Source: Nitrosopumilus sp.
GTDB taxonomy: Archaea; Thermoproteota; Nitrososphaeria; Nitrososphaerales; Nitrosopumilaceae
Direction of reading: 5' to 3'
Length of the DNA: 64,000 nucleotides
Assembly (NCBI RefSeq): GCF_025699255.1
Contig: NZ_JAILWA010000002.1
Span: 1-64,000 of the forward strand
The notes below the pieces were generated by a model. That model was not told the DNA's origin. It searched no databases and saw only the letters and a program-made list of their open reading frames with translations. The position numbers were made by a program, and so were the translations under genes. Below, in pieces: positions 1 through 64,000 of the stretch; position 1 is the first letter of the stretch; each line of letters starts with the position of its first letter.

Positions 1-98
1 AACAAGGTGCTGAAGGACAACAAGGTGCTGAAGGACAACAAGGTGCTGAAGGACAGACTAATGAATCATCTTCATCTGATGATACCAAATCTAACTAA
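1..98 (+). CDS. dnaK: DnaK chaperone, C-terminal tail only (partial)
   Basis: Reading from base 3, an open frame runs to the TAA at 96-98. It encodes a low-complexity Gln/Gly/Ala/Glu-rich tail followed by a Ser/Asp-rich end (about 31 residues visible). Such disordered, acidic, Gly/Gln-rich tails are typical of the extreme C terminus of Hsp70/DnaK, and dnaJ follows 46 bp downstream on the same strand, which is the usual dnaK-dnaJ order. The conserved nucleotide-binding and substrate-binding domains lie outside the window, so the identification rests on context and composition. An unrelated protein with a low-complexity tail cannot be excluded. Confidence 0.7.
   Translation, partial: QGAEGQQGAEGQQGAEGQTNESSSSDDTKSN
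3..56 (+). repeat. 18-bp tandem repeat in the dnaK tail (3 copies visible)
   Basis: Three consecutive 18-bp units start at 3, 21 and 39 and encode the hexapeptide QGAEGQ in frame. The first two are identical and the third differs only in its last base. The array probably continues leftwards out of the window. In-frame coding repeats of this kind can expand or contract without a frameshift. Confidence 0.85.
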
Positions 99-113
99 AT
101 TTCAATTCAATCA

Positions 114-120
114 TTTATAC
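114..120 (+). promoter_or_regulatory. Putative TATA box of dnaJ
   Basis: TTTATAC lies 25-31 bp upstream of the dnaJ ATG at 145, the spacing expected for an archaeal promoter with a very short leader. A purine-rich GGATGA stretch at 136-141 could act as a weak ribosome-binding site. dnaJ could therefore be transcribed separately from dnaK. Confidence 0.45.
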
Positions 121-144
121 TGAAATTATGATTAAGGATGAATT

Positions 145-1200
145 ATGGCTGCAAAACGTGATTATTATGAAGTTTTAGGTGTAAGTAAAACATCTCCTCC
201 TGATGAAATTAAACAACAATATAGAAAATTAGCCTTAAAATTTCACCCTGATCGAAACAAATCTTCTGAAGCAGCAGAACATTTTAAAGAAATTTCTGAA
301 GCATATGCTGTTCTTTCAGATCCTGAAAAAAAACAAATCTATGATCAACATGGCCATGCTGGAGTTGATGGAAGATATTCTAGTGAGGATATTTTTCAAG
401 GAGCACAAGGAGGTGGATTTGATTCAATTTTCGAATCTATTTTTGGTCGTGGTGGTGGTTTTGGTTTTAATCAACAACAAAGAGGTTCTGATCTTCTATA
501 TGAAACTCATGTAACATTAGAAGATGTTCTACATGGGAAAAAAATGGAAATTAATTTACAAAAACAAATCCAATGTGATGTTTGTAATGGTTCTGGAGCA
601 AAACCGGGAACCAATAAAAAAACTTGTGATACATGTCATGGACAAGGTCAGGTAAGACAAACTCGTAACATGGGATTTGCATCTTTTGTAACAGCTGCAC
701 CATGTTCAGCATGTAGAGGTCAAGGTTCTATTATTGAAACACCTTGTAAGGAATGTAAAGGACAAGGAATGAAGAAAGGTTCTAAAACTATAACATTTGA
801 TATTCCTCCTGGTATTGATTCTGGAGATTATACTGTTTCTGGAGAAGGTAACGAAATTCCAGATGGAATAAATGGAGATCTTATTGTAAGAGTACGTGTA
901 CAACCTCATTCAAAATTTAATCGAGATGGAAAAGATATTTTTTATGATCATGATGTATCTATGATTGATGCAGCTTTAGGCTGTGAAATTGTTGTTCCTA
1001 CTTTAGAGGGAACTGAAAAAATCAAAATTGATGCCGGAAGTCAACCCAATACTATTATCAAATTAAAAGGAAAGGGTGTATCTCACATAAATTCTAGAGG
1101 AAAAGGCGATCAATTTGTTAGAGTTGTTGTAAACGTACCAAAAAAACTCAACAAACATCAAAAGAATCTTTTAGATGAATTTAGAAAATCTAACGACTAA
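145..1200 (+). CDS. dnaJ: Chaperone protein DnaJ (Hsp40, type I)
   Basis: A co-chaperone that stimulates the DnaK ATPase and delivers unfolded clients in the cytoplasm. All type I domains are visible in 351 residues: the N-terminal J domain with the HPD motif at residues 34-36, a Gly/Phe-rich linker (about 76-113), and a zinc region with four CxxCxGxG repeats between about residues 143 and 212. Two beta-sandwich client-binding domains follow. The length is near the usual 350-380. The gene follows the putative dnaK tail by 46 bp on the same strand, and the next gene starts one base after its stop. Confidence 0.97.
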
Positions 1201-1201
1201 A

Positions 1202-1741
1202 ATGAAAATTGCATTAGATGTTGATGGTGTACTTGCAGATGTGATAATTTCATGGATAAATTACAATAATTCTATTAGGCCAAAAATTGATAAATATCAA
1301 ATTACAAATTGGGAATTTTGGAAAGAATTCAAAATAGATCCTTTTGACTTTTATTCTGAATTAAGTTCTTGTTGGAAAAATTGGATATCTATTCCTGCAA
1401 CTGAAGAAAATCTGTCATCCCTTACAAAATCTCTTTCTAATATTGGTCAAGTTGATATTGTTACTGCCAGAGAACATTCGACTAATTCCTTTGTAAAATC
1501 ATGGTTGGATCATCATGATGTATCTTATGACAACTATGTTTCTGTAATTGACGGTCCAATGAAAGCTGATCTGAATTATGATGTATTTATTGATGATTCT
1601 CCTCTAAATGCAGAAAAATTTCTTGAAAATAATAAAAAAGTATTTTTGTATTCACAACCATGGAATCAACATATTCACAATAATCAAATTCAGCGAGTTT
1701 CCAATCTTACTGAGGTAATTGAAAAAATAAAATTTCATTAA
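1202..1741 (+). CDS. HAD-superfamily 5'(3')-deoxyribonucleotidase-like phosphatase
   Basis: A predicted cytosolic HAD phosphatase of 179 residues resembling the NT5C 5'(3')-nucleotidase family. Motif I, DVDGVLAD, lies within the first 15 residues and supplies the nucleophilic Asp and the acid/base Asp. A TAREH segment provides motif II, and IDDSP near residue 140 matches the acidic metal-binding motif. I chose the ATG at 1202, immediately after the dnaJ stop, because it puts motif I at the N terminus; an upstream in-frame ATG at 1175 lies inside dnaJ. The 3' end overlaps the convergent zinc-protein gene by four bases. Substrate specificity cannot be read from sequence, and similar HAD proteins act on other phosphate esters. 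Confidence 0.8.
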   Translation: MKIALDVDGVLADVIISWINYNNSIRPKIDKYQITNWEFWKEFKIDPFDFYSELSSCWKNWISIPATEENLSSLTKSLSNIGQVDIVTAREHSTNSFVKSWLDHHDVSYDNYVSVIDGPMKADLNYDVFIDDSPLNAEKFLENNKKVFLYSQPWNQHIHNNQIQRVSNLTEVIEKIKFH

Positions 1742-1902
1742 TTTTTTTCAAATTTTCGAATATTTACTTGATGACCATTTCTAATATGTGTAGAATGAGT
1801 AGTGTTCATTAATTCACCAATTTTATCTTCATTATAGAATTTGGTATTGTATCTACCTAGTACTTTTTTACAATTTAAGCAATAAACTTCTCTAAATTCC
1901 AT
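1738..1902 (-). CDS. Small CxxC zinc-binding protein (54 aa), unknown function
   Basis: A 54-codon frame on the minus strand starts at ATG 1902 and ends at the TAA 1740-1738, whose TTAA is shared with the stop of the convergent nucleotidase gene. The protein has a CLNC pair at residues 8 and 11, then a basic His-rich second half with HSTHIRNGH near residues 36-44. Cys and His spacing of this kind could hold one zinc ion. The frame fills the otherwise empty space between the nucleotidase and tRNA-Leu, and the exact stop-stop overlap supports it being a real gene. No function is assigned. Confidence 0.65.
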   Translation of the reverse strand: MEFREVYCLNCKKVLGRYNTKFYNEDKIGELMNTTHSTHIRNGHQVNIRKFEKN

Positions 1903-1978
1903 TTTCTCACTAGTTCATTTTGTATTTGATGTTTTAGTATAATAAAGAAACTTATTCTAGCTTTCAAATTTTTTCAAT

Positions 1979-2063
1979 GCGGGAGTCACCCAGCCTGGTC
2001 AACGGTGTAAGGTTCAGATCCTTATCTTCTAGGAGTTCGTGGGTTCAAATCCCACTTCCCGCA
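1979..2063 (+). tRNA. tRNA-Leu (anticodon CAG)
   Basis: The 85-nt sequence folds as a class II tRNA. The acceptor stem pairs GCGGGAG at 1979 with TTCCCGC near the 3' end, with A as discriminator. The anticodon stem AAGG/CCTT encloses a seven-base loop TTCAGAT with anticodon CAG. A long variable arm (about CTTC-TAG-GAG) follows, then a T arm GTGGG-TTCAAAT-CCCAC. There is no intron in the anticodon loop, and CCA is not encoded. The long variable arm with CAG anticodon identifies leucine. Confidence 0.93.
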
Positions 2064-2071
2064 TCTATTTT

Positions 2072-3979
2072 CTAAAGATTTTCTATTTTCTTCTTGATAT
2101 TTTTTAAAAGTAGATTGTTAATTGTTTCACCAGAAGCTTTACCTCTTAGTTCTTTCATTACAATCCCCATTAATGGTCCAATTGCTCTTTCTTTTTGGTT
2201 TTTTATTAGTTCTTTATTTTTATCTACAATATTTTCAATAATTTTCTCTAGATCATCTTCGTTGATTGATTGAATTGAAGTATTTTGCATAGCTTCTTGA
2301 ACAGTTTTGGATTTTCCTGCCATTATATTTTCAAAAACTATTTCAATTGATTCTTTTGCAATTTTTCCTTTTTCTAACAGCTGAAATATTTTAAAAATTT
2401 CTTCATCCTGCAATAAATTAGAATTTAATCCACTTCTTTCTAAATTTGTAATTGAAGAACAAAGAATTGATGCTACAAATGTGGCATTGATTTTACTTTC
2501 CTTAATAATTTTTTCAAATAATACATAATATTTTGAATCAAAAATTTGCTCTGCAAGTTGTTGATTAATACCATATTTTGTTTCTAATTCTTTAATAGAT
2601 TCATCCCATGATTTTGGTATATTTTTTTGAGATTCTGATATTTCTTCTTGTGTAATAATTATTGGAGGAATGTCAGTTTCAGGATACATTCTTGCTGCAC
2701 CTGGTCTTGGTCTGAGAAATTTTGTTTCTCCTGCTTGAGTAGCTAGTCTAGTATCTATTGGAATACCGTTATCTCTAATATGTTCAATTCTTAAAACAAT
2801 CTGATCTATAATAGTTTGAATTTTTTCTTGAGGTGAAGCTAAAATCAAAAAAGCATCATTTTCTTTAATTCCAGTATATTTCTTTAACTCGTTCAGATCT
2901 GTTTCTTCTACTCCGTAATTTGGTAATTCATCTGAATGAAACACTCCACCAATTCCAAAAAATCTTACTAATTCTGCTATTTCTTTCCCTAATCTAATAC
3001 CTTCATATGGTGAATATCCAAAAATCCCAACCATATTTTTAAAAGATATTTCAACTATCTTGTGATTTTTCTTAATGGCATTTTGAATAATTTTTGATTT
3101 ACATTTTGAAAATAATTCGGTAATGTCATTTCTGTCTTCATCATAAAATTTCCAATCTTTTTCTTGAATTTTATTTGAAATTTTAAGCAAACCGTGTTGT
3201 CTTTTTGCTTCATATTCAACAACTTTTTCTAATTGATCTAATTGCTGTACTCCCTTTACCTCAATTACTATGCCTCTTCCTTCTTTAATTGAAACATTAA
3301 CATCTTGCCTAATTGATCCTAAACCTCTCTTTACCTTTTTTGTACTTCTCAAAATTCTTCCTAAAGATAATGCAATTTTTTTAATCTCTGATGATTCTAC
3401 TTCAAAAGGCTCCGTTGCAATTTCAACTAAGGGAACCCCTAAACGCTCTAAACCAAACTTCCTTACAGAACCTTCTTCACCCAAAATTTTCGCTGCATCT
3501 TCTTCCAAACACACCGATTGAATTCCTATCTTTATTTTCCCTGCATAAAAATATCCTCCTTGTGAAATTAACATAGTGCGTTGAAATCCGGTAGTGTTTG
3601 AACCATCAATCACTGTTTTTCTCATAGGATATATCTCACTAAAAATATTTGATTTTAAAGCAGATGAAATTATTAATGCAATATTTTTTGCATCTTCATC
3701 TAATTCATGAGGAGGTTCTTCATCCTGCTCTACTAAACAACTACTCTGATTATTTGCATAATACATTATAGTTTTTGATTTTGTACTTTCAAACAATGCC
3801 GCAGGATCAAATTCCCCTAATTCACTTTTAGATACTCGTAATTTTCTTTGAAATTTAATGGAATATTCATCTGATTCAATAGGAGTACAATTGCAAAATA
3901 ATTTCTTATTAGTTGATAATTGCTGATGAATTTCCAATCCTACTTTGACACCTACATCATTAATCGAAAATTTTTCCAT
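2072..3979 (-). CDS. gatE: Glutamyl-tRNA(Gln) amidotransferase subunit E
   Basis: GatE is the tRNA-binding and kinase/amidotransferase subunit of the archaeal GatDE complex, which converts Glu-tRNA(Gln) to Gln-tRNA(Gln) because most archaea lack glutaminyl-tRNA synthetase. At 635 residues it has the family length. The N-terminal part has the GatB/E cradle signature (KVGLEIHQQL near residue 12, then a segment ending in EDAAKI near 162). The middle holds a GAD-type insertion, and the C-terminal third is the helical YqeY-like tail that contacts tRNA. It lies 11 bp downstream of gatD, so the two are almost certainly co-transcribed. Its 3' end faces tRNA-Leu, 8 bp away. Confidence 0.96.
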   Translation of the reverse strand: MEKFSINDVGVKVGLEIHQQLSTNKKLFCNCTPIESDEYSIKFQRKLRVSKSELGEFDPAALFESTKSKTIMYYANNQSSCLVEQDEEPPHELDEDAKNIALIISSALKSNIFSEIYPMRKTVIDGSNTTGFQRTMLISQGGYFYAGKIKIGIQSVCLEEDAAKILGEEGSVRKFGLERLGVPLVEIATEPFEVESSEIKKIALSLGRILRSTKKVKRGLGSIRQDVNVSIKEGRGIVIEVKGVQQLDQLEKVVEYEAKRQHGLLKISNKIQEKDWKFYDEDRNDITELFSKCKSKIIQNAIKKNHKIVEISFKNMVGIFGYSPYEGIRLGKEIAELVRFFGIGGVFHSDELPNYGVEETDLNELKKYTGIKENDAFLILASPQEKIQTIIDQIVLRIEHIRDNGIPIDTRLATQAGETKFLRPRPGAARMYPETDIPPIIITQEEISESQKNIPKSWDESIKELETKYGINQQLAEQIFDSKYYVLFEKIIKESKINATFVASILCSSITNLERSGLNSNLLQDEEIFKIFQLLEKGKIAKESIEIVFENIMAGKSKTVQEAMQNTSIQSINEDDLEKIIENIVDKNKELIKNQKERAIGPLMGIVMKELRGKASGETINNLLLKNIKKKIENL

Positions 3980-3990
3980 ATTGTCTCCTC

Positions 3991-5280
3991 CTATATTGAA
4001 AATTCAGATGCGATTCTATCAAGCATGAATTCCTTGATTTCATCCATTTTTTCAGTATTTCCAGTTACCCACATTGCTTTGACTAATGCCGTTTCAGGAA
4101 TCATGTTTTCTAATGGAATTATTCCTAAATTAAGCAAATCTCTACCACTTTCATAAACTGTCATTCTAACTCTTCCATCAATACACTGTGAAGTCATTCC
4201 CATAAAGATCCCTTTTTCTTTTGCAATTTTTACTATTGAGTACATATTTTTTCCAATATGACCTAATCCAGTACCTTCAAAAATTATTGCTTTATAGTTT
4301 GAATCTATTATATTTTTTAACAAAGATGGTTCATACCCTGGATGATATTTAACCAGTGCCACTTTTTCATTTATTTTTATTTGGGGATTAAATTCCTGAG
4401 CTGAAAAATAATCTGTTTTCATATTGTTATGAATTTTATTATTCACAACTAAAAATGCAGGATCATCCCCCATTGTTTGGAATGCCCCTCTTTTGCTTGT
4501 ATGGTTTTTTCTAACTCTAGTTCCTATATGACATGCAATTGTTTCATCATTTTCATCTTGATGCATTACAATGTATATTCCATTTGTATTACATTCAGTT
4601 AGAAATTTTGTAGCTCCAATTAAATTCAATGCAGCATCTGATGATGCACGATCTGAGGATCTTTGTGAACCTACTAAAGCAATCGGTATTGGAAATCCTG
4701 CCAATGAAAATGAAAGATATGAAGAAGTATAGTGCATAGTATCTGTTCCATGTGCAATAATGATTCCAGAGTAATCTGATTTAGAATATTGTTTAATCTC
4801 TTCAGCAATTTTTAGCCAATGTTCTGGTACGATGTTTTCTGAATATTCTGAAAATAGTACTTTGGCTTCTATGTTTGCAATCTTTGCAAGCTCTGGAACT
4901 GAAGAATTCAATTCTTCAGCTGTTAATACAGGTGTTACTGCACCTGTTCTGTAATCAATTTTACTAGCAATTGTACCTCCTGTTGATAAAAGCAAAATAT
5001 TTGGTAATTTTTCATTTTTTTCTATTTTACTATCTTTTTCAATAATTACTTCTTTAGTTGGATTTTTTTCTATTTTTTCTATCTTGGTAATTTCTAAACC
5101 TATATTGTATCCACTTTTTAATTTTAAAACAATATGTTTATCATCACTGTGTTCATATCTTGGCATAATAATGCCTGAATAAGTAATATCAGCTAAAATT
5201 TTTACAGAATCACCAATTACAACTTGATTTTTCTTTAAAAATTCTAATGAATTTCCATCATACCCTGTGTATTCTGACAT
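3991..5280 (-). CDS. gatD: Glutamyl-tRNA(Gln) amidotransferase subunit D (asparaginase-like)
   Basis: GatD hydrolyses glutamine and supplies ammonia to GatE. After an N-terminal beta-barrel domain of about 90 residues comes an L-asparaginase type I fold with the catalytic Thr motif TGGTIAS (100-106) and the second signature AHGTDTM (about 176). The length of 429 is normal. The N-terminal extension distinguishes it from a plain asparaginase, as does its place directly upstream of gatE. The gene starts with ATG, 32 bp after the stop of cdc48 on the same strand. Confidence 0.96.
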   Translation of the reverse strand: MSEYTGYDGNSLEFLKKNQVVIGDSVKILADITYSGIIMPRYEHSDDKHIVLKLKSGYNIGLEITKIEKIEKNPTKEVIIEKDSKIEKNEKLPNILLLSTGGTIASKIDYRTGAVTPVLTAEELNSSVPELAKIANIEAKVLFSEYSENIVPEHWLKIAEEIKQYSKSDYSGIIIAHGTDTMHYTSSYLSFSLAGFPIPIALVGSQRSSDRASSDAALNLIGATKFLTECNTNGIYIVMHQDENDETIACHIGTRVRKNHTSKRGAFQTMGDDPAFLVVNNKIHNNMKTDYFSAQEFNPQIKINEKVALVKYHPGYEPSLLKNIIDSNYKAIIFEGTGLGHIGKNMYSIVKIAKEKGIFMGMTSQCIDGRVRMTVYESGRDLLNLGIIPLENMIPETALVKAMWVTGNTEKMDEIKEFMLDRIASEFSI

Positions 5281-5312
5281 TTATGAGAATTAGATTTGTT
5301 ATTTAATTAAAA

Positions 5313-7499
5313 CTACCTGTAATAGGAAGCTACTAGTTTTTCTCCCATCTTAAGGTCTTTTTGTTCTCTAACTTTCTTTACTGCTTCTTCAAAGTGTTTC
5401 ATAGTAACTTTAGCATCAATTGAGGTCTTCTCAATATCCTTAACATCTGGATGTGAATCTAGGAATTCGTGAATAACTAATGATACTGCAGTATTTGCAA
5501 TAGATGCAGTATCTGCACCACTAAGTCCGTCAGTTATTTCAGCAAGTTTATCAAAATCAACATGTTTTGGATCATTTTCTTCACTTATAGTTGGAATCTT
5601 GGCTGCATTAATTTTCAAGATACTCTTTCTACTTTCTTTATCTGGAAGTGGAATTTGAATAATTTTATCAAATCTTCCTGGTCTTAATAATGCTGGATCA
5701 ATCATGTCTGCTCTGTTAGTTGCTGCTAATACAATGACACCGTGCATATTTTCCATTCCATCTAATTCTGTCAATAGTTGACTGACTACTCTTTCAGTTA
5801 CTGCAGTTTCGCCACCAGCTCCTCTAATTGGAGCAATTGAATCAATTTCATCAAAGAATACTACACATGGCGAAGATTGACGTGCACGTTTGAAAATTTC
5901 TCTAATTCCCCTTTCTGATTCTCCTACCCATTTTGATAAAAGTTCAGGACCTCTTACAGAAACAAAGTTTGCTTCACTTTGAGTAGCTACTGCCTTTGCA
6001 AGTAGAGTTTTACCAGTACCACTTGGACCGTGTAACAATATTCCTCTTGGCATATTGTGTCCAAGTTTATCATAAAGACCTGGATATTTCATTGGCCATT
6101 CAACTGCTTCTTGTAGTTCTCGTTTAACATCTTCTAAACCACCAACATCTTCCCATTTGACATCTGGATTCTCAATGAAAACTTCTCTCATGCCTGATGG
6201 AGTGACTTCGATCAAAGCTTTCTGGAAATCTTCATGATTTACAATTAGTTTGTCTAATGTTTCAGGAGGAAGTTTTTCTTCTTCTAAATTCAAAACAGGT
6301 AGTAATCTTCTTAAACATTTCATAGCAGCCTCTTTACAAAGATATTCCAAGTCTGCACCAACATACCCGTGACTAACTGATGAAATTTTATCAAGATTTA
6401 CATCTTCACCCAAAGGCATGTTTCTACTGTGAATTGCAAGTATGTCTTTTCTTCCTTTTTTATCTGGCACTTTAATTTCTATTTCTCTATCAAATCTTCC
6501 TGGTCTTCTTAATGCAGGATCAATTGCATTGGGTCTGTTGGTTGCTGAAATTACAATTACTTTACCTCTTGCCTCTAATCCATCCATTAATGACAACATT
6601 TGAGAAACAACTCTTCTTTCAACTTCTCCAGTAACCTCTTCTCTTTTTGGAGCAATAGAATCAATTTCATCCACAAAAATTATTGATGGTGCTTTTTCCC
6701 TTGCCTCTTTGAAAATTTCTCTTAATCTTGCTTCACTTTCACCATAGAATTTACTCATAATTTCTGGACCTGAAATACTAATAAAATGTGCATTACTCTC
6801 ATTTGCAACTGCTTTTGCAAGAAGTGTCTTACCTGTACCAGGTGGACCGTATAACAAAACTCCTTTTGGAGCTTCAATTCCTAATTTTTCAAATATTTCT
6901 GGATGTCTTAATGGAAGCTCAATCATCTCTCTTACTTTTTTAATCTCATTGTGAATTCCACCAATATCTTCATAGGTTACTTGTGGAACTCCACGTAATG
7001 TTTCACCTTTTTCTGCAATATGGAAAACTGTTTTTTGAGTAACCAAAACAGCATCAGCTGATGGATTCACACCAATAACTTGGAAAGTTAGACGTCCACC
7101 AAAGTATGGGACCATTACATTATCTCCTTTAATCAAAGGAACACTTTCTAAGGCATCTGCAAGATATCTTTCATCAATAGGTGGGATTGCTTCTAATGGA
7201 GCAACTACTACTTTTTCAGCAGCTACTGCTTTAATTTTTCTTACAGATATTGTATCACCAATAGCAATTCCTGAATTATTTCTTCCAAGTCCGTCAATTC
7301 TGATTATTCCTTTACCTTCATCAGATGGATAAAGTGGAAGACATTTTGCTACAGTTCTTCTTTTACCTTTAATTTCAATAACATCGCCTGTGGAGGCATT
7401 TAACGTATCCATAGAATCATAATCAATTCTTGCTACTCCTCTTCCTACATCTCTAGTATATGCTTCAAGAACTTTGAGAGATAGTGCATTTTGACTCAT
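5313..7499 (-). CDS. cdc48: Cdc48/VCP-family double AAA+ ATPase (VAT-like)
   Basis: A hexameric unfoldase that can feed substrates to the 20S proteasome. It has the CDC48 N-terminal double-psi barrel and second N subdomain (about residues 1-175), then D1 with Walker A GPPGTGKT at 218-225 and a FVDEID Walker B, and D2 with Walker A GPSGTGKT near 490 and FFDEID. Both second regions of homology contain the RRPGRFD or RPGRFD arginine-finger segment. The C terminus ends in YYR, which fits the hydrophobic-Tyr-X proteasome-docking pattern. I chose ATG 7499 over the in-frame TTG 7514 because a TATA element sits about 26 bp upstream of it. The resulting 728 residues match the family. Confidence 0.96.
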
Positions 7500-7520
7500 A
7501 TACAATGGCCTCAATTCTAA

Positions 7521-7530
7521 TTTTTATACC
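7521..7530 (-). promoter_or_regulatory. TATA box of cdc48
   Basis: On the minus strand this reads GGTATAAAAA, a near-ideal archaeal TATA element centred about 26 bp upstream of ATG 7499. The transcript would be leaderless, which favours that start codon over the upstream TTG. Confidence 0.6.
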
Positions 7531-7604
7531 TTTGTGGTAATTTCCATAACTTACAGTAAGAATACCACAAGCTTAAAATTCTCTTTAGGTAGGAAACGAT
7601 CAAC

Positions 7605-8339
7605 TTGGGTAAGAGACCATTAGTTAGAAGACGAGGCCGTGGAGGCAATCAATTTAGATCTACATCTACTGGTAAAGTAGGAGTAAAAGCAAATTATCCA
7701 CGTTTTCCACTAGCAGAACAACACGAGGGAAAAATTATTGATCTTATACATGAACGTGGGAGAGAAGCACCTTTAGCAAAAGTTAGATTTGAAGATGGCT
7801 CTGTTTCATTTGTACCTGCAGTTCTAGGAACTACAGTTGGTTCAACTTTACAATTTGGATTAAAATCAAATATCGAACAAGGTAATGTCATTAGTGTTCA
7901 AAATATTCCTGATGGAACCATTGTTTGTAATATTGAAAAACACTTTGGTGATGGTGGAGCTATAGTAAAATCTGCAGGAACAAATGCAACCGTATTTTCA
8001 CATGGTGATGATGGTGTAACAGTCAAACTCCCATCTGGAAAATTTACTACTTTGAATCCTAAAAACAGAGCTATGATTGGTACTCTTGCAGGTGGTGGTG
8101 CAAGTGAACGTCACTTTATGAGCGCAGGTAACAAATGGCGTAGTTTTAAAGCTAAAGGAAAGAAATATCCAATTGTTAGAGGTGTTGCTCAAGCAGCATA
8201 TGTACACCCACACGGTGGTGGACGTCATCAACATGTTGGACAAAGTTCTACAGTTTCAAGAGATGCTCCTCCAGGTGCTAAGGTAGGTAGTATTGCTGCA
8301 AGAAAGACCGGCAGAGCAAGAATCAAAGAAAGAAAGTAG
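7605..8339 (+). CDS. rpl2: 50S ribosomal protein L2 (uL2)
   Basis: A core large-subunit protein that contacts the peptidyl-transferase region of 23S rRNA. The 244 residues start with an Arg/Gly-rich N terminus. The conserved C-terminal signature HPHGGGRHQHVG (about residues 202-213) is followed by the basic tail ending in KTGRARIKERK. The only start that gives the full N terminus is TTG 7605; AT-rich CTTAAAAT at 7572-7579 is about 28 bp upstream. The gene is isolated here from the usual L3-L4-L23-L2 operon, since its neighbours are cdc48 (divergent) and acylphosphatase. Confidence 0.96.
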   Translation: MGKRPLVRRRGRGGNQFRSTSTGKVGVKANYPRFPLAEQHEGKIIDLIHERGREAPLAKVRFEDGSVSFVPAVLGTTVGSTLQFGLKSNIEQGNVISVQNIPDGTIVCNIEKHFGDGGAIVKSAGTNATVFSHGDDGVTVKLPSGKFTTLNPKNRAMIGTLAGGGASERHFMSAGNKWRSFKAKGKKYPIVRGVAQAAYVHPHGGGRHQHVGQSSTVSRDAPPGAKVGSIAARKTGRARIKERK

Positions 8340-8389
8340 TTTTTACTTTAACCTAAAATTGATTAATAGCCCAATTAATTATTGTTGTA

Positions 8390-8668
8390 GTGTCAGATCA
8401 ACGAGTTAGACTTTTTGTAACTGGGAAGGTACAAGGTGTTTTTTTCCGTCAAACGCTCAAAGTAATGGCAAAGAAAAACAATATTTTTGGTTGGGTAAAA
8501 AATCTTGATGATGGTAGAGTCGAAGCTGTTCTGGAAGGAGATGTAGAAAAAATCAGTAGATTAATTGAATGGGCTCATGGAGGTCCAGCCAACGCAAGAG
8601 TTGAAGATGTAGAAATTCGAAATGAGAAATTTATAGGAGAATTCTCAAAATTTGATGTATTGTATTAG
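8390..8668 (+). CDS. acyP: Acylphosphatase
   Basis: A small cytosolic hydrolase of acyl phosphates such as carbamoyl phosphate and 1,3-bisphosphoglycerate. The 92-residue protein has the complete signature: GKVQGVFFR near the N terminus with the phosphate-binding Arg20, then GWVKNLDDGRVE with the catalytic Asn38. The start is GTG 8390. Its TAG stop overlaps the stop of the convergent gene by four bases (TTAG). Confidence 0.95.
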   Translation: MSDQRVRLFVTGKVQGVFFRQTLKVMAKKNNIFGWVKNLDDGRVEAVLEGDVEKISRLIEWAHGGPANARVEDVEIRNEKFIGEFSKFDVLY

Positions 8669-8997
8669 TGAATTTCATAAAATGCATCTTTAATGATCTC
8701 AGAAAACTCTGAAATATCTTGATCTTTTTTAACTTGAATTATTTTAACTGGTTCTTTTCTGCTTCGTTGAACTTTAATTATTATGCCATCTCTTACAGGT
8801 TCTACATCTAGGAACCATCTGAATGTCATAGATTTACAAAAAACCACTCTGTGCATTCTTACATCTTCTACCACTTTGTCTCCTAACGAAAAGCAAAATT
8901 CTCTTATTGCATCAAATAATGGCAATACATGACTAGGAATTTGTTTTTTAAATTCTTGATAATTTCTTTTGTTACCAAATGAGATTATTCCTTCCAC
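8665..8997 (-). CDS. Hypothetical protein, DUF5655-like (110 aa)
   Basis: A 110-residue soluble protein without membrane segments or cysteine clusters. The central part (about residues 30-90) alternates charged and hydrophobic residues and carries DVRMHRVVF and FLDVEPVRDG segments, recalling small DUF5655-type domains sometimes labelled predicted transport proteins. I recognise no catalytic motif. The start is GTG 8997. The gene converges on acyP with a four-base stop overlap and lies just downstream of the SRP RNA gene on the same strand, so read-through from that RNA is possible. Confidence 0.6.
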   Translation of the reverse strand: MEGIISFGNKRNYQEFKKQIPSHVLPLFDAIREFCFSLGDKVVEDVRMHRVVFCKSMTFRWFLDVEPVRDGIIIKVQRSRKEPVKIIQVKKDQDISEFSEIIKDAFYEIH

Positions 8998-9026
8998 AAA
9001 TTGAAAAATTTTATTTTAATTATAAA

Positions 9027-9342
9027 GGTAGTAGATCTGCTGGTTCCAGTCTAGACGAATAGCCCCATTTCAAGGCGTACAAGATCCGCCACGTTGACGA
9101 GGAAGCGTGGATGCTCCACCTTAGGATTGCTCCCTCCCGGACCTCATCCCTTTCGATGGTTCGGTCTTAGAAGTTATCCCTTCGGATATTTCTAGTCCTG
9201 CAACCACCCGCCTCGGCGTGATTTCATTTCCGCACACCAAGCGGGAATTACCCTTCTAGAGATTTACCCAACAGTTGCTGATCTCTGCATATAGCCGGTT
9301 TCAGAATAGGGCACGGCTGGCACCCTGATCCTACCTACTACC
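9027..9342 (-). ncRNA. ffs: Signal recognition particle RNA (7S RNA)
   Basis: A GC-rich stretch of about 316 nt stands out from the AT-rich surroundings. Read on the minus strand, the 5' end (from 9342) starts GGTAGTAG and the 3' end finishes CTACTACC, which pair to close helix 5. The universally conserved SRP domain IV is recognisable as GAGGTCCGGGAGGGAGCAAT around 9126-9145, with the AAGGTGGAG segment just after. A GNAR-type hairpin around ATCCGAAGGGAT fits helix 6. This RNA binds SRP54 and SRP19 and targets membrane and secreted proteins. It explains the only stretch over 300 bp without a protein gene. Confidence 0.92.
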
Positions 9343-9362
9343 ATTTTTCCTTAGAAAGTATG

Positions 9363-9370
9363 TTATATTT
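9363..9370 (-). promoter_or_regulatory. TATA box of the SRP RNA gene
   Basis: AAATATAA on the minus strand lies about 24 bp upstream of the inferred RNA 5' end at 9342, the spacing expected for an archaeal TATA element. Confidence 0.5.
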
Positions 9371-9373
9371 GCA

Positions 9374-10300
9374 TTAGGTTTGATTTTCTTTTAGTTTTAA
9401 AACTACACTACAAACTGAGCATACATTACCTGTACATTCATTTCCACATTTTTCACATTTTGTTTTTTCTTTTGTGTTTGAATTTTTTACAACTTGTGAT
9501 ATTTTAAGAATTGATTGATACAAATTATTTTTAATTCCGCTATGTTGATTTTCTAACGAATTCAAAAATTCACGAATCTCAGTTCTAATTCCTTCATTCA
9601 TGTGTGGACATGGTTCTGATTGAAATGGCATGTCATTTGTAAATGCATAAAAAACTATTTCAGATTCATAAATCTCACAAAACGGTTTTATTTTTCTTAA
9701 AGAGTTTGTAGAAGTATCAGGATCCATCCATCCAATTTTAGTCGTATCTCCAGATAACATGTTTATCACAAACGTTTGTAATGTGTCATCTAGATTGTGA
9801 CCCGTTGCAATCACATCTGCCCCTATATCCTTTGCTGCATAATCAATAGCTCTTCTTCTTAAGGTTCCGCATATTGAACATGATGAAGTTTTTTCACTTT
9901 CACGTAGATCTAATGCTTCATCTAGTGTTAGTTCAAAAAGATCTTTGTAAGAATAGACTTTATGTTCAACATTAAGTTCTTTACAAAATTTTTCAACAAT
10001 ATCTAATGCTTCATTTCTATACCCTGGAATTCCTTCATCTATAGTAATTGCTTTAATTCTAAAACTATGAGTTAATGCCATTTCGTTAATAATTTTCAAC
10101 AAAGCAAGAGAATCTTTTCCTCCTGAAACTGCAACTGCCACTAATTCATTATGTTTTATCATATTATATTTTGAAATAGTTTTAGCAGTTTTTCTCACAA
10201 TTGATTTTGAAAAACATTGTGAACAAAGCTTTTCACCTGAATATTTTCTTGTATATGCAGGTGGGTTTTTACATCTGTCACAATTCATAAGATGAACCAT
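9374..10300 (-). CDS. tRNA 2-thiolation enzyme, TtuA/Ncs6 (CTU1) family
   Basis: An ATP-pyrophosphatase that activates a tRNA uridine and transfers sulfur to make 2-thiouridine. The 308 residues hold an N-terminal zinc pair CDRC (7-10) with CSQC (26-29), the PP-loop SGGKDS (59-64), a central CSIC motif and a later EPCP motif whose cysteines bind the Fe-S cluster in this family. A C-terminal zinc ribbon has CEKC and CSVC. Whether it acts on position 54 (TtuA type) or on wobble U34 (Ncs6 type) is not decidable from sequence alone; a mesophilic host makes the Ncs6 role plausible. The start is ATG 10300, with an alternative at 10288. Confidence 0.88.
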   Translation of the reverse strand: MVHLMNCDRCKNPPAYTRKYSGEKLCSQCFSKSIVRKTAKTISKYNMIKHNELVAVAVSGGKDSLALLKIINEMALTHSFRIKAITIDEGIPGYRNEALDIVEKFCKELNVEHKVYSYKDLFELTLDEALDLRESEKTSSCSICGTLRRRAIDYAAKDIGADVIATGHNLDDTLQTFVINMLSGDTTKIGWMDPDTSTNSLRKIKPFCEIYESEIVFYAFTNDMPFQSEPCPHMNEGIRTEIREFLNSLENQHSGIKNNLYQSILKISQVVKNSNTKEKTKCEKCGNECTGNVCSVCSVVLKLKENQT

Positions 10301-10330
10301 CTTTTTTCATTAATGATTCTTTAGGTATTT

Positions 10331-11527
10331 TTAGATTGTAAACCATCCTGATTTTAAATACGATAAAGCAATGTTAAGGCCAAATAGAGCAAAAGTGAAT
10401 GCATAGATTCCCCACATGACAATATTTACTGATTTGTCTGAAATTCTCTTATCGATAATTGTGTGAATGAATTTTCCTCCATCCAAAATTGGTAATGGGA
10501 GCATGTTGATAATACCTATAAAAAACGAAATCATCCAGAGCCATAACAAGAACATCGATACGTTAGGATCATTCCATTCGATGAAATTCATTATAGGTTT
10601 GTATGCAAATGTGTTATCTCTCATAATTCCAATTAATCCTCTTTCAGGATCTTCAGGCGAAGCCATTATCTCTACACCAAAATTTAATGGTTGACCATCT
10701 CTGATTACAGAAACACTTGCAGTATCACCTGGACTCAAAACCGGAAAGTCGACTGGACTGAATATCGGTATGTCATTAATCGATGTGATGATATCATTTG
10801 CAAGTAATCCTGCTTGTTCTGCACCTGAGTTTTCAATTATTGAAAGTATCAAAACTCCTTCTGGAAGTTCATAAAATGCACTAAGTAACGGCTCAGGTAA
10901 AACCATTGCAAAGAATGGATTTGTTAATAAAATAGCTCCTAACACAAATGCAAACATTACATTTGATGTAGCTCCTGCTCCAATTACTCTTAATTTGGAA
11001 ATTTTTTTGGCTTTATCAAATTCTTCTTCATCTGGTTCTACAAATCCTGCAAACATTGCGATAAAAATAGCAAACCCTCCTGTTTTGATTTTTATTTTTT
11101 CTAATGCCGCAACAATTCCATGTGCCCCTTCATGAATTACTAGTACAATTGGAATTGATAATAGAAAGTAAGTAATAGATGATGCTGATGTCAGTGTAAC
11201 TCCAGGAATAAGAACCGTTAATTCTGAGAATTCTGATTGTGCTACAAAAAAGTTTGAAACATTATTGAGCAAAAACCAGAATGCAAATCCCATCATAATA
11301 AAACCTGCAATTACACTCGTATCTGCAAACACTCTAATCCCTCTTTTTGTTCTACTAAGTAATTTTAAGAGAACTTCATTTACTCCTTTATTCTTGTATA
11401 CTAGACTGTATGCCTTTATCTCAAAACCATATTTTTCAAACTTTAGTGCTTTTGCAATTATGACAATAACTACCCAAGCCATTAAGACATAGATAATCGA
11501 ATTTTGAGTAATAAAATCAAGTTCCAA
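10331..11527 (-). CDS. Site-2 protease family membrane metalloprotease (M50) with PDZ domain
   Basis: A predicted intramembrane zinc protease of the S2P/RseP family. With the TTG start at 11527 it has 398 residues. An N-terminal membrane helix is followed by a helix carrying the HEGAH zinc motif (132-136). A PDZ-like domain comes after the next helices, and the second metal-binding segment LPLPILDGGKF lies near the C terminus, within the last pair of membrane helices. An in-frame ATG at 11587 would overlap the divergent cutA coding region by 17 bp, so I prefer TTG 11527; ATG 11482 would cut into the first membrane helix. Likely substrates are membrane-anchored regulators, but none is indicated by the neighbours. 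Confidence 0.82.
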   Translation of the reverse strand: MELDFITQNSIIYVLMAWVVIVIIAKALKFEKYGFEIKAYSLVYKNKGVNEVLLKLLSRTKRGIRVFADTSVIAGFIMMGFAFWFLLNNVSNFFVAQSEFSELTVLIPGVTLTSASSITYFLLSIPIVLVIHEGAHGIVAALEKIKIKTGGFAIFIAMFAGFVEPDEEEFDKAKKISKLRVIGAGATSNVMFAFVLGAILLTNPFFAMVLPEPLLSAFYELPEGVLILSIIENSGAEQAGLLANDIITSINDIPIFSPVDFPVLSPGDTASVSVIRDGQPLNFGVEIMASPEDPERGLIGIMRDNTFAYKPIMNFIEWNDPNVSMFLLWLWMISFFIGIINMLPLPILDGGKFIHTIIDKRISDKSVNIVMWGIYAFTFALFGLNIALSYLKSGWFTI

Positions 11528-11570
11528 ACTAATTGTTAATTTTTTAAGGTACGGACATTTATCGTTTACT

Positions 11571-11882
11571 ATGAAACCAGTAATCATAATCTCAACTTAT
11601 CCTAATAAAAAATCAATTTCTAAAATTGCTAATGAACTTGTATCAAACAAAATTGTAGCATGTGTAAATATTTCTAAAATTTCATCAATTTACTCTTGGA
11701 AAGGAAAAATCGAAAACTCTTCAGAATATCTAGCTATATTCAAAACAATTAACAAAAACAAAACAAAGTTAAAAAATAAAATTAAAGAAACTCATCCATA
11801 TGATGTTCCTGAAATAGCTGAAATTGATGTTAGTTCAATTAATCAGTCATACATGAATTGGTTGGTAGATTCCACCAATTAG
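11571..11882 (+). CDS. cutA: CutA1 family protein
   Basis: A trimeric small protein named for divalent-cation tolerance in Escherichia coli; its molecular role in archaea is unknown. The 103 residues include the family signatures: VACVNI with the following IYSWKGKIE, and the HPYDVPEIAEI segment near the C terminus. It is divergent from the M50 protease and its TAG stop shares four bases with the stop of pelota. AT-rich TTAATTTTTTAA at 11537-11548 lies 25-30 bp upstream of the ATG. Confidence 0.93.
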   Translation: MKPVIIISTYPNKKSISKIANELVSNKIVACVNISKISSIYSWKGKIENSSEYLAIFKTINKNKTKLKNKIKETHPYDVPEIAEIDVSSINQSYMNWLVDSTN

Positions 11883-12931
11883 GATTCTACTGCATATCGT
11901 AACAATGATACAATTCCACCTAATCCTGAAACTCTAAGACCGATATCCGTAGATGAATCAACACTGAAAATTTTTACTCCTTTTGTTTCAGCATCATTTA
12001 GAAAGTCCATTACTTTCTGTTCATCATTTTCTTGAATGATTTTATCTGAAAATACTAATGATTCAACTGCTCCTACTTCATTTGCATTAAAGGTTTCATC
12101 ATACCCCATAGTAAATTTCCTACTTGTTTTTTTTGCAAGAATCATTACCTCGTCAATTATTGATGATGCCTTAGCCAGTTTGCTATCAGACATTATTTCT
12201 TGCATTGTTTGAGATTTTGTAAATGTATATATTCCATCTTCTCCTCCTGAGTCAATTCCTTCTACAACTTGAATTTTATATTTTTGAAGTTTTTGTGACT
12301 TTTCAATAAAATTCCCAAACCTTTTTTTTGTTTCTCCAGGACCAAAAATTATTATTGTATCTCCTTCTTTGAAAATTGTTGATATGGCCTGCAACACTTG
12401 ATCAAAGAATTTCTCAATATTGAAATTTGTTTTGTATCTTTTTCCACCAGAACCAGAGTAGATATTTGGCATAAATTCTAAATGTGTACCTCTTAATCTT
12501 GCAATTCCACTATCACTTGTATCAATTGCAACTAAAACAAAACTAATCTGATTATTACTTGATTCTAAAAGTTTTTTTTCTATTGGTAACCATTTTTTCT
12601 TTGAAATTGTAATACCATCATTTAGCTTTAAGATAAAAGAATGATGTGAACCATGCGGAACTGATTCATTACTTGATTCAGAAATTGTACCTCCTACTCT
12701 TAATCTATCTAACACATCATCGAGTGAAATCTTTTCTACTGATAATGCAACTCTAACTTTGATTCTCTCTCCTTTATCTGGTCTTGAATAGTCTTTGTCT
12801 TGTTTTAGAACTCTTGTAGTATCACCAATAACTTTGTCATTTTCTTTAATTATACGTCGTAAATTCAAAAGATCCTCTGAATCTTCTGGAATCACTGAAA
12901 TTGAATTTTCATCTATTTCCTTTGTAATCAT
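11879..12931 (-). CDS. pelA: Pelota homologue (ribosome rescue factor aPelota/Dom34)
   Basis: An eRF1-related factor that, with ABCE1 and aEF1A, dissociates stalled archaeal ribosomes. The 350-residue protein has the Sm-like N-terminal domain with the family-typical DLLNLRRIIKENDKV segment (about residues 20-34) and TTRVLKQDK. The middle and C-terminal eRF1-like domains contain FVLVAIDTSDSG and the FGPGETKKRFG segment. It lacks the GGQ motif of true release factors, as expected for Pelota. It converges on cutA with a four-base stop overlap. Confidence 0.95.
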   Translation of the reverse strand: MITKEIDENSISVIPEDSEDLLNLRRIIKENDKVIGDTTRVLKQDKDYSRPDKGERIKVRVALSVEKISLDDVLDRLRVGGTISESSNESVPHGSHHSFILKLNDGITISKKKWLPIEKKLLESSNNQISFVLVAIDTSDSGIARLRGTHLEFMPNIYSGSGGKRYKTNFNIEKFFDQVLQAISTIFKEGDTIIIFGPGETKKRFGNFIEKSQKLQKYKIQVVEGIDSGGEDGIYTFTKSQTMQEIMSDSKLAKASSIIDEVMILAKKTSRKFTMGYDETFNANEVGAVESLVFSDKIIQENDEQKVMDFLNDAETKGVKIFSVDSSTDIGLRVSGLGGIVSLLRYAVES

Positions 12932-12963
12932 AATAATATTCTAATTTAGAAAAAGAAAAGAGT

Positions 12964-13464
12964 TTAACTTGTCGTTTCTTCTGGTTTTGTTTCTTGAGAT
13001 TTCTTTTTCAGATAATTCTCAACCCATTCTAAAGTGAGAACTCCTGATTCAGACAAATTTGTTAAAGAATTTGCAGATGCTTCTCCTATAACTTTGCCAT
13101 TGTTTCTTCTGATTTGTCTCCATTTTAGAGAAGTGTTTCCACTTTTTGAATTATAGATAATACCCAAGATGTCTTTTGCATTCACAAATGTAATGTCTCT
13201 AATTTTTTTCAAAGTAACTTTATCAGCAGCTTCGACATAAATTGCTCCCAAGCTATCTTCTCTTTCTGCAAACACCTCAAAATCTTCTAAATAAGCTCTT
13301 GGTGCATAGGATTTACAAGTACTAGATATGACAAATCTTCTAAAACTTTCTAATGATGCAGGAGTGTCTATTGTAACCATTTTGAATGATTGAACTTTTA
13401 GCCATTTATCAAGCTTCTTGAAAGACTCAATAGGAATCTGCTTAAAATATGCCTTGCAGGCCAT
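12964..13464 (-). CDS. Hypothetical protein (166 aa), probably lineage-specific
   Basis: I do not recognise this family. The protein is soluble, with alternating beta/alpha-like segments and a Lys/Glu/Thr-rich C-terminal tail (about 150-166). No catalytic signature or zinc cluster is evident. The start is ATG 13464; a later in-frame ATG (residue 29, MVTIDTPASLES) is an alternative start. It lies 32 bp upstream of pelota on the same strand, so the two may form a unit, which would suggest a translation-linked role; this is inference from position only. Confidence 0.6.
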   Translation of the reverse strand: MACKAYFKQIPIESFKKLDKWLKVQSFKMVTIDTPASLESFRRFVISSTCKSYAPRAYLEDFEVFAEREDSLGAIYVEAADKVTLKKIRDITFVNAKDILGIIYNSKSGNTSLKWRQIRRNNGKVIGEASANSLTNLSESGVLTLEWVENYLKKKSQETKPEETTS

Positions 13465-13551
13465 GATGTACCTATCCCTTTGATTGATGATGAGGATCTT
13501 GAGTTCTGAGCCTGCCTTAGGATTTTAATTAATGCTGACCATAAACAAAAC

Positions 13552-13971
13552 ATGAAATCTCTAACTGAATATCTGACATTTGAAGTCAAAACAAGAAGAG
13601 CCTTTGTCAACATTACAAACGATGTGAAAAGTTTAGTTATCAAAAGTAAAGTCAAAGAAGGTCTTTGTCTTGTAAATGCAATGCATATCACAGCAAGTGT
13701 TTTCATTAACGATAATGAAGGTGGGTTACTACATGATTATGAAAAATGGTTAGAAGGATTAGCTCCTCACGCACCTACATCTCAATATGATCATAACAAA
13801 ACTGGTGAAGATAACGCCGATGCACATCTTAAACGACAAGTAATGGGCAGAGAAGTTGTAGTAGCAATTACTGATGGTGAATTAGATTTTGGACCCTGGG
13901 AAGAAATTTTTTATGGTGAATTTGACGGAAAAAGACCAAAAAGAGTTTTAGTTAAAATCATTGGCGAATAA
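13552..13971 (+). CDS. yjbQ: YjbQ family protein (UPF0047; secondary thiamine-phosphate synthase-like)
   Basis: A compact 139-residue beta protein with the full family signature: a [18 protein letters not shown] segment near residues 44-62, the [19 protein letters not shown] region with conserved His and Asp (about 84-102), and [13 protein letters not shown] near the end. YjbQ proteins have weak thiamine-phosphate synthase activity when overexpressed, but their physiological role is unsettled. TTTTAATTAA at 13524-13533 is a candidate promoter element 20-28 bp upstream of the ATG. The TAA stop is directly followed by the stop of the convergent small zinc protein. Confidence 0.92.
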
Positions 13972-14136
13972 TTATCCAAAGTCTGCATCACGTTTTTGAC
14001 TTTGTGATTCATTCTTTCTTGCTGCATCTCTGAATTCATCATTATGGTTTTGTGGTCCATGTCCACATTTTACACATGCAATTTTGAATCCATCTTCATT
14101 TTTTTCATATATCTCACAGCCACAGAAGCATGCCAT
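13972..14136 (-). CDS. Small Cys-rich zinc-ribbon-like protein (54 aa)
   Basis: A minus-strand frame starts at ATG 14136 and stops at TAA 13974-13972. The 54 residues begin MACFCGCEIYE and contain CVKCGHGPQNH near residues 22-32, giving a CxC-x(n)-CxxC arrangement suited to one zinc ion. The second half is charged and probably helical or disordered. The stop abuts the yjbQ stop with no gap, and an AT-rich GATATATC lies 20-30 bp upstream of the start, both of which support a real gene. Function unknown. Confidence 0.72.
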   Translation of the reverse strand: MACFCGCEIYEKNEDGFKIACVKCGHGPQNHNDEFRDAARKNESQSQKRDADFG

Positions 14137-14183
14137 GATTGAATGTTATTTTATGATGATATATCTTTTGGGTTGTGTTTTGT

Positions 14184-14642
14184 TTATGCTGATTTACAAC
14201 ATTCACCCATTGGGATTTCGTGATCATGCGGACATTTTCTTGGATGTTTTAACATTACACAAAGTGCATCTGTAAACTGTTTATTCATATGATGTTCAAT
14301 TCCACAAACCATTTCCTCATCAATTTCTACTTTGAGTGCACTATCCATAAGAACTTCTAATAATCTACTGTTTCGCATCATACTTGCTCCAATTCTTTCA
14401 CCATCTTCTGTTAATCTTACTCCTGCTTTGTTGTAATTTACAAGATTTTTTACATTAAGTTTTTTGAGCATTTGAACTACACTAGGTTGCCTAACGTTGA
14501 GCATTTTTGCAATTGTACTTATTTTTACATCCTCTCCTCTTTCTTTGATGTGCCAAATTGCTTTAAGATACATCTCAACATGTTCTGCTTCTGCAGTCCC
14601 TACAAAGAGAGTCTCTTCATTCTCATCATTTAGTGAGTCCAT
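14184..14642 (-). CDS. DtxR/MntR-family metal-dependent transcriptional regulator
   Basis: A winged-helix repressor of 152 residues. The N-terminal half is the DNA-binding domain, with AEHVEMYLKAIWHI (about 18-31) and the recognition region AKMLNVRQPSVVQMLKKL (about 45-62). The dimerisation/metal domain follows, with EEMVCGIEHHMNKQF supplying Cys, Glu and His ligands of the DtxR type. The C-terminal tail carries extra Cys/His (CPHDHE, GECC). It lacks the SH3-like third domain, as MntR does. Its start lies 1 bp after the stop of the upstream trmB-type gene, so the two regulators are co-transcribed. Iron or manganese control is the likely role. Confidence 0.85.
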   Translation of the reverse strand: MDSLNDENEETLFVGTAEAEHVEMYLKAIWHIKERGEDVKISTIAKMLNVRQPSVVQMLKKLNVKNLVNYNKAGVRLTEDGERIGASMMRNSRLLEVLMDSALKVEIDEEMVCGIEHHMNKQFTDALCVMLKHPRKCPHDHEIPMGECCKSA

Positions 14643-14643
14643 A

Positions 14644-15411
14644 TTAGACCTTCTTGGAATCTTTTAATAAATATTCAAAGTATTGACGTGCAAATCCTGC
14701 CAAACCCGCATGATCTGCCCAGATTGCAACAACTTCTGATGAATTTAATCCTCCGATTTCAGGTCCTAATAGAATTACAACATATCTTTTATCTGAAATT
14801 ATGCCTCCTCCAAACAATCCTTTCTTGATTGTCACAGTAGCAACTCTTTTGATTGCCTTGATTGATTCTTTGTCCATCTTATCGGATGTAAGAATTGTAA
14901 TGTCTACTCCCTTATCATGAAGTGATCTTAGTTTTGGTAATGCTTGTTTAACAAGTTCTACTCCAGCTTCTGGCAATGCAATCATTACTTCATTTCTACA
15001 AGTTTCAACCATTTCTAAAATTTTAGCTGCAATGTTTACTGCTCCTGATAATACCCATATGTCTGGTCTTTCACTAGTTCCGCTTTTTTCATAGAGTGGA
15101 ACTAGTTCATTTAATATTATATTTTGATTCTGTGAAAAATCAGTTTCCATTTTTTGTTTTGTTGTCTCAAGACCTGTAGATGGAGATTTTGCAAAATATT
15201 TTGTTGGTCTTGAATCATCTGAACCAATCCAACCTTTTTCTTCTAAAGTTCCTAAAACCTCATAGATTTTTGAATAAGGAACTCCTGATTTTTGACTAAG
15301 ATCTGATGCTGTTAATTCTCCAGACTTTAACAAAGCTGAAAATGTTCTGATTTCATAACTGGTAAGACCAATTTTTTCTAATGCTTTTCGTGTCTTGTCT
15401 GATATATTCAT
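14644..15411 (-). CDS. TrmB-type transcriptional regulator
   Basis: A 255-residue archaeal regulator. An N-terminal winged helix (about residues 10-75) shows the TrmB pattern LGLTSYE-like KIGLTSYEIRTFSALL followed by GVPYSKIYEVLGTLEEKGW. A long helical linker follows, then a C-terminal phospholipase-D-like effector domain (about 120-250). It is the first gene of a two-gene operon with the DtxR-like regulator and is divergent from the Tes-like gene. Two inverted repeats sit in the shared promoter region, so autoregulation and control of the neighbour are both plausible. Confidence 0.85.
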   Translation of the reverse strand: MNISDKTRKALEKIGLTSYEIRTFSALLKSGELTASDLSQKSGVPYSKIYEVLGTLEEKGWIGSDDSRPTKYFAKSPSTGLETTKQKMETDFSQNQNIILNELVPLYEKSGTSERPDIWVLSGAVNIAAKILEMVETCRNEVMIALPEAGVELVKQALPKLRSLHDKGVDITILTSDKMDKESIKAIKRVATVTIKKGLFGGGIISDKRYVVILLGPEIGGLNSSEVVAIWADHAGLAGFARQYFEYLLKDSKKV

Positions 15412-15434
15412 CTGCGATCTAGTCGATCAGTTTT

Positions 15435-15446
15435 GATATTTAAATC
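15435..15446 (-). promoter_or_regulatory. TATA box of the trmB-dtxR operon
   Basis: The minus strand reads GATTTAAATATC, centred about 29 bp upstream of the ATG at 15411. It directly abuts the inverted repeat at 15447-15460, so a protein bound there could block or assist TFB/TBP. Confidence 0.5.
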
Positions 15447-15460
15447 AGGTATGCCTACCT
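15447..15460. promoter_or_regulatory. Inverted repeat AGGTA-N4-TACCT, candidate operator
   Basis: A perfect 5-bp inverted repeat with a 4-bp spacer lies immediately upstream of the trmB TATA element, in the BRE position. Its placement fits an operator for TrmB itself or for the co-transcribed DtxR-like protein. The AGGTA half-site recurs at 15525-15529, just before the ATG of the divergent gene. Confidence 0.4.
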
Positions 15461-15468
15461 CCTAAATT

Positions 15469-15478
15469 CCCCACGGGG
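15469..15478. promoter_or_regulatory. Inverted repeat CCCC-AC-GGGG, candidate operator
   Basis: A GC-only palindrome stands in an AT-rich promoter region midway between the two divergent TATA elements and about 20 bp upstream of the TATA box of the Tes-like gene. It could be a regulator site controlling the radical SAM gene. Confidence 0.35.
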
Positions 15479-15494
15479 GCAAGTAGGAAATGCA

Positions 15495-15501
15495 TTATAT
15501 A
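15495..15501 (+). promoter_or_regulatory. TATA box of the Tes-like gene
   Basis: TTATATA is centred about 32 bp upstream of the ATG at 15530, predicting a leader of only about 5 nt. Confidence 0.5.
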
Positions 15502-15529
15502 CCAATTCAGAAAAGTCACCAATGTAGGT

Positions 15530-17194
15530 ATGGCACTAATTCAGATATCCAATCAATCAACTAAAAATTTAGGCAAAAAATCTACCATTAGATTTACTCA
15601 AAGTATATGTCCAGACTGTAACATGATTCTCGATGCTGAAGTCTTTGAGAGAGATAATCAAGTGTTTATGTCAAAAGTTTGTCCAACTCACGGCGAATGT
15701 GAGGAATTATACTTTGGTTCTTATGAAATGTACAAGAAATTCAGTACATATTGGATGGATGGCAAAGGTGCCCATTCTCCAAACGTAATGATTGACAAAT
15801 GCTCATGTCCAAACAACTGTGGATTATGCTCAAACCACTTATCACACAGTGGATTGGCAAACATGATTGTAACTAACAGATGTGATTTAACATGCTGGTA
15901 TTGTTTCTTTTATGTTAAGAAAGGTCTTGAAGGCGCTTACATGTATGAGCCAGATCATACTCAAGTTAGAGGTATGATGAAAACTCTAAGAGCAGAGAGA
16001 CCAATTCCAGGAAATTCTATGCAAATTACTGGTGGTGAACCAATGCTTAGAGAAGATATTGCAGATGTTATTAAAATAATGAAAGAAGAAGGCGTTGATC
16101 ATATTCAAATGAATACAAATGGTATCAGACATGCAATGGATCCAGAAGCTGCAAGAGAGGTAAGACTAGCTGGATGTAACAACTTGTATCTTTCCTTTGA
16201 TGGTGTAACTGCAAGAACAAATCCAAAAAACCATTGGGAAATTCCTTATGCGCTTGATAGTTGCAGAAAAACAGGTACTACAGTAGTATTTGTTCCAACA
16301 GTAATCAAATCAATTAATGATCATGAATTAGGTGGAATTATCAGATATGCACAAAAGAATATGGATGTAGTTCACGCTGTAAACTTCCAACCAGTATCAC
16401 TAACTGGAAGAATGGGTAAATCCGAACGTGAAAAATACAGAATCACAGTTCCTGATTGTGTTCAAAGAATTGAAGAGCAAACTAACGGTGAAGTAACTGT
16501 TGATGATTGGTTCCCAGTCCCAAGTTGTATGCCATTAACAAATGTAATTGAAGCATTCTCAAGCAAACCAAAATATGAGTTATCAATTCACTTTGCTTGT
16601 GGTGCAGGAACATACATCTTTGAAGATGCAGACACAAAGAAGTTTGTTCCATTAACAAAATTCTGTGATATTCAAGGAATGTTAGAATTATTTGAAGATA
16701 AAGCAGAAGAAATTCGTTCTGGTAAAAACAAGTACTTTACAATGCTTGAAGTTGTTAGAAAACTCAAAGGCTTTGTTGATACAAAGAAACAACCTGCAGG
16801 ATTAGATTTAGCAAAGATGTTTGGCAATATCTTGATGAAGAGATCATTTGATTCAGTTGGTTCATGGCACGTCAAGGGACTATTCCTCGGTATGATGCAC
16901 TTCCAAGACAAATACAATGAAGACCTTGAAAGATTACAAAGATGTGATATTCACTATGTAACTCCAGATCTCAGAATAGTTCCATTCTGTGCATTTAATG
17001 TGATTCCAGAATGGTATAGAGATAGAATTCAAAAGAAATATTCTATCACTGTAGAGGAATGGGAAGAAAGAGAAGGCGTCAAATTAGAAGATGGTCTATA
17101 CAGAGGTCTTATGAGACGTGGAGCAGGTGATGAACTTGCAGCAGGATGTGCAAAGAGCGAAATGTTCCATCAAGCCGCTCAAGCAACTATGTAA
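15530..17194 (+). CDS. tes: Radical SAM enzyme of the Tes/MJ0619 type (probable tetraether lipid synthase)
   Basis: Tes-type enzymes couple two isoprenoid chains to form GDGT membrane lipids, which Nitrososphaerota make. The 554-residue protein has the radical SAM motif as CDLTCWYC (residues 118-125, CxxxCxxC), a GGEP S-adenosylmethionine segment (about 178), and two upstream cysteine groups: C27/C30 with C51/C57, and C91, C93, C97, C100. These match the extra iron sites of the MJ0619 family. The C-terminal region around PFCAFNVIPEWYRD is also family-like. It is divergent from trmB. Related family members of unknown substrate exist, and archaeal genomes can hold several paralogues, so the exact lipid reaction is inferred. 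Confidence 0.72.
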   Translation: MALIQISNQSTKNLGKKSTIRFTQSICPDCNMILDAEVFERDNQVFMSKVCPTHGECEELYFGSYEMYKKFSTYWMDGKGAHSPNVMIDKCSCPNNCGLCSNHLSHSGLANMIVTNRCDLTCWYCFFYVKKGLEGAYMYEPDHTQVRGMMKTLRAERPIPGNSMQITGGEPMLREDIADVIKIMKEEGVDHIQMNTNGIRHAMDPEAAREVRLAGCNNLYLSFDGVTARTNPKNHWEIPYALDSCRKTGTTVVFVPTVIKSINDHELGGIIRYAQKNMDVVHAVNFQPVSLTGRMGKSEREKYRITVPDCVQRIEEQTNGEVTVDDWFPVPSCMPLTNVIEAFSSKPKYELSIHFACGAGTYIFEDADTKKFVPLTKFCDIQGMLELFEDKAEEIRSGKNKYFTMLEVVRKLKGFVDTKKQPAGLDLAKMFGNILMKRSFDSVGSWHVKGLFLGMMHFQDKYNEDLERLQRCDIHYVTPDLRIVPFCAFNVIPEWYRDRIQKKYSITVEEWEEREGVKLEDGLYRGLMRRGAGDELAAGCAKSEMFHQAAQATM

Positions 17195-17217
17195 ACTGGT
17201 TAAATTATTTTATAATT

Positions 17218-18261
17218 TTAATTCTTTTGTCCGTTTACACTAATTCCACTTTCAATTTCATTAAAGTGAGAAATCTTTAGTTTTGAATCTTTAAACCATT
17301 TCTTTACTTCTTTAACAGAATGCCTGTATGCGTATTCTGGGAAATACCAATCAAAGTTTGTTGCAACACTTTGCTCAAATGGAACATCTCCTGACCACCA
17401 ACATTTCAAAAAATTCCAATAAATAAATCGCTGAACATCATATGTCCCTTTTTTGATATTTAGAACCGGAATATCTTTTGGAATGGTAATTTTTTTATTA
17501 ATTTTTGAAAGATTTTTTCCTAAAATTGCCATGTCCTTTGATAACTCAATACATTGTTTTTCAGTCATTTTGACAGTAGATTCACGAATAAAGGTATCTG
17601 CAAATTCTCTAATAGGTCCTTTAATCTTGTATACGTAAATTGAAATTAATCCCTTTTTGGCAAGAAGTTTTGTAAGCATCTTGAATGAACTTTCTGTATC
17701 TTTTGTATGGTGTAAAACCTGATCTGAGCAAATAAAATCAAAGAAATTTTTCTTAAATGGAAGTTTTCTAATATCTGCTTGAAGAAAATGAACGTTAGGA
17801 AGATTTCCGTATTTTTTGTAGGCAAAAAGAACACTTTCACTTGCGTCAATTGCAAAAACTTGTGCATCAGGATTTGACGAAAATAGTTTTGCACTATTTC
17901 CAACACCTGTACCAGCATCAAGAATTTTTGTCCTGGTCTTCAAAAATTTATTAAAATTCGTAGTTGTTTTCCATCCAAATCTCTCTAAAAACCATTTTTT
18001 TTGTCCATTAATCCAGTTTTTTGTATGATAAGTTTTATTGTATTTTTTCCATTTTGAAGAAAAAGAATTTTCTGTGTCCACAAAAGTTTTTGCAGTATCG
18101 ACAACTAACCTTGGAATTCCATCTTTAATTGGAAATTTGTGTTTATTTAAACAAATTAAATTTCCTTCAATAATCTCATCTTTCTTTTTCTTCAAAGATT
18201 TTAAAACAAGTTTTTTCGAGCATTTTGGACAAATTAGATGCTCTACAAGAAAATCTTTCAT
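17218..18261 (-). CDS. SAM-dependent methyltransferase with N-terminal Trm112-like zinc domain
   Basis: A 347-residue protein. The first 60 residues are a Trm112/YbaR-like domain with CPKC (residues 11-14) and a second CLNKHKFPIKDGIPRLV segment. A class I methyltransferase follows, with motif I ILDAGTGVGNSAKLF (about 113-127), an acidic residue in AIDASES and the SDQVLHHT motif typical of Methyltransf_11. A C-terminal extension of about 100 residues is unassigned. It is the first gene of the glycan island after the core region and probably methylates a sugar or lipid-linked glycan; no specific substrate can be named. Confidence 0.8.
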   Translation of the reverse strand: MKDFLVEHLICPKCSKKLVLKSLKKKKDEIIEGNLICLNKHKFPIKDGIPRLVVDTAKTFVDTENSFSSKWKKYNKTYHTKNWINGQKKWFLERFGWKTTTNFNKFLKTRTKILDAGTGVGNSAKLFSSNPDAQVFAIDASESVLFAYKKYGNLPNVHFLQADIRKLPFKKNFFDFICSDQVLHHTKDTESSFKMLTKLLAKKGLISIYVYKIKGPIREFADTFIRESTVKMTEKQCIELSKDMAILGKNLSKINKKITIPKDIPVLNIKKGTYDVQRFIYWNFLKCWWSGDVPFEQSVATNFDWYFPEYAYRHSVKEVKKWFKDSKLKISHFNEIESGISVNGQKN

Positions 18262-18331
18262 AAAATAATTTCAGATTAAAGGGAAATAAAAACCAGTAAT
18301 GTGAAAAAATCAATTATTGTATCAAAATTCT

Positions 18332-19543
18332 TTACAATGATAAAGTTGTATTTTCATTCATTTCTTTTGTAATAAAAATTCTGTACCATATTTCTAATGC
18401 AAGAAGCCCCAAGAATTTATTTACATATCTCACATTTGGTTCAGAATTAAGATTTGATAGATGCTTTTTAACCCATTCACTGCTAATCAAATTATCTTGA
18501 AGAATTCTAGCATTATCTAGGTAGTGTGTACATAATTTACTTCCAAAAGATTTCCATAAATTGATAGTATTGACTGAAAAACCTTGTTTTTTGGGAGTGA
18601 TCAGATTAGGATCTATATGTTTTTCCAAAATTGTACGTAATGGAATTTTTCCAATATTGTTTTCTTGATTATATTTGAGAGAGTTTTTTAGATGTGGAGC
18701 AAATTTCAATAATTCTTTTGACAATAATGGTGTTACAGCGTTAAGTTCAAAATATGAATAAAATTTTGAATTTAATGGAATCCAATTATACAACAATTTT
18801 CCATTAATGTCAGCTAGAAATACTTGGTCAAGAGGAGGTAATGAATTTTCAAAATATGGAAGAAGTTTTGCATAAATCTCATCCCAAGAAAAGTTTAGAT
18901 TCTTACCAAACAATTCTTCTTGATCAGGAACCCAATCTCTTTCGTGACAATCTAGGTAAAGCTTAGTTTTTTCTATTGATGTCATTTTTACATCATAATT
19001 TGATAAGAATTTTTCATAACGAAAAGTATATCCACCAAATAATTCATCACCACCATCTCCTGATACTAGTGATTTTGAAAATTGTTTTGCAGTTTTTACC
19101 ATATGATACCAATGTGTATCCCAAAATGGCATTTTGATAATGCTGATTGCTTTAGGCAATTCTTCAAGAAAATTATCTATAGAAACAATGTTGTGATTTG
19201 CACTAAATTTTTCTGCAATTTTTGTTGCAATTTTTGTTTCATCCACACTATCAGCAAATTTTACTGAAATTGCTTCAATTTGAATTTCTGGTAAGGCTTT
19301 TCTTAATAATGCTAGAACTAAGGTTGAATCTACGCCACCACTAAGTGCTACAGAAATTTTTTCTTCTGTTACCGAATTTTTAATTGAATTAATAATTAAT
19401 TCTTCAATTTTATGCACAGGATTTTGATATTCTATAACTTCAAAATCATCTGAACTCAATTTTTTATTGGGAATTTTTAATGATGGATAATATCTCAAAC
19501 TTAGTATTTCCTTAATCATTTTGGAATAATTTTCAATGCTCAT
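18332..19543 (-). CDS. Asparagine-synthase-like amidotransferase without glutaminase domain
   Basis: A 403-residue protein matching only the synthetase half of AsnB. The PP-loop SGGVDST lies at residues 68-74 and a GDGGDELFGGY pyrophosphate-binding segment near residue 175. The N-terminal class II glutaminase domain (Cys2 nucleophile, about 200 residues) is missing; the first 60 residues are unrelated. The protein could use free ammonia, take ammonia from a partner, or adenylate a carboxylate on a sugar such as a uronic acid. AsnB-like genes in polysaccharide loci often amidate uronic acids, and this island makes ManNAcA (wecB/wecC). That link is inference. The start is ATG 19543. Confidence 0.82.
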   Translation of the reverse strand: MSIENYSKMIKEILSLRYYPSLKIPNKKLSSDDFEVIEYQNPVHKIEELIINSIKNSVTEEKISVALSGGVDSTLVLALLRKALPEIQIEAISVKFADSVDETKIATKIAEKFSANHNIVSIDNFLEELPKAISIIKMPFWDTHWYHMVKTAKQFSKSLVSGDGGDELFGGYTFRYEKFLSNYDVKMTSIEKTKLYLDCHERDWVPDQEELFGKNLNFSWDEIYAKLLPYFENSLPPLDQVFLADINGKLLYNWIPLNSKFYSYFELNAVTPLLSKELLKFAPHLKNSLKYNQENNIGKIPLRTILEKHIDPNLITPKKQGFSVNTINLWKSFGSKLCTHYLDNARILQDNLISSEWVKKHLSNLNSEPNVRYVNKFLGLLALEIWYRIFITKEMNENTTLSL

Positions 19544-19638
19544 TTACTTAATACCCTGAAAATTCATTCAGTTTTGTGTCTTTATATGGCTCTCGATTGC
19601 CTTGTAAGATTTAAAGATATGATTATTCCATCAAATTC

Positions 19639-20541
19639 GTGAAATTTGTTGTAACTGGTGGTTCAGGATTTATTGGTAGTTATATTGTAAAACATTTACT
19701 TGAACACAAGCATGAAGTTACAGTAATTGATAATTTTTGGAGAGGTAAATTATCTAATTTATCCGGAATTGAAGATCAAATTTCAATAAAGAAAATTGAT
19801 ATTCTAAATTTTGAAGAACTCAAAAGAATTATTTCTGATTCTAATGGAATTTTTCATCAAGCTGCACTTACATCAGTTCCTGAATCATTTTCTCAAAAAG
19901 AAAAGTATCATCAAGTCAATGTAAATGGAACTGAAAATATTTTTAAAATTGCACACGAATTTGGATTAAAAGTTGTATATGCAAGTAGTTCTAGTGTATA
20001 TGGAAATACTGAATCTGTACCTATAAAGGAAGATTTTGATAAAAATCCAATTAATCCATATGGAATTACTAAATTAGAAGACGAAAAATTAGCGAAAAAA
20101 TATCACGAACTTGGAGTTTCAATCATTGGTATGAGATACTTTAACGTCTATGGAATTGGACAAACAAATGACTATGCTGGAGTAATTACTAAATTCTTTG
20201 ATTGTATTAATAATAATGAATCTCCAATTGTTTTTGGTGATGGTTCACAAGTTCGTGATTTTGTATCAGTTAAAGATGTTGCAAAGGCTAATCTTCTTGC
20301 TATGAATAGTAAAACTGATTTTGCATTTTTAAATATTGGAACGGGCATTGTTACATCCATTTTAGATCTTGCAAAAATTATGATTAAACTTTCAGGAAAA
20401 TCACTTGAAATCAAATTTTTGAAATTACCTGAAGGTGATGTAAAAGAAAGTCAAGCTGATGTTAATCTTTCTAAGAAATTAATTAACTGGACTTATGAAA
20501 CTCCTTTAGAACAAGGATTGAAAAATTTCTTTTTTACTTAA
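19639..20541 (+). CDS. NAD-dependent nucleotide-sugar epimerase (extended SDR, GalE-like)
   Basis: A 300-residue extended short-chain dehydrogenase. The NAD-binding motif GGSGFIGSY lies at residues 7-15, the catalytic Ser is in a YASSSSVYG segment, and Tyr/Lys are in NPYGITK (about 143-149). The family interconverts UDP-Glc/Gal, UDP-GlcNAc/GalNAc or the uronic forms. The start is GTG 19639 with GATTTAAAG about 27 bp upstream. The gene is divergent from the AsnB-like gene and overlaps the convergent glycosyltransferase at its stop (TTAA). Confidence 0.87.
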   Translation: MKFVVTGGSGFIGSYIVKHLLEHKHEVTVIDNFWRGKLSNLSGIEDQISIKKIDILNFEELKRIISDSNGIFHQAALTSVPESFSQKEKYHQVNVNGTENIFKIAHEFGLKVVYASSSSVYGNTESVPIKEDFDKNPINPYGITKLEDEKLAKKYHELGVSIIGMRYFNVYGIGQTNDYAGVITKFFDCINNNESPIVFGDGSQVRDFVSVKDVAKANLLAMNSKTDFAFLNIGTGIVTSILDLAKIMIKLSGKSLEIKFLKLPEGDVKESQADVNLSKKLINWTYETPLEQGLKNFFFT

Positions 20542-21491
20542 TTTTCTTTTAATAAATTTTCATAAAAATTTGTATATTTTGGAAGTAATACCTCCCATGT
20601 TAGATTCTTAATTACAAAATTATATCCAGCCTGACCAATTTTCCTTGCTTTATCTTTATCACTAAGTAAATTGTTTATTGTTTCAATCAATTGAGTAGAA
20701 TTTTCAGGTTCCACCAACAAACCATTTTCTTCATTAGTAATTAGTTCTGGAATTCCGCCTACATTTGTTGCAATTACAGGAATTTTGAGATAGAATGCTT
20801 CCTTAATTACTTGAGGTATACTTTCCATTCTTGATGGTACAACTAAAACAGAGGATGATTTCAAAATTGACATTGTATTTTCCCAATCTAAATCTGTACA
20901 ATAAACTACATTCCCATTTAATCTTGATTCAATATTTTTCAAGATGTCTATTCCTTTCTCATAACTATCTCGTCCAATGAAAGCAATTTGATTTTCTTTT
21001 TTTGAAACATCTTTAATTTTTTCAAATTTTTTTGTATCGAGAGGCGCATACAAGAATTCAAGATCTATTCCCAATTTCTTTTTGTAGGATTCTTTAACGG
21101 CTTTGGAGTCTGTAGTTAATTTATCTGCCCATTTCAAAACTTTAAGTTCATTTGAACTAACTGCTTTTGCAGTAACATTGGAATGTAATGATTGGACTTG
21201 GTCTGAATATATGCCATGTATTGACAATACTTTTTTCTTGGCTTTAGTATATTTCATGGCAAATGCAGATGGAAAGTTAAATGCATGCACAATGTCAAAT
21301 TTTTCATTTTGAATAATTGCTCTTAATGAACTAAATGCAGCAAAACTTGGATTCTTTAATTTTTTAATCGGAATATGTGTAGTTTTCATGAGTTTTACCT
21401 CATACCCATACTCATTGAGTTTGTCAGCTACTCTTTTTGCATGTCCACCAATTCCACCTGAAAATCTTGGAGAAATAAAAAGAATTTTCAT
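20538..21491 (-). CDS. Glycosyltransferase family 4
   Basis: A 317-residue GT-B enzyme of the GT4 type. The N-terminal domain begins ILFISPRFSGGIGGHAKRVA, with the Gly-rich loop that contacts the nucleotide sugar. The C-terminal domain has the EX7E-like region PSRMESIPQVIKEAFYLKIP and VGGIPELI, where the catalytic Glu residues bind the donor. It transfers a sugar to the growing lipid-linked glycan on the cytoplasmic face. Donor and acceptor are unknown. It converges on the epimerase with a four-base stop overlap. Confidence 0.88.
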   Translation of the reverse strand: MKILFISPRFSGGIGGHAKRVADKLNEYGYEVKLMKTTHIPIKKLKNPSFAAFSSLRAIIQNEKFDIVHAFNFPSAFAMKYTKAKKKVLSIHGIYSDQVQSLHSNVTAKAVSSNELKVLKWADKLTTDSKAVKESYKKKLGIDLEFLYAPLDTKKFEKIKDVSKKENQIAFIGRDSYEKGIDILKNIESRLNGNVVYCTDLDWENTMSILKSSSVLVVPSRMESIPQVIKEAFYLKIPVIATNVGGIPELITNEENGLLVEPENSTQLIETINNLLSDKDKARKIGQAGYNFVIKNLTWEVLLPKYTNFYENLLKEN

Positions 21492-21624
21492 GTCTATTTG
21501 ATTTGTAATTGAACTCTACTAAATTAATATGACTAGAAAATTACACTATTTGTATGGAAAAAGAAAATTTGAGTAATTTTCCCATACTCATAATAATATC
21601 TAAAAATTATTAATTTTGAATTAG

Positions 21625-22695
21625 ATGAAAACCTGTATAGTACTTGGAACTCGACCTGAAATAATCAAACTTGCCCCATTAATCAAAAAATTAGGTAAAA
21701 AAAGATGTTCAGTAGTTTTTTCAGGACAACACTATGATCAAAAAATGTCTCTTCAATTTATTGAACAATTGGGACTTCCCAAACCCGATTATTCATTAAA
21801 AATTACTCATTCAAATCCCTCATACCAAATCAGTGAAATAATTGAAAAATTACATAAAATTTTGATAAAAGAAATTCCTGATAATGTAGTGATACAGGGT
21901 GATACAAACACAGTCTTAGCTTCTGGAATCTGTGCTATAAAATCTGAAATTCCAATCTGTCATGTTGAATCAGGATTAAGAAGCTATGATTGGAGAATGC
22001 CTGAAGAACATAATAGAATTACCATTGATCATTTATCTGAACATCTTTTCTGTCCAACAAATATTGCCAAAAATAATCTAAAATTAGAAAATGTCCATGG
22101 AAAAATCCATGTTGTTGGTAATACAATAATTGATTCTGTTAATATGTTTTCAAAAATTTCTTCTAAAAATTCTTCTATTTCTGTTCATTTAGATAATTTT
22201 ATTTTGACAACAATTCATAGAGCTGAAAATGTAGATAATAGAAGATCTTTAACAGAAATAATAAAAGGATTAATCAATTCAAAACAAGATATCATTTTTC
22301 CAATTCATCCTAGAACTAAGAAGAGATTAAATGAATTTGGATTATTAAATAAACTAAAAAATTCTGATAATATTTTGTTGTTTGATGCACTTGGTTATTT
22401 TGAAATGTTAGAATTAATGAAAAATTGTTCTTTTATAGTGACTGATTCAGGAGGGATTCAGGAAGAAGCTACTGCATCTTCAATTCAAAAGAAAGTTTTG
22501 GTTATTCGAAAAACTAGTGATAGACCAGAATCAATTCATGCCAACATGGCTCAATTAGTAAAATTAGATGGCAAAAGTATTTCCAAAAAAATTAATCAAA
22601 CTTTTCTAAATCCAAAATTCCCAAGAAAAACTTCGCCTTATGGAAATGGAACAACATCTCAAAAAATAATTAAAATTCTTCAAAAAGAATTCTAG
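21625..22695 (+). CDS. wecB: UDP-N-acetylglucosamine 2-epimerase (non-hydrolysing)
   Basis: Interconverts UDP-GlcNAc and UDP-ManNAc. The 356-residue protein has the WecB hallmarks: VLGTRPEIIKLAPLI at the N terminus, QGDTNTVLA (about 91-99), HVESGLRSYDWRMPEEHNR (about 113-131) and TDSGGIQEEA (about 274-283). A UDP-ManNAc dehydrogenase-like gene lies 3.1 kb downstream, so together they should supply UDP-ManNAcA for the glycan. It overlaps the next, convergent gene by four bases at the stop (CTAG). Confidence 0.93.
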   Translation: MKTCIVLGTRPEIIKLAPLIKKLGKKRCSVVFSGQHYDQKMSLQFIEQLGLPKPDYSLKITHSNPSYQISEIIEKLHKILIKEIPDNVVIQGDTNTVLASGICAIKSEIPICHVESGLRSYDWRMPEEHNRITIDHLSEHLFCPTNIAKNNLKLENVHGKIHVVGNTIIDSVNMFSKISSKNSSISVHLDNFILTTIHRAENVDNRRSLTEIIKGLINSKQDIIFPIHPRTKKRLNEFGLLNKLKNSDNILLFDALGYFEMLELMKNCSFIVTDSGGIQEEATASSIQKKVLVIRKTSDRPESIHANMAQLVKLDGKSISKKINQTFLNPKFPRKTSPYGNGTTSQKIIKILQKEF

Positions 22696-23834
22696 TTTTT
22701 TCTAGCAATTTCTAAAATTTCGTTTACAACATTATCCCATGAGAATTTTCTTACCATTTTTTCAGATTCTTTACCCATTGTAATCATTTGTTCAGTATTA
22801 TTCAATAATTGGTTGATTTTCATGACTAAATCATCTTCCCCATCAATAAAAAAACCATTTTTTTCATTTACCAAAACATCATTTGGGAGTGTATTTTTTT
22901 GAGCAATGATTGGTAGTGATGCTGCCATGTATTCTAAAACTTTAATCGGTAATGCTCCTGATGTGACATCTGTAAGGCGTAATGGACCAATACCAAGTAT
23001 GGCATCTTTTAGTTTTTCAGGAATATCCTTACGCTCAATCCAACCTACAAATTCAACATTAGACTCTATCTTTTTTTGTTTAACAATTTCTTTTAATTTT
23101 TCTAATTCCGGACCACTTCCCATTAATACTAATTTAACATCATTATGTTTTTCAATAATTTTTGGAAGTGCATTTAGTAAAATATCTAAACCTCTATGAT
23201 AGTACATAGCACCAGTGAAAACTATTTTTTTAACTTCGTAATTATTAACATGACTAAATAAATTTAGATTAACTCCATTTGGAAGAATAGAAATATTTTT
23301 TTCTAAAATACCATATTCTGAAATAACTATATTCTTTGTTTCTTCATTTGCAACTAAAACTTTGCTAGAATTTTTTAAAGTTTTAGCATTAAGAATTTTT
23401 TCAATTTTTCTTTGAATTGATTTTAAACCTGTTGCTTTATCATAAATTGCATCATCAATTTTTACTATAGAAGGTATTTCTAGTTTTTTTGCAGTTTCAA
23501 CTGCTGCTTTTGGAGCTAAATGAAATGGATGAAATATTGAAAAAATAAAATCAAATTTTTGATTTTTTCCAATTTTGGTTGCTTCCTTGATCATATTTGT
23601 ATGACATCTTCTTGCTGCAACTTTAATCTTAGATTTTGATGGTGAGTCAGTTCGAATTACTTTAATTTTGGAATTTAATTTTGGTTGATAAATTTCCCCA
23701 TTCCAATCAATTTGGGGAGTTATTACCGTAACATCATTTCCCAATTCAGCTAATTTGTTAATAATATCAACAATTACAACAACTCCTCCACCACTCATGG
23801 GTGGAAAATGAAAAACCATTACAAGAATTCTCAT
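22692..23834 (-). CDS. Glycosyltransferase family 4
   Basis: A GT-B enzyme of 380 residues with an N-terminal FPPMSGGGVVVIVDI Gly-rich loop and a C-terminal donor site (LPIKVLEYMAASLPIIA, with Glu). I chose ATG 23834 over the in-frame upstream start at 23873, which would overlap the divergent gene at 23850. With this start, a CTTTTATTTG element lies about 26 bp upstream. Substrates are unknown. Confidence 0.87.
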   Translation of the reverse strand: MRILVMVFHFPPMSGGGVVVIVDIINKLAELGNDVTVITPQIDWNGEIYQPKLNSKIKVIRTDSPSKSKIKVAARRCHTNMIKEATKIGKNQKFDFIFSIFHPFHLAPKAAVETAKKLEIPSIVKIDDAIYDKATGLKSIQRKIEKILNAKTLKNSSKVLVANEETKNIVISEYGILEKNISILPNGVNLNLFSHVNNYEVKKIVFTGAMYYHRGLDILLNALPKIIEKHNDVKLVLMGSGPELEKLKEIVKQKKIESNVEFVGWIERKDIPEKLKDAILGIGPLRLTDVTSGALPIKVLEYMAASLPIIAQKNTLPNDVLVNEKNGFFIDGEDDLVMKINQLLNNTEQMITMGKESEKMVRKFSWDNVVNEILEIARKN

Positions 23835-23849
23835 AAAGTTTAGGCTTTT

Positions 23850-24995
23850 ATGGAACAAATAAAAGATTACCATGAATTGAGCAAATCTTTTGATAATGTC
23901 AAAGATTGGTTACTTTCTTCTGGATTGACAATTACAGCCTCAAATGATGAAAATTTAGGGGCCGTTCATGCCTATATTGATGAAAAAAATGAAAATTATG
24001 GTTTTCTTTATCCTGAAATCACAGGATATTTTATCAATTCTCTAAAGTTTTTGTCAAAACATGATGAGGATCATGTTGATTTAGCAAAAAATTCTGCAGA
24101 TTGGTTGATTAAACTTTTTGAAAATAATGGTGGAATTATTCAATCATTAGAACAAAAACTTGTTTATTCATTTGATACCGCAATATGTGCAAATGGTTTG
24201 TTAGATTGTTATGATCTCACAAATGATAAAAAATATCTTAATTATGCACAAAAACTTCTTAATTGGATTTCTATAGATTCTCTTAATTCAGATGGAACAT
24301 TAAAACCATACTTTGATTTATCAACAAAGAAATTTTCTGAAAGTAAGGATGTATGGTATAAACAAAAAGGTTGTTTGCATGTTAAATGTTGTATTCCATT
24401 TTTTCATTATTATAGAATTACAAAAAATGATGATTTTTTAGAACTAGGTATACAAATTGCAAATTCAATAAATAAATTCACTAACGATGATGGAAGCATT
24501 AGACTTCATCTTGATCAAAAAATTATTCACTTACATTCTTTTTGTTATGCATTAGAAGGATTAATTCATGCTTATGATGTTACCAGAGATGAAAAATATC
24601 TTTCAATTTGCACAAAAGGAATTGATTGGTGTATATCAAAAATTGAAGAAGATGGAAGTATTCTATTGTGGTATTTATCAAAATATCCAAATGCAAAAAC
24701 ATCTTATCATATTGCCCAATTAATCCGAATTTTGATTCTTATTCAAAAATTGAATAAAATAGAGTATCCTTTTCCAATCGAAAAATTATTTGATTATCTA
24801 ATACAATTACAATCTGATAATTCTTCCAAAATGTATTTTGGAGGTTTTTATGAAGAAAATTACAAGAGCTTTTTAGGTTGGAAGAAACGTGAAAGATTAA
24901 ATTCATGGGGTTCAATGTTTGCTCTTCAAGCAATCTATTGGAAAGAAAATTTGTCAAAAATTACCTTTGATAATGAGGCTAGTCTACTTTTTTAA
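23850..24995 (+). CDS. Predicted alpha/alpha-toroid protein, unknown sugar-related function
   Basis: I do not recognise a characterised family. The 381 residues repeat a pattern of paired helices with Trp/Tyr-rich turns (DWLIKLFENNGGI, NWISIDSLNSDGTL, DWCISKIEEDGSI), which is the signature of an (alpha/alpha)6 barrel as in unsaturated glucuronyl hydrolases, GlcNAc 2-epimerase-like proteins and C5-epimerases. No signal peptide is present, so it should act in the cytoplasm. Within this locus it may epimerise or trim a lipid-linked sugar. It is followed 40 bp later by a methyltransferase on the same strand. Confidence 0.65.
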   Translation: MEQIKDYHELSKSFDNVKDWLLSSGLTITASNDENLGAVHAYIDEKNENYGFLYPEITGYFINSLKFLSKHDEDHVDLAKNSADWLIKLFENNGGIIQSLEQKLVYSFDTAICANGLLDCYDLTNDKKYLNYAQKLLNWISIDSLNSDGTLKPYFDLSTKKFSESKDVWYKQKGCLHVKCCIPFFHYYRITKNDDFLELGIQIANSINKFTNDDGSIRLHLDQKIIHLHSFCYALEGLIHAYDVTRDEKYLSICTKGIDWCISKIEEDGSILLWYLSKYPNAKTSYHIAQLIRILILIQKLNKIEYPFPIEKLFDYLIQLQSDNSSKMYFGGFYEENYKSFLGWKKRERLNSWGSMFALQAIYWKENLSKITFDNEASLLF

Positions 24996-25035
24996 CTAAA
25001 TTCAATTTAAAAACCTCTTATCTTATTGTAAAAAA

Positions 25036-25782
25036 ATGAGTACACCTGAAACTTGGGATCAAATTTATGAAAATTTTGATGATTTTAATCCTGTAGATCA
25101 GGCATTTTATGATAGATTAACTAGTATTTTGAATGAGGAAATTGAGGGTCTATCAAGTATTTTAGAAGTAGGTAGTGGATCTGGAGTTTTAGTATCTTAT
25201 TTTGAAAAATCTGGATTATTTTCTGTAGGGATGGATCGAAGTATTATGCCACTCAAAGTTGCAAATTCCAAATTTGGTGCAACGAATCTAGTTTCAGGAG
25301 ACATGTTTAGAATACCATTCAAATCAAATTCTTTTGATGTTGTATGGAATGAAGGTGTTTTGGAACATTTCAAAGATCCAAAAAATCTTGAAGCATGTAA
25401 AGAAATGACAAGAGTTTCTAAAAATCTTGTAATCATTTCAGTGCCCAATAGATACACTGTTTGGCCTATACGAAAAACCATACTCAAAGCAACAAAAAAA
25501 TGGCCATATGGATATGAAGAGTCTTATTCACCTGGTCGATTGAAAACATTAATGGAAAAATCTGGTCTTACTGTAGATTTAATCAAGGGTGTCAGAATCA
25601 TGCCTCCAATTAAAGAAAGAAAAAAATTTTCAGATATTGCTGCACTAGGAACACTCACACTTCCCTTAAGTAAAAAATCTGTTGAGAGAATATCTAAAAA
25701 ATCAGTTATTTTTGAATCAAAACATGAATCACTTGCAAAACTTTTTGGTTATGAAATCATTGCTATAGGTAGAAAAAAATAA
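25036..25782 (+). CDS. Class I SAM-dependent methyltransferase
   Basis: A 248-residue enzyme with motif I ILEVGSGSGVLVSYF (about residues 42-56), an acidic SAM ribose ligand in VGMDRS, and the FDVVWNEGVLEHF motif of Methyltransf_11. The C-terminal part is basic. It follows the alpha/alpha-toroid gene on the same strand and probably methylates a sugar hydroxyl or a glycan terminus. Its stop lies 2 bp from the stop of the convergent wecC-like gene. Confidence 0.85.
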   Translation: MSTPETWDQIYENFDDFNPVDQAFYDRLTSILNEEIEGLSSILEVGSGSGVLVSYFEKSGLFSVGMDRSIMPLKVANSKFGATNLVSGDMFRIPFKSNSFDVVWNEGVLEHFKDPKNLEACKEMTRVSKNLVIISVPNRYTVWPIRKTILKATKKWPYGYEESYSPGRLKTLMEKSGLTVDLIKGVRIMPPIKERKKFSDIAALGTLTLPLSKKSVERISKKSVIFESKHESLAKLFGYEIIAIGRKK

Positions 25783-25784
25783 TT

Positions 25785-27137
25785 CTATTCTCCTAGATAA
25801 TACAATTCAGTTCTTGATTGTTTATTTTTTCCAAGCTTTGTTTGACAATCATAAATACATGGTAAGACTGATTTTTCATATATTGACATAATTTTCTCCT
25901 TATCGACTAAATGATGTTGTACAATACACATACAACTAATATTTTTGATCCTTTCATAATCTAAATCATTTAATCTTTCAAAATCTAATTCTGTAATTTT
26001 ATTTTCCTCAAGATATTTTTCTACATAATCGATGTTAAAAAATGGATCATATCCAAAAATTTCAAAACCTCTATTTTTCATTTCTTTAATTAATTTAAAA
26101 CTTGAAGAATCTCTCATGTCTTCAATATTTGGTTTATATGATAATCCACACACTAAAACTGATTTTTCAAGTCCTTTTTGTTCAAGAATTTGCTCAATTT
26201 TATCTGTGATGTATATTGGCATTTTTAGATTGATTTCTAAGGCATTTTCTATTGTGATAAATTGTTGATTCATTTTTTTAGCAGATTCTAGCAAAAAACG
26301 TGGATCCTTTGGAATACAATGTCCTCCCGCTCCAGCTCCTGGATAATGTGGTAAAAACCCAAAAGGCTTTGTTGCAGCAGCATCAATTACTTGTTTGACG
26401 CTAATTCCTAGTTTATCGCATAAAATTGCTAATTCATTTACTAATGAAATATTTACTAATCTGAAAGCATTTTCAAATGATTTTACAACTTCTGCGATTT
26501 TAGGTTTTTCTACACGAATCAAATTTCCATTATTGACATTTTGATAAATTTTCTCTGCAATTTCAAAACTAATATCATCAGAACAATAAATAACTCTAGG
26601 AATGTTTTCAATTCCCCACTCTTTATTTTGAGGATCAATTCTTTCTGGACAAAAACATAATCCAAAATCATTTCCTATGGAATATCCTCTTGATTCAATA
26701 ATTTTCTCTATTTTTTCAGTAGTTCCAACTTCTATACTACTTTCTAAAATTATTGCATCTCCTTTTTTGGAATATTTAAGAAAGCTTTCGACTGCAGATT
26801 TTACAAAAATATCTGATGATGTGGTTTCTGTAGGAATTGGAGTAGGCACACAAATTATTCCAATTTTGGGATTTGAATCTGTATTTGATTTGTCATCTAA
26901 TTCCAACAATCCTCTTTCTCTAGATTCTAAAAATTCATTCTTCAACAATAATTCAGAATCCATTAATTGATTATTTTGTAATCGTTCAATTCTTTCTGTA
27001 TTCACATCAATTCCGATTACTTTGAATCCGTTTTTTGATAATCTTACTGCTAATGGAAATCCTACATATCCCAATCCATAAATCTCAACAACAAAGTCAT
27101 TTGATTTTATTTTTTCAAATGATTCTTTAAGATTCAT
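25785..27137 (-). CDS. wecC: UDP-N-acetyl-D-mannosaminuronate / nucleotide-sugar dehydrogenase
   Basis: Oxidises UDP-ManNAc (or a related UDP-sugar) twice to the uronic acid using NAD. It has the GLGYVGFPLAVRLSKNGF Rossmann start and the PGAGAGGHCIPKDP active-site segment, in which the usual GGHCIP motif stands with a His, while the catalytic Cys is seen there too. A C-terminal UDP-binding domain has CGLSYKPNIEDMRDS. I chose ATG 27137 over in-frame TTG 27158 because a TTAAAAATT element is about 26 bp upstream; this gives 450 residues. With wecB it makes UDP-ManNAcA; other dehydrogenases of the group act on UDP-GlcNAc, so the substrate is inferred. Confidence 0.88.
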   Translation of the reverse strand: MNLKESFEKIKSNDFVVEIYGLGYVGFPLAVRLSKNGFKVIGIDVNTERIERLQNNQLMDSELLLKNEFLESRERGLLELDDKSNTDSNPKIGIICVPTPIPTETTSSDIFVKSAVESFLKYSKKGDAIILESSIEVGTTEKIEKIIESRGYSIGNDFGLCFCPERIDPQNKEWGIENIPRVIYCSDDISFEIAEKIYQNVNNGNLIRVEKPKIAEVVKSFENAFRLVNISLVNELAILCDKLGISVKQVIDAAATKPFGFLPHYPGAGAGGHCIPKDPRFLLESAKKMNQQFITIENALEINLKMPIYITDKIEQILEQKGLEKSVLVCGLSYKPNIEDMRDSSSFKLIKEMKNRGFEIFGYDPFFNIDYVEKYLEENKITELDFERLNDLDYERIKNISCMCIVQHHLVDKEKIMSIYEKSVLPCIYDCQTKLGKNKQSRTELYYLGE

Positions 27138-27181
27138 ACTGCTGATATTTTTATTCAATTTTTAACTATTTGTATTGTTTG

Positions 27182-28324
27182 TTACTTTGACATTAACTCA
27201 AGATAAATCTCTGATTCTCGTTTTTCTATAATATTTGAATCAAATTCCATTGCTTTTTTTATTCCTTTTTGAGACATTTTTTCTCTTTGTTCAGATTCAT
27301 GAAGTAATTTATTGATATTTTCTGAAAATGACTTTGGATTATTTTCTGAATACATTACAGCATCTCCCAATTCCCCGGCTGAATTATTTTCGCTATATGG
27401 AATTAGTACAGGTAACCCCGATGCCATGGATTCGATAATTGGGATAGGAATTCCCTCTAATTTTGTATCGTATGCTAATGCAAAAATTTCTGCAGATTTG
27501 TAGTAATCTTGAATTTTTTCATTTGGTACTGAACGCATAATGCTGATTTTTTGTTTTAAATCTAGTTTTTCTATTAATTTAGTTAATTTATCATACAATG
27601 CCCCATCTCCAATTATCAAAAGATTGGCATTCACATTTTTCATTGCATGAATAAGACATTGATGGTTTTTTGGTTCAATTAATCTGCCTACTGAAATAAT
27701 CATAGGCGTAGATATATCATTAATTTTTTTACCAGAACTAAATCTTTCAAAATCAATTTTATTGTAAAGAACTTCAGGTTTTTTGATAGTGTGCTTTTTT
27801 ACATATGATTCAATTATTTGATATACAATTGTAATTTTATCTGCATTTTCTAATACAAATGGTTCAATTTTCTTTTCGGTATATTTTAATGCCAAAAATT
27901 TTTTAATACTTTCTTTTTTTGCTATCTTTCTCATGTGATCATATTGAGTATGTAAAGAGAGGAAAAATGGAATTTTTAATTCCTTAGCACATGATGCAGC
28001 ATACCATCCTGATAATAATGAATTGTAACTTCTAATCACATCTGGTTTTAATTCCTTTACTAATTGTAAGATTTTAGAAAGATCTTGATTTCTATTTCTA
28101 TTGCTACTTTTACCAATTGCATGAATTTTTAATTTGGCAGTTCCAACTAGCTTTTTTACTTTTTCTTCTTCAATTTCTATATCTGCTAGAGAAATAATAT
28201 CTATCTCATCAAAAATATTTTTAGGATTAAAGTATCGTTCTTTAATTTCTCCTTTATTATAATAGTCAATTATTGGATCAGATGGAAAAATACAGAGTTT
28301 TTTATTCATAGAAATTTTTTCCAT
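27182..28324 (-). CDS. Glycosyltransferase family 4
   Basis: A 380-residue GT-B enzyme with a SLHTQYDHM acceptor-side segment and a typical GT4 C-terminal region: ISVGRLIEPKNHQCLI (about 212-227), and EGIPIPIIESMASGLPVLIP containing the two conserved Glu of the donor site. It lies 20 bp downstream of the flippase gene and is followed by wecC, so flippase, transferase and dehydrogenase probably form one operon. The start is ATG 28324; ATG 28309 is possible. Confidence 0.88.
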   Translation of the reverse strand: MEKISMNKKLCIFPSDPIIDYYNKGEIKERYFNPKNIFDEIDIISLADIEIEEEKVKKLVGTAKLKIHAIGKSSNRNRNQDLSKILQLVKELKPDVIRSYNSLLSGWYAASCAKELKIPFFLSLHTQYDHMRKIAKKESIKKFLALKYTEKKIEPFVLENADKITIVYQIIESYVKKHTIKKPEVLYNKIDFERFSSGKKINDISTPMIISVGRLIEPKNHQCLIHAMKNVNANLLIIGDGALYDKLTKLIEKLDLKQKISIMRSVPNEKIQDYYKSAEIFALAYDTKLEGIPIPIIESMASGLPVLIPYSENNSAGELGDAVMYSENNPKSFSENINKLLHESEQREKMSQKGIKKAMEFDSNIIEKRESEIYLELMSK

Positions 28325-28344
28325 TTATCATTATTTGCATATTG

Positions 28345-29844
28345 TTACATAAAATTTCTTATAGTTGTAAACGCTGCCTTGAATAACTCTCTTGTTTCTT
28401 TATCAATTGTGCTCATAACTGCAAAATAAAATCCTGCAGAAATTCCTATTAACCCGATTATCTGTGGTGCAAATGATATGGCTTCTGAATTTGAATAATC
28501 TACTAATGTTACCATGTAAAATGTCAAGAATCCCATCAAAATTGAGGCAGCTAAATATTTGGAAATTGCCTTTAATGGGAATGAGAAAGCAAGTATTTTC
28601 TTTGCTAAAATTAGCTTATAGATTGTAAAAGGAATGTTTGTAATTAGTAGAACAAAAGCCCAGATTTGACCAAATTCTACAAATGATATCTCATCGTTCC
28701 AAATAACTAGTGTTAAAACAGTAATTGCTACTAGATATACTGATTTGAAAATAAGATCAATTGTAGGTAATTTGAACAAATTTGAATGAATTAAATCCTT
28801 TTGTGAGAATTTTCCCATTACGTCAACTCTTTCTGTTCCTAAAATAATATTTTGAAATACTACTCCAAATACTAATGATAGACTATACAAAGATAATATT
28901 TGTAAAATAAATTCTGAGGAAACATAATCTGGATTCAGTAAAAATAACAATGGTTTTGCAAGAATTATTGTTCCGACAACAATTGGCAATGTGAATAAAA
29001 CAACCATTTTGATTGATGTAACAATATCTATGCTCTTTCCACCCCCTAGCAATTTTATATACAATGGATATGTGAAACTTAATCCAAATTCTGCCATGGC
29101 TGAAAATACAAATGCAATTTTAAACACCGTAACTTGAACAAATGATGATGTAAGTAAAGTAACTACTAAAATGTCTGATGTAAAAACAACATCTGACATT
29201 CTGTCATACAAAGGAATCCATAATGACTTGATAATTTTTTTAATATTTTTAATTTCAACTTTCTTTTTAATTTCTTTTCTTATCATTGAAGATAACGAAA
29301 TTATCTGAATAATCTGAGAGATAATTAGCACATAGATTACATCTATTAATGAAAAATTACCTAAACCATAAACCATGGCAAATGCAATAATTACTTTAAC
29401 TATTTCAAAAATGAGTGTACCATATGCTTGGAATTCTGGTTTTTTCCCATTTGATATAGCATTAAGTGAATGTATCAAACTTCCAGTAATTACTTGTAAG
29501 GAAGCTACAAGTAAAATTGGAAACAAATTTTCAAATTCATCAATAAAGATTATTGCTGCAGTAAAAAATGCTAAAACTCCTCCTAATGAAAAAATCGATG
29601 TTAAGAATACGCCATATCTAGCAATAGGAAGTTCTCTTGCAGTGTATCTAGTATACCAATAACCTAAACCTAATGCCGGCATTACCCCATAAATCATTAA
29701 AGAACCAATGATACTCCATTCTCCATATTCTACTGAAGATAGATTTCTTGTGATTAGAGTGGTAAATGCCAGTCCTGTAAAAACACTAACTATGGCACTG
29801 ATAAAACGAACCATACCTGAAAATCTTAGTCTAACGTCACTCAT
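28345..29844 (-). CDS. Wzx-like polysaccharide flippase (PST/MATE superfamily)
   Basis: A 499-residue integral membrane protein with about 12-14 hydrophobic helices and few charged loops. It starts with the family-like RFSGMVRFISAIVSVFTGLA helix and a short TRNLSSVEYG loop. It should move a lipid-linked oligosaccharide across the cytoplasmic membrane. It heads a minus-strand group with a GT4 and wecC. On the minus strand the TATA-like TTTAATTTAATG at 29862-29873 lies about 25 bp upstream and overlaps a perfect inverted repeat. Confidence 0.85.
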   Translation of the reverse strand: MSDVRLRFSGMVRFISAIVSVFTGLAFTTLITRNLSSVEYGEWSIIGSLMIYGVMPALGLGYWYTRYTARELPIARYGVFLTSIFSLGGVLAFFTAAIIFIDEFENLFPILLVASLQVITGSLIHSLNAISNGKKPEFQAYGTLIFEIVKVIIAFAMVYGLGNFSLIDVIYVLIISQIIQIISLSSMIRKEIKKKVEIKNIKKIIKSLWIPLYDRMSDVVFTSDILVVTLLTSSFVQVTVFKIAFVFSAMAEFGLSFTYPLYIKLLGGGKSIDIVTSIKMVVLFTLPIVVGTIILAKPLLFLLNPDYVSSEFILQILSLYSLSLVFGVVFQNIILGTERVDVMGKFSQKDLIHSNLFKLPTIDLIFKSVYLVAITVLTLVIWNDEISFVEFGQIWAFVLLITNIPFTIYKLILAKKILAFSFPLKAISKYLAASILMGFLTFYMVTLVDYSNSEAISFAPQIIGLIGISAGFYFAVMSTIDKETRELFKAAFTTIRNFM

Positions 29845-29866
29845 GCGGCTTTCTCTTTCTCATTAA

Positions 29867-29887
29867 ATTAAACAATTACTGTTTAAT
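29867..29887. promoter_or_regulatory. Perfect 8-bp inverted repeat in the flippase promoter
   Basis: ATTAAACA and its exact complement TGTTTAAT flank a 5-bp spacer. The repeat overlaps the TATA-like element of the flippase gene and lies 87 bp upstream of the divergent transferase gene at 29974. It is a candidate operator. Confidence 0.35.
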
Positions 29888-29973
29888 CTCCAAATCAACC
29901 AACATAATTTCTCCAAAAGCTTATTGTTGGATAGCTGAATTTCTTATTATATCAAATAATTTTATTTAGAAAT

Positions 29974-31812
29974 ATGATTAATTCTGGTCCTATCGTTATT
30001 TTTGGAGAAAAATCTGCTGAAAATAACTCGATTTTATATGTAAAAGAAGAAGATTTTCAAATTCTTGCAGGTGAGGAATCCTTTGGAAATCCTCTTGAAT
30101 TCCTGATGGGAATAGAAAAATCAAAAATTAATTCAAAATCTTTTCTCGAAAATTTTCAATTTAGTGATTTTTCGTTATGGTGGTTTATTCACCCATCAGT
30201 TTATCCAAAAATAAAAAAATGCATAAATTTTATAGAAAAATTTGAAGAATTCTTATCTGAAAAAAAACCTTCAAAAATTATAGTTTCTGAAAATTTTTCC
30301 AATATTGATTTGATAGAACAAATCTCACATAAACATAGAATCAAATTAGAAAAGAATTTTTCAACAAATATTAAAAATAAATTTTTTAATAAATTTAAAC
30401 CAACTTTCCAAAATAACCGTTATCAAAAAATCCATTCTAAAAAAACTGAAAAAAGAAAAACAATGTTTCAATCAAAATCAATTCCTGATATACAAAAGAA
30501 AATTATTTTTGCTATTCCAACAATATATCATAGAAAAATCATTGATCATAAAACTGGCGAATCATATTTTGGTGAATATATTCAGCAACCCATTATTGAT
30601 CATGTAATGAAAAATCATAATATTATTGGAATTGATTTTGATTATACTTTTGATGGTGAATTTAATGTATTAGACAATCGACTTAATTCAGAAATTGATT
30701 GGATACCTTCAGAGATGTTATTATCTGATTTACCTACAAAAATTTTAAATGATTTTTTAAATAAATATAACAACTTAATCTCTGAAAAAGAATTTCAGCA
30801 ACTATTTGTATATAGAGAAATTTCATTATGGAGTTCCATCTCTTATACATTCAAAATGATGACTTTTTCATCCTATATTCCATCTTACATTCATTATTTG
30901 ATTTCTCTAGAAAATTATTTTAAAGAACACAAACCAAAAACAATTTTTCTTTCGTATGAAACTGGTCCATATGGATTAGCCATGATTTTAGCTGCTGAAA
31001 AAAATAACATTAAAACAATTGGGGTTGCTCATGGTGCAATTGATAAATTCAATCCAATGTATTCCTATGATCAAATTAGAAACAAGAATTTTCTCCTAGG
31101 ATTTCCTATTCCTGACATAACATTGGTACATGGAGAATTCTCCAAAAATACTATGGTTTCTCAAGGATATCCATCTAATCAAATTTTAGTTTATGGTAAT
31201 CCTACTTTCTTTAATCTACATAAACTCAAAAATTCATTATCTCAAAAAAATTTATTCGAGAAATATAACATTAAAAAAAGTCAAAAAGTAATTCTTTATG
31301 GAACTGAATTTCTTCAGGAAAAATATTCTGCTCAAGGGAAATATAATTACAATTCTTTAATTTGGAAAATTCTTCTTGAGAATTTTGGAAATAACTCAGA
31401 ATACGAATTAATTCTAAAACCACATCCAAATGAAAATATAGAAATTTATAAAAAAATTCTTGATGATTCTTCTGTAAATAATGCAAGAATAATTTCTGAT
31501 GATCTGTTTGAATTAATTCATATTTCTTCAATTGTGATATCTGTATTTTCAAATATTATGACTGATGCCTTATGTTTTGAAAAACCAGTTATTCGTGTTA
31601 CTTTTGATAATATTAAACATACTGTTCCATATGAAAAATTTAATGTTGTTTTAAGTTCAAATCTTAATGAACTATCAAATAATGTTAAAAGAATTTTATC
31701 TGATCAATCTATTATCTCAGATTTACAAAAAAATTTACCTGCATTTCTATTAGAACAAAATAATATTCCTGAAAATAACCCGAATTCTATTATTGATAAA
31801 ATTCTTGATTAA
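29974..31812 (+). CDS. Large GT-B-type surface-polysaccharide transferase (KpsS/CDP-glycerol-transferase-like C-terminal half)
   Basis: A 612-residue protein. The first 170 residues are Lys/Asn-rich and unassigned. From about residue 320 it shows a GT-B-like fold: a GVAHGAIDK segment, ILYGTEFLQEKYS, LILKPHPNENIE (about 468-479) and the ISVFSNIMTDALCFEKPVI donor-site region. This order (KPHP, then S-x-x-x-x-D/E-A) is shared by CDP-glycerol transferases, KpsS-like transferases and sialyl/Kdo transferases. In this neighbourhood a role in transferring a CMP-nonulosonate is attractive but unproven. It is divergent from the flippase gene and overlaps the convergent acetyltransferase by four bases at the stop. 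Confidence 0.68.
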   Translation: MINSGPIVIFGEKSAENNSILYVKEEDFQILAGEESFGNPLEFLMGIEKSKINSKSFLENFQFSDFSLWWFIHPSVYPKIKKCINFIEKFEEFLSEKKPSKIIVSENFSNIDLIEQISHKHRIKLEKNFSTNIKNKFFNKFKPTFQNNRYQKIHSKKTEKRKTMFQSKSIPDIQKKIIFAIPTIYHRKIIDHKTGESYFGEYIQQPIIDHVMKNHNIIGIDFDYTFDGEFNVLDNRLNSEIDWIPSEMLLSDLPTKILNDFLNKYNNLISEKEFQQLFVYREISLWSSISYTFKMMTFSSYIPSYIHYLISLENYFKEHKPKTIFLSYETGPYGLAMILAAEKNNIKTIGVAHGAIDKFNPMYSYDQIRNKNFLLGFPIPDITLVHGEFSKNTMVSQGYPSNQILVYGNPTFFNLHKLKNSLSQKNLFEKYNIKKSQKVILYGTEFLQEKYSAQGKYNYNSLIWKILLENFGNNSEYELILKPHPNENIEIYKKILDDSSVNNARIISDDLFELIHISSIVISVFSNIMTDALCFEKPVIRVTFDNIKHTVPYEKFNVVLSSNLNELSNNVKRILSDQSIISDLQKNLPAFLLEQNNIPENNPNSIIDKILD

Positions 31813-32228
31813 CTAATATCTTTTTCATACCAAAACATTTTCATTTTGAAATTATTTTTTTCAAAAATTTTTTTACTTTCTTCATTTTCAATTTTTACTA
31901 ATGCAATTAGTTTTTTAATACTTTCTTTTTTTGCTTCCTTTTCTACTAATTCTAAAGCTTTTGTAGCAATTCCTTTAGATTGATATTCTTTTTTGATCAT
32001 TATTCCTACATCTTCATTCAAAATTCTAACATATCCAACAGTTTTTTTGTTAAATTTTATCATCCAATGATGAAAATTTTGATTTTTTTCATTTTCAGTT
32101 AGATATGCATAATGCTCATCCTTTTGTATGGGCTTAGTTTGTTTATAGAACATTTGAAAAAACTCATTTCTAAGTTCCAAAATTATATCCCAATTTTCTC
32201 TTTTTACAGGCACTAATTCAATATTCAA
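31809..32228 (-). CDS. GNAT N-acetyltransferase (PseH-like by context)
   Basis: A 139-residue GNAT protein. The acetyl-CoA loop appears as KKEYQSKGIATKAL (about 89-102), followed by LIALVKIENEESKKIFEKNNF (motif B). In pseudaminic-acid pathways PseH acetylates the 4-amino group of the altrose intermediate between PseC and PseG; homologues of both enzymes are encoded within 3.7 kb. Assignment to that step is from context, and GNAT proteins also modify other amino sugars. Confidence 0.78.
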   Translation of the reverse strand: MNIELVPVKRENWDIILELRNEFFQMFYKQTKPIQKDEHYAYLTENEKNQNFHHWMIKFNKKTVGYVRILNEDVGIMIKKEYQSKGIATKALELVEKEAKKESIKKLIALVKIENEESKKIFEKNNFKMKMFWYEKDIS

Positions 32229-32301
32229 TAATTTAAAACAGATTTTGATGTTTTTATTCTTATACTAAAACAAATTATAGGTTGATAATTATTTTAATAG
32301 T

Positions 32302-33303
32302 ATGAAAATTTCGATTAATAAAAAGAGAATTGGTGATGATTCACCTGTTTATTTTATTGCTGAAGCTGGAATAAATCATAACGGTGATTCTAAGATTGCT
32401 AAAAAACTGATTTCTGCAGCAAAAGATTCTAATGCTGACGCTGTTAAATTCCAAACTTTTCGAGCTGATGATATTACAACAACTGATTCAATTTATTATA
32501 AATTATTGAAAAATTTAGAATTAGATGATGATGTTTATTTCGAGCTTTCTGATTTTTCGAAGAGTGAAGGAATTACTTTTCTTTCCACTCCTTTTAGCAA
32601 CAAAGCTGTTGAATTATTGAGTAAAATCAAATTACCTGCATATAAAATAGCTTCTGGAGATCTTACTGATTTCCCTTTGTTGGAAAATATTTCAAAGAAA
32701 AATAAACCAATTATTTTGTCTACTGGAATGGCTAATCTCACAGAAATTAAACAAGCAGTTAAAGTTATAGAAAAAAATAACAATAAAATTATTTTATTAC
32801 ATTCTATTTCTGGATATCCTTACCCAATTAAAGAAGCTAATTTGAAAGCAATTACTACTATTTCAAAAAATTTTGATTATCCTGTAGGTTTTTCTGATAA
32901 TGGAAATAATAATTTAATTCCATTAATGGCGGTTGCATTAGGTGCAAAAATTATTGAAAAACATTTCACACTAAATAAAAAAATGAAAGGCCCAGATCAA
33001 CCAATTTCTGCTACTCCAAATGAATTTGCAAATTTAGTTCAACAAAGTCGTGACTTTGAACGCATGTTGGGTGATGGAATAAAAAAATGTCAAAATAGCG
33101 AAATTTCCACTAGGAAAAATGCTAGGAGAAGTCTTACCGCACTTTCAAATATTTCTAAAGGGGAAAAAATTATGCACGATATGATCGCAATCAAGCGACC
33201 TGCAACGGGAATTGAGCCTAAATATTATTCAAAAATTATTGGAAAATTTGCCAAAAGAAATATCAAATCAGGAAAAACTCTTCATTGGAATGATATTAAA
33301 TGA
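32302..33303 (+). CDS. NeuB/PseI-family nonulosonic acid synthase (metal-ligand variant)
   Basis: NeuB enzymes condense phosphoenolpyruvate with a hexosamine to make a nine-carbon acid. The 333-residue protein has the N-terminal barrel with AEAGINHNGD (about 20-29), the STPFSNKAV and KIASGD segments, EKHFTLNKKMKGPDQ (about 219-233), and a C-terminal SAF/antifreeze-like domain with KRPATGI. Unusually, the SDH motif reads SDN: residue 200 is Asn where Neisseria NeuB has the Mn-ligand His215. The second ligand, H221, is kept at the same 21-residue spacing. Its neighbour pseG suggests pseudaminic-type chemistry. Confidence 0.9.
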   Translation: MKISINKKRIGDDSPVYFIAEAGINHNGDSKIAKKLISAAKDSNADAVKFQTFRADDITTTDSIYYKLLKNLELDDDVYFELSDFSKSEGITFLSTPFSNKAVELLSKIKLPAYKIASGDLTDFPLLENISKKNKPIILSTGMANLTEIKQAVKVIEKNNNKIILLHSISGYPYPIKEANLKAITTISKNFDYPVGFSDNGNNNLIPLMAVALGAKIIEKHFTLNKKMKGPDQPISATPNEFANLVQQSRDFERMLGDGIKKCQNSEISTRKNARRSLTALSNISKGEKIMHDMIAIKRPATGIEPKYYSKIIGKFAKRNIKSGKTLHWNDIK

Positions 33304-33315
33304 TGGTATCCTGTC

Positions 33316-34341
33316 TTGACGTATAACATTCTTTTTAGAACATCAGGGGGAAAATCCAAAGGAAAAGAACTTGGTTTTGGCCATATTTATCGCACAATTA
33401 ACTTGGCAAAAGAATTTTCTAAAGAAAAAATCTTTTTTCTTTTAGAAGATTTTGGAGGAGCGAAAAAAATCATATTAGAAAATGGATATAGAAATATCAC
33501 TACTGTAAAAAAAAGTTACAATTTAGAGCAAGATTATGAGAAAACAATTGATTTTATTAAACAGAATAATATTGACTTAGTGATTTTTGATAAATACAAA
33601 ATTGATAAAAACTATATTAAAAAATTTAAACAATTTGTAAAAACCGTAGTTATCAGTGATCTATCAAATATCAATTATGATTCCCATCTTTTAGTAAATG
33701 GTTTTATAGGTTTTAAAAATCAATTAATTACAAAAAATTCTACAACATTTCTTTTAGGACCAAAATATCAGATTTTAGATCCAAAATTTAAGATTATGAA
33801 AGCTAAAAATCGTTCCAGAAAAAAATTTAAAAAATTATTGATTACTGTTGGAGGCTATGACGAAAATAATATTATTGAATTATTTTTAAAATCTATTTCA
33901 AAAAATATATTATTTTTTGATATTACTTTAGTTCTTGGACCTGCTACTTGTTTAACGAAAAATTTACGTTTAATGAAAAAAAATTTTTCAAATAATATTA
34001 AAATTATTTTGTCTACTAATAATATGAAAAAAGAAATATCAAATTGTGATTTTGGAATATGTAGTGGTGGTCTAACTAGCTATGAATTTGCAACTTTAGG
34101 AAAACCCTTTGCTCTAATCTGTCAAAGTTCTCATCAGATTTTAACTGCACGAGAATGGGAACACCATAAAATTGCTTATAATTTGGGATATCCGAATAAT
34201 AGAATCCATTCAAAAATTAAGATTTTATTAGAAAATCTACTCTCAAATAACATAAATTTACGCACAAAATCTGTAAAATTCTTGGATGGGAAAGGAAGTT
34301 TGAGAGTTTCTCAAAAAATTTATTCACTATTAAAAAATTAA
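33316..34341 (+). CDS. pseG: PseG-like nucleotide-sugar hydrolase
   Basis: PseG removes UDP from UDP-2,4-diacetamido-2,4,6-trideoxy-altrose before the PseI condensation. The 341-residue protein has the signature ELGFGHIYRTINLAKEF (about residues 17-33), whose His is the expected catalytic base, and the donor-site segment ICSGGLTSYEFATLGKP (about 252-268). The start is TTG 33316, 12 bp after the stop of the NeuB gene. The family relates to MurG-type GT-B enzymes, so a transferase role is the main alternative. Confidence 0.82.
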   Translation: MTYNILFRTSGGKSKGKELGFGHIYRTINLAKEFSKEKIFFLLEDFGGAKKIILENGYRNITTVKKSYNLEQDYEKTIDFIKQNNIDLVIFDKYKIDKNYIKKFKQFVKTVVISDLSNINYDSHLLVNGFIGFKNQLITKNSTTFLLGPKYQILDPKFKIMKAKNRSRKKFKKLLITVGGYDENNIIELFLKSISKNILFFDITLVLGPATCLTKNLRLMKKNFSNNIKIILSTNNMKKEISNCDFGICSGGLTSYEFATLGKPFALICQSSHQILTAREWEHHKIAYNLGYPNNRIHSKIKILLENLLSNNINLRTKSVKFLDGKGSLRVSQKIYSLLKN

Positions 34342-35465
34342 TTTTTTCTTAAAACTGTGATAACTCTTTCAATTTGTTTTGTTGTCATTGTTGGAAAAAT
34401 TGGTAGAGATAATACTTGGTCTTTTAGTAAATCCGCATTTGGAAAATCTTTAGAATTGTTTTCGTATTCTTTTTTGTAGAGTGTCATTTTATGTATAGGA
34501 ATATATTGAACACTAGCTCCAATTCCTTTCTTATTTAATTTTTTAAATAATTCATTTCTTGAAATATGATAATCTTTTGTAATTCTTATTGTGTATAAAT
34601 GATAAATGTGATTTCTATTTGGTTTTTTATATGGAGTGATTAAACCTGGAATATTTTTTAATTTTTGATCATATATAGTTGCAATTTTTTCTCTTTTTTT
34701 GTTAATTTCTTTAATTCTTTTTAATTGAGATAATCCTAATGAAGCTCTGATTTCATCCATCCTATAATTATAACCTAAATCGATAATGTCGTATTTCCAT
34801 TCTAAATTTTCTTCTCTTTCAGCAGACGAGATATCCATTCCTTGTGATCTTAAGATTCTAATTCTCCTCAAAAAATTTTTGTCATTTGTTGAAATCGCAC
34901 CTCCTTCACCCGTAGTAATAATTTTTGTTGGATAGAAACTAAAACAACCAGTTTTTCCAATATTTCCACAGCTTACTTTTTTGTAAGTAGACCCAAATGC
35001 ATGCGCACAATCTTCTATAACAATTAAATTATTTTTTTTTGCTATTTTTAGAATTTCATCCATGTCACATGATTGTCCTCCATAATGAACAACAATTACT
35101 GCACAAGTTTTTTTATTGATTTTTTTTTCAATTTCTGATGGTAAAATGTTAAAAGTTAATGGATCTACATCTACTAAGACTGGCTTTGCATTACAATATT
35201 TTACTGCATTTGCAGTAGCTACAAAAGTAAATGTAGGCACAATTACCTCATCACCAGCTTTGATATTTGCTGCACGTAATGACAAATGTAAAGCCTGAGT
35301 TGCACTTCCTACTCCTTGAGCATACTTAGTACCTAAAAAATCACATATTCCCTTCTCAAATTTTTTTAAAAAAGGACCATTAGTCAACCATCTTTGATCT
35401 AATGATCTTAGAACTGCTTTTTTATCTTCATCATTAATCCATGGTAAAAAATATGGAACTTTCAT
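34338..35465 (-). CDS. DegT/DnrJ/EryC1 aminotransferase (PseC/LegC-like)
   Basis: A PLP-dependent enzyme that aminates a 4-keto nucleotide sugar. The 375 residues include VGSATQALHLSLR (PLP phosphate loop, about 51-63), EDCAHAFGS with the PLP-stacking and Asp residues (about 150-158), and CFSFYPTKIITTGEGG with the Schiff-base Lys (about 178-193). I chose ATG 35465 over in-frame TTG 35480 because TTTAAAAT lies about 26 bp upstream. It is the only enzyme of this family in the window, while there are two 4,6-dehydratases, so it may serve both. The gene is separated by 48 bp from the PseB-like gene upstream. Confidence 0.9.
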   Translation of the reverse strand: MKVPYFLPWINDEDKKAVLRSLDQRWLTNGPFLKKFEKGICDFLGTKYAQGVGSATQALHLSLRAANIKAGDEVIVPTFTFVATANAVKYCNAKPVLVDVDPLTFNILPSEIEKKINKKTCAVIVVHYGGQSCDMDEILKIAKKNNLIVIEDCAHAFGSTYKKVSCGNIGKTGCFSFYPTKIITTGEGGAISTNDKNFLRRIRILRSQGMDISSAEREENLEWKYDIIDLGYNYRMDEIRASLGLSQLKRIKEINKKREKIATIYDQKLKNIPGLITPYKKPNRNHIYHLYTIRITKDYHISRNELFKKLNKKGIGASVQYIPIHKMTLYKKEYENNSKDFPNADLLKDQVLSLPIFPTMTTKQIERVITVLRKN

Positions 35466-35513
35466 TATTTTATTTCTCAACGTATGATTTTAAACTTTTA
35501 AGATTTTTGTTTA

Positions 35514-36398
35514 TTAATTCATGTACATATAGGGTTTTAATATCCACATATTTTTGAGCTCTTTAGAATTTTTTAACTCATTATCTGTAAGCAGTACTTC
35601 GTTTAACTTCTCGCCTCTTCTCTTTCCAATAATATTGTGTTTTTTTGAAATCTTTTTTGCCAAATCATCAATTCTAAATGATTTCATTTTTGGTACAAAG
35701 ACTTCTCCCCCTTTCATTAGTGTCAAGGTTTCAAGAATGAAATCTACTGCTTCAGATTTATGAAAAAAATATCTTTTCATTTCTGGATCTGTTATTGAAA
35801 GAGGTTTCTTTTTTTGATGTTCTTCATCCCATACTTCAAAAACATTGCCTCTTGTTTCAATCACATTGCCAAATCTGACTGAAGCAAATTTTGTTGAATC
35901 TATATGAGATGATGCCCAACTTGTTAGTCTTTCTCCAACTTGTTTTGTTGTTCCGTAGAGTGTTGAGGATTCTGCAGCTTTATCTGTACTAATGTTCAAA
36001 AATTTTTCTGGTTTATTTCTTTCAACTGATTTAATCATATTTACAGTTCCATTGATATTGATATCAATCGTTTCAATAGCATTAAATTCTGATATCTCTA
36101 TATTTTTTATTGCGGCAGTATGAATTACTATGTCTACATTACTACAAGCCATATCTATTCTTTCACGATTTAACACGCTTCCCAATAATGCTCTAATACG
36201 CTTATCTTTGACTTTTCTTGAAAATTTAAACAAGGCATGTTCGTCAATGTCTAAAATTCTTAATGATTTTATTGGATAATCTAACATTCTTTCTGCTAAT
36301 TCTGAACCAATACTGCCTCCCCCACCAGTAATTAAAACAACTTTGTTTTTCAACTCTTTTTTGAGTTGAGTTTTAACCTTTGCTTCCATTTCTTTCAA
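35514..36398 (-). CDS. pseB: PseB-like UDP-GlcNAc 4,6-dehydratase (5-inverting type)
   Basis: A 294-residue SDR acting as the first step toward pseudaminic acid. The NAD motif GGGGSIGSEL lies at 25-34. The active site reads STDKA...LYGTTK with D139, K140, Y148 and K152, the same spacing as Helicobacter FlaA1/PseB (D132, K133, Y141). Presence of Tyr places it with the PseB side of the family. The start is TTG 36398 or ATG 36389. A minus-strand TATAATCAT about 26 bp upstream favours the former. It leads a two-gene unit with the aminotransferase. Confidence 0.86.
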   Translation of the reverse strand: MKEMEAKVKTQLKKELKNKVVLITGGGGSIGSELAERMLDYPIKSLRILDIDEHALFKFSRKVKDKRIRALLGSVLNRERIDMACSNVDIVIHTAAIKNIEISEFNAIETIDININGTVNMIKSVERNKPEKFLNISTDKAAESSTLYGTTKQVGERLTSWASSHIDSTKFASVRFGNVIETRGNVFEVWDEEHQKKKPLSITDPEMKRYFFHKSEAVDFILETLTLMKGGEVFVPKMKSFRIDDLAKKISKKHNIIGKRRGEKLNEVLLTDNELKNSKELKNMWILKPYMYMN

Positions 36399-36482
36399 CC
36401 GTTTTATTCAATGATTAATGATTATATCAGTTATTCTATACAATATATTCTCTAAAATTTTAAGTAAAAATATTAAAATTCT

Positions 36483-37616
36483 TCAGTTTACCTGATTTCT
36501 AATTTCTTTTTGAAAAGAATTTACCCAATCATTTCCTTCTTTTTTCCACATATTTCCTCTGAATTTATTTACAACATTCCAAAATTCATTAATAGAAATA
36601 TTTATCCAATTACAAAATTTTTCAATATATTTTTCACTACATTTTCCATCATATTTTAAAACTAAATCTATTGCCTCCTTTCTAGAAATTCTATTTTCCC
36701 TAAGATCATAACATGTATGATCAAGACACTGACCAAATCCAAGCTTAATTGATTTCAGTAATTGATTTACTTGAATCAAATCTGAATCTAATTGAAAGTA
36801 TGGAATATACGTACCAATAGAATTTGGATCAAATCCATCTTCTCTTTGTTTAAAACCATATTTTTTTGAAAATTCTGCATTATATTTTGGAGACCATTCT
36901 TTCAAAAAATATTGTAACCAAACACCTTTGATATTTTTCTTTTCCAATTCTTTTTCATCATAATGAAAAAAGAAAAGATCTTTTTCTTCAACTCCTTCTA
37001 CATTCAAATATTCTTTCCATCCATATGATAATGTATTTTGTTTATTTGCTTCAAGTGCATTGTAACCTTTAGTTAATCCCCCTTTACTAACACCTAATGT
37101 TAATGCAGGATTTTCTCCTTGAATTAATAGAGGAATCTCAAATTGATTTGCAATAATATATGATGATGCCCATAAAGAATATTCTGTTACTTTTTGAGGA
37201 TTCAAATATTTATAAAAATCATATTTAACCAGTTTTTTCATTACTTTAGGATTTGGTCTTAGAGAAATCACATCAAATCCTAAATTTTTAATATTTTCAA
37301 TATTTTCTTTACCAATTTCAGTAATTCCTTCTGGTTCTCCATTAACTAGTAAACAACGAAGGCCTAACCTGTCGCGAGCTGTTAATGCTTGAAAGGTACT
37401 ATCTTTTCCTCCACTTACTCCAATAATACAATCATAGTTGGATTTTGATGATTTTTTTGCCCATTTAGCAATATCATGTAATTCCTTCTCTCTATTTTGC
37501 CAGTTAATTTTGGGTTTTTCATCTAACTCCCATATGCATGCACCACATACTCCGGCTTCGTTAAAATAGATATTTGGTCTTGTGTCTGGTTGTATACATC
37601 GCTTACATATTCTCAT
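36483..37616 (-). CDS. N-acetyl sugar amidotransferase (PseA/WbpG family)
   Basis: An ATP-dependent enzyme that converts an acetamido group to an acetamidino group on a sugar. The 377-residue protein (from ATG 37616) has a zinc site formed by CKRC (4-7) and CGAC (about 24-27), the PP-loop SGGKDST (68-74), and a family-like LIQGENPALTLGVSKGG segment. In Pseudomonas, WbpG works with HisH/HisF-like partners, whereas PseA of Campylobacter acts on pseudaminic acid; no HisH/HisF homologue is present here. Its neighbours suggest a nonulosonate substrate. An in-frame GTG at 37625 is an alternative start. Confidence 0.87.
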   Translation of the reverse strand: MRICKRCIQPDTRPNIYFNEAGVCGACIWELDEKPKINWQNREKELHDIAKWAKKSSKSNYDCIIGVSGGKDSTFQALTARDRLGLRCLLVNGEPEGITEIGKENIENIKNLGFDVISLRPNPKVMKKLVKYDFYKYLNPQKVTEYSLWASSYIIANQFEIPLLIQGENPALTLGVSKGGLTKGYNALEANKQNTLSYGWKEYLNVEGVEEKDLFFFHYDEKELEKKNIKGVWLQYFLKEWSPKYNAEFSKKYGFKQREDGFDPNSIGTYIPYFQLDSDLIQVNQLLKSIKLGFGQCLDHTCYDLRENRISRKEAIDLVLKYDGKCSEKYIEKFCNWINISINEFWNVVNKFRGNMWKKEGNDWVNSFQKEIRNQVN

Positions 37617-37654
37617 ATTATCCACTCTGATTTTTTATTCTCTTAATTTTAAAT

Positions 37655-39385
37655 TCATACGTTATCATATCTACGATATTCCACTTTGACATCACTATTT
37701 AGATTTGTTAATTCTTGATTCTTTTCTAAGAATGAAATAATATCTTTGATACGAATTAGACGTTTTGCTCCTATTGAATCAAAGATTATTCTAGCTAATT
37801 GTAGGTCTTCAGGTGTATCAACCGTTAATCTTATTCCTGGCTTTTGCAATTCTTTTGGTGGCATATATGGTAAGATCTTAAACTTTTTTTGATTTTCATT
37901 TATGTATAAAGTACATAACTCACTTCTGTGTTTTTTCAAACCATTCTTGTGTGATATTTCTAATGCCTTTTTATTAATTAATTCAAATCCACAACCAAGA
38001 GGAATTTTTGGAATATAGGTATAATCAAAATTCCCACTAATGTGCTCCTTTATGATATTGTCAATTTTTTCCCAATATAGAAATGGATTTTCTGATGTAC
38101 ATCTAAAAACAATATCTGCATTTGTATAATTTGATGCTTTGATTAATCTGCTTAAAACATCTGTTTCATCTCCTATTACAAATTTTAAATTATTTTCCCT
38201 TGCGAACTCTTCAAACACTTGATTTCCATTTTTTTCACTTATTGCGAGTACAATTTCATTAATTAGAGATGATTTTTTAATTTGTTTTATAATATGTTTT
38301 AAAATAGGTTCATTACCTATTTTTTGTAATGGCTTTGCAAATAATCTATCTGAATTAATCCTACATGCAATTACAGCTACAACTTTAGGAGATTTAATTT
38401 CTAAATGTTTGGATGTAATTATTGTTCCTTTTGTAATTTTCTTTGCTGCAATTTTTCCATCTAAATCATAAAAACTTAAAATTTCTGTAACCTTTGGTGC
38501 TCTTTTGATATCAAAATATTGCTCACTAAGAATTTTATATTTTGGAATATCTTTTTTTGCAATTAAAGTTTTTTTATGTAATAATCTATACTGTAATTCG
38601 TTCCCTAAAATTTCCACAGTTCCATTACCTAATGCCTTATGTGAATTTTTGATTAATTTTACCATTTTTTTAAATTCTATAGGGTTTAATGCTGAAAAAT
38701 AATCAATTCCTTTTTCATCTCTATTCAAAGTAATGTGTTTTTCAACAATTGTTGCCCCAAGACTTACTGCTAATAATGGAGCAATTAATGCAAATTCTGA
38801 ATCTCCAGAAACATGATCCATTATGCCAATTTCCATTCTAAATTTATTTTTCAATACAGACAATCGTTTCAAATTTAAATCTTCAAGTTTAGTTGGATAT
38901 CCCTGAAATCCATGTAGTAAAGCAATTTCTTTATTTGGAGATGCTAATATTGAAATAATTTTTTCTATTTCAATAATTTTTGACCCAGCTGCTGAAATTA
39001 AAATATTTTTTTTCTGTTTTGATAAATAATCAATTAGTTTTTTATTTCCTATTTCAGACGAATGAATTTTGAATCCATCAACTTTAATTTTAACAGCTAT
39101 TTTTGCACTTTTTAATCCAAATACATCGGCAAATATTTTTAATCCTAGTTTTTTACTAATTTTTGAGATTTTTTGCCACTCTGGATTTGAAAATTGGAGC
39201 TTTTTGTATAATTTGAAATTTTTATGTTTTGAAGTAGCTAATTCCTCTGCCAAAATAATTTGAAATTTTACTGCATCTGCATTAGCTTTTTTAGATTCTT
39301 TAATGAGTCGAATTGCGTTTTCAATACTACCTTCATGAGAATTCGCAATTTCAGCAATTACAAAACAATTCTTGTTTGAAAACAA
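37655..39385 (-). CDS. Fused NeuB-type nonulosonate synthase and CMP-sugar cytidylyltransferase
   Basis: A 576-residue two-domain fusion. The N-terminal part is a NeuB synthase: IAEIANSHEGS (about 10-20), ADAVKFQ, and GATIVEKHITLNR, followed by a SAF domain (about 270-330). From about residue 335 a SpsF/NeuA-like cytidylyltransferase begins with VIACRINSDRLFAKPL, a diverged form of the usual RxGSxRLPxK loop, and includes RCTSENPF and RLTVDTPEDLQLARII. One polypeptide would make the nonulosonic acid and activate it with CTP. The Mn-ligand DH motif is intact (MDHVSG), though the spacing to EKH is 26 residues. The start is TTG 39385. Confidence 0.88.
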   Translation of the reverse strand: MFSNKNCFVIAEIANSHEGSIENAIRLIKESKKANADAVKFQIILAEELATSKHKNFKLYKKLQFSNPEWQKISKISKKLGLKIFADVFGLKSAKIAVKIKVDGFKIHSSEIGNKKLIDYLSKQKKNILISAAGSKIIEIEKIISILASPNKEIALLHGFQGYPTKLEDLNLKRLSVLKNKFRMEIGIMDHVSGDSEFALIAPLLAVSLGATIVEKHITLNRDEKGIDYFSALNPIEFKKMVKLIKNSHKALGNGTVEILGNELQYRLLHKKTLIAKKDIPKYKILSEQYFDIKRAPKVTEILSFYDLDGKIAAKKITKGTIITSKHLEIKSPKVVAVIACRINSDRLFAKPLQKIGNEPILKHIIKQIKKSSLINEIVLAISEKNGNQVFEEFARENNLKFVIGDETDVLSRLIKASNYTNADIVFRCTSENPFLYWEKIDNIIKEHISGNFDYTYIPKIPLGCGFELINKKALEISHKNGLKKHRSELCTLYINENQKKFKILPYMPPKELQKPGIRLTVDTPEDLQLARIIFDSIGAKRLIRIKDIISFLEKNQELTNLNSDVKVEYRRYDNV

Positions 39386-39470
39386 TATTTTCTAAGTTTA
39401 ACAGATATTAAAATTACACGAATTTTGTAATTTTAACCAATTAATTATTATTCTATCATTTGTTTGATTA

Positions 39471-41018
39471 ATGAATAAGGTTGAAAATATTTTGAAAAAA
39501 CTGTTAATTTGGTCTGGTCAAGATTTTGTACATTATTCTTTAGCTAATCTCCTTCAAGAGGATTCTGATTTTGAATTATTTGGATTAATTGATGATGCAG
39601 AGATTGGAATAAAAAATTTTTATCAAAATCAAAATTTAGTTAAATTTTCAAAATTATGGAATTATTATGATTTTGTTAAAAATGATATAGATGTTGATGA
39701 AGATTATTTGAAAAATTTTGAACAAAAATGGGGTATAAATTTATGGGATATTATTTACACTGAACGATTTTTTTATTCTGATTTCAATCCTTTTCATAAT
39801 TTTTCTAAGGTAGAAATATTGTCAATAATTCAACATGAATGTAAATTATTTGAACAAATTTTAGAGGAAATCAAACCTGATTATTTTCTTACAAATATGG
39901 TTACTAGACATCCAAAACTTTTACTTCATTTAATGTGTGAAAAACTTGGTATTCCTTCTTTAATGCTTGAGACAGCAAGATTTGGAAATAGATTAACTAT
40001 TTCAAAAACCATTGCAAAAATTGATAATCCTGAACTTTACACGCAAATTAAAAATCCAATTATCAAATCACATGAAGATCTTGAAAAATATCTTGAAACA
40101 TACAAACGTGGTACAGGTTCTTTATTTGGAACACAATTTACAATTCCAAAAACTAAAAAATTATTTGCAATGGGAAAATTTCTAATAAATTCTATGAATG
40201 AACATAACCAAAAAATTTATCTTAATAAAGGAAAAACAAAATTTTCAATAATTAAAAAATCTTCTAAATTTTTTAGAGAAAGACGACGAAAAACTAATGA
40301 AAATTTCCTTGATACTCACTGTATAAAAAAAATTGATGATTCTGAAGATTTTGTATATTTTCCATTACATTCAGAACCTGAACGTGAAATTTTAATTCAA
40401 TCTCGTTTTAATTTTAACCAAATTGTTGTAGCAACAAACATTGCCAAATCATTACCTATGGGCATGATGTTATATGTAAAAGAACACCCTGTAATGCGCG
40501 ATGAAGGTTGGCGAAATATTGAGTATTATGAGCAATTTTTAAAATTACCTAATGTTAAATTGATTCATCCTTTAATTTCCTCTCACGATTTAATTAAAAA
40601 ATGTAAAATAGCTATGACCATATCTGGTGATGTTGGTTTAGAAGCTGCATTATATAAAAAACCAAGCATAGTTTTTTCTGATGTTGATTATGTTGTCATT
40701 CCATCTGTTTTTAGAATAGATCACTTTGAAAATCTTTCTAAAACTATTCATTCAGCATTGAATTGTTCTGTTGATCTTAAAGCTCTTTATGATTATGTAA
40801 GTTATGTACATGAAAATTCATTTGAATTTAAAGAATGGGAATATCTGATCGATTTTCAAAACACATTCCATTATCTTGGGTTTAATCAAGAACAATTTAT
40901 TGAAAATTCAGAAATGAAAAAATTTCTTGAGCGTCATAAATCAAAATTTGAACCTATGTTAAATGAACATTTAAAGAAATTTAAAAACTATGATGATAAA
41001 GATGTTGTATTAAAATGA
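39471..41018 (+). CDS. KpsS/capsule-type polysaccharide biosynthesis protein
   Basis: A 515-residue protein with a capsule-synthesis (PF05159-like) C-terminal half: FVYFPLHSEPEREIL (about 298-312), LYVKEHPVMRDEGW (about 340-353) and TISGDVGLEAALYKKPSIVFSD with a donor-binding Glu/Asp pattern. The N-terminal half is less conserved. Such proteins transfer Kdo or related CMP-activated acids in capsule systems, which fits a locus rich in CMP-nonulosonate genes; the exact substrate is unknown. The stop overlaps the start of the next gene (ATGA), so translation is coupled. Confidence 0.74.
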   Translation: MNKVENILKKLLIWSGQDFVHYSLANLLQEDSDFELFGLIDDAEIGIKNFYQNQNLVKFSKLWNYYDFVKNDIDVDEDYLKNFEQKWGINLWDIIYTERFFYSDFNPFHNFSKVEILSIIQHECKLFEQILEEIKPDYFLTNMVTRHPKLLLHLMCEKLGIPSLMLETARFGNRLTISKTIAKIDNPELYTQIKNPIIKSHEDLEKYLETYKRGTGSLFGTQFTIPKTKKLFAMGKFLINSMNEHNQKIYLNKGKTKFSIIKKSSKFFRERRRKTNENFLDTHCIKKIDDSEDFVYFPLHSEPEREILIQSRFNFNQIVVATNIAKSLPMGMMLYVKEHPVMRDEGWRNIEYYEQFLKLPNVKLIHPLISSHDLIKKCKIAMTISGDVGLEAALYKKPSIVFSDVDYVVIPSVFRIDHFENLSKTIHSALNCSVDLKALYDYVSYVHENSFEFKEWEYLIDFQNTFHYLGFNQEQFIENSEMKKFLERHKSKFEPMLNEHLKKFKNYDDKDVVLK

Positions 41019-42325
41019 TTTTTGATGAATCTATAAAATTATTAGAAAAATCTAAAACATTAATCCCCGGATTAACTCAAACATTTAGTAGATCTGCAAC
41101 AACTTTTGTAGAAGGTTGTTATCCTGTATATGCTAAATCTGCTAAAGGTTCTCATTTTTTTGATGTAGATAATAATGAATTCATAGATTATTTGATGGCA
41201 TTAGGACCAATTACTTTGGGATACAACTATTCATCTGTTAATCAAGCAGTAATGGAACAACTTCAAGATGGTGTTCTTTTCTCACTTCCGCATCCAATTG
41301 AAATTCAAGTTTCTGAATTAATATCTGAAATTATTCCCAATGCTGAAATGGTAAAATTTGAAAAATCAGGTTCAAATGCGGTAACTGGTGCAGTAAGAGC
41401 AGCTAGAGCATTAACAAAACGTGAAAAAATCGCTTATTGTGGAAGTGGTGGAGTTTGGCATGATTGGCAAGCTGCTATGGTTAGTAGGAATGATGGGGTT
41501 CCAAAATTTAATCAGGATTTGATAAAAATTTTTGATTATAATGACGCATCTGGTCTTGAACAAATTTTCCATGAAAACCCTAATGAAATTGCAACTGTTG
41601 TTTTAGAACCAACTTATTTAGAAAAACCAAAAAATGATTTTTTACAACAAGTTAGAAAATTAACAAATGAAAATAAATCAATTTTAATTTTGGATGAAAT
41701 TGTTACTGGATTTAGATTTGATCTTCAAGGCGGACAAAAATATTTTGATATTGAAGGAGATTTTGTTTGTTATGGAAAAGGAATTGCAAATGGATTTCCA
41801 TTATCAATAATTGCAGGTAAATCAGAATTTATGAAAATCTTTGATAAACTTTGGGTTAGTTCCACAAATAATAGTGAAACACTTTCACTTGCTGCATGTA
41901 ATGCTACATTAAATGAAATGAAAAATAATAACACATTAGATTATTGTTGGAGTTTAGGGAAAAAACTATTTAATGGTTGGAATAAAATTGTTGAAAATTA
42001 TGATTTGGATGCAAAAATGATGGGGTATGATATTCGTATGGCATTGAAATGTTATGATTCACAAAAAAATGAATCTAATTCTTTGAAAGCATTAATTTTA
42101 CAAGAAATGATTAAGAAAGGAATTTTTATTTCCCCTGGTCACACATTTATCAGCTATTCGCATTCAGAATTAGATATATCTAACACTCTAAGTTCCCTTG
42201 AAGATATCTGTGATATGATTAGTAAAAAAGTAAAAGATGATAATTTCAAAGAATTTGTTGAAGGAAACCTTCCTCAATCCATCTGGAATGTGGTTATTGA
42301 GTCTACTAAAAAGAAGACACTCTAA
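41015..42325 (+). CDS. Class III aminotransferase (glutamate-1-semialdehyde aminomutase-like)
   Basis: A 436-residue PLP enzyme with GSNAVTGAVRAARALT (cofactor loop, about 122-137), ILDEIVTGFRFDLQGG (about 228-243) with the PLP-binding Asp, and CYGKGIANGFPLSIIAGK (about 253-270) with the Schiff-base Lys. It resembles GSA aminomutases, but its place between a capsule-type transferase and sugar genes argues against a haem role. Class III aminotransferases are found next to SpsF and Gfo/Idh genes in glycan loci, where they may aminate a sugar. The start ATG overlaps the stop of the gene before it. Confidence 0.83.
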   Translation: MIFDESIKLLEKSKTLIPGLTQTFSRSATTFVEGCYPVYAKSAKGSHFFDVDNNEFIDYLMALGPITLGYNYSSVNQAVMEQLQDGVLFSLPHPIEIQVSELISEIIPNAEMVKFEKSGSNAVTGAVRAARALTKREKIAYCGSGGVWHDWQAAMVSRNDGVPKFNQDLIKIFDYNDASGLEQIFHENPNEIATVVLEPTYLEKPKNDFLQQVRKLTNENKSILILDEIVTGFRFDLQGGQKYFDIEGDFVCYGKGIANGFPLSIIAGKSEFMKIFDKLWVSSTNNSETLSLAACNATLNEMKNNNTLDYCWSLGKKLFNGWNKIVENYDLDAKMMGYDIRMALKCYDSQKNESNSLKALILQEMIKKGIFISPGHTFISYSHSELDISNTLSSLEDICDMISKKVKDDNFKEFVEGNLPQSIWNVVIESTKKKTL

Positions 42326-43317
42326 TTTTCTTGTTTTATTAGGTCTTTTAAGATTTTTTCAAATTTTTTATTCCCAATTTTTTTGGACTTATCTGAACTA
42401 AAATGTTCTAAAGAATAATTTTTCTTGTTCTTAACTTTTGTAATGTTGAACATTTCTTTTGTTTCATAACAAAATGGAAGTTCTTCTTTTGAGATTAAAT
42501 ATTCAATACTATTTTCTACAAAATTTTGTTTTATTTGAATTTTAGATTTTTTAATCTTTGAATTTTTTTGTAAAAATTTAATCATATTTTCTCCCAAATC
42601 ATAAATTTTCATCATTGGCATTTTTGGGATGTATATTTCTCCATCTTTTCCAATTTTGGCAATTTTTAGAATAAATGATGCTGCTTCAGGGATTGAAATA
42701 AAAAATCTTGATGTTGTTTTATCCGTAATTTCTATGGGCAAACCTTTTCTAATTCTCTCTAAAAATATTTGTGAAACTGATCCTTTTGATCCAAAAACAT
42801 TTCCGAGTCTTACAATTGAAAAACTTGTTTTTCCTTTTCCTCTATATGATCCAGCATTGATTGCAAGTCTCTCTGCAAGAAATTTACTTGCTCCCATTGT
42901 TGTTGAGGCATTAACTGCTTTTTCAGTGCTAATGTAAACAAATTTTGAAACATTTTCTAATAACGAGACTTCAAGAATGTTGCTTGTTCCCATAACATTG
43001 ACTTTTACTGCATCAAAAGGATTTTCTTCACAAACATCAACTCTTTTCATTGCAGCGCCATGAAATACGATATCAATATCACGAATTGCCAACTTTAGTC
43101 TGTCCTTGTCTCTAATATCTCCTAAAAGGTAAGTGATGTATCGATTATTACCAAAAATTTTTTTAAGTTCAAATATTGAATTTTCGTTATTTGAAAGAAT
43201 TCTGATGTTTGATGGTTTTTCTTTTAAAATTTGTTTAATTAGTTCAATTCCAATTGACCCTGATCCTCCTGTGATTAGAATTTTTTTCCCTTTCAAATTT
43301 GTCTCTTTTTTAATCAA
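42322..43317 (-). CDS. FlaA1/PglF-type UDP-sugar 4,6-dehydratase (Met in place of active-site Tyr)
   Basis: A 331-residue SDR with NAD motif GGSGSIGIEL (17-26). The active site reads STEKA...TMGASK: E132, K133, M141, K145. At the Tyr position Met is found, as in the retaining PglF/FlaA1/WbpM-type enzymes that lead to bacillosamine or legionaminic acid, and Asp is replaced by Glu. It lacks the N-terminal membrane domain of WbpM/PglF. With NeuC-like and NeuB genes nearby it fits a legionaminate-type pathway distinct from the PseB branch. It overlaps the convergent aminotransferase gene by four bases. Confidence 0.84.
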   Translation of the reverse strand: MIKKETNLKGKKILITGGSGSIGIELIKQILKEKPSNIRILSNNENSIFELKKIFGNNRYITYLLGDIRDKDRLKLAIRDIDIVFHGAAMKRVDVCEENPFDAVKVNVMGTSNILEVSLLENVSKFVYISTEKAVNASTTMGASKFLAERLAINAGSYRGKGKTSFSIVRLGNVFGSKGSVSQIFLERIRKGLPIEITDKTTSRFFISIPEAASFILKIAKIGKDGEIYIPKMPMMKIYDLGENMIKFLQKNSKIKKSKIQIKQNFVENSIEYLISKEELPFCYETKEMFNITKVKNKKNYSLEHFSSDKSKKIGNKKFEKILKDLIKQEN

Positions 43318-43414
43318 TCTCTACATTTAATCCATTAATAATAAAATAATTTCTACTCATACTATTCGTGAATTTAGCATATTAAGATATTAAGCAATAA
43401 CTAGGAATTTTCTT

Positions 43415-44182
43415 ATGAATTTCGATATATTCATTCCTGTACGATTAGATAGTAGTAGATTACCTAAAAAAGCACTTTTACAAATATCAAAAATACCAAT
43501 TCTTAAAATCTTGGTTGATAGATTATCAAATGCAAAAAAAATTAGAAACATTGTGGTGTGTACAACAACTTTACCATCCGATGATGAACTAGTGAATTTT
43601 TTACAAAAAAATAATATCAAATATTTCAGAGGTTCTGAAAAAGATATCCTACAAAGATATCTTGATGCAGCAACAACATTCAATTCTGATTATATTGTTA
43701 ATGTAGATGGAGATGATATTTACACTGATCCTAAATCTATTGATGACATTGTTGAAGAATATATTAAAAATAAAACTGATTTTATTAAAATTTCATCCGT
43801 TCCATTGGGATTACAATCTTTTGGATTTCCTATACATATTTTAAAACAAATTTGTAAAAATAAAAATTCTGATGATACTGAAACTGGTTGGATCCGTTTT
43901 TTTACTGAATCAAATCTTATTTCAAAAGGCGAAGCTATACAAAATTTAGAAAACCAATTCCCAAACAATTTACGTCTATCATTGGATTATCCAGAAGATT
44001 TTGAAATAGCTAAAGAAATTTTTTCTAGTATTTCAAAAAATTTTGATTTAGAGGAACTTTCAATATTTCTAAATAATAATTCCAATATCTTAAAAGCAAT
44101 TAGAAATACTGAAGATAAATGGAAAAATCACTGGAAAACTAATTTATCTGATATTTCTACAAAAACAAATGAAATAAAATGA
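43415..44182 (+). CDS. SpsF/NeuA-like CMP-sugar cytidylyltransferase
   Basis: A 255-residue nucleotidyltransferase with the start IFIPVRLDSSRLPKKAL (CTP-binding Arg/Lys loop), NVDGDDIYTDP (about 95-105) holding the metal-binding Asp, and RLSLDYPEDFEIAKEI near residue 190. It activates a nonulosonic or similar acid with CTP for transfer. It is the second CMP-sugar synthetase domain of the window. The stop overlaps the ATG of the next gene (ATGA). Confidence 0.86.
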   Translation: MNFDIFIPVRLDSSRLPKKALLQISKIPILKILVDRLSNAKKIRNIVVCTTTLPSDDELVNFLQKNNIKYFRGSEKDILQRYLDAATTFNSDYIVNVDGDDIYTDPKSIDDIVEEYIKNKTDFIKISSVPLGLQSFGFPIHILKQICKNKNSDDTETGWIRFFTESNLISKGEAIQNLENQFPNNLRLSLDYPEDFEIAKEIFSSISKNFDLEELSIFLNNNSNILKAIRNTEDKWKNHWKTNLSDISTKTNEIK

Positions 44183-45186
44183 AATTTTTAATTGTCGGTC
44201 TAGGCTCAATGGGAAATAGAAGAATTAGAAATCTCCTCAAGTTAAATTGTAAAGATATCATTGGATTTGATCCTAAATTAGATAGAATTACAACTGTATC
44301 TAAAAAATTCAACATCCCTACATTTTTGAAAATTGATGATGCTTTAAGAGAGGAACCTCATGTGATGATTATCTCAACTCCTCCCGATTTACATAAAAAA
44401 TATGCAGAATTAGCAATCAAAAATAATCTTCATTTTTTCATGGAAGTAAACATGTTTTCTAAAGATACATTATCTATTATTAAAAAATTAAAAAACAAAA
44501 ATATCATTGGAGCTCCTTCATGTACAATGCAGTTTCACCCTGTTGTAAAATCACTACAAAAATTAATTAAAAAAAATTCAATTGGTGATATTTTAGCAAT
44601 AGAACATCATACAGGTCAATATCTCCCTTCTTGGCATCCATGGGAAAAAATTGATGATTTCTATGTTTCAAAAAAAGAAACTGGGGGAGCTCGTGAAATG
44701 GTTCCAGTAGAATTAGTTTGGCTTATACATTTATTTTCAAATGTCAAATCTGTTATTGGAATTCAAGGAAAAATTTCTAGTCTGCCTGTAGATATTGATG
44801 ATTTTTACCATATTTTTCTTGAATTCAAGAATAAAATCTCTTGCCATTTACTAATAGATGTCTTTTCTCAACCCACTTTTAGAGAAACAAAAATTGTTGG
44901 TGAATCTGGTTCCATACTGTGTGATTTTTTTAAAAATACTATATCTATCAATAATGGAAAAGGATGGAAAACTCAAAAATTATTGATTGGAAAATATGCC
45001 AAAGGTTATGCTAAGAAAATTCCTGAGTCAATGTATGAAGAAGAAATTAAAGCTTTCATCAATGCTATAAAGGGATTAAAAAAATATCCTCACACTCTTA
45101 AAAATGAATTAAATCTTCTCAATATTTTAGATGCAATTGAGAAAAGTAATAAAACTGGTAAAAAAATTGAAACAATTTTTATCTGA
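44179..45186 (+). CDS. Gfo/Idh/MocA-family sugar oxidoreductase
   Basis: A 335-residue NAD(P)-dependent oxidoreductase with Rossmann motif IVGLGSMGNRRIRNL at the N terminus and the family region HFFMEVNMFSK, where the usual catalytic EKP segment reads EVN with no Lys or Pro. The C-terminal half is the substrate-binding beta sheet. It is translationally coupled to the SpsF-like gene. In glycan loci such enzymes reduce or oxidise ketosugars; the altered EKP motif makes activity less certain. Confidence 0.82.
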   Translation: MKFLIVGLGSMGNRRIRNLLKLNCKDIIGFDPKLDRITTVSKKFNIPTFLKIDDALREEPHVMIISTPPDLHKKYAELAIKNNLHFFMEVNMFSKDTLSIIKKLKNKNIIGAPSCTMQFHPVVKSLQKLIKKNSIGDILAIEHHTGQYLPSWHPWEKIDDFYVSKKETGGAREMVPVELVWLIHLFSNVKSVIGIQGKISSLPVDIDDFYHIFLEFKNKISCHLLIDVFSQPTFRETKIVGESGSILCDFFKNTISINNGKGWKTQKLLIGKYAKGYAKKIPESMYEEEIKAFINAIKGLKKYPHTLKNELNLLNILDAIEKSNKTGKKIETIFI

Positions 45187-45225
45187 ATCAGAACAACTTA
45201 AATTGTCAAAAAAAGTTGTATTCTT

Positions 45226-46155
45226 GTGAATCAACATGATGAAGATATTCTAAAGGATTTTCTAAATCTTCATTGGTTAAGACCTGAAGTTGGCCCTGAG
45301 TGTTATTTTAGAAGTAAATCTCTTGATGGAATAGATTTTGAATCTCCCTCTATTGATATTTCCTGTGGTGATGGACAGTTTGCTTTTGTTCATATGGGAG
45401 GTAAATTTCATGAAGATTTTGATAATTTTGGTTCAACTCTTGCAAAAGAATTCAAACATTCTGAATTTGTAGACATTCATGATTCTTTTGATGAAAACTA
45501 TGCAGTAAAAATTTTAAAAAATGCTGACAAACAAATTGATTATGGTACCGATTGGAAACAGAATTTACTTAGTAAAGCAGAAAAGTTAGGTCTATACAAA
45601 AATTTGGTGTTACATGATAATAATAAAACTCCTCTTCCATTTAAAGATGATTTTTTTAAAACAATTTACAGTAACTCTGTTTATTGGGTAGACCCACCAC
45701 AACCTCTATTATCTGATATTCACAGAATGCTACATCCTGAAGGAAGAGCAGTTCTTCATTTGTTTACTCCATTTCATCTTGAAACTTTAGATGAATTGGA
45801 ATGTTTTCTTTCAAAAGAAGCAATTGATATTCTAGATAGAAAAAAACGAGAAACTATGAAAGGTTTACGAAAATATAATGAATGGAAAAAGCTAATTGAA
45901 GAAGCAGGATTTAAAATTGAAGAAGTGAAAAATGTTCATCCTGGTAAATTAATTATTGATATGTGGAACATTGGACTAAGACCAATTGCTCATTTGCTAA
46001 TTCAAATGTCTGAATCTTTATCTGATGAACAAAGAAAAAATATCAAAAAAGAATGGGTTGATATATTCTTTAAATTATTTAAACCTCTCTTGAACCTTCC
46101 TGAAACTTATTCACTAGAAAACTCACCTTATCTGTGTTTTATTCTAAAAAAATAG
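45226..46155 (+). CDS. Methyltransferase-like protein (Methyltransf_11-type, 309 aa)
   Basis: A 309-residue protein. Its N-terminal half contains a SIDISCGDGQFAFVHMGG segment resembling SAM motif I, and FFKTIYSNSVYWVDPP plus MLHPEGRAVLHLFTPFH resemble motifs II-III of Methyltransf_11. The SAM loop is less canonical than in the other methyltransferases here. The start is GTG 45226, with CTTAAATT about 30 bp upstream, so it has its own promoter. The stop precedes the NeuB gene by 4 bp. Confidence 0.68.
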   Translation: MNQHDEDILKDFLNLHWLRPEVGPECYFRSKSLDGIDFESPSIDISCGDGQFAFVHMGGKFHEDFDNFGSTLAKEFKHSEFVDIHDSFDENYAVKILKNADKQIDYGTDWKQNLLSKAEKLGLYKNLVLHDNNKTPLPFKDDFFKTIYSNSVYWVDPPQPLLSDIHRMLHPEGRAVLHLFTPFHLETLDELECFLSKEAIDILDRKKRETMKGLRKYNEWKKLIEEAGFKIEEVKNVHPGKLIIDMWNIGLRPIAHLLIQMSESLSDEQRKNIKKEWVDIFFKLFKPLLNLPETYSLENSPYLCFILKK

Positions 46156-46159
46156 TATC

Positions 46160-47191
46160 TTGAAATCTCTAAAAATTTCCAATTTTCATATTGGTACTAG
46201 CTTTCCAGTTTTTATAATTGCAGAAGCTGGAATTAATCATAATGGTTCTTTAACAATAGCTAAAAAAATGGTTGATGTTGCCAAAAAAGCTGGCGTATCT
46301 TGTATTAAATTTCAAACCCATATTGCAGATCAAGAAATGATTAAAACTAATATTCGACCAGGAAAAATTTCAAGAAAAACTCTATGGAATATAATCAAAA
46401 ATTGTGAATTATCTGAAACAGAAGAACTAAAACTTCAAAAATACTGTAAAAAAGAAAAAATTCTATTTTTATCTACCCCCTTTTCTATTGAGGCTGTTCA
46501 AAGACTTGAAAAACTTAGAATTCCTGCTTACAAAATAGGATCTGGGGAACTTACAAATTTACCTTTTCTTGAAACTGTAGCAAAAACTGGAAAACCAATA
46601 ATATTATCAACTGGAATGTCAACTATTTCAGAAATTCGATCTGCTGTAAAAATTTTTAAAAAATACAAAAATTTATTTGCATTACTCCAAACTACATCTA
46701 CATACCCTTCAGATTATTCCGAAATTAAATTGGGGATGATTGAAAAATTACAAGATATGTTTGATGTTCCTGTAGGTCTTTCAGATCATTCTATTGGAAT
46801 CTATACTGCTATAGCTAGTGTCGCAAAAGGAGCATCTATAATCGAAAAGCATTTTACTCTAGATAAAAAAATGTCTGGACCAGATCAAAAAATTTCTTTG
46901 GATCCGTCTGAACTAAATGAATTGGTAATTGGGTGCAACGCAGTAAAACAAGCACTAGGAGATTCGAAATTTATTTTAAAAAATGAAAAACCAATACGAA
47001 AATTTGCTGAAGCATCAATTGTTACTACAAAAACAATTGAAAAGGGAGAAAAATTTACTTTAGAGAATATAGGCACAAAAAGACCCGGAACAGGTGATTT
47101 ACACGCAAATAAATTCTATGAAATTATAGGTAAAAACGCTAAAAAATCTATTAAACCAAATAAACAATTAACTTGGAAAGATATAGTTTGA
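46160..47191 (+). CDS. NeuB-family nonulosonic acid synthase (canonical metal site)
   Basis: A 343-residue PEP-dependent synthase with AEAGINHNGS, STPFSIEAV, KIGSGE, GLSDHSIG, EKHFTLDKKMSGPDQ and a C-terminal SAF domain with KRPGTGD. All residues known to bind Mn and substrate in NeuB are in place, including the SDH His that is changed to Asn in the copy at 32302. The start is TTG 46160. It overlaps the NeuC-like gene directly downstream, suggesting a NeuC-NeuB pair: release of a ManNAc-like sugar and condensation with PEP to give a sialic- or legionaminic-type acid. Confidence 0.92.
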   Translation: MKSLKISNFHIGTSFPVFIIAEAGINHNGSLTIAKKMVDVAKKAGVSCIKFQTHIADQEMIKTNIRPGKISRKTLWNIIKNCELSETEELKLQKYCKKEKILFLSTPFSIEAVQRLEKLRIPAYKIGSGELTNLPFLETVAKTGKPIILSTGMSTISEIRSAVKIFKKYKNLFALLQTTSTYPSDYSEIKLGMIEKLQDMFDVPVGLSDHSIGIYTAIASVAKGASIIEKHFTLDKKMSGPDQKISLDPSELNELVIGCNAVKQALGDSKFILKNEKPIRKFAEASIVTTKTIEKGEKFTLENIGTKRPGTGDLHANKFYEIIGKNAKKSIKPNKQLTWKDIV

Positions 47192-48330
47192 AGAAAAAAA
47201 TTCTTATTGTTACTGAAAGGCGAGCAGATTATTCAAAATTTCGACCAATTTTAAAAAAAATAACCAAATCGTCCAAACTTGATTATTGTCTTGTTGTCAC
47301 AGGCAGTCATCTTTTGTCAAGTCATGGAAAAACAATTAATGAAATAAAAAATGATGGTTTCAAAATTTCTTATAAATTTTCAATGTATCCAAAATATTTT
47401 ACAGGAACTAATTCGGAAATGGTTGAAAGTTTTGGTCGAGCAATTTTAAAAATAACTGAAATAGTGAAAATAGAAAAACCTAATTTAATTTTAGCTGGTT
47501 TTGATATAGGTGCAAATTTTGCGGCAGCTATTGTTGGTTCACATATGAATATTCATGTTGCACACATTGAAGGTGGTGATATTACTGGTACTATCGATGA
47601 ATCAATAAGACATGCAACATCAAAATTTTCACATATTCATTTTACATCAAATAAAATTGCCTCAACTAGATTACAAAAAATGGGAGAAAATAAGAAATTC
47701 ATTTTTACTGTTGGAAGTACAGGATTAGACAATATTCTTCGAACACAAAAACTAACAATTGAGAATTTGTCTCAAGAATTCAAAATTGATTTTTCTTCTC
47801 CATTTATAGTAGTTTTACAACACACAGTTACTACAGAAGTTAATAATGTCGATAAAAATTTCTTGAAAACATTAAAAGCAATTTCTGAATTAAAAATTCA
47901 AGCGTTACTTATACATGGAAATGCTGATGCTGGTTCTCAAAAACTTTCTAAATTAATACAAAATTCTTCAATTCAACATATCAAAACAATTCAAAATAAC
48001 AAATATGTTAATCTCTTATTTCATGCATCTGCATTAGTTGGAAATTCAAGTAGTGGAATTATTGAAACACCTTTCTTAAAAATTCCTTCAGTAAATATTG
48101 GTACTCGTCAACAAGGAAGATTAAAGTCATTTAGTGTGATTGATGTAAACTATAACAAAAATGAAATAAAAAAAGCCATCAAAAAGGCTGTTTTTGACAA
48201 AAATTTTAAAAATAAAGTAAAAAAATCTACTAGTCTTTATGGAGATGGTAATAGTGCATCAAAAATTGTCAAAATATTGGAAACACTCGATCTATCTAAA
48301 ATACCTATTCAGAAGACATTATCATATTGA
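47188..48330 (+). CDS. neuC: Hydrolysing UDP-sugar 2-epimerase (NeuC/LegG-like)
   Basis: Converts a UDP-GlcNAc-type sugar to free ManNAc-type sugar plus UDP. The 380-residue protein starts KKKILIVTERRADYSKFRP, has HIEGGDITGTIDESIRHATSKFSH (about 125-148) and a GNSSSGIIETP donor site near residue 290, all as in NeuC. I chose TTG 47188, which overlaps the TGA stop of the NeuB gene (TTGA), rather than the ATG 47173 inside it. With the NeuB gene, the Met-type dehydratase and an aminotransferase it could make legionaminic acid; alone with NeuB it would give sialic acid. Confidence 0.9.
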   Translation: MKKKILIVTERRADYSKFRPILKKITKSSKLDYCLVVTGSHLLSSHGKTINEIKNDGFKISYKFSMYPKYFTGTNSEMVESFGRAILKITEIVKIEKPNLILAGFDIGANFAAAIVGSHMNIHVAHIEGGDITGTIDESIRHATSKFSHIHFTSNKIASTRLQKMGENKKFIFTVGSTGLDNILRTQKLTIENLSQEFKIDFSSPFIVVLQHTVTTEVNNVDKNFLKTLKAISELKIQALLIHGNADAGSQKLSKLIQNSSIQHIKTIQNNKYVNLLFHASALVGNSSSGIIETPFLKIPSVNIGTRQQGRLKSFSVIDVNYNKNEIKKAIKKAVFDKNFKNKVKKSTSLYGDGNSASKIVKILETLDLSKIPIQKTLSY

Positions 48331-48338
48331 GATAAAAA

Positions 48339-49655
48339 ATGAAGCCAAACATAATTTTAATTTTAATTGATTCAATGCGGGCAGACAAATGCTTTAACAA
48401 CAAAAATATCCAAACACCAAATATTGATTTATTAATAAAAAAAGGGATTTATTTTAAAAATGGATTTAGCTCTTCTGATTACACAATTACTGGATATGGA
48501 AGTATCTTTACTGGAAAATACCCAATAAATGCTGGTAAAGATGGAATGAGTTATCATAAAATTTTTTCAGATTCCTCAAATTTCATTACAATTTTACAGA
48601 ATAATGGATATCATACTTTTGCAACAATGGATTCAGGTTTAACTGAAATTGGATTTGATGTAAACTTTGAAAATGAAGATAAAGGCTATGACCGTACTTC
48701 CACTAATCTTCATGAAGGCTTGGATAAACAAATTTTAGACAAGATCAAGTCATTTTCAGAACCATGGTTTTATTTAATCCATTTAGATGATTTACATATT
48801 CCAATTAGAGTTCCTAAAGAATACACTGACAAAAATTATTCTGAACGTTATGATGTGATTGTAGAAAAGATTGATTCTTTTTTAGGAAAATTGATTGAAA
48901 CTCTTGATTTAAAAAACACATTGATAATTTTAACATCTGATCATGGTGATTATTTATTATCTGAAGATTTACCTAAACACGAATCTTCTTTAAAATCTAA
49001 ACTTCGATCAAAATTACCTAATTCAACTTACAATTATCTTTCTTCAATAAAACGCGGGACAAAACATAAAATCAAAGAATTTCAAACACACGATCCTTTA
49101 GAAAAACGAACGCTTCAAACAAGAACTGCCAAAGAACGATATTTGTTTGATGATTTAATTCACGTTCCAATTTTATTTTCAGGATGTGGTGTTGATTCTA
49201 TTGGCCCTGTTGATGATCTTGTCAGAAGTGTAGATATTTTTCCTACTTTAATGGATTTATTGAAAATTCCAATCAATCTAAAGGAAATCGATGGGAAAAG
49301 TCTTGTACCAATTTTTAGTGGCAAATCAGTAGACATTTCCACAGTATATCTGGAAAATACTATTTTTGAAACCGATACAAAGAATCCTCAAGCAACTGTT
49401 GGAATTCGAACATTGAAATACAAATATTTTAGAAGTTTGGAAGATCCTTCTAAAAAAATCCACTTATTCAATTTAGAAGAGGATATTTTGGAAGAAAAAA
49501 ATATTGCATTAGAAAATTCAAACCTTGTAAGCAAAATGGAATCTGACCTTATGGATTTACGTAACAAACTGCAAAAACGCTTTGAAAAACCATCCATGAG
49601 TGTTGAAGAAACAAAAAAGGTTGAAGATGAACTTAAAAAATTGGGATACGTATAA
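48339..49655 (+). CDS. Alkaline-phosphatase/sulfatase-superfamily enzyme with Thr nucleophile
   Basis: A 438-residue PF00884-type protein. Metal-binding DSMRAD begins at residue 11 and the second site LTSDHGDYLL lies near residue 200. The nucleophile position, Cys or Ser in sulfatases (C/S-x-P-x-R), reads T49-I-T-G-Y upstream of TG at 58-59, so there is no formylglycine site. Thr is used by phosphoglycerol and phosphoethanolamine transferases of this superfamily. It has no N-terminal membrane helix or signal peptide and should be cytoplasmic. It is likely a phospho- or phosphono-transferase or hydrolase in the neighbouring phosphonate module. Confidence 0.8.
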   Translation: MKPNIILILIDSMRADKCFNNKNIQTPNIDLLIKKGIYFKNGFSSSDYTITGYGSIFTGKYPINAGKDGMSYHKIFSDSSNFITILQNNGYHTFATMDSGLTEIGFDVNFENEDKGYDRTSTNLHEGLDKQILDKIKSFSEPWFYLIHLDDLHIPIRVPKEYTDKNYSERYDVIVEKIDSFLGKLIETLDLKNTLIILTSDHGDYLLSEDLPKHESSLKSKLRSKLPNSTYNYLSSIKRGTKHKIKEFQTHDPLEKRTLQTRTAKERYLFDDLIHVPILFSGCGVDSIGPVDDLVRSVDIFPTLMDLLKIPINLKEIDGKSLVPIFSGKSVDISTVYLENTIFETDTKNPQATVGIRTLKYKYFRSLEDPSKKIHLFNLEEDILEEKNIALENSNLVSKMESDLMDLRNKLQKRFEKPSMSVEETKKVEDELKKLGYV

Positions 49656-49717
49656 CATCTACATATTTTATAAAATAATAAAATAATTTTATTAGCTTGG
49701 AGTTTTCTGTTCATAAT

Positions 49718-50842
49718 ATGAAAAGAAATCTTATAATTTTGATGATTGATGGAGGACGATTAGATTATTCGTTAAAATCACCTACTTTTATATCTATTAA
49801 AAAAAATTCAATTTGCCTTTCTCAACCAATCACATATGGTCCACATACAATTGCTGCAATGCATGCGGTTTTCAGTGGTTCTTATGGGACTAGAACAGGT
49901 ACAAACAGCTATTGGTCAACTTATAATTTTAAAAAAAATAAATTCAAAACAATTTCTGAATATCTACATGATGAGAATTATTATACAAAAGCTGATGTTG
50001 TAAACGATTTAGTTATTCCAAAACAAGGGTTGGATGAATTTTTAATTCATGATGAATTAAATGATAATCTTACATTAAGACATCAAAAATTTCTTCAAGA
50101 AATGAAAATAAAAAATGATATTGGACAAAATTTCTTTCTTTATTTACAGTATAGTAATATTCATACTGGAATTATGAATGAAGTTTTAAAAGTTTACAAT
50201 AATTTTAGTGAAGATTATTTTAACAGTAAAGAAAAAAACAAAGAAAGATATCAATCTCTTTTTGAAAGTGCAGAAAAATATCTAACAGAAATTTTAAAAA
50301 CCATTGATGATTTAGAACTCTCAAAAAATTCTATGATACTAATTATGTCCGATCATGGGATTAGTATTGGCGAAAAAATTGGTGAAAGAGCATATGGAGC
50401 TTTTTGTTATGATTATACATTGAGAACATTTGCATATTTTCTGACGCCTGATTTGCCAAATTTAGAAATTAGTCAACAAGTGAGAACTATTGATTTCATG
50501 CCTACCATTCTAGATTACTTTGGAATTTCTTTAGATCTAAATTATGAAAAAATTGATGGCGAATCACTTTTGCCATTATTTGGAGGAAAATCCCTTCCAG
50601 AAAAAATTGCTTTTTCTGAAACAGGAAATCCACTTCAAGATACAAAACCTCCTAAAGAACCAAATATAAAATCTGTAAGAACTTCAGAGTGGAAATTAAT
50701 ATTTAATGAATATAATGAAACCAGAGAATTATATGATTTGGTTCATGATCCACATGAAACAAACAATCTTTCAGGAAATAACTTAGAAATTGAAACCGTT
50801 TTATTTGAAAAACTTCAAATTTTAAGTGATGGAAAAATTTAA
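49718..50842 (+). CDS. Second alkaline-phosphatase/sulfatase-superfamily enzyme with Thr nucleophile
   Basis: A 374-residue paralogue of the gene before it. Metal-binding MIDGGRLD is at 9-16, the nucleophile segment T44-IAAMHAVFSG again has Thr in place of Cys/Ser, and SDHGISIGEK near residue 215 supplies the second metal site. The C terminus has ELYDLVHDPHETNNLS, a segment shared with many sulfatase-fold proteins. ATG 49718 is preferred over the in-frame TTG 49697. It converges on the nucleotidyltransferase gene with a four-base stop overlap. Confidence 0.8.
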   Translation: MKRNLIILMIDGGRLDYSLKSPTFISIKKNSICLSQPITYGPHTIAAMHAVFSGSYGTRTGTNSYWSTYNFKKNKFKTISEYLHDENYYTKADVVNDLVIPKQGLDEFLIHDELNDNLTLRHQKFLQEMKIKNDIGQNFFLYLQYSNIHTGIMNEVLKVYNNFSEDYFNSKEKNKERYQSLFESAEKYLTEILKTIDDLELSKNSMILIMSDHGISIGEKIGERAYGAFCYDYTLRTFAYFLTPDLPNLEISQQVRTIDFMPTILDYFGISLDLNYEKIDGESLLPLFGGKSLPEKIAFSETGNPLQDTKPPKEPNIKSVRTSEWKLIFNEYNETRELYDLVHDPHETNNLSGNNLEIETVLFEKLQILSDGKI

Positions 50843-51585
50843 CTAAATAACTTTCTAGCTTTTTCTAAATCTTGAGGAGTATCAATTTCACACCAATTTC
50901 CTTCTATGAAAATTGGCTTAACATCAATGTTCAAATCAATTAATTCTTGAAGCATGTCTGTAAGATATGCTTTCTTGAATGATGGTGCATTATGAAATTT
51001 TCCTACATGATTTTTTTGAATTTTCATAAATGTATCTACAAATAACTTTGAACCTTTTTCTGAAAGAATCATTGGACCTAAAAATTCTCCAATTACATCT
51101 TCATCATTTGTTTTTTCTATATTTTTTTTAATTTTAATGATTTTATCATTTCTTATTAACACATTATCAGCTTCAGATTTAGGATGTTGAGTTCTACCTT
51201 CATAGGATTTTTCCCAATTAAGATCTATTGGAATTCCTATATCTCCAGAAAAACTTAGTATCTCTTTTAATATTGATTCTTCAAACAGAATGTCTGAATA
51301 TGATGTTAAAATCTTACCCTCAATTTTGTCCTTTGCAGCCATTAAGCTACCCAAAACATCATGTTCTGCATAATTATCATCATTAAGATATAAGATATTT
51401 TCAATTCCAAAATTTTTGTGTGGTCCTGTAATTATGATAATTTCATTAATTTGATTTTTTTTAAATAGTGAAATTTGTCTCTCTAAAATTGTTTTTCCGT
51501 TAATATCTAACAATCCCTTTGGAGTTGTTTTAGTAATATCTCCTAATCTACTTGCATAACCGGCTGCAATAATAATTACTCTCAT
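50839..51585 (-). CDS. LicC-like nucleotidyltransferase (candidate phosphonate cytidylyltransferase)
   Basis: A 248-residue NTP-transferase with IIIAAGYASRLGDIT and TPKGLLDINGKTILERQI near the N terminus (nucleotide and substrate loops), TSYSDILFEE with the metal-binding Asp (about 91-100), and CEIDTPQDLEKA at the C terminus. The family includes LicC and the phosphonate cytidylyltransferase PntC. Located as the last gene of the pepM operon, it probably makes a CMP-activated phosphonate such as CMP-2-hydroxyethylphosphonate. A sugar-1-phosphate substrate is the main alternative. Confidence 0.83.
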   Translation of the reverse strand: MRVIIIAAGYASRLGDITKTTPKGLLDINGKTILERQISLFKKNQINEIIIITGPHKNFGIENILYLNDDNYAEHDVLGSLMAAKDKIEGKILTSYSDILFEESILKEILSFSGDIGIPIDLNWEKSYEGRTQHPKSEADNVLIRNDKIIKIKKNIEKTNDEDVIGEFLGPMILSEKGSKLFVDTFMKIQKNHVGKFHNAPSFKKAYLTDMLQELIDLNIDVKPIFIEGNWCEIDTPQDLEKARKLFS

Positions 51586-51591
51586 TTTATT

Positions 51592-52140
51592 CTAAATTGC
51601 TTTCATGAACCTTTTTTTAATTTCTGTTGGTTTGTACATTACTCTAGAACTAACAATTTTACTTGGTTGAATTTTAATCAAAATCATTATTGGCGATTTG
51701 ATTTTTAATTTTTTATTTAATATTTCAATTAATTTTTCTTTTGAACTTGTTTTATATACTGTATATCCACAAGCTTTAGCGATTTTTTCAATTTTTATTG
51801 TTGATGTGTGTGTGGGTTGTCCTCCAGTTGATTCATGTATTGAATTGTCAAAAATTACATGGATTAAATTTTTTGGAGACATTTTTCCAATGGTGGTTAA
51901 TGAACCTAAATTCATTAAGATATTACCATCTCCATCAAATACGTAGATCTTTTTTTTAGATCTTGTCAAAGCAATTCCTAAACCAATTGATGATGCAAGC
52001 CCCATTGAACCTATCATATAGAAATTAGATTTCTTTTCACATGTATCATATAGATCTCTGCTAATGAATCCATTTGCAGAAACAATTGGATTGTTTTTAC
52101 AAAACTTTCCAATGATTTCAATTGCTTCTTTTCTAATCAT
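51592..52140 (-). CDS. Phosphonopyruvate decarboxylase, thiamine-diphosphate-binding subunit
   Basis: The 182-residue C-terminal half of a ThDP decarboxylase, encoded as a separate gene. The cofactor motif reads FDGDGNILMNLGSL with a downstream Asn in FDNSIHESTGGQPTHT. It starts 8 bp before the stop of the preceding subunit gene, so the two are co-translated. The nearest alternative is the sulfopyruvate decarboxylase ComE of coenzyme M synthesis, but the direct neighbour of PEP mutase argues for phosphonopyruvate. Confidence 0.88.
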   Translation of the reverse strand: MIRKEAIEIIGKFCKNNPIVSANGFISRDLYDTCEKKSNFYMIGSMGLASSIGLGIALTRSKKKIYVFDGDGNILMNLGSLTTIGKMSPKNLIHVIFDNSIHESTGGQPTHTSTIKIEKIAKACGYTVYKTSSKEKLIEILNKKLKIKSPIMILIKIQPSKIVSSRVMYKPTEIKKRFMKAI

Positions 52141-52621
52141 GAAATTCCCTTTTAATTATTAAGACACATGGATTTTCAGATTTTATTTGTGATTTTGCCC
52201 ATTTGCATGATTCTTTCCAATTTGACTCAGTAAGAATTCTTGATTTCAATTTTAAACTTTTAATCAATTCTGGCTGAATTTTTCCTAGTTTTGTATGCTC
52301 TGGGGCATCGGTTGGAAGGTAGCCTCTCCATCCGATAAGAAAAATTATTGGAATCTTATACAATTGTACTAGTGAAGTTATAGTACTTATTGAATTTCCA
52401 AAACCTGCATTTTGCATAAAAACTAGCGATTGGCTCTTAACTAAAGACATACCTGTGGCAATTCCTATAGCCTCTTCTTCTCTAGTTGTTATAATTATCT
52501 CATTTTTTTCAAGTCCTTGGTTGATAAAATGTTTCATAGTAGAATCTGGGACTCCTACAAAATTCTTTATTCCAATTTTCTTCAAAAATTTAAACATTGA
52601 TCTTTGTGATTTTTCATTCAT
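52133..52621 (-). CDS. Phosphonopyruvate decarboxylase, PYR-domain subunit
   Basis: The 162-residue N-terminal half of a ThDP decarboxylase. It has FVGVPDSTMKHFI, the conserved Glu that activates thiamine in TTREEEAIGIATGMS (about 45-59), and MQNAGFGNSIST. The ATG overlaps the TGA of pepM (ATGA) and its 3' end overlaps the partner subunit gene. Together the two subunits should remove CO2 from phosphonopyruvate to give phosphonoacetaldehyde, which pulls the unfavourable PEP mutase equilibrium forward. Confidence 0.88.
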   Translation of the reverse strand: MNEKSQRSMFKFLKKIGIKNFVGVPDSTMKHFINQGLEKNEIIITTREEEAIGIATGMSLVKSQSLVFMQNAGFGNSISTITSLVQLYKIPIIFLIGWRGYLPTDAPEHTKLGKIQPELIKSLKLKSRILTESNWKESCKWAKSQIKSENPCVLIIKREFHD

Positions 52622-53526
52622 TTTACATATCCAAGTTTTTTAAGATTTTCTTCAATTTCTTTTTCCTGTTTTTTAATATTGTACATTTCTTGCAACTGAA
52701 AAATCTCTTCCATAGATGACATTTCTTGTTCCACTTTGGATAAGCTATTTGTTTTCGAAATATCTTCCAAAAGTTTTGACATCGCTAAATATGAAACACG
52801 AAGAGTATGATTTGCATATATTACCATTTTGAAATTATTTGAAATCAATTCATCAGTTGTTACATTAGGATATGATGTTGGGATTGAAATTAAGGGAATA
52901 TTTCCTTCCCATTTTTTACTAAACTCAAAAATTTCTTGTGGTGTGTTCTTTTTTGAATGAATGAGAATAGCATCAGCACCAGCTTTTTCATATGCAGTTG
53001 CACGTTTTATTGCTTCATCTATTCCTAAACCTGCAATTAAAGCCTCTACTCTAGCAATAATCATAAAATCATTCGAAATTTTTGCATCCTTTCCTGCAAT
53101 GATTTTTGCAACAAAATCCTTTTCCGGTAAAAGTTCTTGAGTTCCATCTTCTAATAAGCTATTTTGTTTTGGAAATACTTTATCTTCGATGCTAACAGCT
53201 GCAATTCCTGCTTTTTCATATTTTTTTACCATGTGACCAACATTACTAGGTCCACCAAAACCCGTATCACAATCTGCAATAATGGGAATATTACATGATT
53301 CAGCCATATTGGATGCAGCATGTAAAAATTCTGTCATCGTTAGAATGCTTGCATCAGGAAGTGCATGAGTGGCGGAAATGGCAAAGCTTCCAGCCCAAAC
53401 TGCATCAAAACCATGAATTTCTACTAGTTTGGCAGACATGGCGTCAAATGCGCCTCCTACTTTAACAATGGATTGTTCTGCTAATTTTTTTCTTAAACTA
53501 TTAGAACTAGAATTCATTTTAGTCAC
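52618..53526 (-). CDS. pepM: Phosphoenolpyruvate phosphomutase
   Basis: Converts PEP to phosphonopyruvate, the step that creates the C-P bond in almost all natural phosphonates. The 302-residue protein shows the isocitrate-lyase-type barrel with DCDTGFGG (85-92), and the diagnostic mutase motif EDKVFPKQNS at 114-123, which separates it from methylisocitrate lyases (these have a Cys-containing KKCGH motif). The start is GTG 53526, or ATG 53517 three codons later. An AT-rich element shared with the divergent alcohol dehydrogenase gene lies upstream. Confidence 0.95.
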   Translation of the reverse strand: MTKMNSSSNSLRKKLAEQSIVKVGGAFDAMSAKLVEIHGFDAVWAGSFAISATHALPDASILTMTEFLHAASNMAESCNIPIIADCDTGFGGPSNVGHMVKKYEKAGIAAVSIEDKVFPKQNSLLEDGTQELLPEKDFVAKIIAGKDAKISNDFMIIARVEALIAGLGIDEAIKRATAYEKAGADAILIHSKKNTPQEIFEFSKKWEGNIPLISIPTSYPNVTTDELISNNFKMVIYANHTLRVSYLAMSKLLEDISKTNSLSKVEQEMSSMEEIFQLQEMYNIKKQEKEIEENLKKLGYVK

Positions 53527-53544
53527 AATGAAACTAGTTTTTTA

Positions 53545-53555
53545 GCTTATAATAA
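53545..53555. promoter_or_regulatory. Shared AT-rich element between pepM and the alcohol dehydrogenase gene
   Basis: The 47-bp divergent intergenic region contains one TTATAATAAT-type stretch. Its centre lies about 24 bp upstream of the pepM start and about 24-28 bp upstream of the dehydrogenase ATG. Both promoters would overlap, so the two genes are likely expressed together. Confidence 0.4.
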
Positions 53556-53573
53556 TAGATTGTTAAAAAAATT

Positions 53574-54533
53574 ATGATAATGTTTACTATTAAACAGCCT
53601 CCAAAGATTATTTTTGGCAAAAACTCTGTAAGAAATTTCTCTTTTCCTTTAGATAGTTTGGTTATTACCAGTAAAGGTGCTAAATCCCGAGGATGGCTAG
53701 AATATTTAGCATTAAATGATTTTTTACTTTTTGAAGATGTTGAACCTAATCCATCAATTGAGACCACTGAAAAAATTATTTCAAAATTTAGAAATGACTC
53801 TTTTTCTACAATAATTGGTGTTGGTGGAGGAAGCACTTTAGATGTAGCAAAATTTGTTGCCGCAAAATTAAACAAATCTAAAATTTTAATTCCAACAACA
53901 TTTGGAAGTGGTAGTGAAGTTACTAGAATTTCAGTTTTAAAGGTAAATGGAAAAAAACAAAGCTTTCATGATGATAAACTATTTGCTGATATTTCAATCG
54001 TTGATAGTAATTTCATTACCAATACACCTTTGAATATTATAAAAAATTCAGCAATTGATGCTTGTGCACAATGTACAGAAGCTTATGATAGTAAAATTGC
54101 AAATCAATACACAAAATTTCTTTGTGAACATGCTTTCAATTGTTTAGAAAGTGCAATTCTTTCTGAAAATTTTGAACTTTTACCATATGGTTCTCTAATT
54201 ACGGGGTTAGGCTTTGGAAATAGTTCTACTACATTAGGACATGCATTATCATATGTTTATTCTAATGAAGGGTATTCTCATGGGCATGCTTTATCTTATA
54301 CAACTTCAGTTGCCCACAAATTCAACAATTCAAAATTTTATGATCGCTTTAAAACTATTGTAAAAAAATTAAATTTTGAACCTATACATCTTGATGAAAA
54401 TTATGATATTGCATCAGAATTAATTTTAAAGGATAAAAAACATTTAGATAATAATCCTAAATTTATTTCAAAAGATAAGATAATTGAGTTATTACATCTA
54501 CTAAATTCAAAACAATTCTATGACACTTTTTAA
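53574..54533 (+). CDS. Iron-type alcohol dehydrogenase (probable phosphonoacetaldehyde reductase)
   Basis: A 319-residue group III alcohol dehydrogenase, shorter than the usual 370-390. GVGGGSTLDVAKFVAAKL (about 82-99) binds NAD(P), and the metal ligands are recognisable in SAIDACAQCTEAY, TTLGHALSY and SHGHALSYTT. In phosphonate pathways such enzymes reduce phosphonoacetaldehyde to 2-hydroxyethylphosphonate. Its position divergent from pepM, with a shared promoter, supports that. The missing length is mainly in the C-terminal helical domain. Confidence 0.86.
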   Translation: MIMFTIKQPPKIIFGKNSVRNFSFPLDSLVITSKGAKSRGWLEYLALNDFLLFEDVEPNPSIETTEKIISKFRNDSFSTIIGVGGGSTLDVAKFVAAKLNKSKILIPTTFGSGSEVTRISVLKVNGKKQSFHDDKLFADISIVDSNFITNTPLNIIKNSAIDACAQCTEAYDSKIANQYTKFLCEHAFNCLESAILSENFELLPYGSLITGLGFGNSSTTLGHALSYVYSNEGYSHGHALSYTTSVAHKFNNSKFYDRFKTIVKKLNFEPIHLDENYDIASELILKDKKHLDNNPKFISKDKIIELLHLLNSKQFYDTF

Positions 54534-54621
54534 TTTTCATCAAATTTTCCTTTGATTTTAAATATTTGACATAAATTGCCTATTCGGAAAAATATTATTT
54601 TAAATTGATTTAAAACATACA

Positions 54622-56385
54622 TTGAAAAAGAGAATTAAATTGAAGACAAATAATGTTACTAATCAAACATTTTTTTTATCTAAAGTTTCTTTATGCAAGA
54701 TTTTAATTATTGGATTTTTTGGTTTTTATTTAATTTCTAATTTTGCCCCTTATTATGATACAGCAGATGGATATACTTTGGCGACAATTGGGATCAAACT
54801 TTCTCAAGGTCAATATGCAATTACAAATGAATTATTAGAAAATACTGGAAAATTTGAATTCAAACCTGGTGATTGGGCAAATACTATTGATCCTTCTTAT
54901 GCAGTTCCCTTAGGACCAATAGGGTTTCATTTATGGGCATCATTTCTTTATTCTCTAACAGGAAATTTTGGTTTGTTTTATTTTGGTCCAATTTCTGGAA
55001 TTCTTTTACTAATTGTTTCAGAACGTGTATCTACCAAATTATTTGGAAAATATGTTGGTCTTTTAGCAATTTTATTTTTAGTCACAAATCATATTTTCCT
55101 TCGTTCGGCAGTTTCTTTTCAAACTGAAAGTTCAGCTACAATTCTTTTTTTGTTGGGTTTCTACTTTTTAATAAAATTCATAAAGAATTTATCTAACCTT
55201 TCAATTTTTCTAACTTCATTATTTTTATCGGTAGCAACTTTTGTTAGAATTAATAATATAATTTTTTTCCCCGTAGAATTAATTTTCTTATTTTCATATT
55301 TTATTTTTGAACATTTAAGGACAAAAAATAATAAAAAATCACTTTATCAAAAATCATTTTCGAAATCTGCTTTCAAAAAGTCTGCTTTACTTCTAATACC
55401 TTGGATTATTTTCTTTTCATTTTGGTTTGGATATCATGATTTCTTTTTTGGTGATCCATTTACAACTCAAATCATAATTCAGCGTGGTGAAGGAACAACT
55501 GATAAAGAAATTTCATCCTTTTTTGAACTTGAGTCTAGGCATTTTGAAAACATCAAACAATATTCAAAATATCTTTTACCATATCAATTTCCCGCTATGG
55601 AATCGTCATTATTTCAAAATTTTGATCCTCTTTTTGGAAAATTCTGGCTTGGAATAATTTCAATATTGATTTTACTTTCTGGTATAATAATTTCATTAAA
55701 AACACAAGATCATAGAAAAGAAATTTTTGTAATATGTTTTTTCATTCTTTCTACGGTTTGGTTTTATTCAGCTTTAACTTCAGAAGATAGAGCATCTTAT
55801 GGAGTACCTGGTAGATACATGTTTCCTGCATTTATTTTATTTTATATGATAATTGGATTTTTAATTACCAAAATTTTTTCTATTGATAAAAAAAGAATTC
55901 CAATATTTGGATTAAAAATAATTAAAATTTTTGTAATTATTTGTTTGATTATATTTTTTGGAAGTTCAATTTACTTTACTCCATTTGGTCAAGCAATCTT
56001 CAACGGAACTTTTGAAATCCAAAATCCATTTGAATTATCTTTAAATCATCCTCCTGATTTGGAAGGATTAAAAAAAAATAATGTGATTGTAGCCCTAAAA
56101 ACTGATAGAATTTTAGAATATGATGTAATTCCTTTCCAGATAGTACCTATAGATGATAAAATTGCCCCTCCTGATTCCATTTCTTTATTAAAAAATATCT
56201 TAAGTGAAGATTATTCTGTTTTCATATTCAAAACCCCTACTACTATCCATGAAAAGATTGTTTTCCAAGATTTAGCTGATAATCATGAAATAATTTTTAG
56301 TGATTTTTCTAAATCATTTTGTATTCTTTCTATTAAAAATAATGAAAATACTATTACACAAAATGATCAAATATGCCTAGAATAA
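54622..56385 (+). CDS. GT-C-fold membrane glycosyltransferase (PMT/ArnT-like)
   Basis: A 587-residue membrane protein with about 11 hydrophobic helices from residue 24 on. The first extracytoplasmic loop has YYDTADGYTLA, where the Asp matches the catalytic acidic residue of GT-C enzymes, and a GYFLI-like cluster of Leu/Ile/Phe helices follows. The last 130 residues form a soluble domain. It would use a polyprenyl-phosphate-linked sugar on the outer face. The start is TTG 54622 or 54640. It should cooperate with the Dol-P-sugar synthase-like GT2 at 58764. Confidence 0.77.
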   Translation: MKKRIKLKTNNVTNQTFFLSKVSLCKILIIGFFGFYLISNFAPYYDTADGYTLATIGIKLSQGQYAITNELLENTGKFEFKPGDWANTIDPSYAVPLGPIGFHLWASFLYSLTGNFGLFYFGPISGILLLIVSERVSTKLFGKYVGLLAILFLVTNHIFLRSAVSFQTESSATILFLLGFYFLIKFIKNLSNLSIFLTSLFLSVATFVRINNIIFFPVELIFLFSYFIFEHLRTKNNKKSLYQKSFSKSAFKKSALLLIPWIIFFSFWFGYHDFFFGDPFTTQIIIQRGEGTTDKEISSFFELESRHFENIKQYSKYLLPYQFPAMESSLFQNFDPLFGKFWLGIISILILLSGIIISLKTQDHRKEIFVICFFILSTVWFYSALTSEDRASYGVPGRYMFPAFILFYMIIGFLITKIFSIDKKRIPIFGLKIIKIFVIICLIIFFGSSIYFTPFGQAIFNGTFEIQNPFELSLNHPPDLEGLKKNNVIVALKTDRILEYDVIPFQIVPIDDKIAPPDSISLLKNILSEDYSVFIFKTPTTIHEKIVFQDLADNHEIIFSDFSKSFCILSIKNNENTITQNDQICLE

Positions 56386-56398
56386 AATTTGAATTAAT

Positions 56399-57295
56399 CT
56401 ACCATTTATTTTCTAAATAATTTTTTATTGTTTTTTCAATTCCTTCTTCAATTTCTATTTTAGGTTCAAAGCCTAATTGAGATTTCGCTTTTGAAATATC
56501 AGTAATAAAATCATAAGGTTTTACAGTAGTTTCTTTGAAAATAGGCTCAATTTTCTTTCCCATTTTATTATTTATTATCTCAATTAATTCTAAATTAGAT
56601 GGTGAATCTTTACCTCCGATATTATAAATTCCCGTTTGAGGATTTTTGACTGATTTCATTATTGATTCTATTGCGTCATCTATGTATAGGTGATTTCTTC
56701 TAATTTTCCCAGTTCCCATAACTGTTGGTCTTTGATCATTTGCAATCATTTTTACAAAAGTTGGAATTGCTTGCCCATGTGGTTTTGCCACATTATATAC
56801 TCCCATCATCCTTAAAATTACCAAAGAAATATTATTTTCCTTACAAAATATCTGCAAGTATTTTTCTGTTGCAAGCTTACTAGCTCCATAAACAACATTT
56901 GGATCTGTAATATGAAGTTCACTTACTGGATTCTCATTTGGTGTTCCATAAACCATATATGTACTAGAAAAAATTATTGTTTTTAAATTTGGTAAAAATT
57001 TTAACAAATTCATTGTCCCTTTGATATTTAGTTCAACACTATCTGGTCCATTTTTAATTACATCTCTGTCATTAGTGATTAAACTTGCTAAATGAATCAA
57101 AGTATCTATCTCTACTAATTCAGATTCATGTTTTTTAAGATCTTCATTATTTGTAATTTCAGAATGAATAATTTTTCCATCTATTGAATCATCTTTTCTG
57201 ATATCTAATCCAAGATATGGAATTTTTTCATTGATAATTTTTTTACTAAGGATTCTTCCAATTTGACCTGATGCACCTGTTACAAGAATTTTCAT
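56399..57295 (-). CDS. NAD-dependent nucleotide-sugar epimerase/dehydratase (extended SDR)
   Basis: A 298-residue enzyme with NAD motif GASGQIGRIL (7-16), catalytic Ser in FSSTYMVYG and Tyr/Lys in VVYGASKLATEK (about 133-144). Gene order places it third in a minus-strand unit with the PIG-L-type deacetylase and WbqC-like genes, with short spacings (0 and 9 bp). This suggests a shared amino-sugar branch. Its substrate is not determinable. Confidence 0.86.
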   Translation of the reverse strand: MKILVTGASGQIGRILSKKIINEKIPYLGLDIRKDDSIDGKIIHSEITNNEDLKKHESELVEIDTLIHLASLITNDRDVIKNGPDSVELNIKGTMNLLKFLPNLKTIIFSSTYMVYGTPNENPVSELHITDPNVVYGASKLATEKYLQIFCKENNISLVILRMMGVYNVAKPHGQAIPTFVKMIANDQRPTVMGTGKIRRNHLYIDDAIESIMKSVKNPQTGIYNIGGKDSPSNLELIEIINNKMGKKIEPIFKETTVKPYDFITDISKAKSQLGFEPKIEIEEGIEKTIKNYLENKW

Positions 57296-57304
57296 TTTTC
57301 TACT

Positions 57305-58018
57305 CTACAGTTTTTTGTTCATGATTTTTAACGTATCTTCTGGACCTATATTGAAAATAGCATCAATTATTGACAAATTAGGAACAAAGTCAGACGAAGT
57401 TTGATTATAAATTGGATGATTGAATTTTTGAAAAATTAACTTGATATTGTTATCTTCAAATCTAATTTCATTATCAATAATGTATCTAGATGAACCTTTT
57501 CCTGTGCCTGAGATATATTCATCTCCATTTACGGCTTTAATTAGATTAATTATCTTGTCCGTGCCTGTTCCTTCAACTCCTAATTCTGATGAAAATTTGA
57601 TGTTTTTTTGAATATTCAAAACATCTAAAATTTCTTTTATAAATGCAAAATTCAATTCTACCAGACTATCTTGTTTTTGAAAAAATATTTTCTTAAAATT
57701 TTTTGAATATTTATCAAAATATTTTGTTTTATGATAATTTTCAAAAATTTTATTCCAATGTTCATCTTGCCAAGAAACCTTGTGATTAATTTTGATTTGA
57801 TTAATTTTCAGCAAATCATTTTTATTTTCTACTGGAACTGAAATCCATTTTGGTCCTCCTGAAGTTTTGATTTTTGTTCTAATCACATAGCTTTTTCCTC
57901 TTACAAGTTGAACATCATCAAAAATAATAAAAATATCTGAATTCAAAATTTTACGAATTAATCCCATCCAAGGAAGATAATTCGGTTGATGAATTGAAAC
58001 CTTCAAAAATCTATTCAC
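57305..58018 (-). CDS. WbqC-like family protein
   Basis: A 237-residue protein with the clear WbqC start: VSIHQPNYLPWMGLIRKI, DIFIIFDDVQ and RGKSYVIRTKIK, followed by HPIYNQTSSDFVPNLSIIDAIFN near the C terminus. WbqC-family proteins occur in many O-antigen and surface-glycan loci; their reaction is not settled. It starts 1 bp after the deacetylase gene's stop, and is followed 9 bp later by the SDR gene, so the three are co-transcribed. Confidence 0.88.
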   Translation of the reverse strand: MNRFLKVSIHQPNYLPWMGLIRKILNSDIFIIFDDVQLVRGKSYVIRTKIKTSGGPKWISVPVENKNDLLKINQIKINHKVSWQDEHWNKIFENYHKTKYFDKYSKNFKKIFFQKQDSLVELNFAFIKEILDVLNIQKNIKFSSELGVEGTGTDKIINLIKAVNGDEYISGTGKGSSRYIIDNEIRFEDNNIKLIFQKFNHPIYNQTSSDFVPNLSIIDAIFNIGPEDTLKIMNKKL

Positions 58019-58648
58019 TTATTTCCAAATAATGGATATAGGACTAAAAACTTCACATAAGGGAATTTCTACTTTGACACCATTTGACTTACATGCTGCA
58101 ACTATGACTTCTTTTTGAAAATAATTTTTTTTCTGATATGTTTTGTATTTAGATAAAGCTTTGAGTTTATCATTCAAATTTTTCTGATTTAATTGAACAA
58201 AAATTACTGGTTTTGGAAATTTTTCACTTCTTGGAATGTCATATTCCAATATTGTTTTTGTTCTAAAAACTCTAAGACATTCATCATGTCCTACTTGATG
58301 ATCTTGATGAAGATCATATGGTGGAATGAATATACATGATGGATTAATTTTTTTTCCTATTTTCCATAAAAAATCACAAATTTCTTGTCTTGAATAAGAA
58401 AATTCTCTTGTAACAAAATCGCCAAATACAATATTTTCTTTTTTAATGCCTAATGAATTCAAACTATCTTTGCTCTCTTTTAGCACATTTTTGTTATCAG
58501 GATTTTCCTGATTTTTTGAAAGAGTAATTACATGAATAGGAACAGATTTTCCAAGTTTACTAATTACTCCTCCACAACCATATTCTACATCATCAGGATG
58601 ACATCCTACAAAAAGCACCGGACCTTTGCCTAGAATATTTAAAACCAA
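58019..58648 (-). CDS. PIG-L/LmbE-family N-deacetylase
   Basis: A 209-residue zinc hydrolase with the family motif GCHPDDVEYGCGG (HPDD at 17-20) and the third metal-binding HQDHQ near residue 110. PIG-L members remove acetyl from N-acetylated sugars or related amides. It heads an operon with the WbqC-like and SDR genes, so an N-acetyl sugar intermediate of the glycan is the probable substrate. Confidence 0.88.
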   Translation of the reverse strand: MVLNILGKGPVLFVGCHPDDVEYGCGGVISKLGKSVPIHVITLSKNQENPDNKNVLKESKDSLNSLGIKKENIVFGDFVTREFSYSRQEICDFLWKIGKKINPSCIFIPPYDLHQDHQVGHDECLRVFRTKTILEYDIPRSEKFPKPVIFVQLNQKNLNDKLKALSKYKTYQKKNYFQKEVIVAACKSNGVKVEIPLCEVFSPISIIWK

Positions 58649-58733
58649 TTCAATCTTGACTGATTAAATTAATTATTATGTTTTTGTTGTCTATTTCTCA
58701 GTACTAATTAAGATTATTTATTTAGAATACTGC

Positions 58734-58740
58734 TTATATA
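58734..58740 (+). promoter_or_regulatory. TATA box of the GT2 gene
   Basis: TTATATA is centred about 27 bp upstream of the TTG start at 58764 and supports that start as leaderless. Confidence 0.5.
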
Positions 58741-58763
58741 GCCATTTTTTAATAATTAGGCAA

Positions 58764-59693
58764 TTGAAATTAGTCATTTTGATGTTAGCGTATAATGAAG
58801 AAGAAAGAATAGAAAAGACTATTCTAAGAATTCCTAGAAAAATACCAAATATTGATCAAGTTGAAATCTTGGTAGTAAATGATGGCTCTACTGATAATAC
58901 TGTAGATATGGCAATGAATGCTGGTGCAGATAAAATTATTTCACATAAAACTAATCTTGGTGTTGGAGCTGGCTTTATGACTGGTATTAGAAATTCTATC
59001 TCTCTAGGAGCTGATATTGTTGTTACTGTAGATGCTGATGGTGAAGCCAATATTGATCAGATTCCAGATTTGATTAATCCAATAATTAATAATCAATTTG
59101 ATGTAGTTGTTGGAACTAGATTCTGGAAAGGAAATCCATCTACATACAAAAAATTAAATTATTTTGGAAATCAAATTTTTACAAAATTAGTCTCATTTGT
59201 TGCTGGACACAAATTTACTGATACACAAACTGGATTTAGAGCATATTCTAAAGATGCAATTGAAAATATTACAGTTGTAAATAATTTTACTTATACTCAA
59301 GAAGTACTGTTAGATTTACATTTTAAAAAATTTAGAATTGGCGAAACCCCTATTTCTTTTAAACATAGAGAAGATTCTAGATTAGTACATAGTATTACAC
59401 GTTATACACTAAGATCATTATCTATAATTTCTAGTACCCTTGTATACCATAGACCTATAATGGCATTTGGTTTGTTCGGTGCACTTTTGAGCAGTATTGG
59501 AATTATTAGTAAATTAATATCATCTATACCAAATTTTATTGAAATTAATTCAACATTATCGTCTGGTTTGATTTTGTTGGGTGCCGTTAGTTTTATGATT
59601 GGATTATTTGCTCATATTGTTTTTAAACGACAAGCATTTTCGGAAAAAGATCTATTAGAACGAATTAAACGATTAGAAAAATTTAAAGAATAA
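58764..59693 (+). CDS. Glycosyltransferase family 2 (dolichol-phosphate sugar synthase-like)
   Basis: A 309-residue GT-A enzyme. The catalytic domain begins VILMLAYNEEERIEKTI, with VVNDGSTDNT (donor Asp, about 38-47) and VTVDADGE (DxD metal site, about 90-97). Two hydrophobic helices at about 230-290 anchor it to the membrane, as in DPM1-like enzymes with C-terminal anchors. It should load a sugar onto a polyprenyl phosphate for the GT-C enzyme of this island. The start is TTG 58764, supported by the TATA box. Confidence 0.87.
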   Translation: MKLVILMLAYNEEERIEKTILRIPRKIPNIDQVEILVVNDGSTDNTVDMAMNAGADKIISHKTNLGVGAGFMTGIRNSISLGADIVVTVDADGEANIDQIPDLINPIINNQFDVVVGTRFWKGNPSTYKKLNYFGNQIFTKLVSFVAGHKFTDTQTGFRAYSKDAIENITVVNNFTYTQEVLLDLHFKKFRIGETPISFKHREDSRLVHSITRYTLRSLSIISSTLVYHRPIMAFGLFGALLSSIGIISKLISSIPNFIEINSTLSSGLILLGAVSFMIGLFAHIVFKRQAFSEKDLLERIKRLEKFKE

Positions 59694-59696
59694 ATC

Positions 59697-60131
59697 ATGG
59701 ATGATGTTATTATTAGAGAATTAGAATTAGATGATCTAAAAAATGGATTTTTAGAATCCTTGGACTCATTAAAACCTGCAAGCACTCTATCAGAAAAAAA
59801 AGCCTTAGATATTTTTCAAAAAATTAAAAATAATCCTTTTCAACTAGTTTTTGTTGTAATAAAAAATTCCCGAGTTGTAGGATCTGCTACATTAATTTTA
59901 GAACAAAAATTTATTCATAATGGAAAATATGTAGGTCATATTGAAGATGTTGTAATCAATAAAAATTTTCAAAAATCTAAAATTGGCTCAAAATTAATCA
60001 ATACAATTCTAAAACGTGCTGAAAGTGAAGGATGCTATAAATCAGTTTTAGATTGTTTAGATGATGTTGCACCATTTTATGAAAAACTGGGTTTTGTTAG
60101 ACATCTAAAAGGAATGAGATTCAATCATTAG
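59697..60131 (+). CDS. GNAT acetyltransferase (glucosamine-6-phosphate N-acetyltransferase-like)
   Basis: A 144-residue GNAT protein with VGHIEDVVINKNFQKSKIGS (acetyl-CoA loop, about 81-100) and CLDDVAPFYEKLGF (about 120-133), a pattern that resembles eukaryotic-type GNA1. If it is that enzyme it supplies GlcNAc-6-phosphate for UDP-GlcNAc, the precursor of all amino sugars made here. It lies 3 bp after the GT2 gene. Confidence 0.78.
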   Translation: MDDVIIRELELDDLKNGFLESLDSLKPASTLSEKKALDIFQKIKNNPFQLVFVVIKNSRVVGSATLILEQKFIHNGKYVGHIEDVVINKNFQKSKIGSKLINTILKRAESEGCYKSVLDCLDDVAPFYEKLGFVRHLKGMRFNH

Positions 60132-60225
60132 GAAAGTTCTTTGAGTTTAATAACACTAAAAATAATATTAGCTAATCAATTCATATTATAATCTTCAAAA
60201 AACACCTATAATCATAGGAATAAAA

Positions 60226-61164
60226 ATGAAAATTAAAAATTTTTTTGACAAAATCATATTAGCATTAGCAGCAACAATAATCTTTTATTTTGCAATAATA
60301 CTTTACTCTGACTATTCATCCATTGATGAAAAAAATATCACTTTTGATTTTCAATATATTCCAATAATTATTATTTTAATGATAGTCCACACATTAGTTT
60401 CAAGTTTTAAATTTCATAGATTATTACAACAATTAAACAAACCAATTTCTTTTAAAAAAAGTATAAAGATTTTTTTGGGAGGATTATCTTTAGCATTAAC
60501 TCCTGGCGGGTTAGGAACGGCAATAAAATCTGTTTTGTTAAAAAAACAATTTAATTATTCAATTTCTTCAACATTCCCAATAATTTTAATTGAAAGATGG
60601 ACTGAATTAATTGCAATTACCATAATCATTAGTGTTTTAATGATGTGGTCTAATTTTCTAACAAGCCAAATTATTTTAATTTTTGGAATATTATTTGTAG
60701 CAGTATTTGGAATTTTGATTTCAAAATCAAAAACTTTTACTTCAATCAAAAAAATTATTTTAAAAATAAATTTTTTAAAAAAATTATATTCATCCATTGA
60801 TGAGTCTGAAACATCATTCAAAATATTAATGAAAAAAAAGAATTTATTTGAAATAATCTCAATAAGCCTTTCTACAAAATTCATTCATTTAATTACTGTT
60901 TATTTGATTTTTCAATCTGCAGGAATAGGAATTGAATTTTTTGATTCGGGTCAAATCTATTATACATCTTTGCTGATAGGAAATCTATCATTTTTACCTG
61001 CCGGAGTGATAGTTACTGAATCTGGTATGATTGCAATGTTAGTTAATAATGGAATTGATTTCTCATTAGCATCATTAGCTGTAATTTTTATGAGATTTAT
61101 AGGAACTTGGATACCTGCAATTGCAGGAACTATAACATACAAATTTGGATTTAGTCTAAAATAA
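60226..61164 (+). CDS. LPG-synthase-like membrane protein (UPF0104, PF03706-type)
   Basis: A 312-residue protein with about 8 predicted membrane helices and very little soluble sequence. Characteristic regions are GGLSLALTPGGLGTAIK (about 84-100) and GNLSFLPAGVIVTESGMIAML, as in the flippase-like integral membrane domain of lysylphosphatidylglycerol synthases. Archaeal members have been linked to lipid or lipid-linked sugar translocation. A role alongside GT2 and GT-C in this island is inferred from position. Confidence 0.8.
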   Translation: MKIKNFFDKIILALAATIIFYFAIILYSDYSSIDEKNITFDFQYIPIIIILMIVHTLVSSFKFHRLLQQLNKPISFKKSIKIFLGGLSLALTPGGLGTAIKSVLLKKQFNYSISSTFPIILIERWTELIAITIIISVLMMWSNFLTSQIILIFGILFVAVFGILISKSKTFTSIKKIILKINFLKKLYSSIDESETSFKILMKKKNLFEIISISLSTKFIHLITVYLIFQSAGIGIEFFDSGQIYYTSLLIGNLSFLPAGVIVTESGMIAMLVNNGIDFSLASLAVIFMRFIGTWIPAIAGTITYKFGFSLK

Positions 61165-61249
61165 ATTCTATATCTTATCGATTTACTAGAATTTGTAAAA
61201 TATTTTCATGGACACTTATTTATAAACAAGATGAAGATTTCTTAGATAA

Positions 61250-62047
61250 ATGGGTATTAGAAGAAAGATTGCAATTGGATTGTATGTTAAAGCAATTGAA
61301 CGATATTCTTTGATGAGAAAAAAATACATGAAATTTCTACCAAATACTCCATTAGCTAAAAAAAACTCTAAACCTTTGTTTACATTAATGACCAAATACA
61401 TTGCAACTCAATTTGAACCTGAAATACGTAAAGAACTCTCATTTTATATGAAAAATCACTATGAGTTAGAAGATCTTCAAGAAGGATTGGGAATGGGAAC
61501 TTGGTTAGAATTTGTGAAAAAAACTGAAGGTATTGAAGGTGATATTTTAGAATTGGGGATTTATCGTGGCGGTACTACCACAATGACTGCTCATTATTTG
61601 AAAACATTAAATTCAAAACGAAAAATTTTTGCATGTGATGCTTTTATGGGCCTTCCTTATGAAGATAAACATTCCATTTGGGAAAATGCAAAAGGAATGT
61701 ATTCAGAAACAAGTGAAAGTATTGTACAAAAAAAATTAGAAAAGTTTGATGTTGCAGACAAAGTCAATTTAGTTAAAGGTCTTTTTGAAGACACATTATA
61801 CCAACAATTATCTGATAAGAAATTTTCTTTAGTTTTAGTAGACTGTGATCTATATGATGCAACTAAACTAAGTATGGAATTTGTGTATCCTAGAATGGAA
61901 AAAGGTGGAATTATTATGTTTGATGATTATGATAGAGTAAATCGTGATGAAGCTACATGTGGTGAAACTACTGCAGCTGATGAATTTTGTAAAGAAAAAA
62001 ATCTTGAGATTAATTTATTTCCAGAACCTCACATCAAAATAAACTAG
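61250..62047 (+). CDS. TylF/MycF-like macrocin O-methyltransferase family protein
   Basis: A 265-residue enzyme with GDILELGIYRGGTTTM (SAM motif, about 95-110), the Asp in ACDAFMGLP, and the metal-binding LVDCDLYDATK ... MFDDYDR region (about 198-228), as in metal-dependent sugar O-methyltransferases of the TylF family. The start is ATG 61250, with CTTATTTATAAA about 30 bp upstream. It probably methylates a sugar hydroxyl of the glycan. Confidence 0.85.
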   Translation: MGIRRKIAIGLYVKAIERYSLMRKKYMKFLPNTPLAKKNSKPLFTLMTKYIATQFEPEIRKELSFYMKNHYELEDLQEGLGMGTWLEFVKKTEGIEGDILELGIYRGGTTTMTAHYLKTLNSKRKIFACDAFMGLPYEDKHSIWENAKGMYSETSESIVQKKLEKFDVADKVNLVKGLFEDTLYQQLSDKKFSLVLVDCDLYDATKLSMEFVYPRMEKGGIIMFDDYDRVNRDEATCGETTAADEFCKEKNLEINLFPEPHIKIN

Positions 62048-62078
62048 TTACTTTGATTGACATATTAACTGATTGAAA

Positions 62079-62978
62079 ATGAAGATTACTTCAAAAAAAT
62101 TTTTTCAGTGTTTTTACTTATTATTAAAAACATCAACAATTCCAAAAACAGATTGGTTTTCTCTTTTTAAGACAATTTTACTTACTATTTTAAAACATCC
62201 AAATTCAGTTTTTAAAAGACAAACTGAAGAATCTAAAAAACATTTTCTTACCGATTATCTTGCTAAACCCATTATTGTTAAATCTCCTGAAGGAATAATT
62301 TTTGTAGCAAGACCAAAATTTGAAGATCTTGCACGATTTTTGTTTTCAGAAGTAATTGCAAAATGGGAACCATTTTCATTAATTACTGGTAAAAATAATG
62401 TAATAATTGATTTGGGAGCTAATGTTGGATACTACACTCTAAAACTTTCTAAAAAAAATAAAGATTGTAAGATTATTGCTATTGAACCAGATCCTAACAC
62501 CTTCAAAATTTTATCACAAAATTGCGAATTAAATAATTTAAAAAATATTGCCTTACATAATGTAGCTATATCAGAAGAAAATGGAACTGTTAAATTATTT
62601 CAATCTAAAACTCATTCTGGCACTTCATCAATTCTATCAAAATCATATTCACAAAATGAGTCTGTATCAATTAAATCCATAACTCTGGATAACCTACTGG
62701 GAAATTTATATAAAAAAATTGACTGGTTAAAAATTGATGTTGAAGGTTCAGAATTATTTGTACTAAAAGGTGCTTCTAACACTTTAAAAATTACAAATAA
62801 AATTATTATTGAACTACATGAAGAGATCCTGAATCAAAATAATCAAAGTTCTAAGCAAATTATTGATATATTGACAAAAAATAATTTCAAGATTACAACT
62901 TTTACTGAGTATTGGAATCAAAATACTTCACAAAATCAAGAATTAAAATCTGATTATATTTTAGCAGAAAAACTCTGA
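62079..62978 (+). CDS. FkbM-family methyltransferase
   Basis: A 299-residue protein with an N-terminal region of about 100 residues and the FkbM methyltransferase domain: VIIDLGANVGYYTLKLS (about 104-120), AIEPDPNTFKIL, and WLKIDVEGSELFVLKGA (about 215-231). FkbM proteins O-methylate sugars and polyketides. I prefer ATG 62079 over TTG 62073. It is the fifth methyltransferase of the island, and its stop is 3 bp from the convergent isomerase gene. Confidence 0.88.
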   Translation: MKITSKKFFQCFYLLLKTSTIPKTDWFSLFKTILLTILKHPNSVFKRQTEESKKHFLTDYLAKPIIVKSPEGIIFVARPKFEDLARFLFSEVIAKWEPFSLITGKNNVIIDLGANVGYYTLKLSKKNKDCKIIAIEPDPNTFKILSQNCELNNLKNIALHNVAISEENGTVKLFQSKTHSGTSSILSKSYSQNESVSIKSITLDNLLGNLYKKIDWLKIDVEGSELFVLKGASNTLKITNKIIIELHEEILNQNNQSSKQIIDILTKNNFKITTFTEYWNQNTSQNQELKSDYILAEKL

Positions 62979-62981
62979 CAT

Positions 62982-64000
62982 TTAACCCAATGTGGATCTT
63001 TTCTTAATAAAATCTATGGATGGAATGGGAGATGGATCAATTTTTTGAATTATTGCGTAATATATCGATGTATAGTCTAAAAGATAAATTAAATTAATTA
63101 CTTTAGTTATTATGCTACCTTCCTCTGAGAAAATTTCTTTGTATTCTATTCCATTTGAATTAAAATATTCTTTTAAAATTCTCCATCTTTCCTTTGTTTT
63201 TTCATAATCATCTTTTCCTTGTAACAAAATTGGATTAACATTGGATGATTTTTCCCATGAAACTATTCCATTATGACATGCCTCTACTACATCTTCAGCA
63301 ATTACATGGGTTTTCCCGTTTTCTTGCAATGAATTTTTAAAGCGAATTGCAGATGCTTGTAATCCCCATGGATAATAAATCAATGGAATTCCATTGATCC
63401 ACTCTGCTAAATCTAATGAAGGATTATCTTTAGAAAGATTTGAAGAAGAGATTTTTTCTCTTAATTCAAATAGTTTTTCAATAGATTCTTGAATATCAGT
63501 TTCATTAATTGGCAAAATGGGTTTAAGAATTTTTAACATTCCATACAAATAGGCTGTGAAAGAAGCTCTTGGAGAATGAAACTGAGGAATAATTTTATGG
63601 GAAATATTATTTGATTTACAATATTTTTCCATTATTCCATCAGAAGAAAAAGCAACAACATTAGTATCAATTTTTTTTGCTGCTTCTAAAACTGTAAGAG
63701 TTTCAGATGTATTTCCTGAAACACTTGTTGTAACTACTAATGTGTTGGAATCAACTGTTTTAGGCAGATGATATCCCTTAACAACTGAGACATGTTTATC
63801 TGTTTTTGATAATATTGAATAAAAAATATCTCCTATTGCACCAGAACCTCCCATTCCTGCAAAAATAATATTATCAATATTTTCAAATTCTATACTATTT
63901 TCATCTAATTCATATGCCTCTTTAGCGATTTCTGGCCACTTGTCATAAATTTTATACATTCCTTTAGAATCTACTTCATCTAAATTTTCTTTAGAAATCA
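62982..64000 (-). CDS. Bifunctional phosphoglucose/phosphomannose isomerase (SIS domain), start truncated
   Basis: An archaeal-type PGI/PMI that interconverts hexose 6-phosphates and supplies fructose/mannose/glucose 6-phosphate for nucleotide sugars. The SIS domain begins near NIIFAGMGGSGAIGDI and has TTSVSGNTSETL, both typical sugar-phosphate binding loops, and a C-terminal domain ending at TLG. The frame stays open to the window edge, and the last two visible bases (TG) would complete an ATG with one base outside, giving a start at 64001 and about 339 residues. A shorter start at 63959 is possible. Confidence 0.85.
   Translation of the reverse strand, partial: ISKENLDEVDSKGMYKIYDKWPEIAKEAYELDENSIEFENIDNIIFAGMGGSGAIGDIFYSILSKTDKHVSVVKGYHLPKTVDSNTLVVTTSVSGNTSETLTVLEAAKKIDTNVVAFSSDGIMEKYCKSNNISHKIIPQFHSPRASFTAYLYGMLKILKPILPINETDIQESIEKLFELREKISSSNLSKDNPSLDLAEWINGIPLIYYPWGLQASAIRFKNSLQENGKTHVIAEDVVEACHNGIVSWEKSSNVNPILLQGKDDYEKTKERWRILKEYFNSNGIEYKEIFSEEGSIITKVINLIYLLDYTSIYYAIIQKIDPSPIPSIDFIKKRSTLG

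Follow-up and report, generated by a model that had tools for sequence, protein, structure and literature searches.

Gene content of the locus

The window analyzed here is a 64,000-nucleotide stretch from Nitrosopumilus sp. (assembly GCF_025699255.1, contig NZ_JAILWA010000002.1, positions 1 to 64,000 of the forward strand). The assembly is 99.5% complete and consists of 20 contigs, and all statements about presence or absence in the genome are based on protein and profile searches of it. An earlier note on this DNA had claimed five phosphonate genes at 50839-54533, and all five were found there. Two adjacent sulfatase-fold genes (48339-50842, here S5 and S6) were overlooked in that note; they border the place, empty in the window, that is occupied by mpnS in Nitrosopumilus maritimus. 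The features are as follows.

52618..53526, minus strand: phosphoenolpyruvate mutase (PepM); EDKVFPKQNS; PF13714, 190.6 bits; PDB 5unc, E=2.6e-77
52133..52621, minus strand: phosphonopyruvate decarboxylase (Ppd), N-terminal (alpha) half; TPP_enzyme_N; TIGR03297, 105.9 bits
51592..52140, minus strand: Ppd, C-terminal (beta) half; TPP_enzyme_C; TIGR03297, 195.5 bits
53574..54533, plus strand: iron alcohol dehydrogenase (Fe-ADH), probable phosphonoacetaldehyde reductase; PF00465; TIGR03405 match below cut-off; divergent from pepM; conserved in the cassette
50839..51585, minus strand: LicC/PntC-like nucleotidyltransferase (NTase), probable CTP:2-hydroxyethylphosphonate cytidylyltransferase; best folds LicC 1jyk and PntC 6pd2; in 22/22 PepM genomes
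49697..50842, plus strand: S6, candidate phosphonyl transferase with a sulfatase fold; putative nucleophile the Thr of GPHTIAAMHA; CxPxR absent; co-occurs with PepM
48339..49655, plus strand: S5, second sulfatase-fold protein, Thr at the nucleophile position; PF00884, 124.7 bits; T50 against the Cys of 6hr5
49656..49717, no strand: empty mpnS place between S5 and S6, from gene-order comparison; no MpnS remnant by tblastn
46160..47191, plus strand: NeuB-type nonulosonate synthase (setting); TIGR03569, 381.7 bits, just under cut-off
47173..48330, plus strand: NeuC-type UDP-GlcNAc 2-epimerase (setting); TIGR03568, 374.3 bits, cut-off 235.9
43415..44182, plus strand: CMP-nonulosonate synthetase-like protein (setting); PF02348 (CTP_transf_3), 73.4 bits

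Judged by its conserved start, S6 probably begins at the ATG at 49718 and not at 49697. The nonulosonate glycan surroundings described previously were borne out by the NeuB, NeuC and CTP_transf_3 proteins, with NeuC above its NCBIfam cut-off. The cassette is set in a neighborhood of glycan genes, here as in many relatives, and its gene order was repeated in about 20 other genomes, which excludes chance as its explanation.

Predicted enzymes from phosphoenolpyruvate to 2-hydroxyethylphosphonate

The full gene set leading from phosphoenolpyruvate to 2-hydroxyethylphosphonate (HEP) was present in conserved order. The mutase that had been recognized by EDKVFPKQNS was confirmed by its EDKX5NS motif and by its match to the solved PepM. 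A second PF13714 match in the genome (C2, 172.6 kb) was rejected as PepM, being 28% identical and reading EDQKWPKRCG where PepM has its motif; on its sequence it is an isocitrate-lyase/methylisocitrate-lyase-type paralogue. Both Ppd halves were found next to PepM, as claimed, with TIGR03297 as the top-scoring family for each, yet under the full-length cut-off of that family. Sulfopyruvate decarboxylase scores were close to the Ppd scores (101.5 versus 105.9 bits for alpha and 177.9 versus 195.5 bits for beta), which counts against the HEP reading. Beside pepM, across a 47-bp gap and in divergent orientation, lies the PF00465 protein that had been described as an iron alcohol dehydrogenase. It is kept in the cassette across relatives and is probably a phosphonoacetaldehyde reductase, judging from this conservation and from its PF00465 and below-cut-off TIGR03405 matches. 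The window ADH and all of its homologues have Gln at a usual metal-His position, and this also counts against the HEP reading.

Absence of MpnS and the predicted end product

The cluster most similar to that of the window is the methylphosphonate cluster of N. maritimus SCM1 (MpnS, PDB 6b9s). Both have the order S5, S6, NTase, PpdB, PpdA, PepM and divergent ADH, with nonulosonate genes nearby. In SCM1, however, mpnS is located between S5 and S6, whereas in the window S5 and S6 are adjacent and the mpnS slot is therefore empty. No MpnS remnant was detected in the window by tblastn (best E=0.22). The whole-genome search for MpnS/HEPD relatives proposed in the earlier note was run with a single protein and with a nine-member profile and found none, in agreement with its remark that no MpnS was visible. 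In 12 relatives the same search did pick up MpnS, at identities as low as 55%. The window genome is not unique in this respect, as MpnS went undetected in 11 of the 22 related genomes that carry true PepM.

Neither a KedN5/Fom3-like radical SAM methylase, of the type seen in related clusters, nor a PhnW transaminase above cut-off was found in the genome. The only PhnW candidate was a generic class V aminotransferase (134 bits versus a cut-off of 400.8), and a 2-aminoethylphosphonate pathway was rejected for this reason. Since MpnS is absent, HEP is the predicted end product, as had been proposed, and the lack of the methylase and of PhnW supports the same prediction.

The nucleotidyltransferase and its phylogeny

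The description of the NTase as LicC-like was upheld: among solved proteins, LicC and PntC are closest to it in sequence and in fold, ranking first in Foldseek and leading the profile search. The window NTase has the fold and the conserved NTP-binding motifs of the PntC/LicC cytidylyltransferases. Identity to LicC (1jyk) and PntC (CTP:2-aminoethylphosphonate cytidylyltransferase, 6pd1/6pd2) is 22-25%, a level at which homology does not fix the substrate. Unlike PntC, the window NTase is without a fused aminotransferase, and where PntC has the amine-facing Glu104 it has Tyr96, so the acidic residue that marks PntC proper is missing. This replacement fits an uncharged substrate. Activation of HEP by CTP has a precedent in the cytidylyltransferase domain of Fom1 in fosfomycin biosynthesis (PMC6697681). 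That domain belongs to PF01467, whereas the window NTase belongs to PF12804, and no Fom3-like partner was found here.

Across these 22 PepM genomes, the NTase was present in all (p=1.4e-29) and S6 in 19 (p=1.5e-22); only 2 genomes without PepM had the NTase. The NTase tree segregated by MpnS status, with 2 changes versus 5.3 expected (0/300 shuffles as low), and the NTases of the window and of N. maritimus fell into different clades. The two NTase groups are told apart by positions 11, 24, 77 and 140. In the PepM and ADH trees, MpnS presence was scattered as if at random (6 changes each), and the grouping seen for the NTase was rejected when imposed on PepM or on ADH. The signal was weaker for S6 (3 changes, 12/300 shuffles) and absent for S5 (5 changes, 251/300 shuffles). 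The earlier suggestion that the end product is activated with CTP thus gains support from the nearness of the NTase to LicC and PntC and from its tree. This is most simply read as an NTase that would act on the final phosphonate, which would be HEP here and methylphosphonate in N. maritimus.

S5 and S6 as candidate transferases

S5 and S6 both have the sulfatase fold (PF00884), with S1 sulfatases as top Foldseek matches. In S6 an invariant Thr occupies the place where sulfatases need Cys or Ser, and the active-site Cys of 6hr5 corresponds in the alignment to T50 of S5. The CxPxR motif, with its Cys or Ser for formylglycine, was absent from both. A LicD phosphotransferase was rejected as the transferase because PF04991 matched nothing in the genome in a search that did detect its controls.

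The NTase and S6 also recur as a pair in a PepM-independent, phosphoramidate-like cassette of other ammonia-oxidizing archaea (AOA), where glutamine-kinase-like and gamma-glutamyl-CDP-amidate-hydrolase-like genes lie beside NTase and S6 paralogues. This recurrence makes S6 the best candidate for the transferase; S6, perhaps with S5, could be a phosphonyl transferase with a Thr nucleophile. In the Campylobacter O-methyl phosphoramidate pathway, CTP likewise serves to activate a rare phosphorus group for a surface glycan, although the chemistry there is P-N and not P-C. The phosphoramidate-like cassette was absent from the window's genome, and a literature search returned no paper connecting phosphoramidate with Nitrosopumilus or Thaumarchaeota.

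Proposed pathway

Taken together, these data suggest that the cassette encodes a variant of the AOA phosphonate pathway that terminates at HEP. PepM would form phosphonopyruvate, the split Ppd would decarboxylate it to phosphonoacetaldehyde, and the Fe-ADH would reduce this to HEP, where the pathway would end for lack of MpnS. The NTase would convert HEP and CTP to CMP-HEP. The phosphonate would then be esterified onto a surface glycan, which from the gene neighborhood is most likely nonulosonate-bearing, with S6 (perhaps with S5) as the best candidate for the transfer through its Thr. The missing last enzyme and the differently specialized activating enzyme indicate that HEP is probably placed on surface sugars. 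We regard this pathway as a whole as likely, although well short of certain. The chemistry proposed in the earlier note, HEP as end product and its activation by CTP, is thus well supported. Its "new kind of polymer" was overstated, as polysaccharide esters of both methylphosphonate and HEP have been reported from marine dissolved organic matter, and an exopolysaccharide modified with methylphosphonate has been inferred for N. maritimus (PMC9381506). The product proposed here has a chemical form known from seawater, where the producers were not identified.

Alternative explanations

More than one other scenario was considered. An mpnS gene could have been missed in an assembly gap, with methylphosphonate made after all; 20 contigs make this conceivable, and one genome (G132) illustrates how contig breaks can hide mpnS: its cassette contig stops within the NTase, and this NTase groups with the methylphosphonate clade. 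Given the completeness of the genome, the usual slot sequenced through and found empty, the negative protein and profile searches, and the grouping of the window NTase with those of other MpnS-lacking cassettes, this is very improbable. The NTase tree could instead reflect block transfer of mpnS with its neighbors, the NTase accepting HEP and methylphosphonate alike. Part of the signal could arise in this way, because mpnS, S6 and the NTase are neighbors and S6 has a similar, weaker signal. However, S5, the neighbor of mpnS on the other side, has none, and the signal is strongest for the NTase although it lies farther from mpnS than S6; we consider block transfer somewhat unlikely. A further idea is that the substrate of the NTase is an ordinary sugar phosphate or polyol phosphate destined for the glycan, and that HEP is either released or attached through a separate, unrelated pathway; it is suggested by the many glycan genes around it and by inositol-1-phosphate and sugar-1-phosphate NTases among its structural neighbors. 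Its near confinement to PepM genomes and a phylogeny that follows MpnS make this quite unlikely, and activation of the final phosphonate is preferred.

The transfer step is where an alternative carries most weight. S5 and S6 could trim the glycan as genuine sulfatases or phosphoester hydrolases, with another, unrecognized protein as the transferase. S1 sulfatases are their closest folds and profiles, and in a Diapherotrites locus (L093) an S6 homologue adjoins an APS-kinase/methyltransferase fusion, which fits sulfate chemistry too. We find this a real possibility but a doubtful one, in view of the Thr that replaces the formylglycine Cys/Ser, the absence of LicD, and the association of S6 with CTP-activation cassettes of two different phosphorus chemistries. 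CMP-activated head groups are also used in lipid synthesis, and CMP-HEP could be formed for a phosphonolipid or other small conjugate. This seems unlikely, as glycan genes surround the cassette in the window and many relatives and no lipid-type transferase gene was seen beside it. Transfer to a glycan, with S6 as the candidate enzyme, remains the favored reading.

Implications

A broader interpretation is offered tentatively, as possible but less probable than the pathway itself. The NTase and S6 could form a portable module of AOA, in which a rare phosphorus group is activated with CTP and transferred by S6 to surface glycans. The same module would serve HEP, methylphosphonate, radical-SAM-modified phosphonates and phosphoramidate, with the NTase re-specialized for each end product; S6 would represent a phosphonyl transferase of a new class, and AOA without MpnS would be among the sources of the HEP esters found in the dissolved organic matter of the ocean.

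The N. maritimus cassette makes methylphosphonate, and in oxygenated seawater methylphosphonate of microbial origin feeds the formation of methane. Should as many as half of the AOA with PepM stop at HEP, the presence of pepM and ppd could not be taken to indicate methane potential, and these AOA could be named as candidate producers of HEP esters. The NTase tree may provide a sequence marker for the phosphonate end product, and the S6 family supplies a specific candidate for the enzyme by which AOA link phosphonates to their glycans.

Cassette genes and their setting

The five phosphonate genes that the earlier note had reported in the window (a nucleotidyltransferase, both halves of phosphonopyruvate decarboxylase, PepM and an iron alcohol dehydrogenase) were all found where it had placed them. 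They form a cassette with S5 and S6, two adjacent sulfatase-fold genes at 48339-50842.

50839-51585, minus strand: LicC/PntC-like nucleotidyltransferase (NTase), convergent with S6 and overlapping its end by 4 bp
52618-53526, minus strand: PepM, with catalytic motif EDKVFPKQNS; nearest solved PepM, 5unc
53574-54533, plus strand: iron alcohol dehydrogenase (Fe-ADH), divergent from pepM, with a start 47 bp away

TIGR03297 (phosphonopyruvate decarboxylase) was the top-scoring family for both Ppd halves; because sulfopyruvate decarboxylase subunits scored close behind, the assignment was decided by adjacency to PepM. Fe-ADH has Gln at what we take to be the usual metal-His position of the family, and the same Gln in homologues of the cassette makes it a family trait rather than local decay. 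The genome encodes one further PF13714 protein, which was rejected as a PepM: it is a paralogue of the isocitrate-lyase type and lacks the PepM motif. The glycan setting described previously was confirmed, with NeuB, NeuC, a CTP_transf_3 protein and many glycan genes surrounding the cassette. GC drops across the glycan island (window 18000-64000) from about 31-36% to about 24-31%.

Absence of MpnS

The earlier note had seen no methylphosphonate synthase (MpnS) and had proposed that 2-hydroxyethylphosphonate (HEP) may be activated with CTP and attached to the glycan, either in place of its conversion to methylphosphonate or ahead of it. The MpnS of G088, a genome of the same family that we take to be N. 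maritimus SCM1, matched PDB entry 6b9s letter for letter. With N. maritimus MpnS as query, the protein was present in 12 of 250 family genomes, at identities down to 55% over full length, and was not found in the genome of the window. A profile of nine MpnS proteins, for which that search of the 250 genomes was the positive control, gave no match there at E<=10. The lack of MpnS relatives held genome-wide by both searches. At loci L033 and L037, mpnS separates S5 from S6; in the window these two genes adjoin, about 60 bp apart, and no mpnS remnant was found between them. The slot is cleanly empty and is not concealed by an assembly gap (assembly 1.65 Mb, 99.5% complete; window on contig C2).

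A close PepM occurred in 22 of the 250 genomes, and 11 of these, near-complete genomes included, had no detectable MpnS. At least one such absence, in G132, is probably false, since its contig stops inside the NTase. The plain cassette was seen in the window, G119, G161, G079 and G073. Tailoring genes of other kinds were present in several MpnS-lacking clusters, namely for a B12 radical SAM protein of the KedN5 type together with an additional NTase and a Nudix protein; elsewhere a TauD-type dioxygenase adjoined an NTase. KedN5-family proteins with these two partners, PepM-linked or NTase-linked, were at L042, L047, L050, L051, L052, L072 and L076; perhaps they methylate CMP-HEP in the manner of Fom3. 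L054 (G141) is a decaying phosphonate cluster, with PepM interrupted by stops, MpnS reduced to a 50-residue piece, no Ppd genes found, and S6 and NTase intact. Cassettes in L082 and L084, from records named Patescibacteria MAG CRAIB_MAG54, were 90-100% identical to archaeal ones and are probably archaeal contigs wrongly binned.

The NTase follows MpnS status

The AlphaFold2 model of the NTase (pLDDT 94.6) had LicC (CTP:phosphocholine) and PntC (CTP:2-aminoethylphosphonate) as nearest folds, and both were within the best three matches of a profile search. Glu104 of PntC is directed at the substrate amine (PMC6697681), whereas the aligned residue is Tyr96 in the window NTase and Tyr or Phe in the other PepM-linked members. 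In the alignment, Tyr96 is as expected for an enzyme that would take an uncharged side chain, such as HEP or methylphosphonate (MPn). Fom1, whose cytidylyltransferase belongs to a different family, is a precedent for HEP cytidylylation (PMC6697681).

Mapped onto the PepM tree, the MpnS label cost 8 changes compared to 7.6 after shuffling, no fewer than by chance. In a gene-by-gene comparison over 15 shared loci (13 for S5) with 300 shuffles, the label required 6 changes for PepM, 6 for ADH, 4 for each Ppd half, 5 for S5, 3 for S6 and 2 for the NTase; shuffles reached the observed value in 0/300 for the NTase and 12/300 for S6. A larger NTase tree placed the plain MpnS-lacking cassettes in one supported group and most MpnS-bearing cassettes in another with weaker support (88/75), outside which MpnS-bearing G085 and G057 fell. 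These groups were rejected when imposed on PepM or ADH (p-AU between 2e-8 and 9e-4) and not when imposed on S6; the AU values are supportive only, because the groups were named after the NTase tree was seen, and the primary test is the change counts, which cover every locus in the set. On the simplest interpretation, the NTase acts downstream of MpnS, on the finished phosphonate, and was re-specialised along with the end product. Block transfer of mpnS with its neighbors could also produce the pattern; however, S5, which flanks mpnS on the opposite side, had no such signal, which counts against block transfer without settling the matter.

S6 as a candidate transferase

S6 has a sulfatase fold, yet its nucleophile position is occupied by an invariant Thr, and the CxPxR signature was not found in it. 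In S5, Thr aligns to the active-site Cys of a true sulfatase (Ser in two S5 homologues). LicD was absent from the genome. Close S6 proteins were present in 19/22 PepM genomes compared to 3/228 others (p=1.5e-22). A more distant S6 lies directly behind an NTase paralogue in a PepM-independent cassette:

L060:5147-10183 (N. maritimus); also L061-L066 and L068: phosphoramidate-like cassette with an 800-residue PRK05849 protein, a gamma-glutamyl-CDP-amidate-hydrolase-like protein (under the family cut-off), a LicC-like NTase and the S6 paralogue

From length and context, we take PRK05849 to be the family of the Campylobacter glutamine kinase. S6 was present in 9/9 genomes with that protein. It therefore occurs alongside the CTP activation of two dissimilar phosphorus groups, the behavior expected of a transferase of the activated group, and we infer that S6 is a candidate for this role. 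An S6 homologue (42%) outside ammonia-oxidising archaea, on a Diapherotrites archaeon contig (L093:8421-12510), adjoins an APS-kinase/methyltransferase fusion and a phosphodiesterase-family protein.

Nine of the 250 family genomes carry the phosphoramidate-like cassette, which suggests that P-N decorated glycans like those of Campylobacter (pathway summarised in PMC6429109) are made by some ammonia-oxidising archaea; no mention of these in such archaea was found in the literature searched. MPn genes have been described in several ammonia-oxidising archaea (PMC7490402). Polysaccharide esters of MPn and HEP are known from seawater, and an MPn-modified exopolysaccharide has been inferred for N. 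maritimus (PMC9381506). Arylsulfatase genes near pepM were noticed earlier and taken as a hint of phosphonate esters. The suggestion of a new kind of polymer was accordingly not borne out. The novelty, as far as the literature searched shows, lies in a variant that ends cleanly at HEP, in the NTase lineage belonging to it and in the association of S6 with two chemistries.
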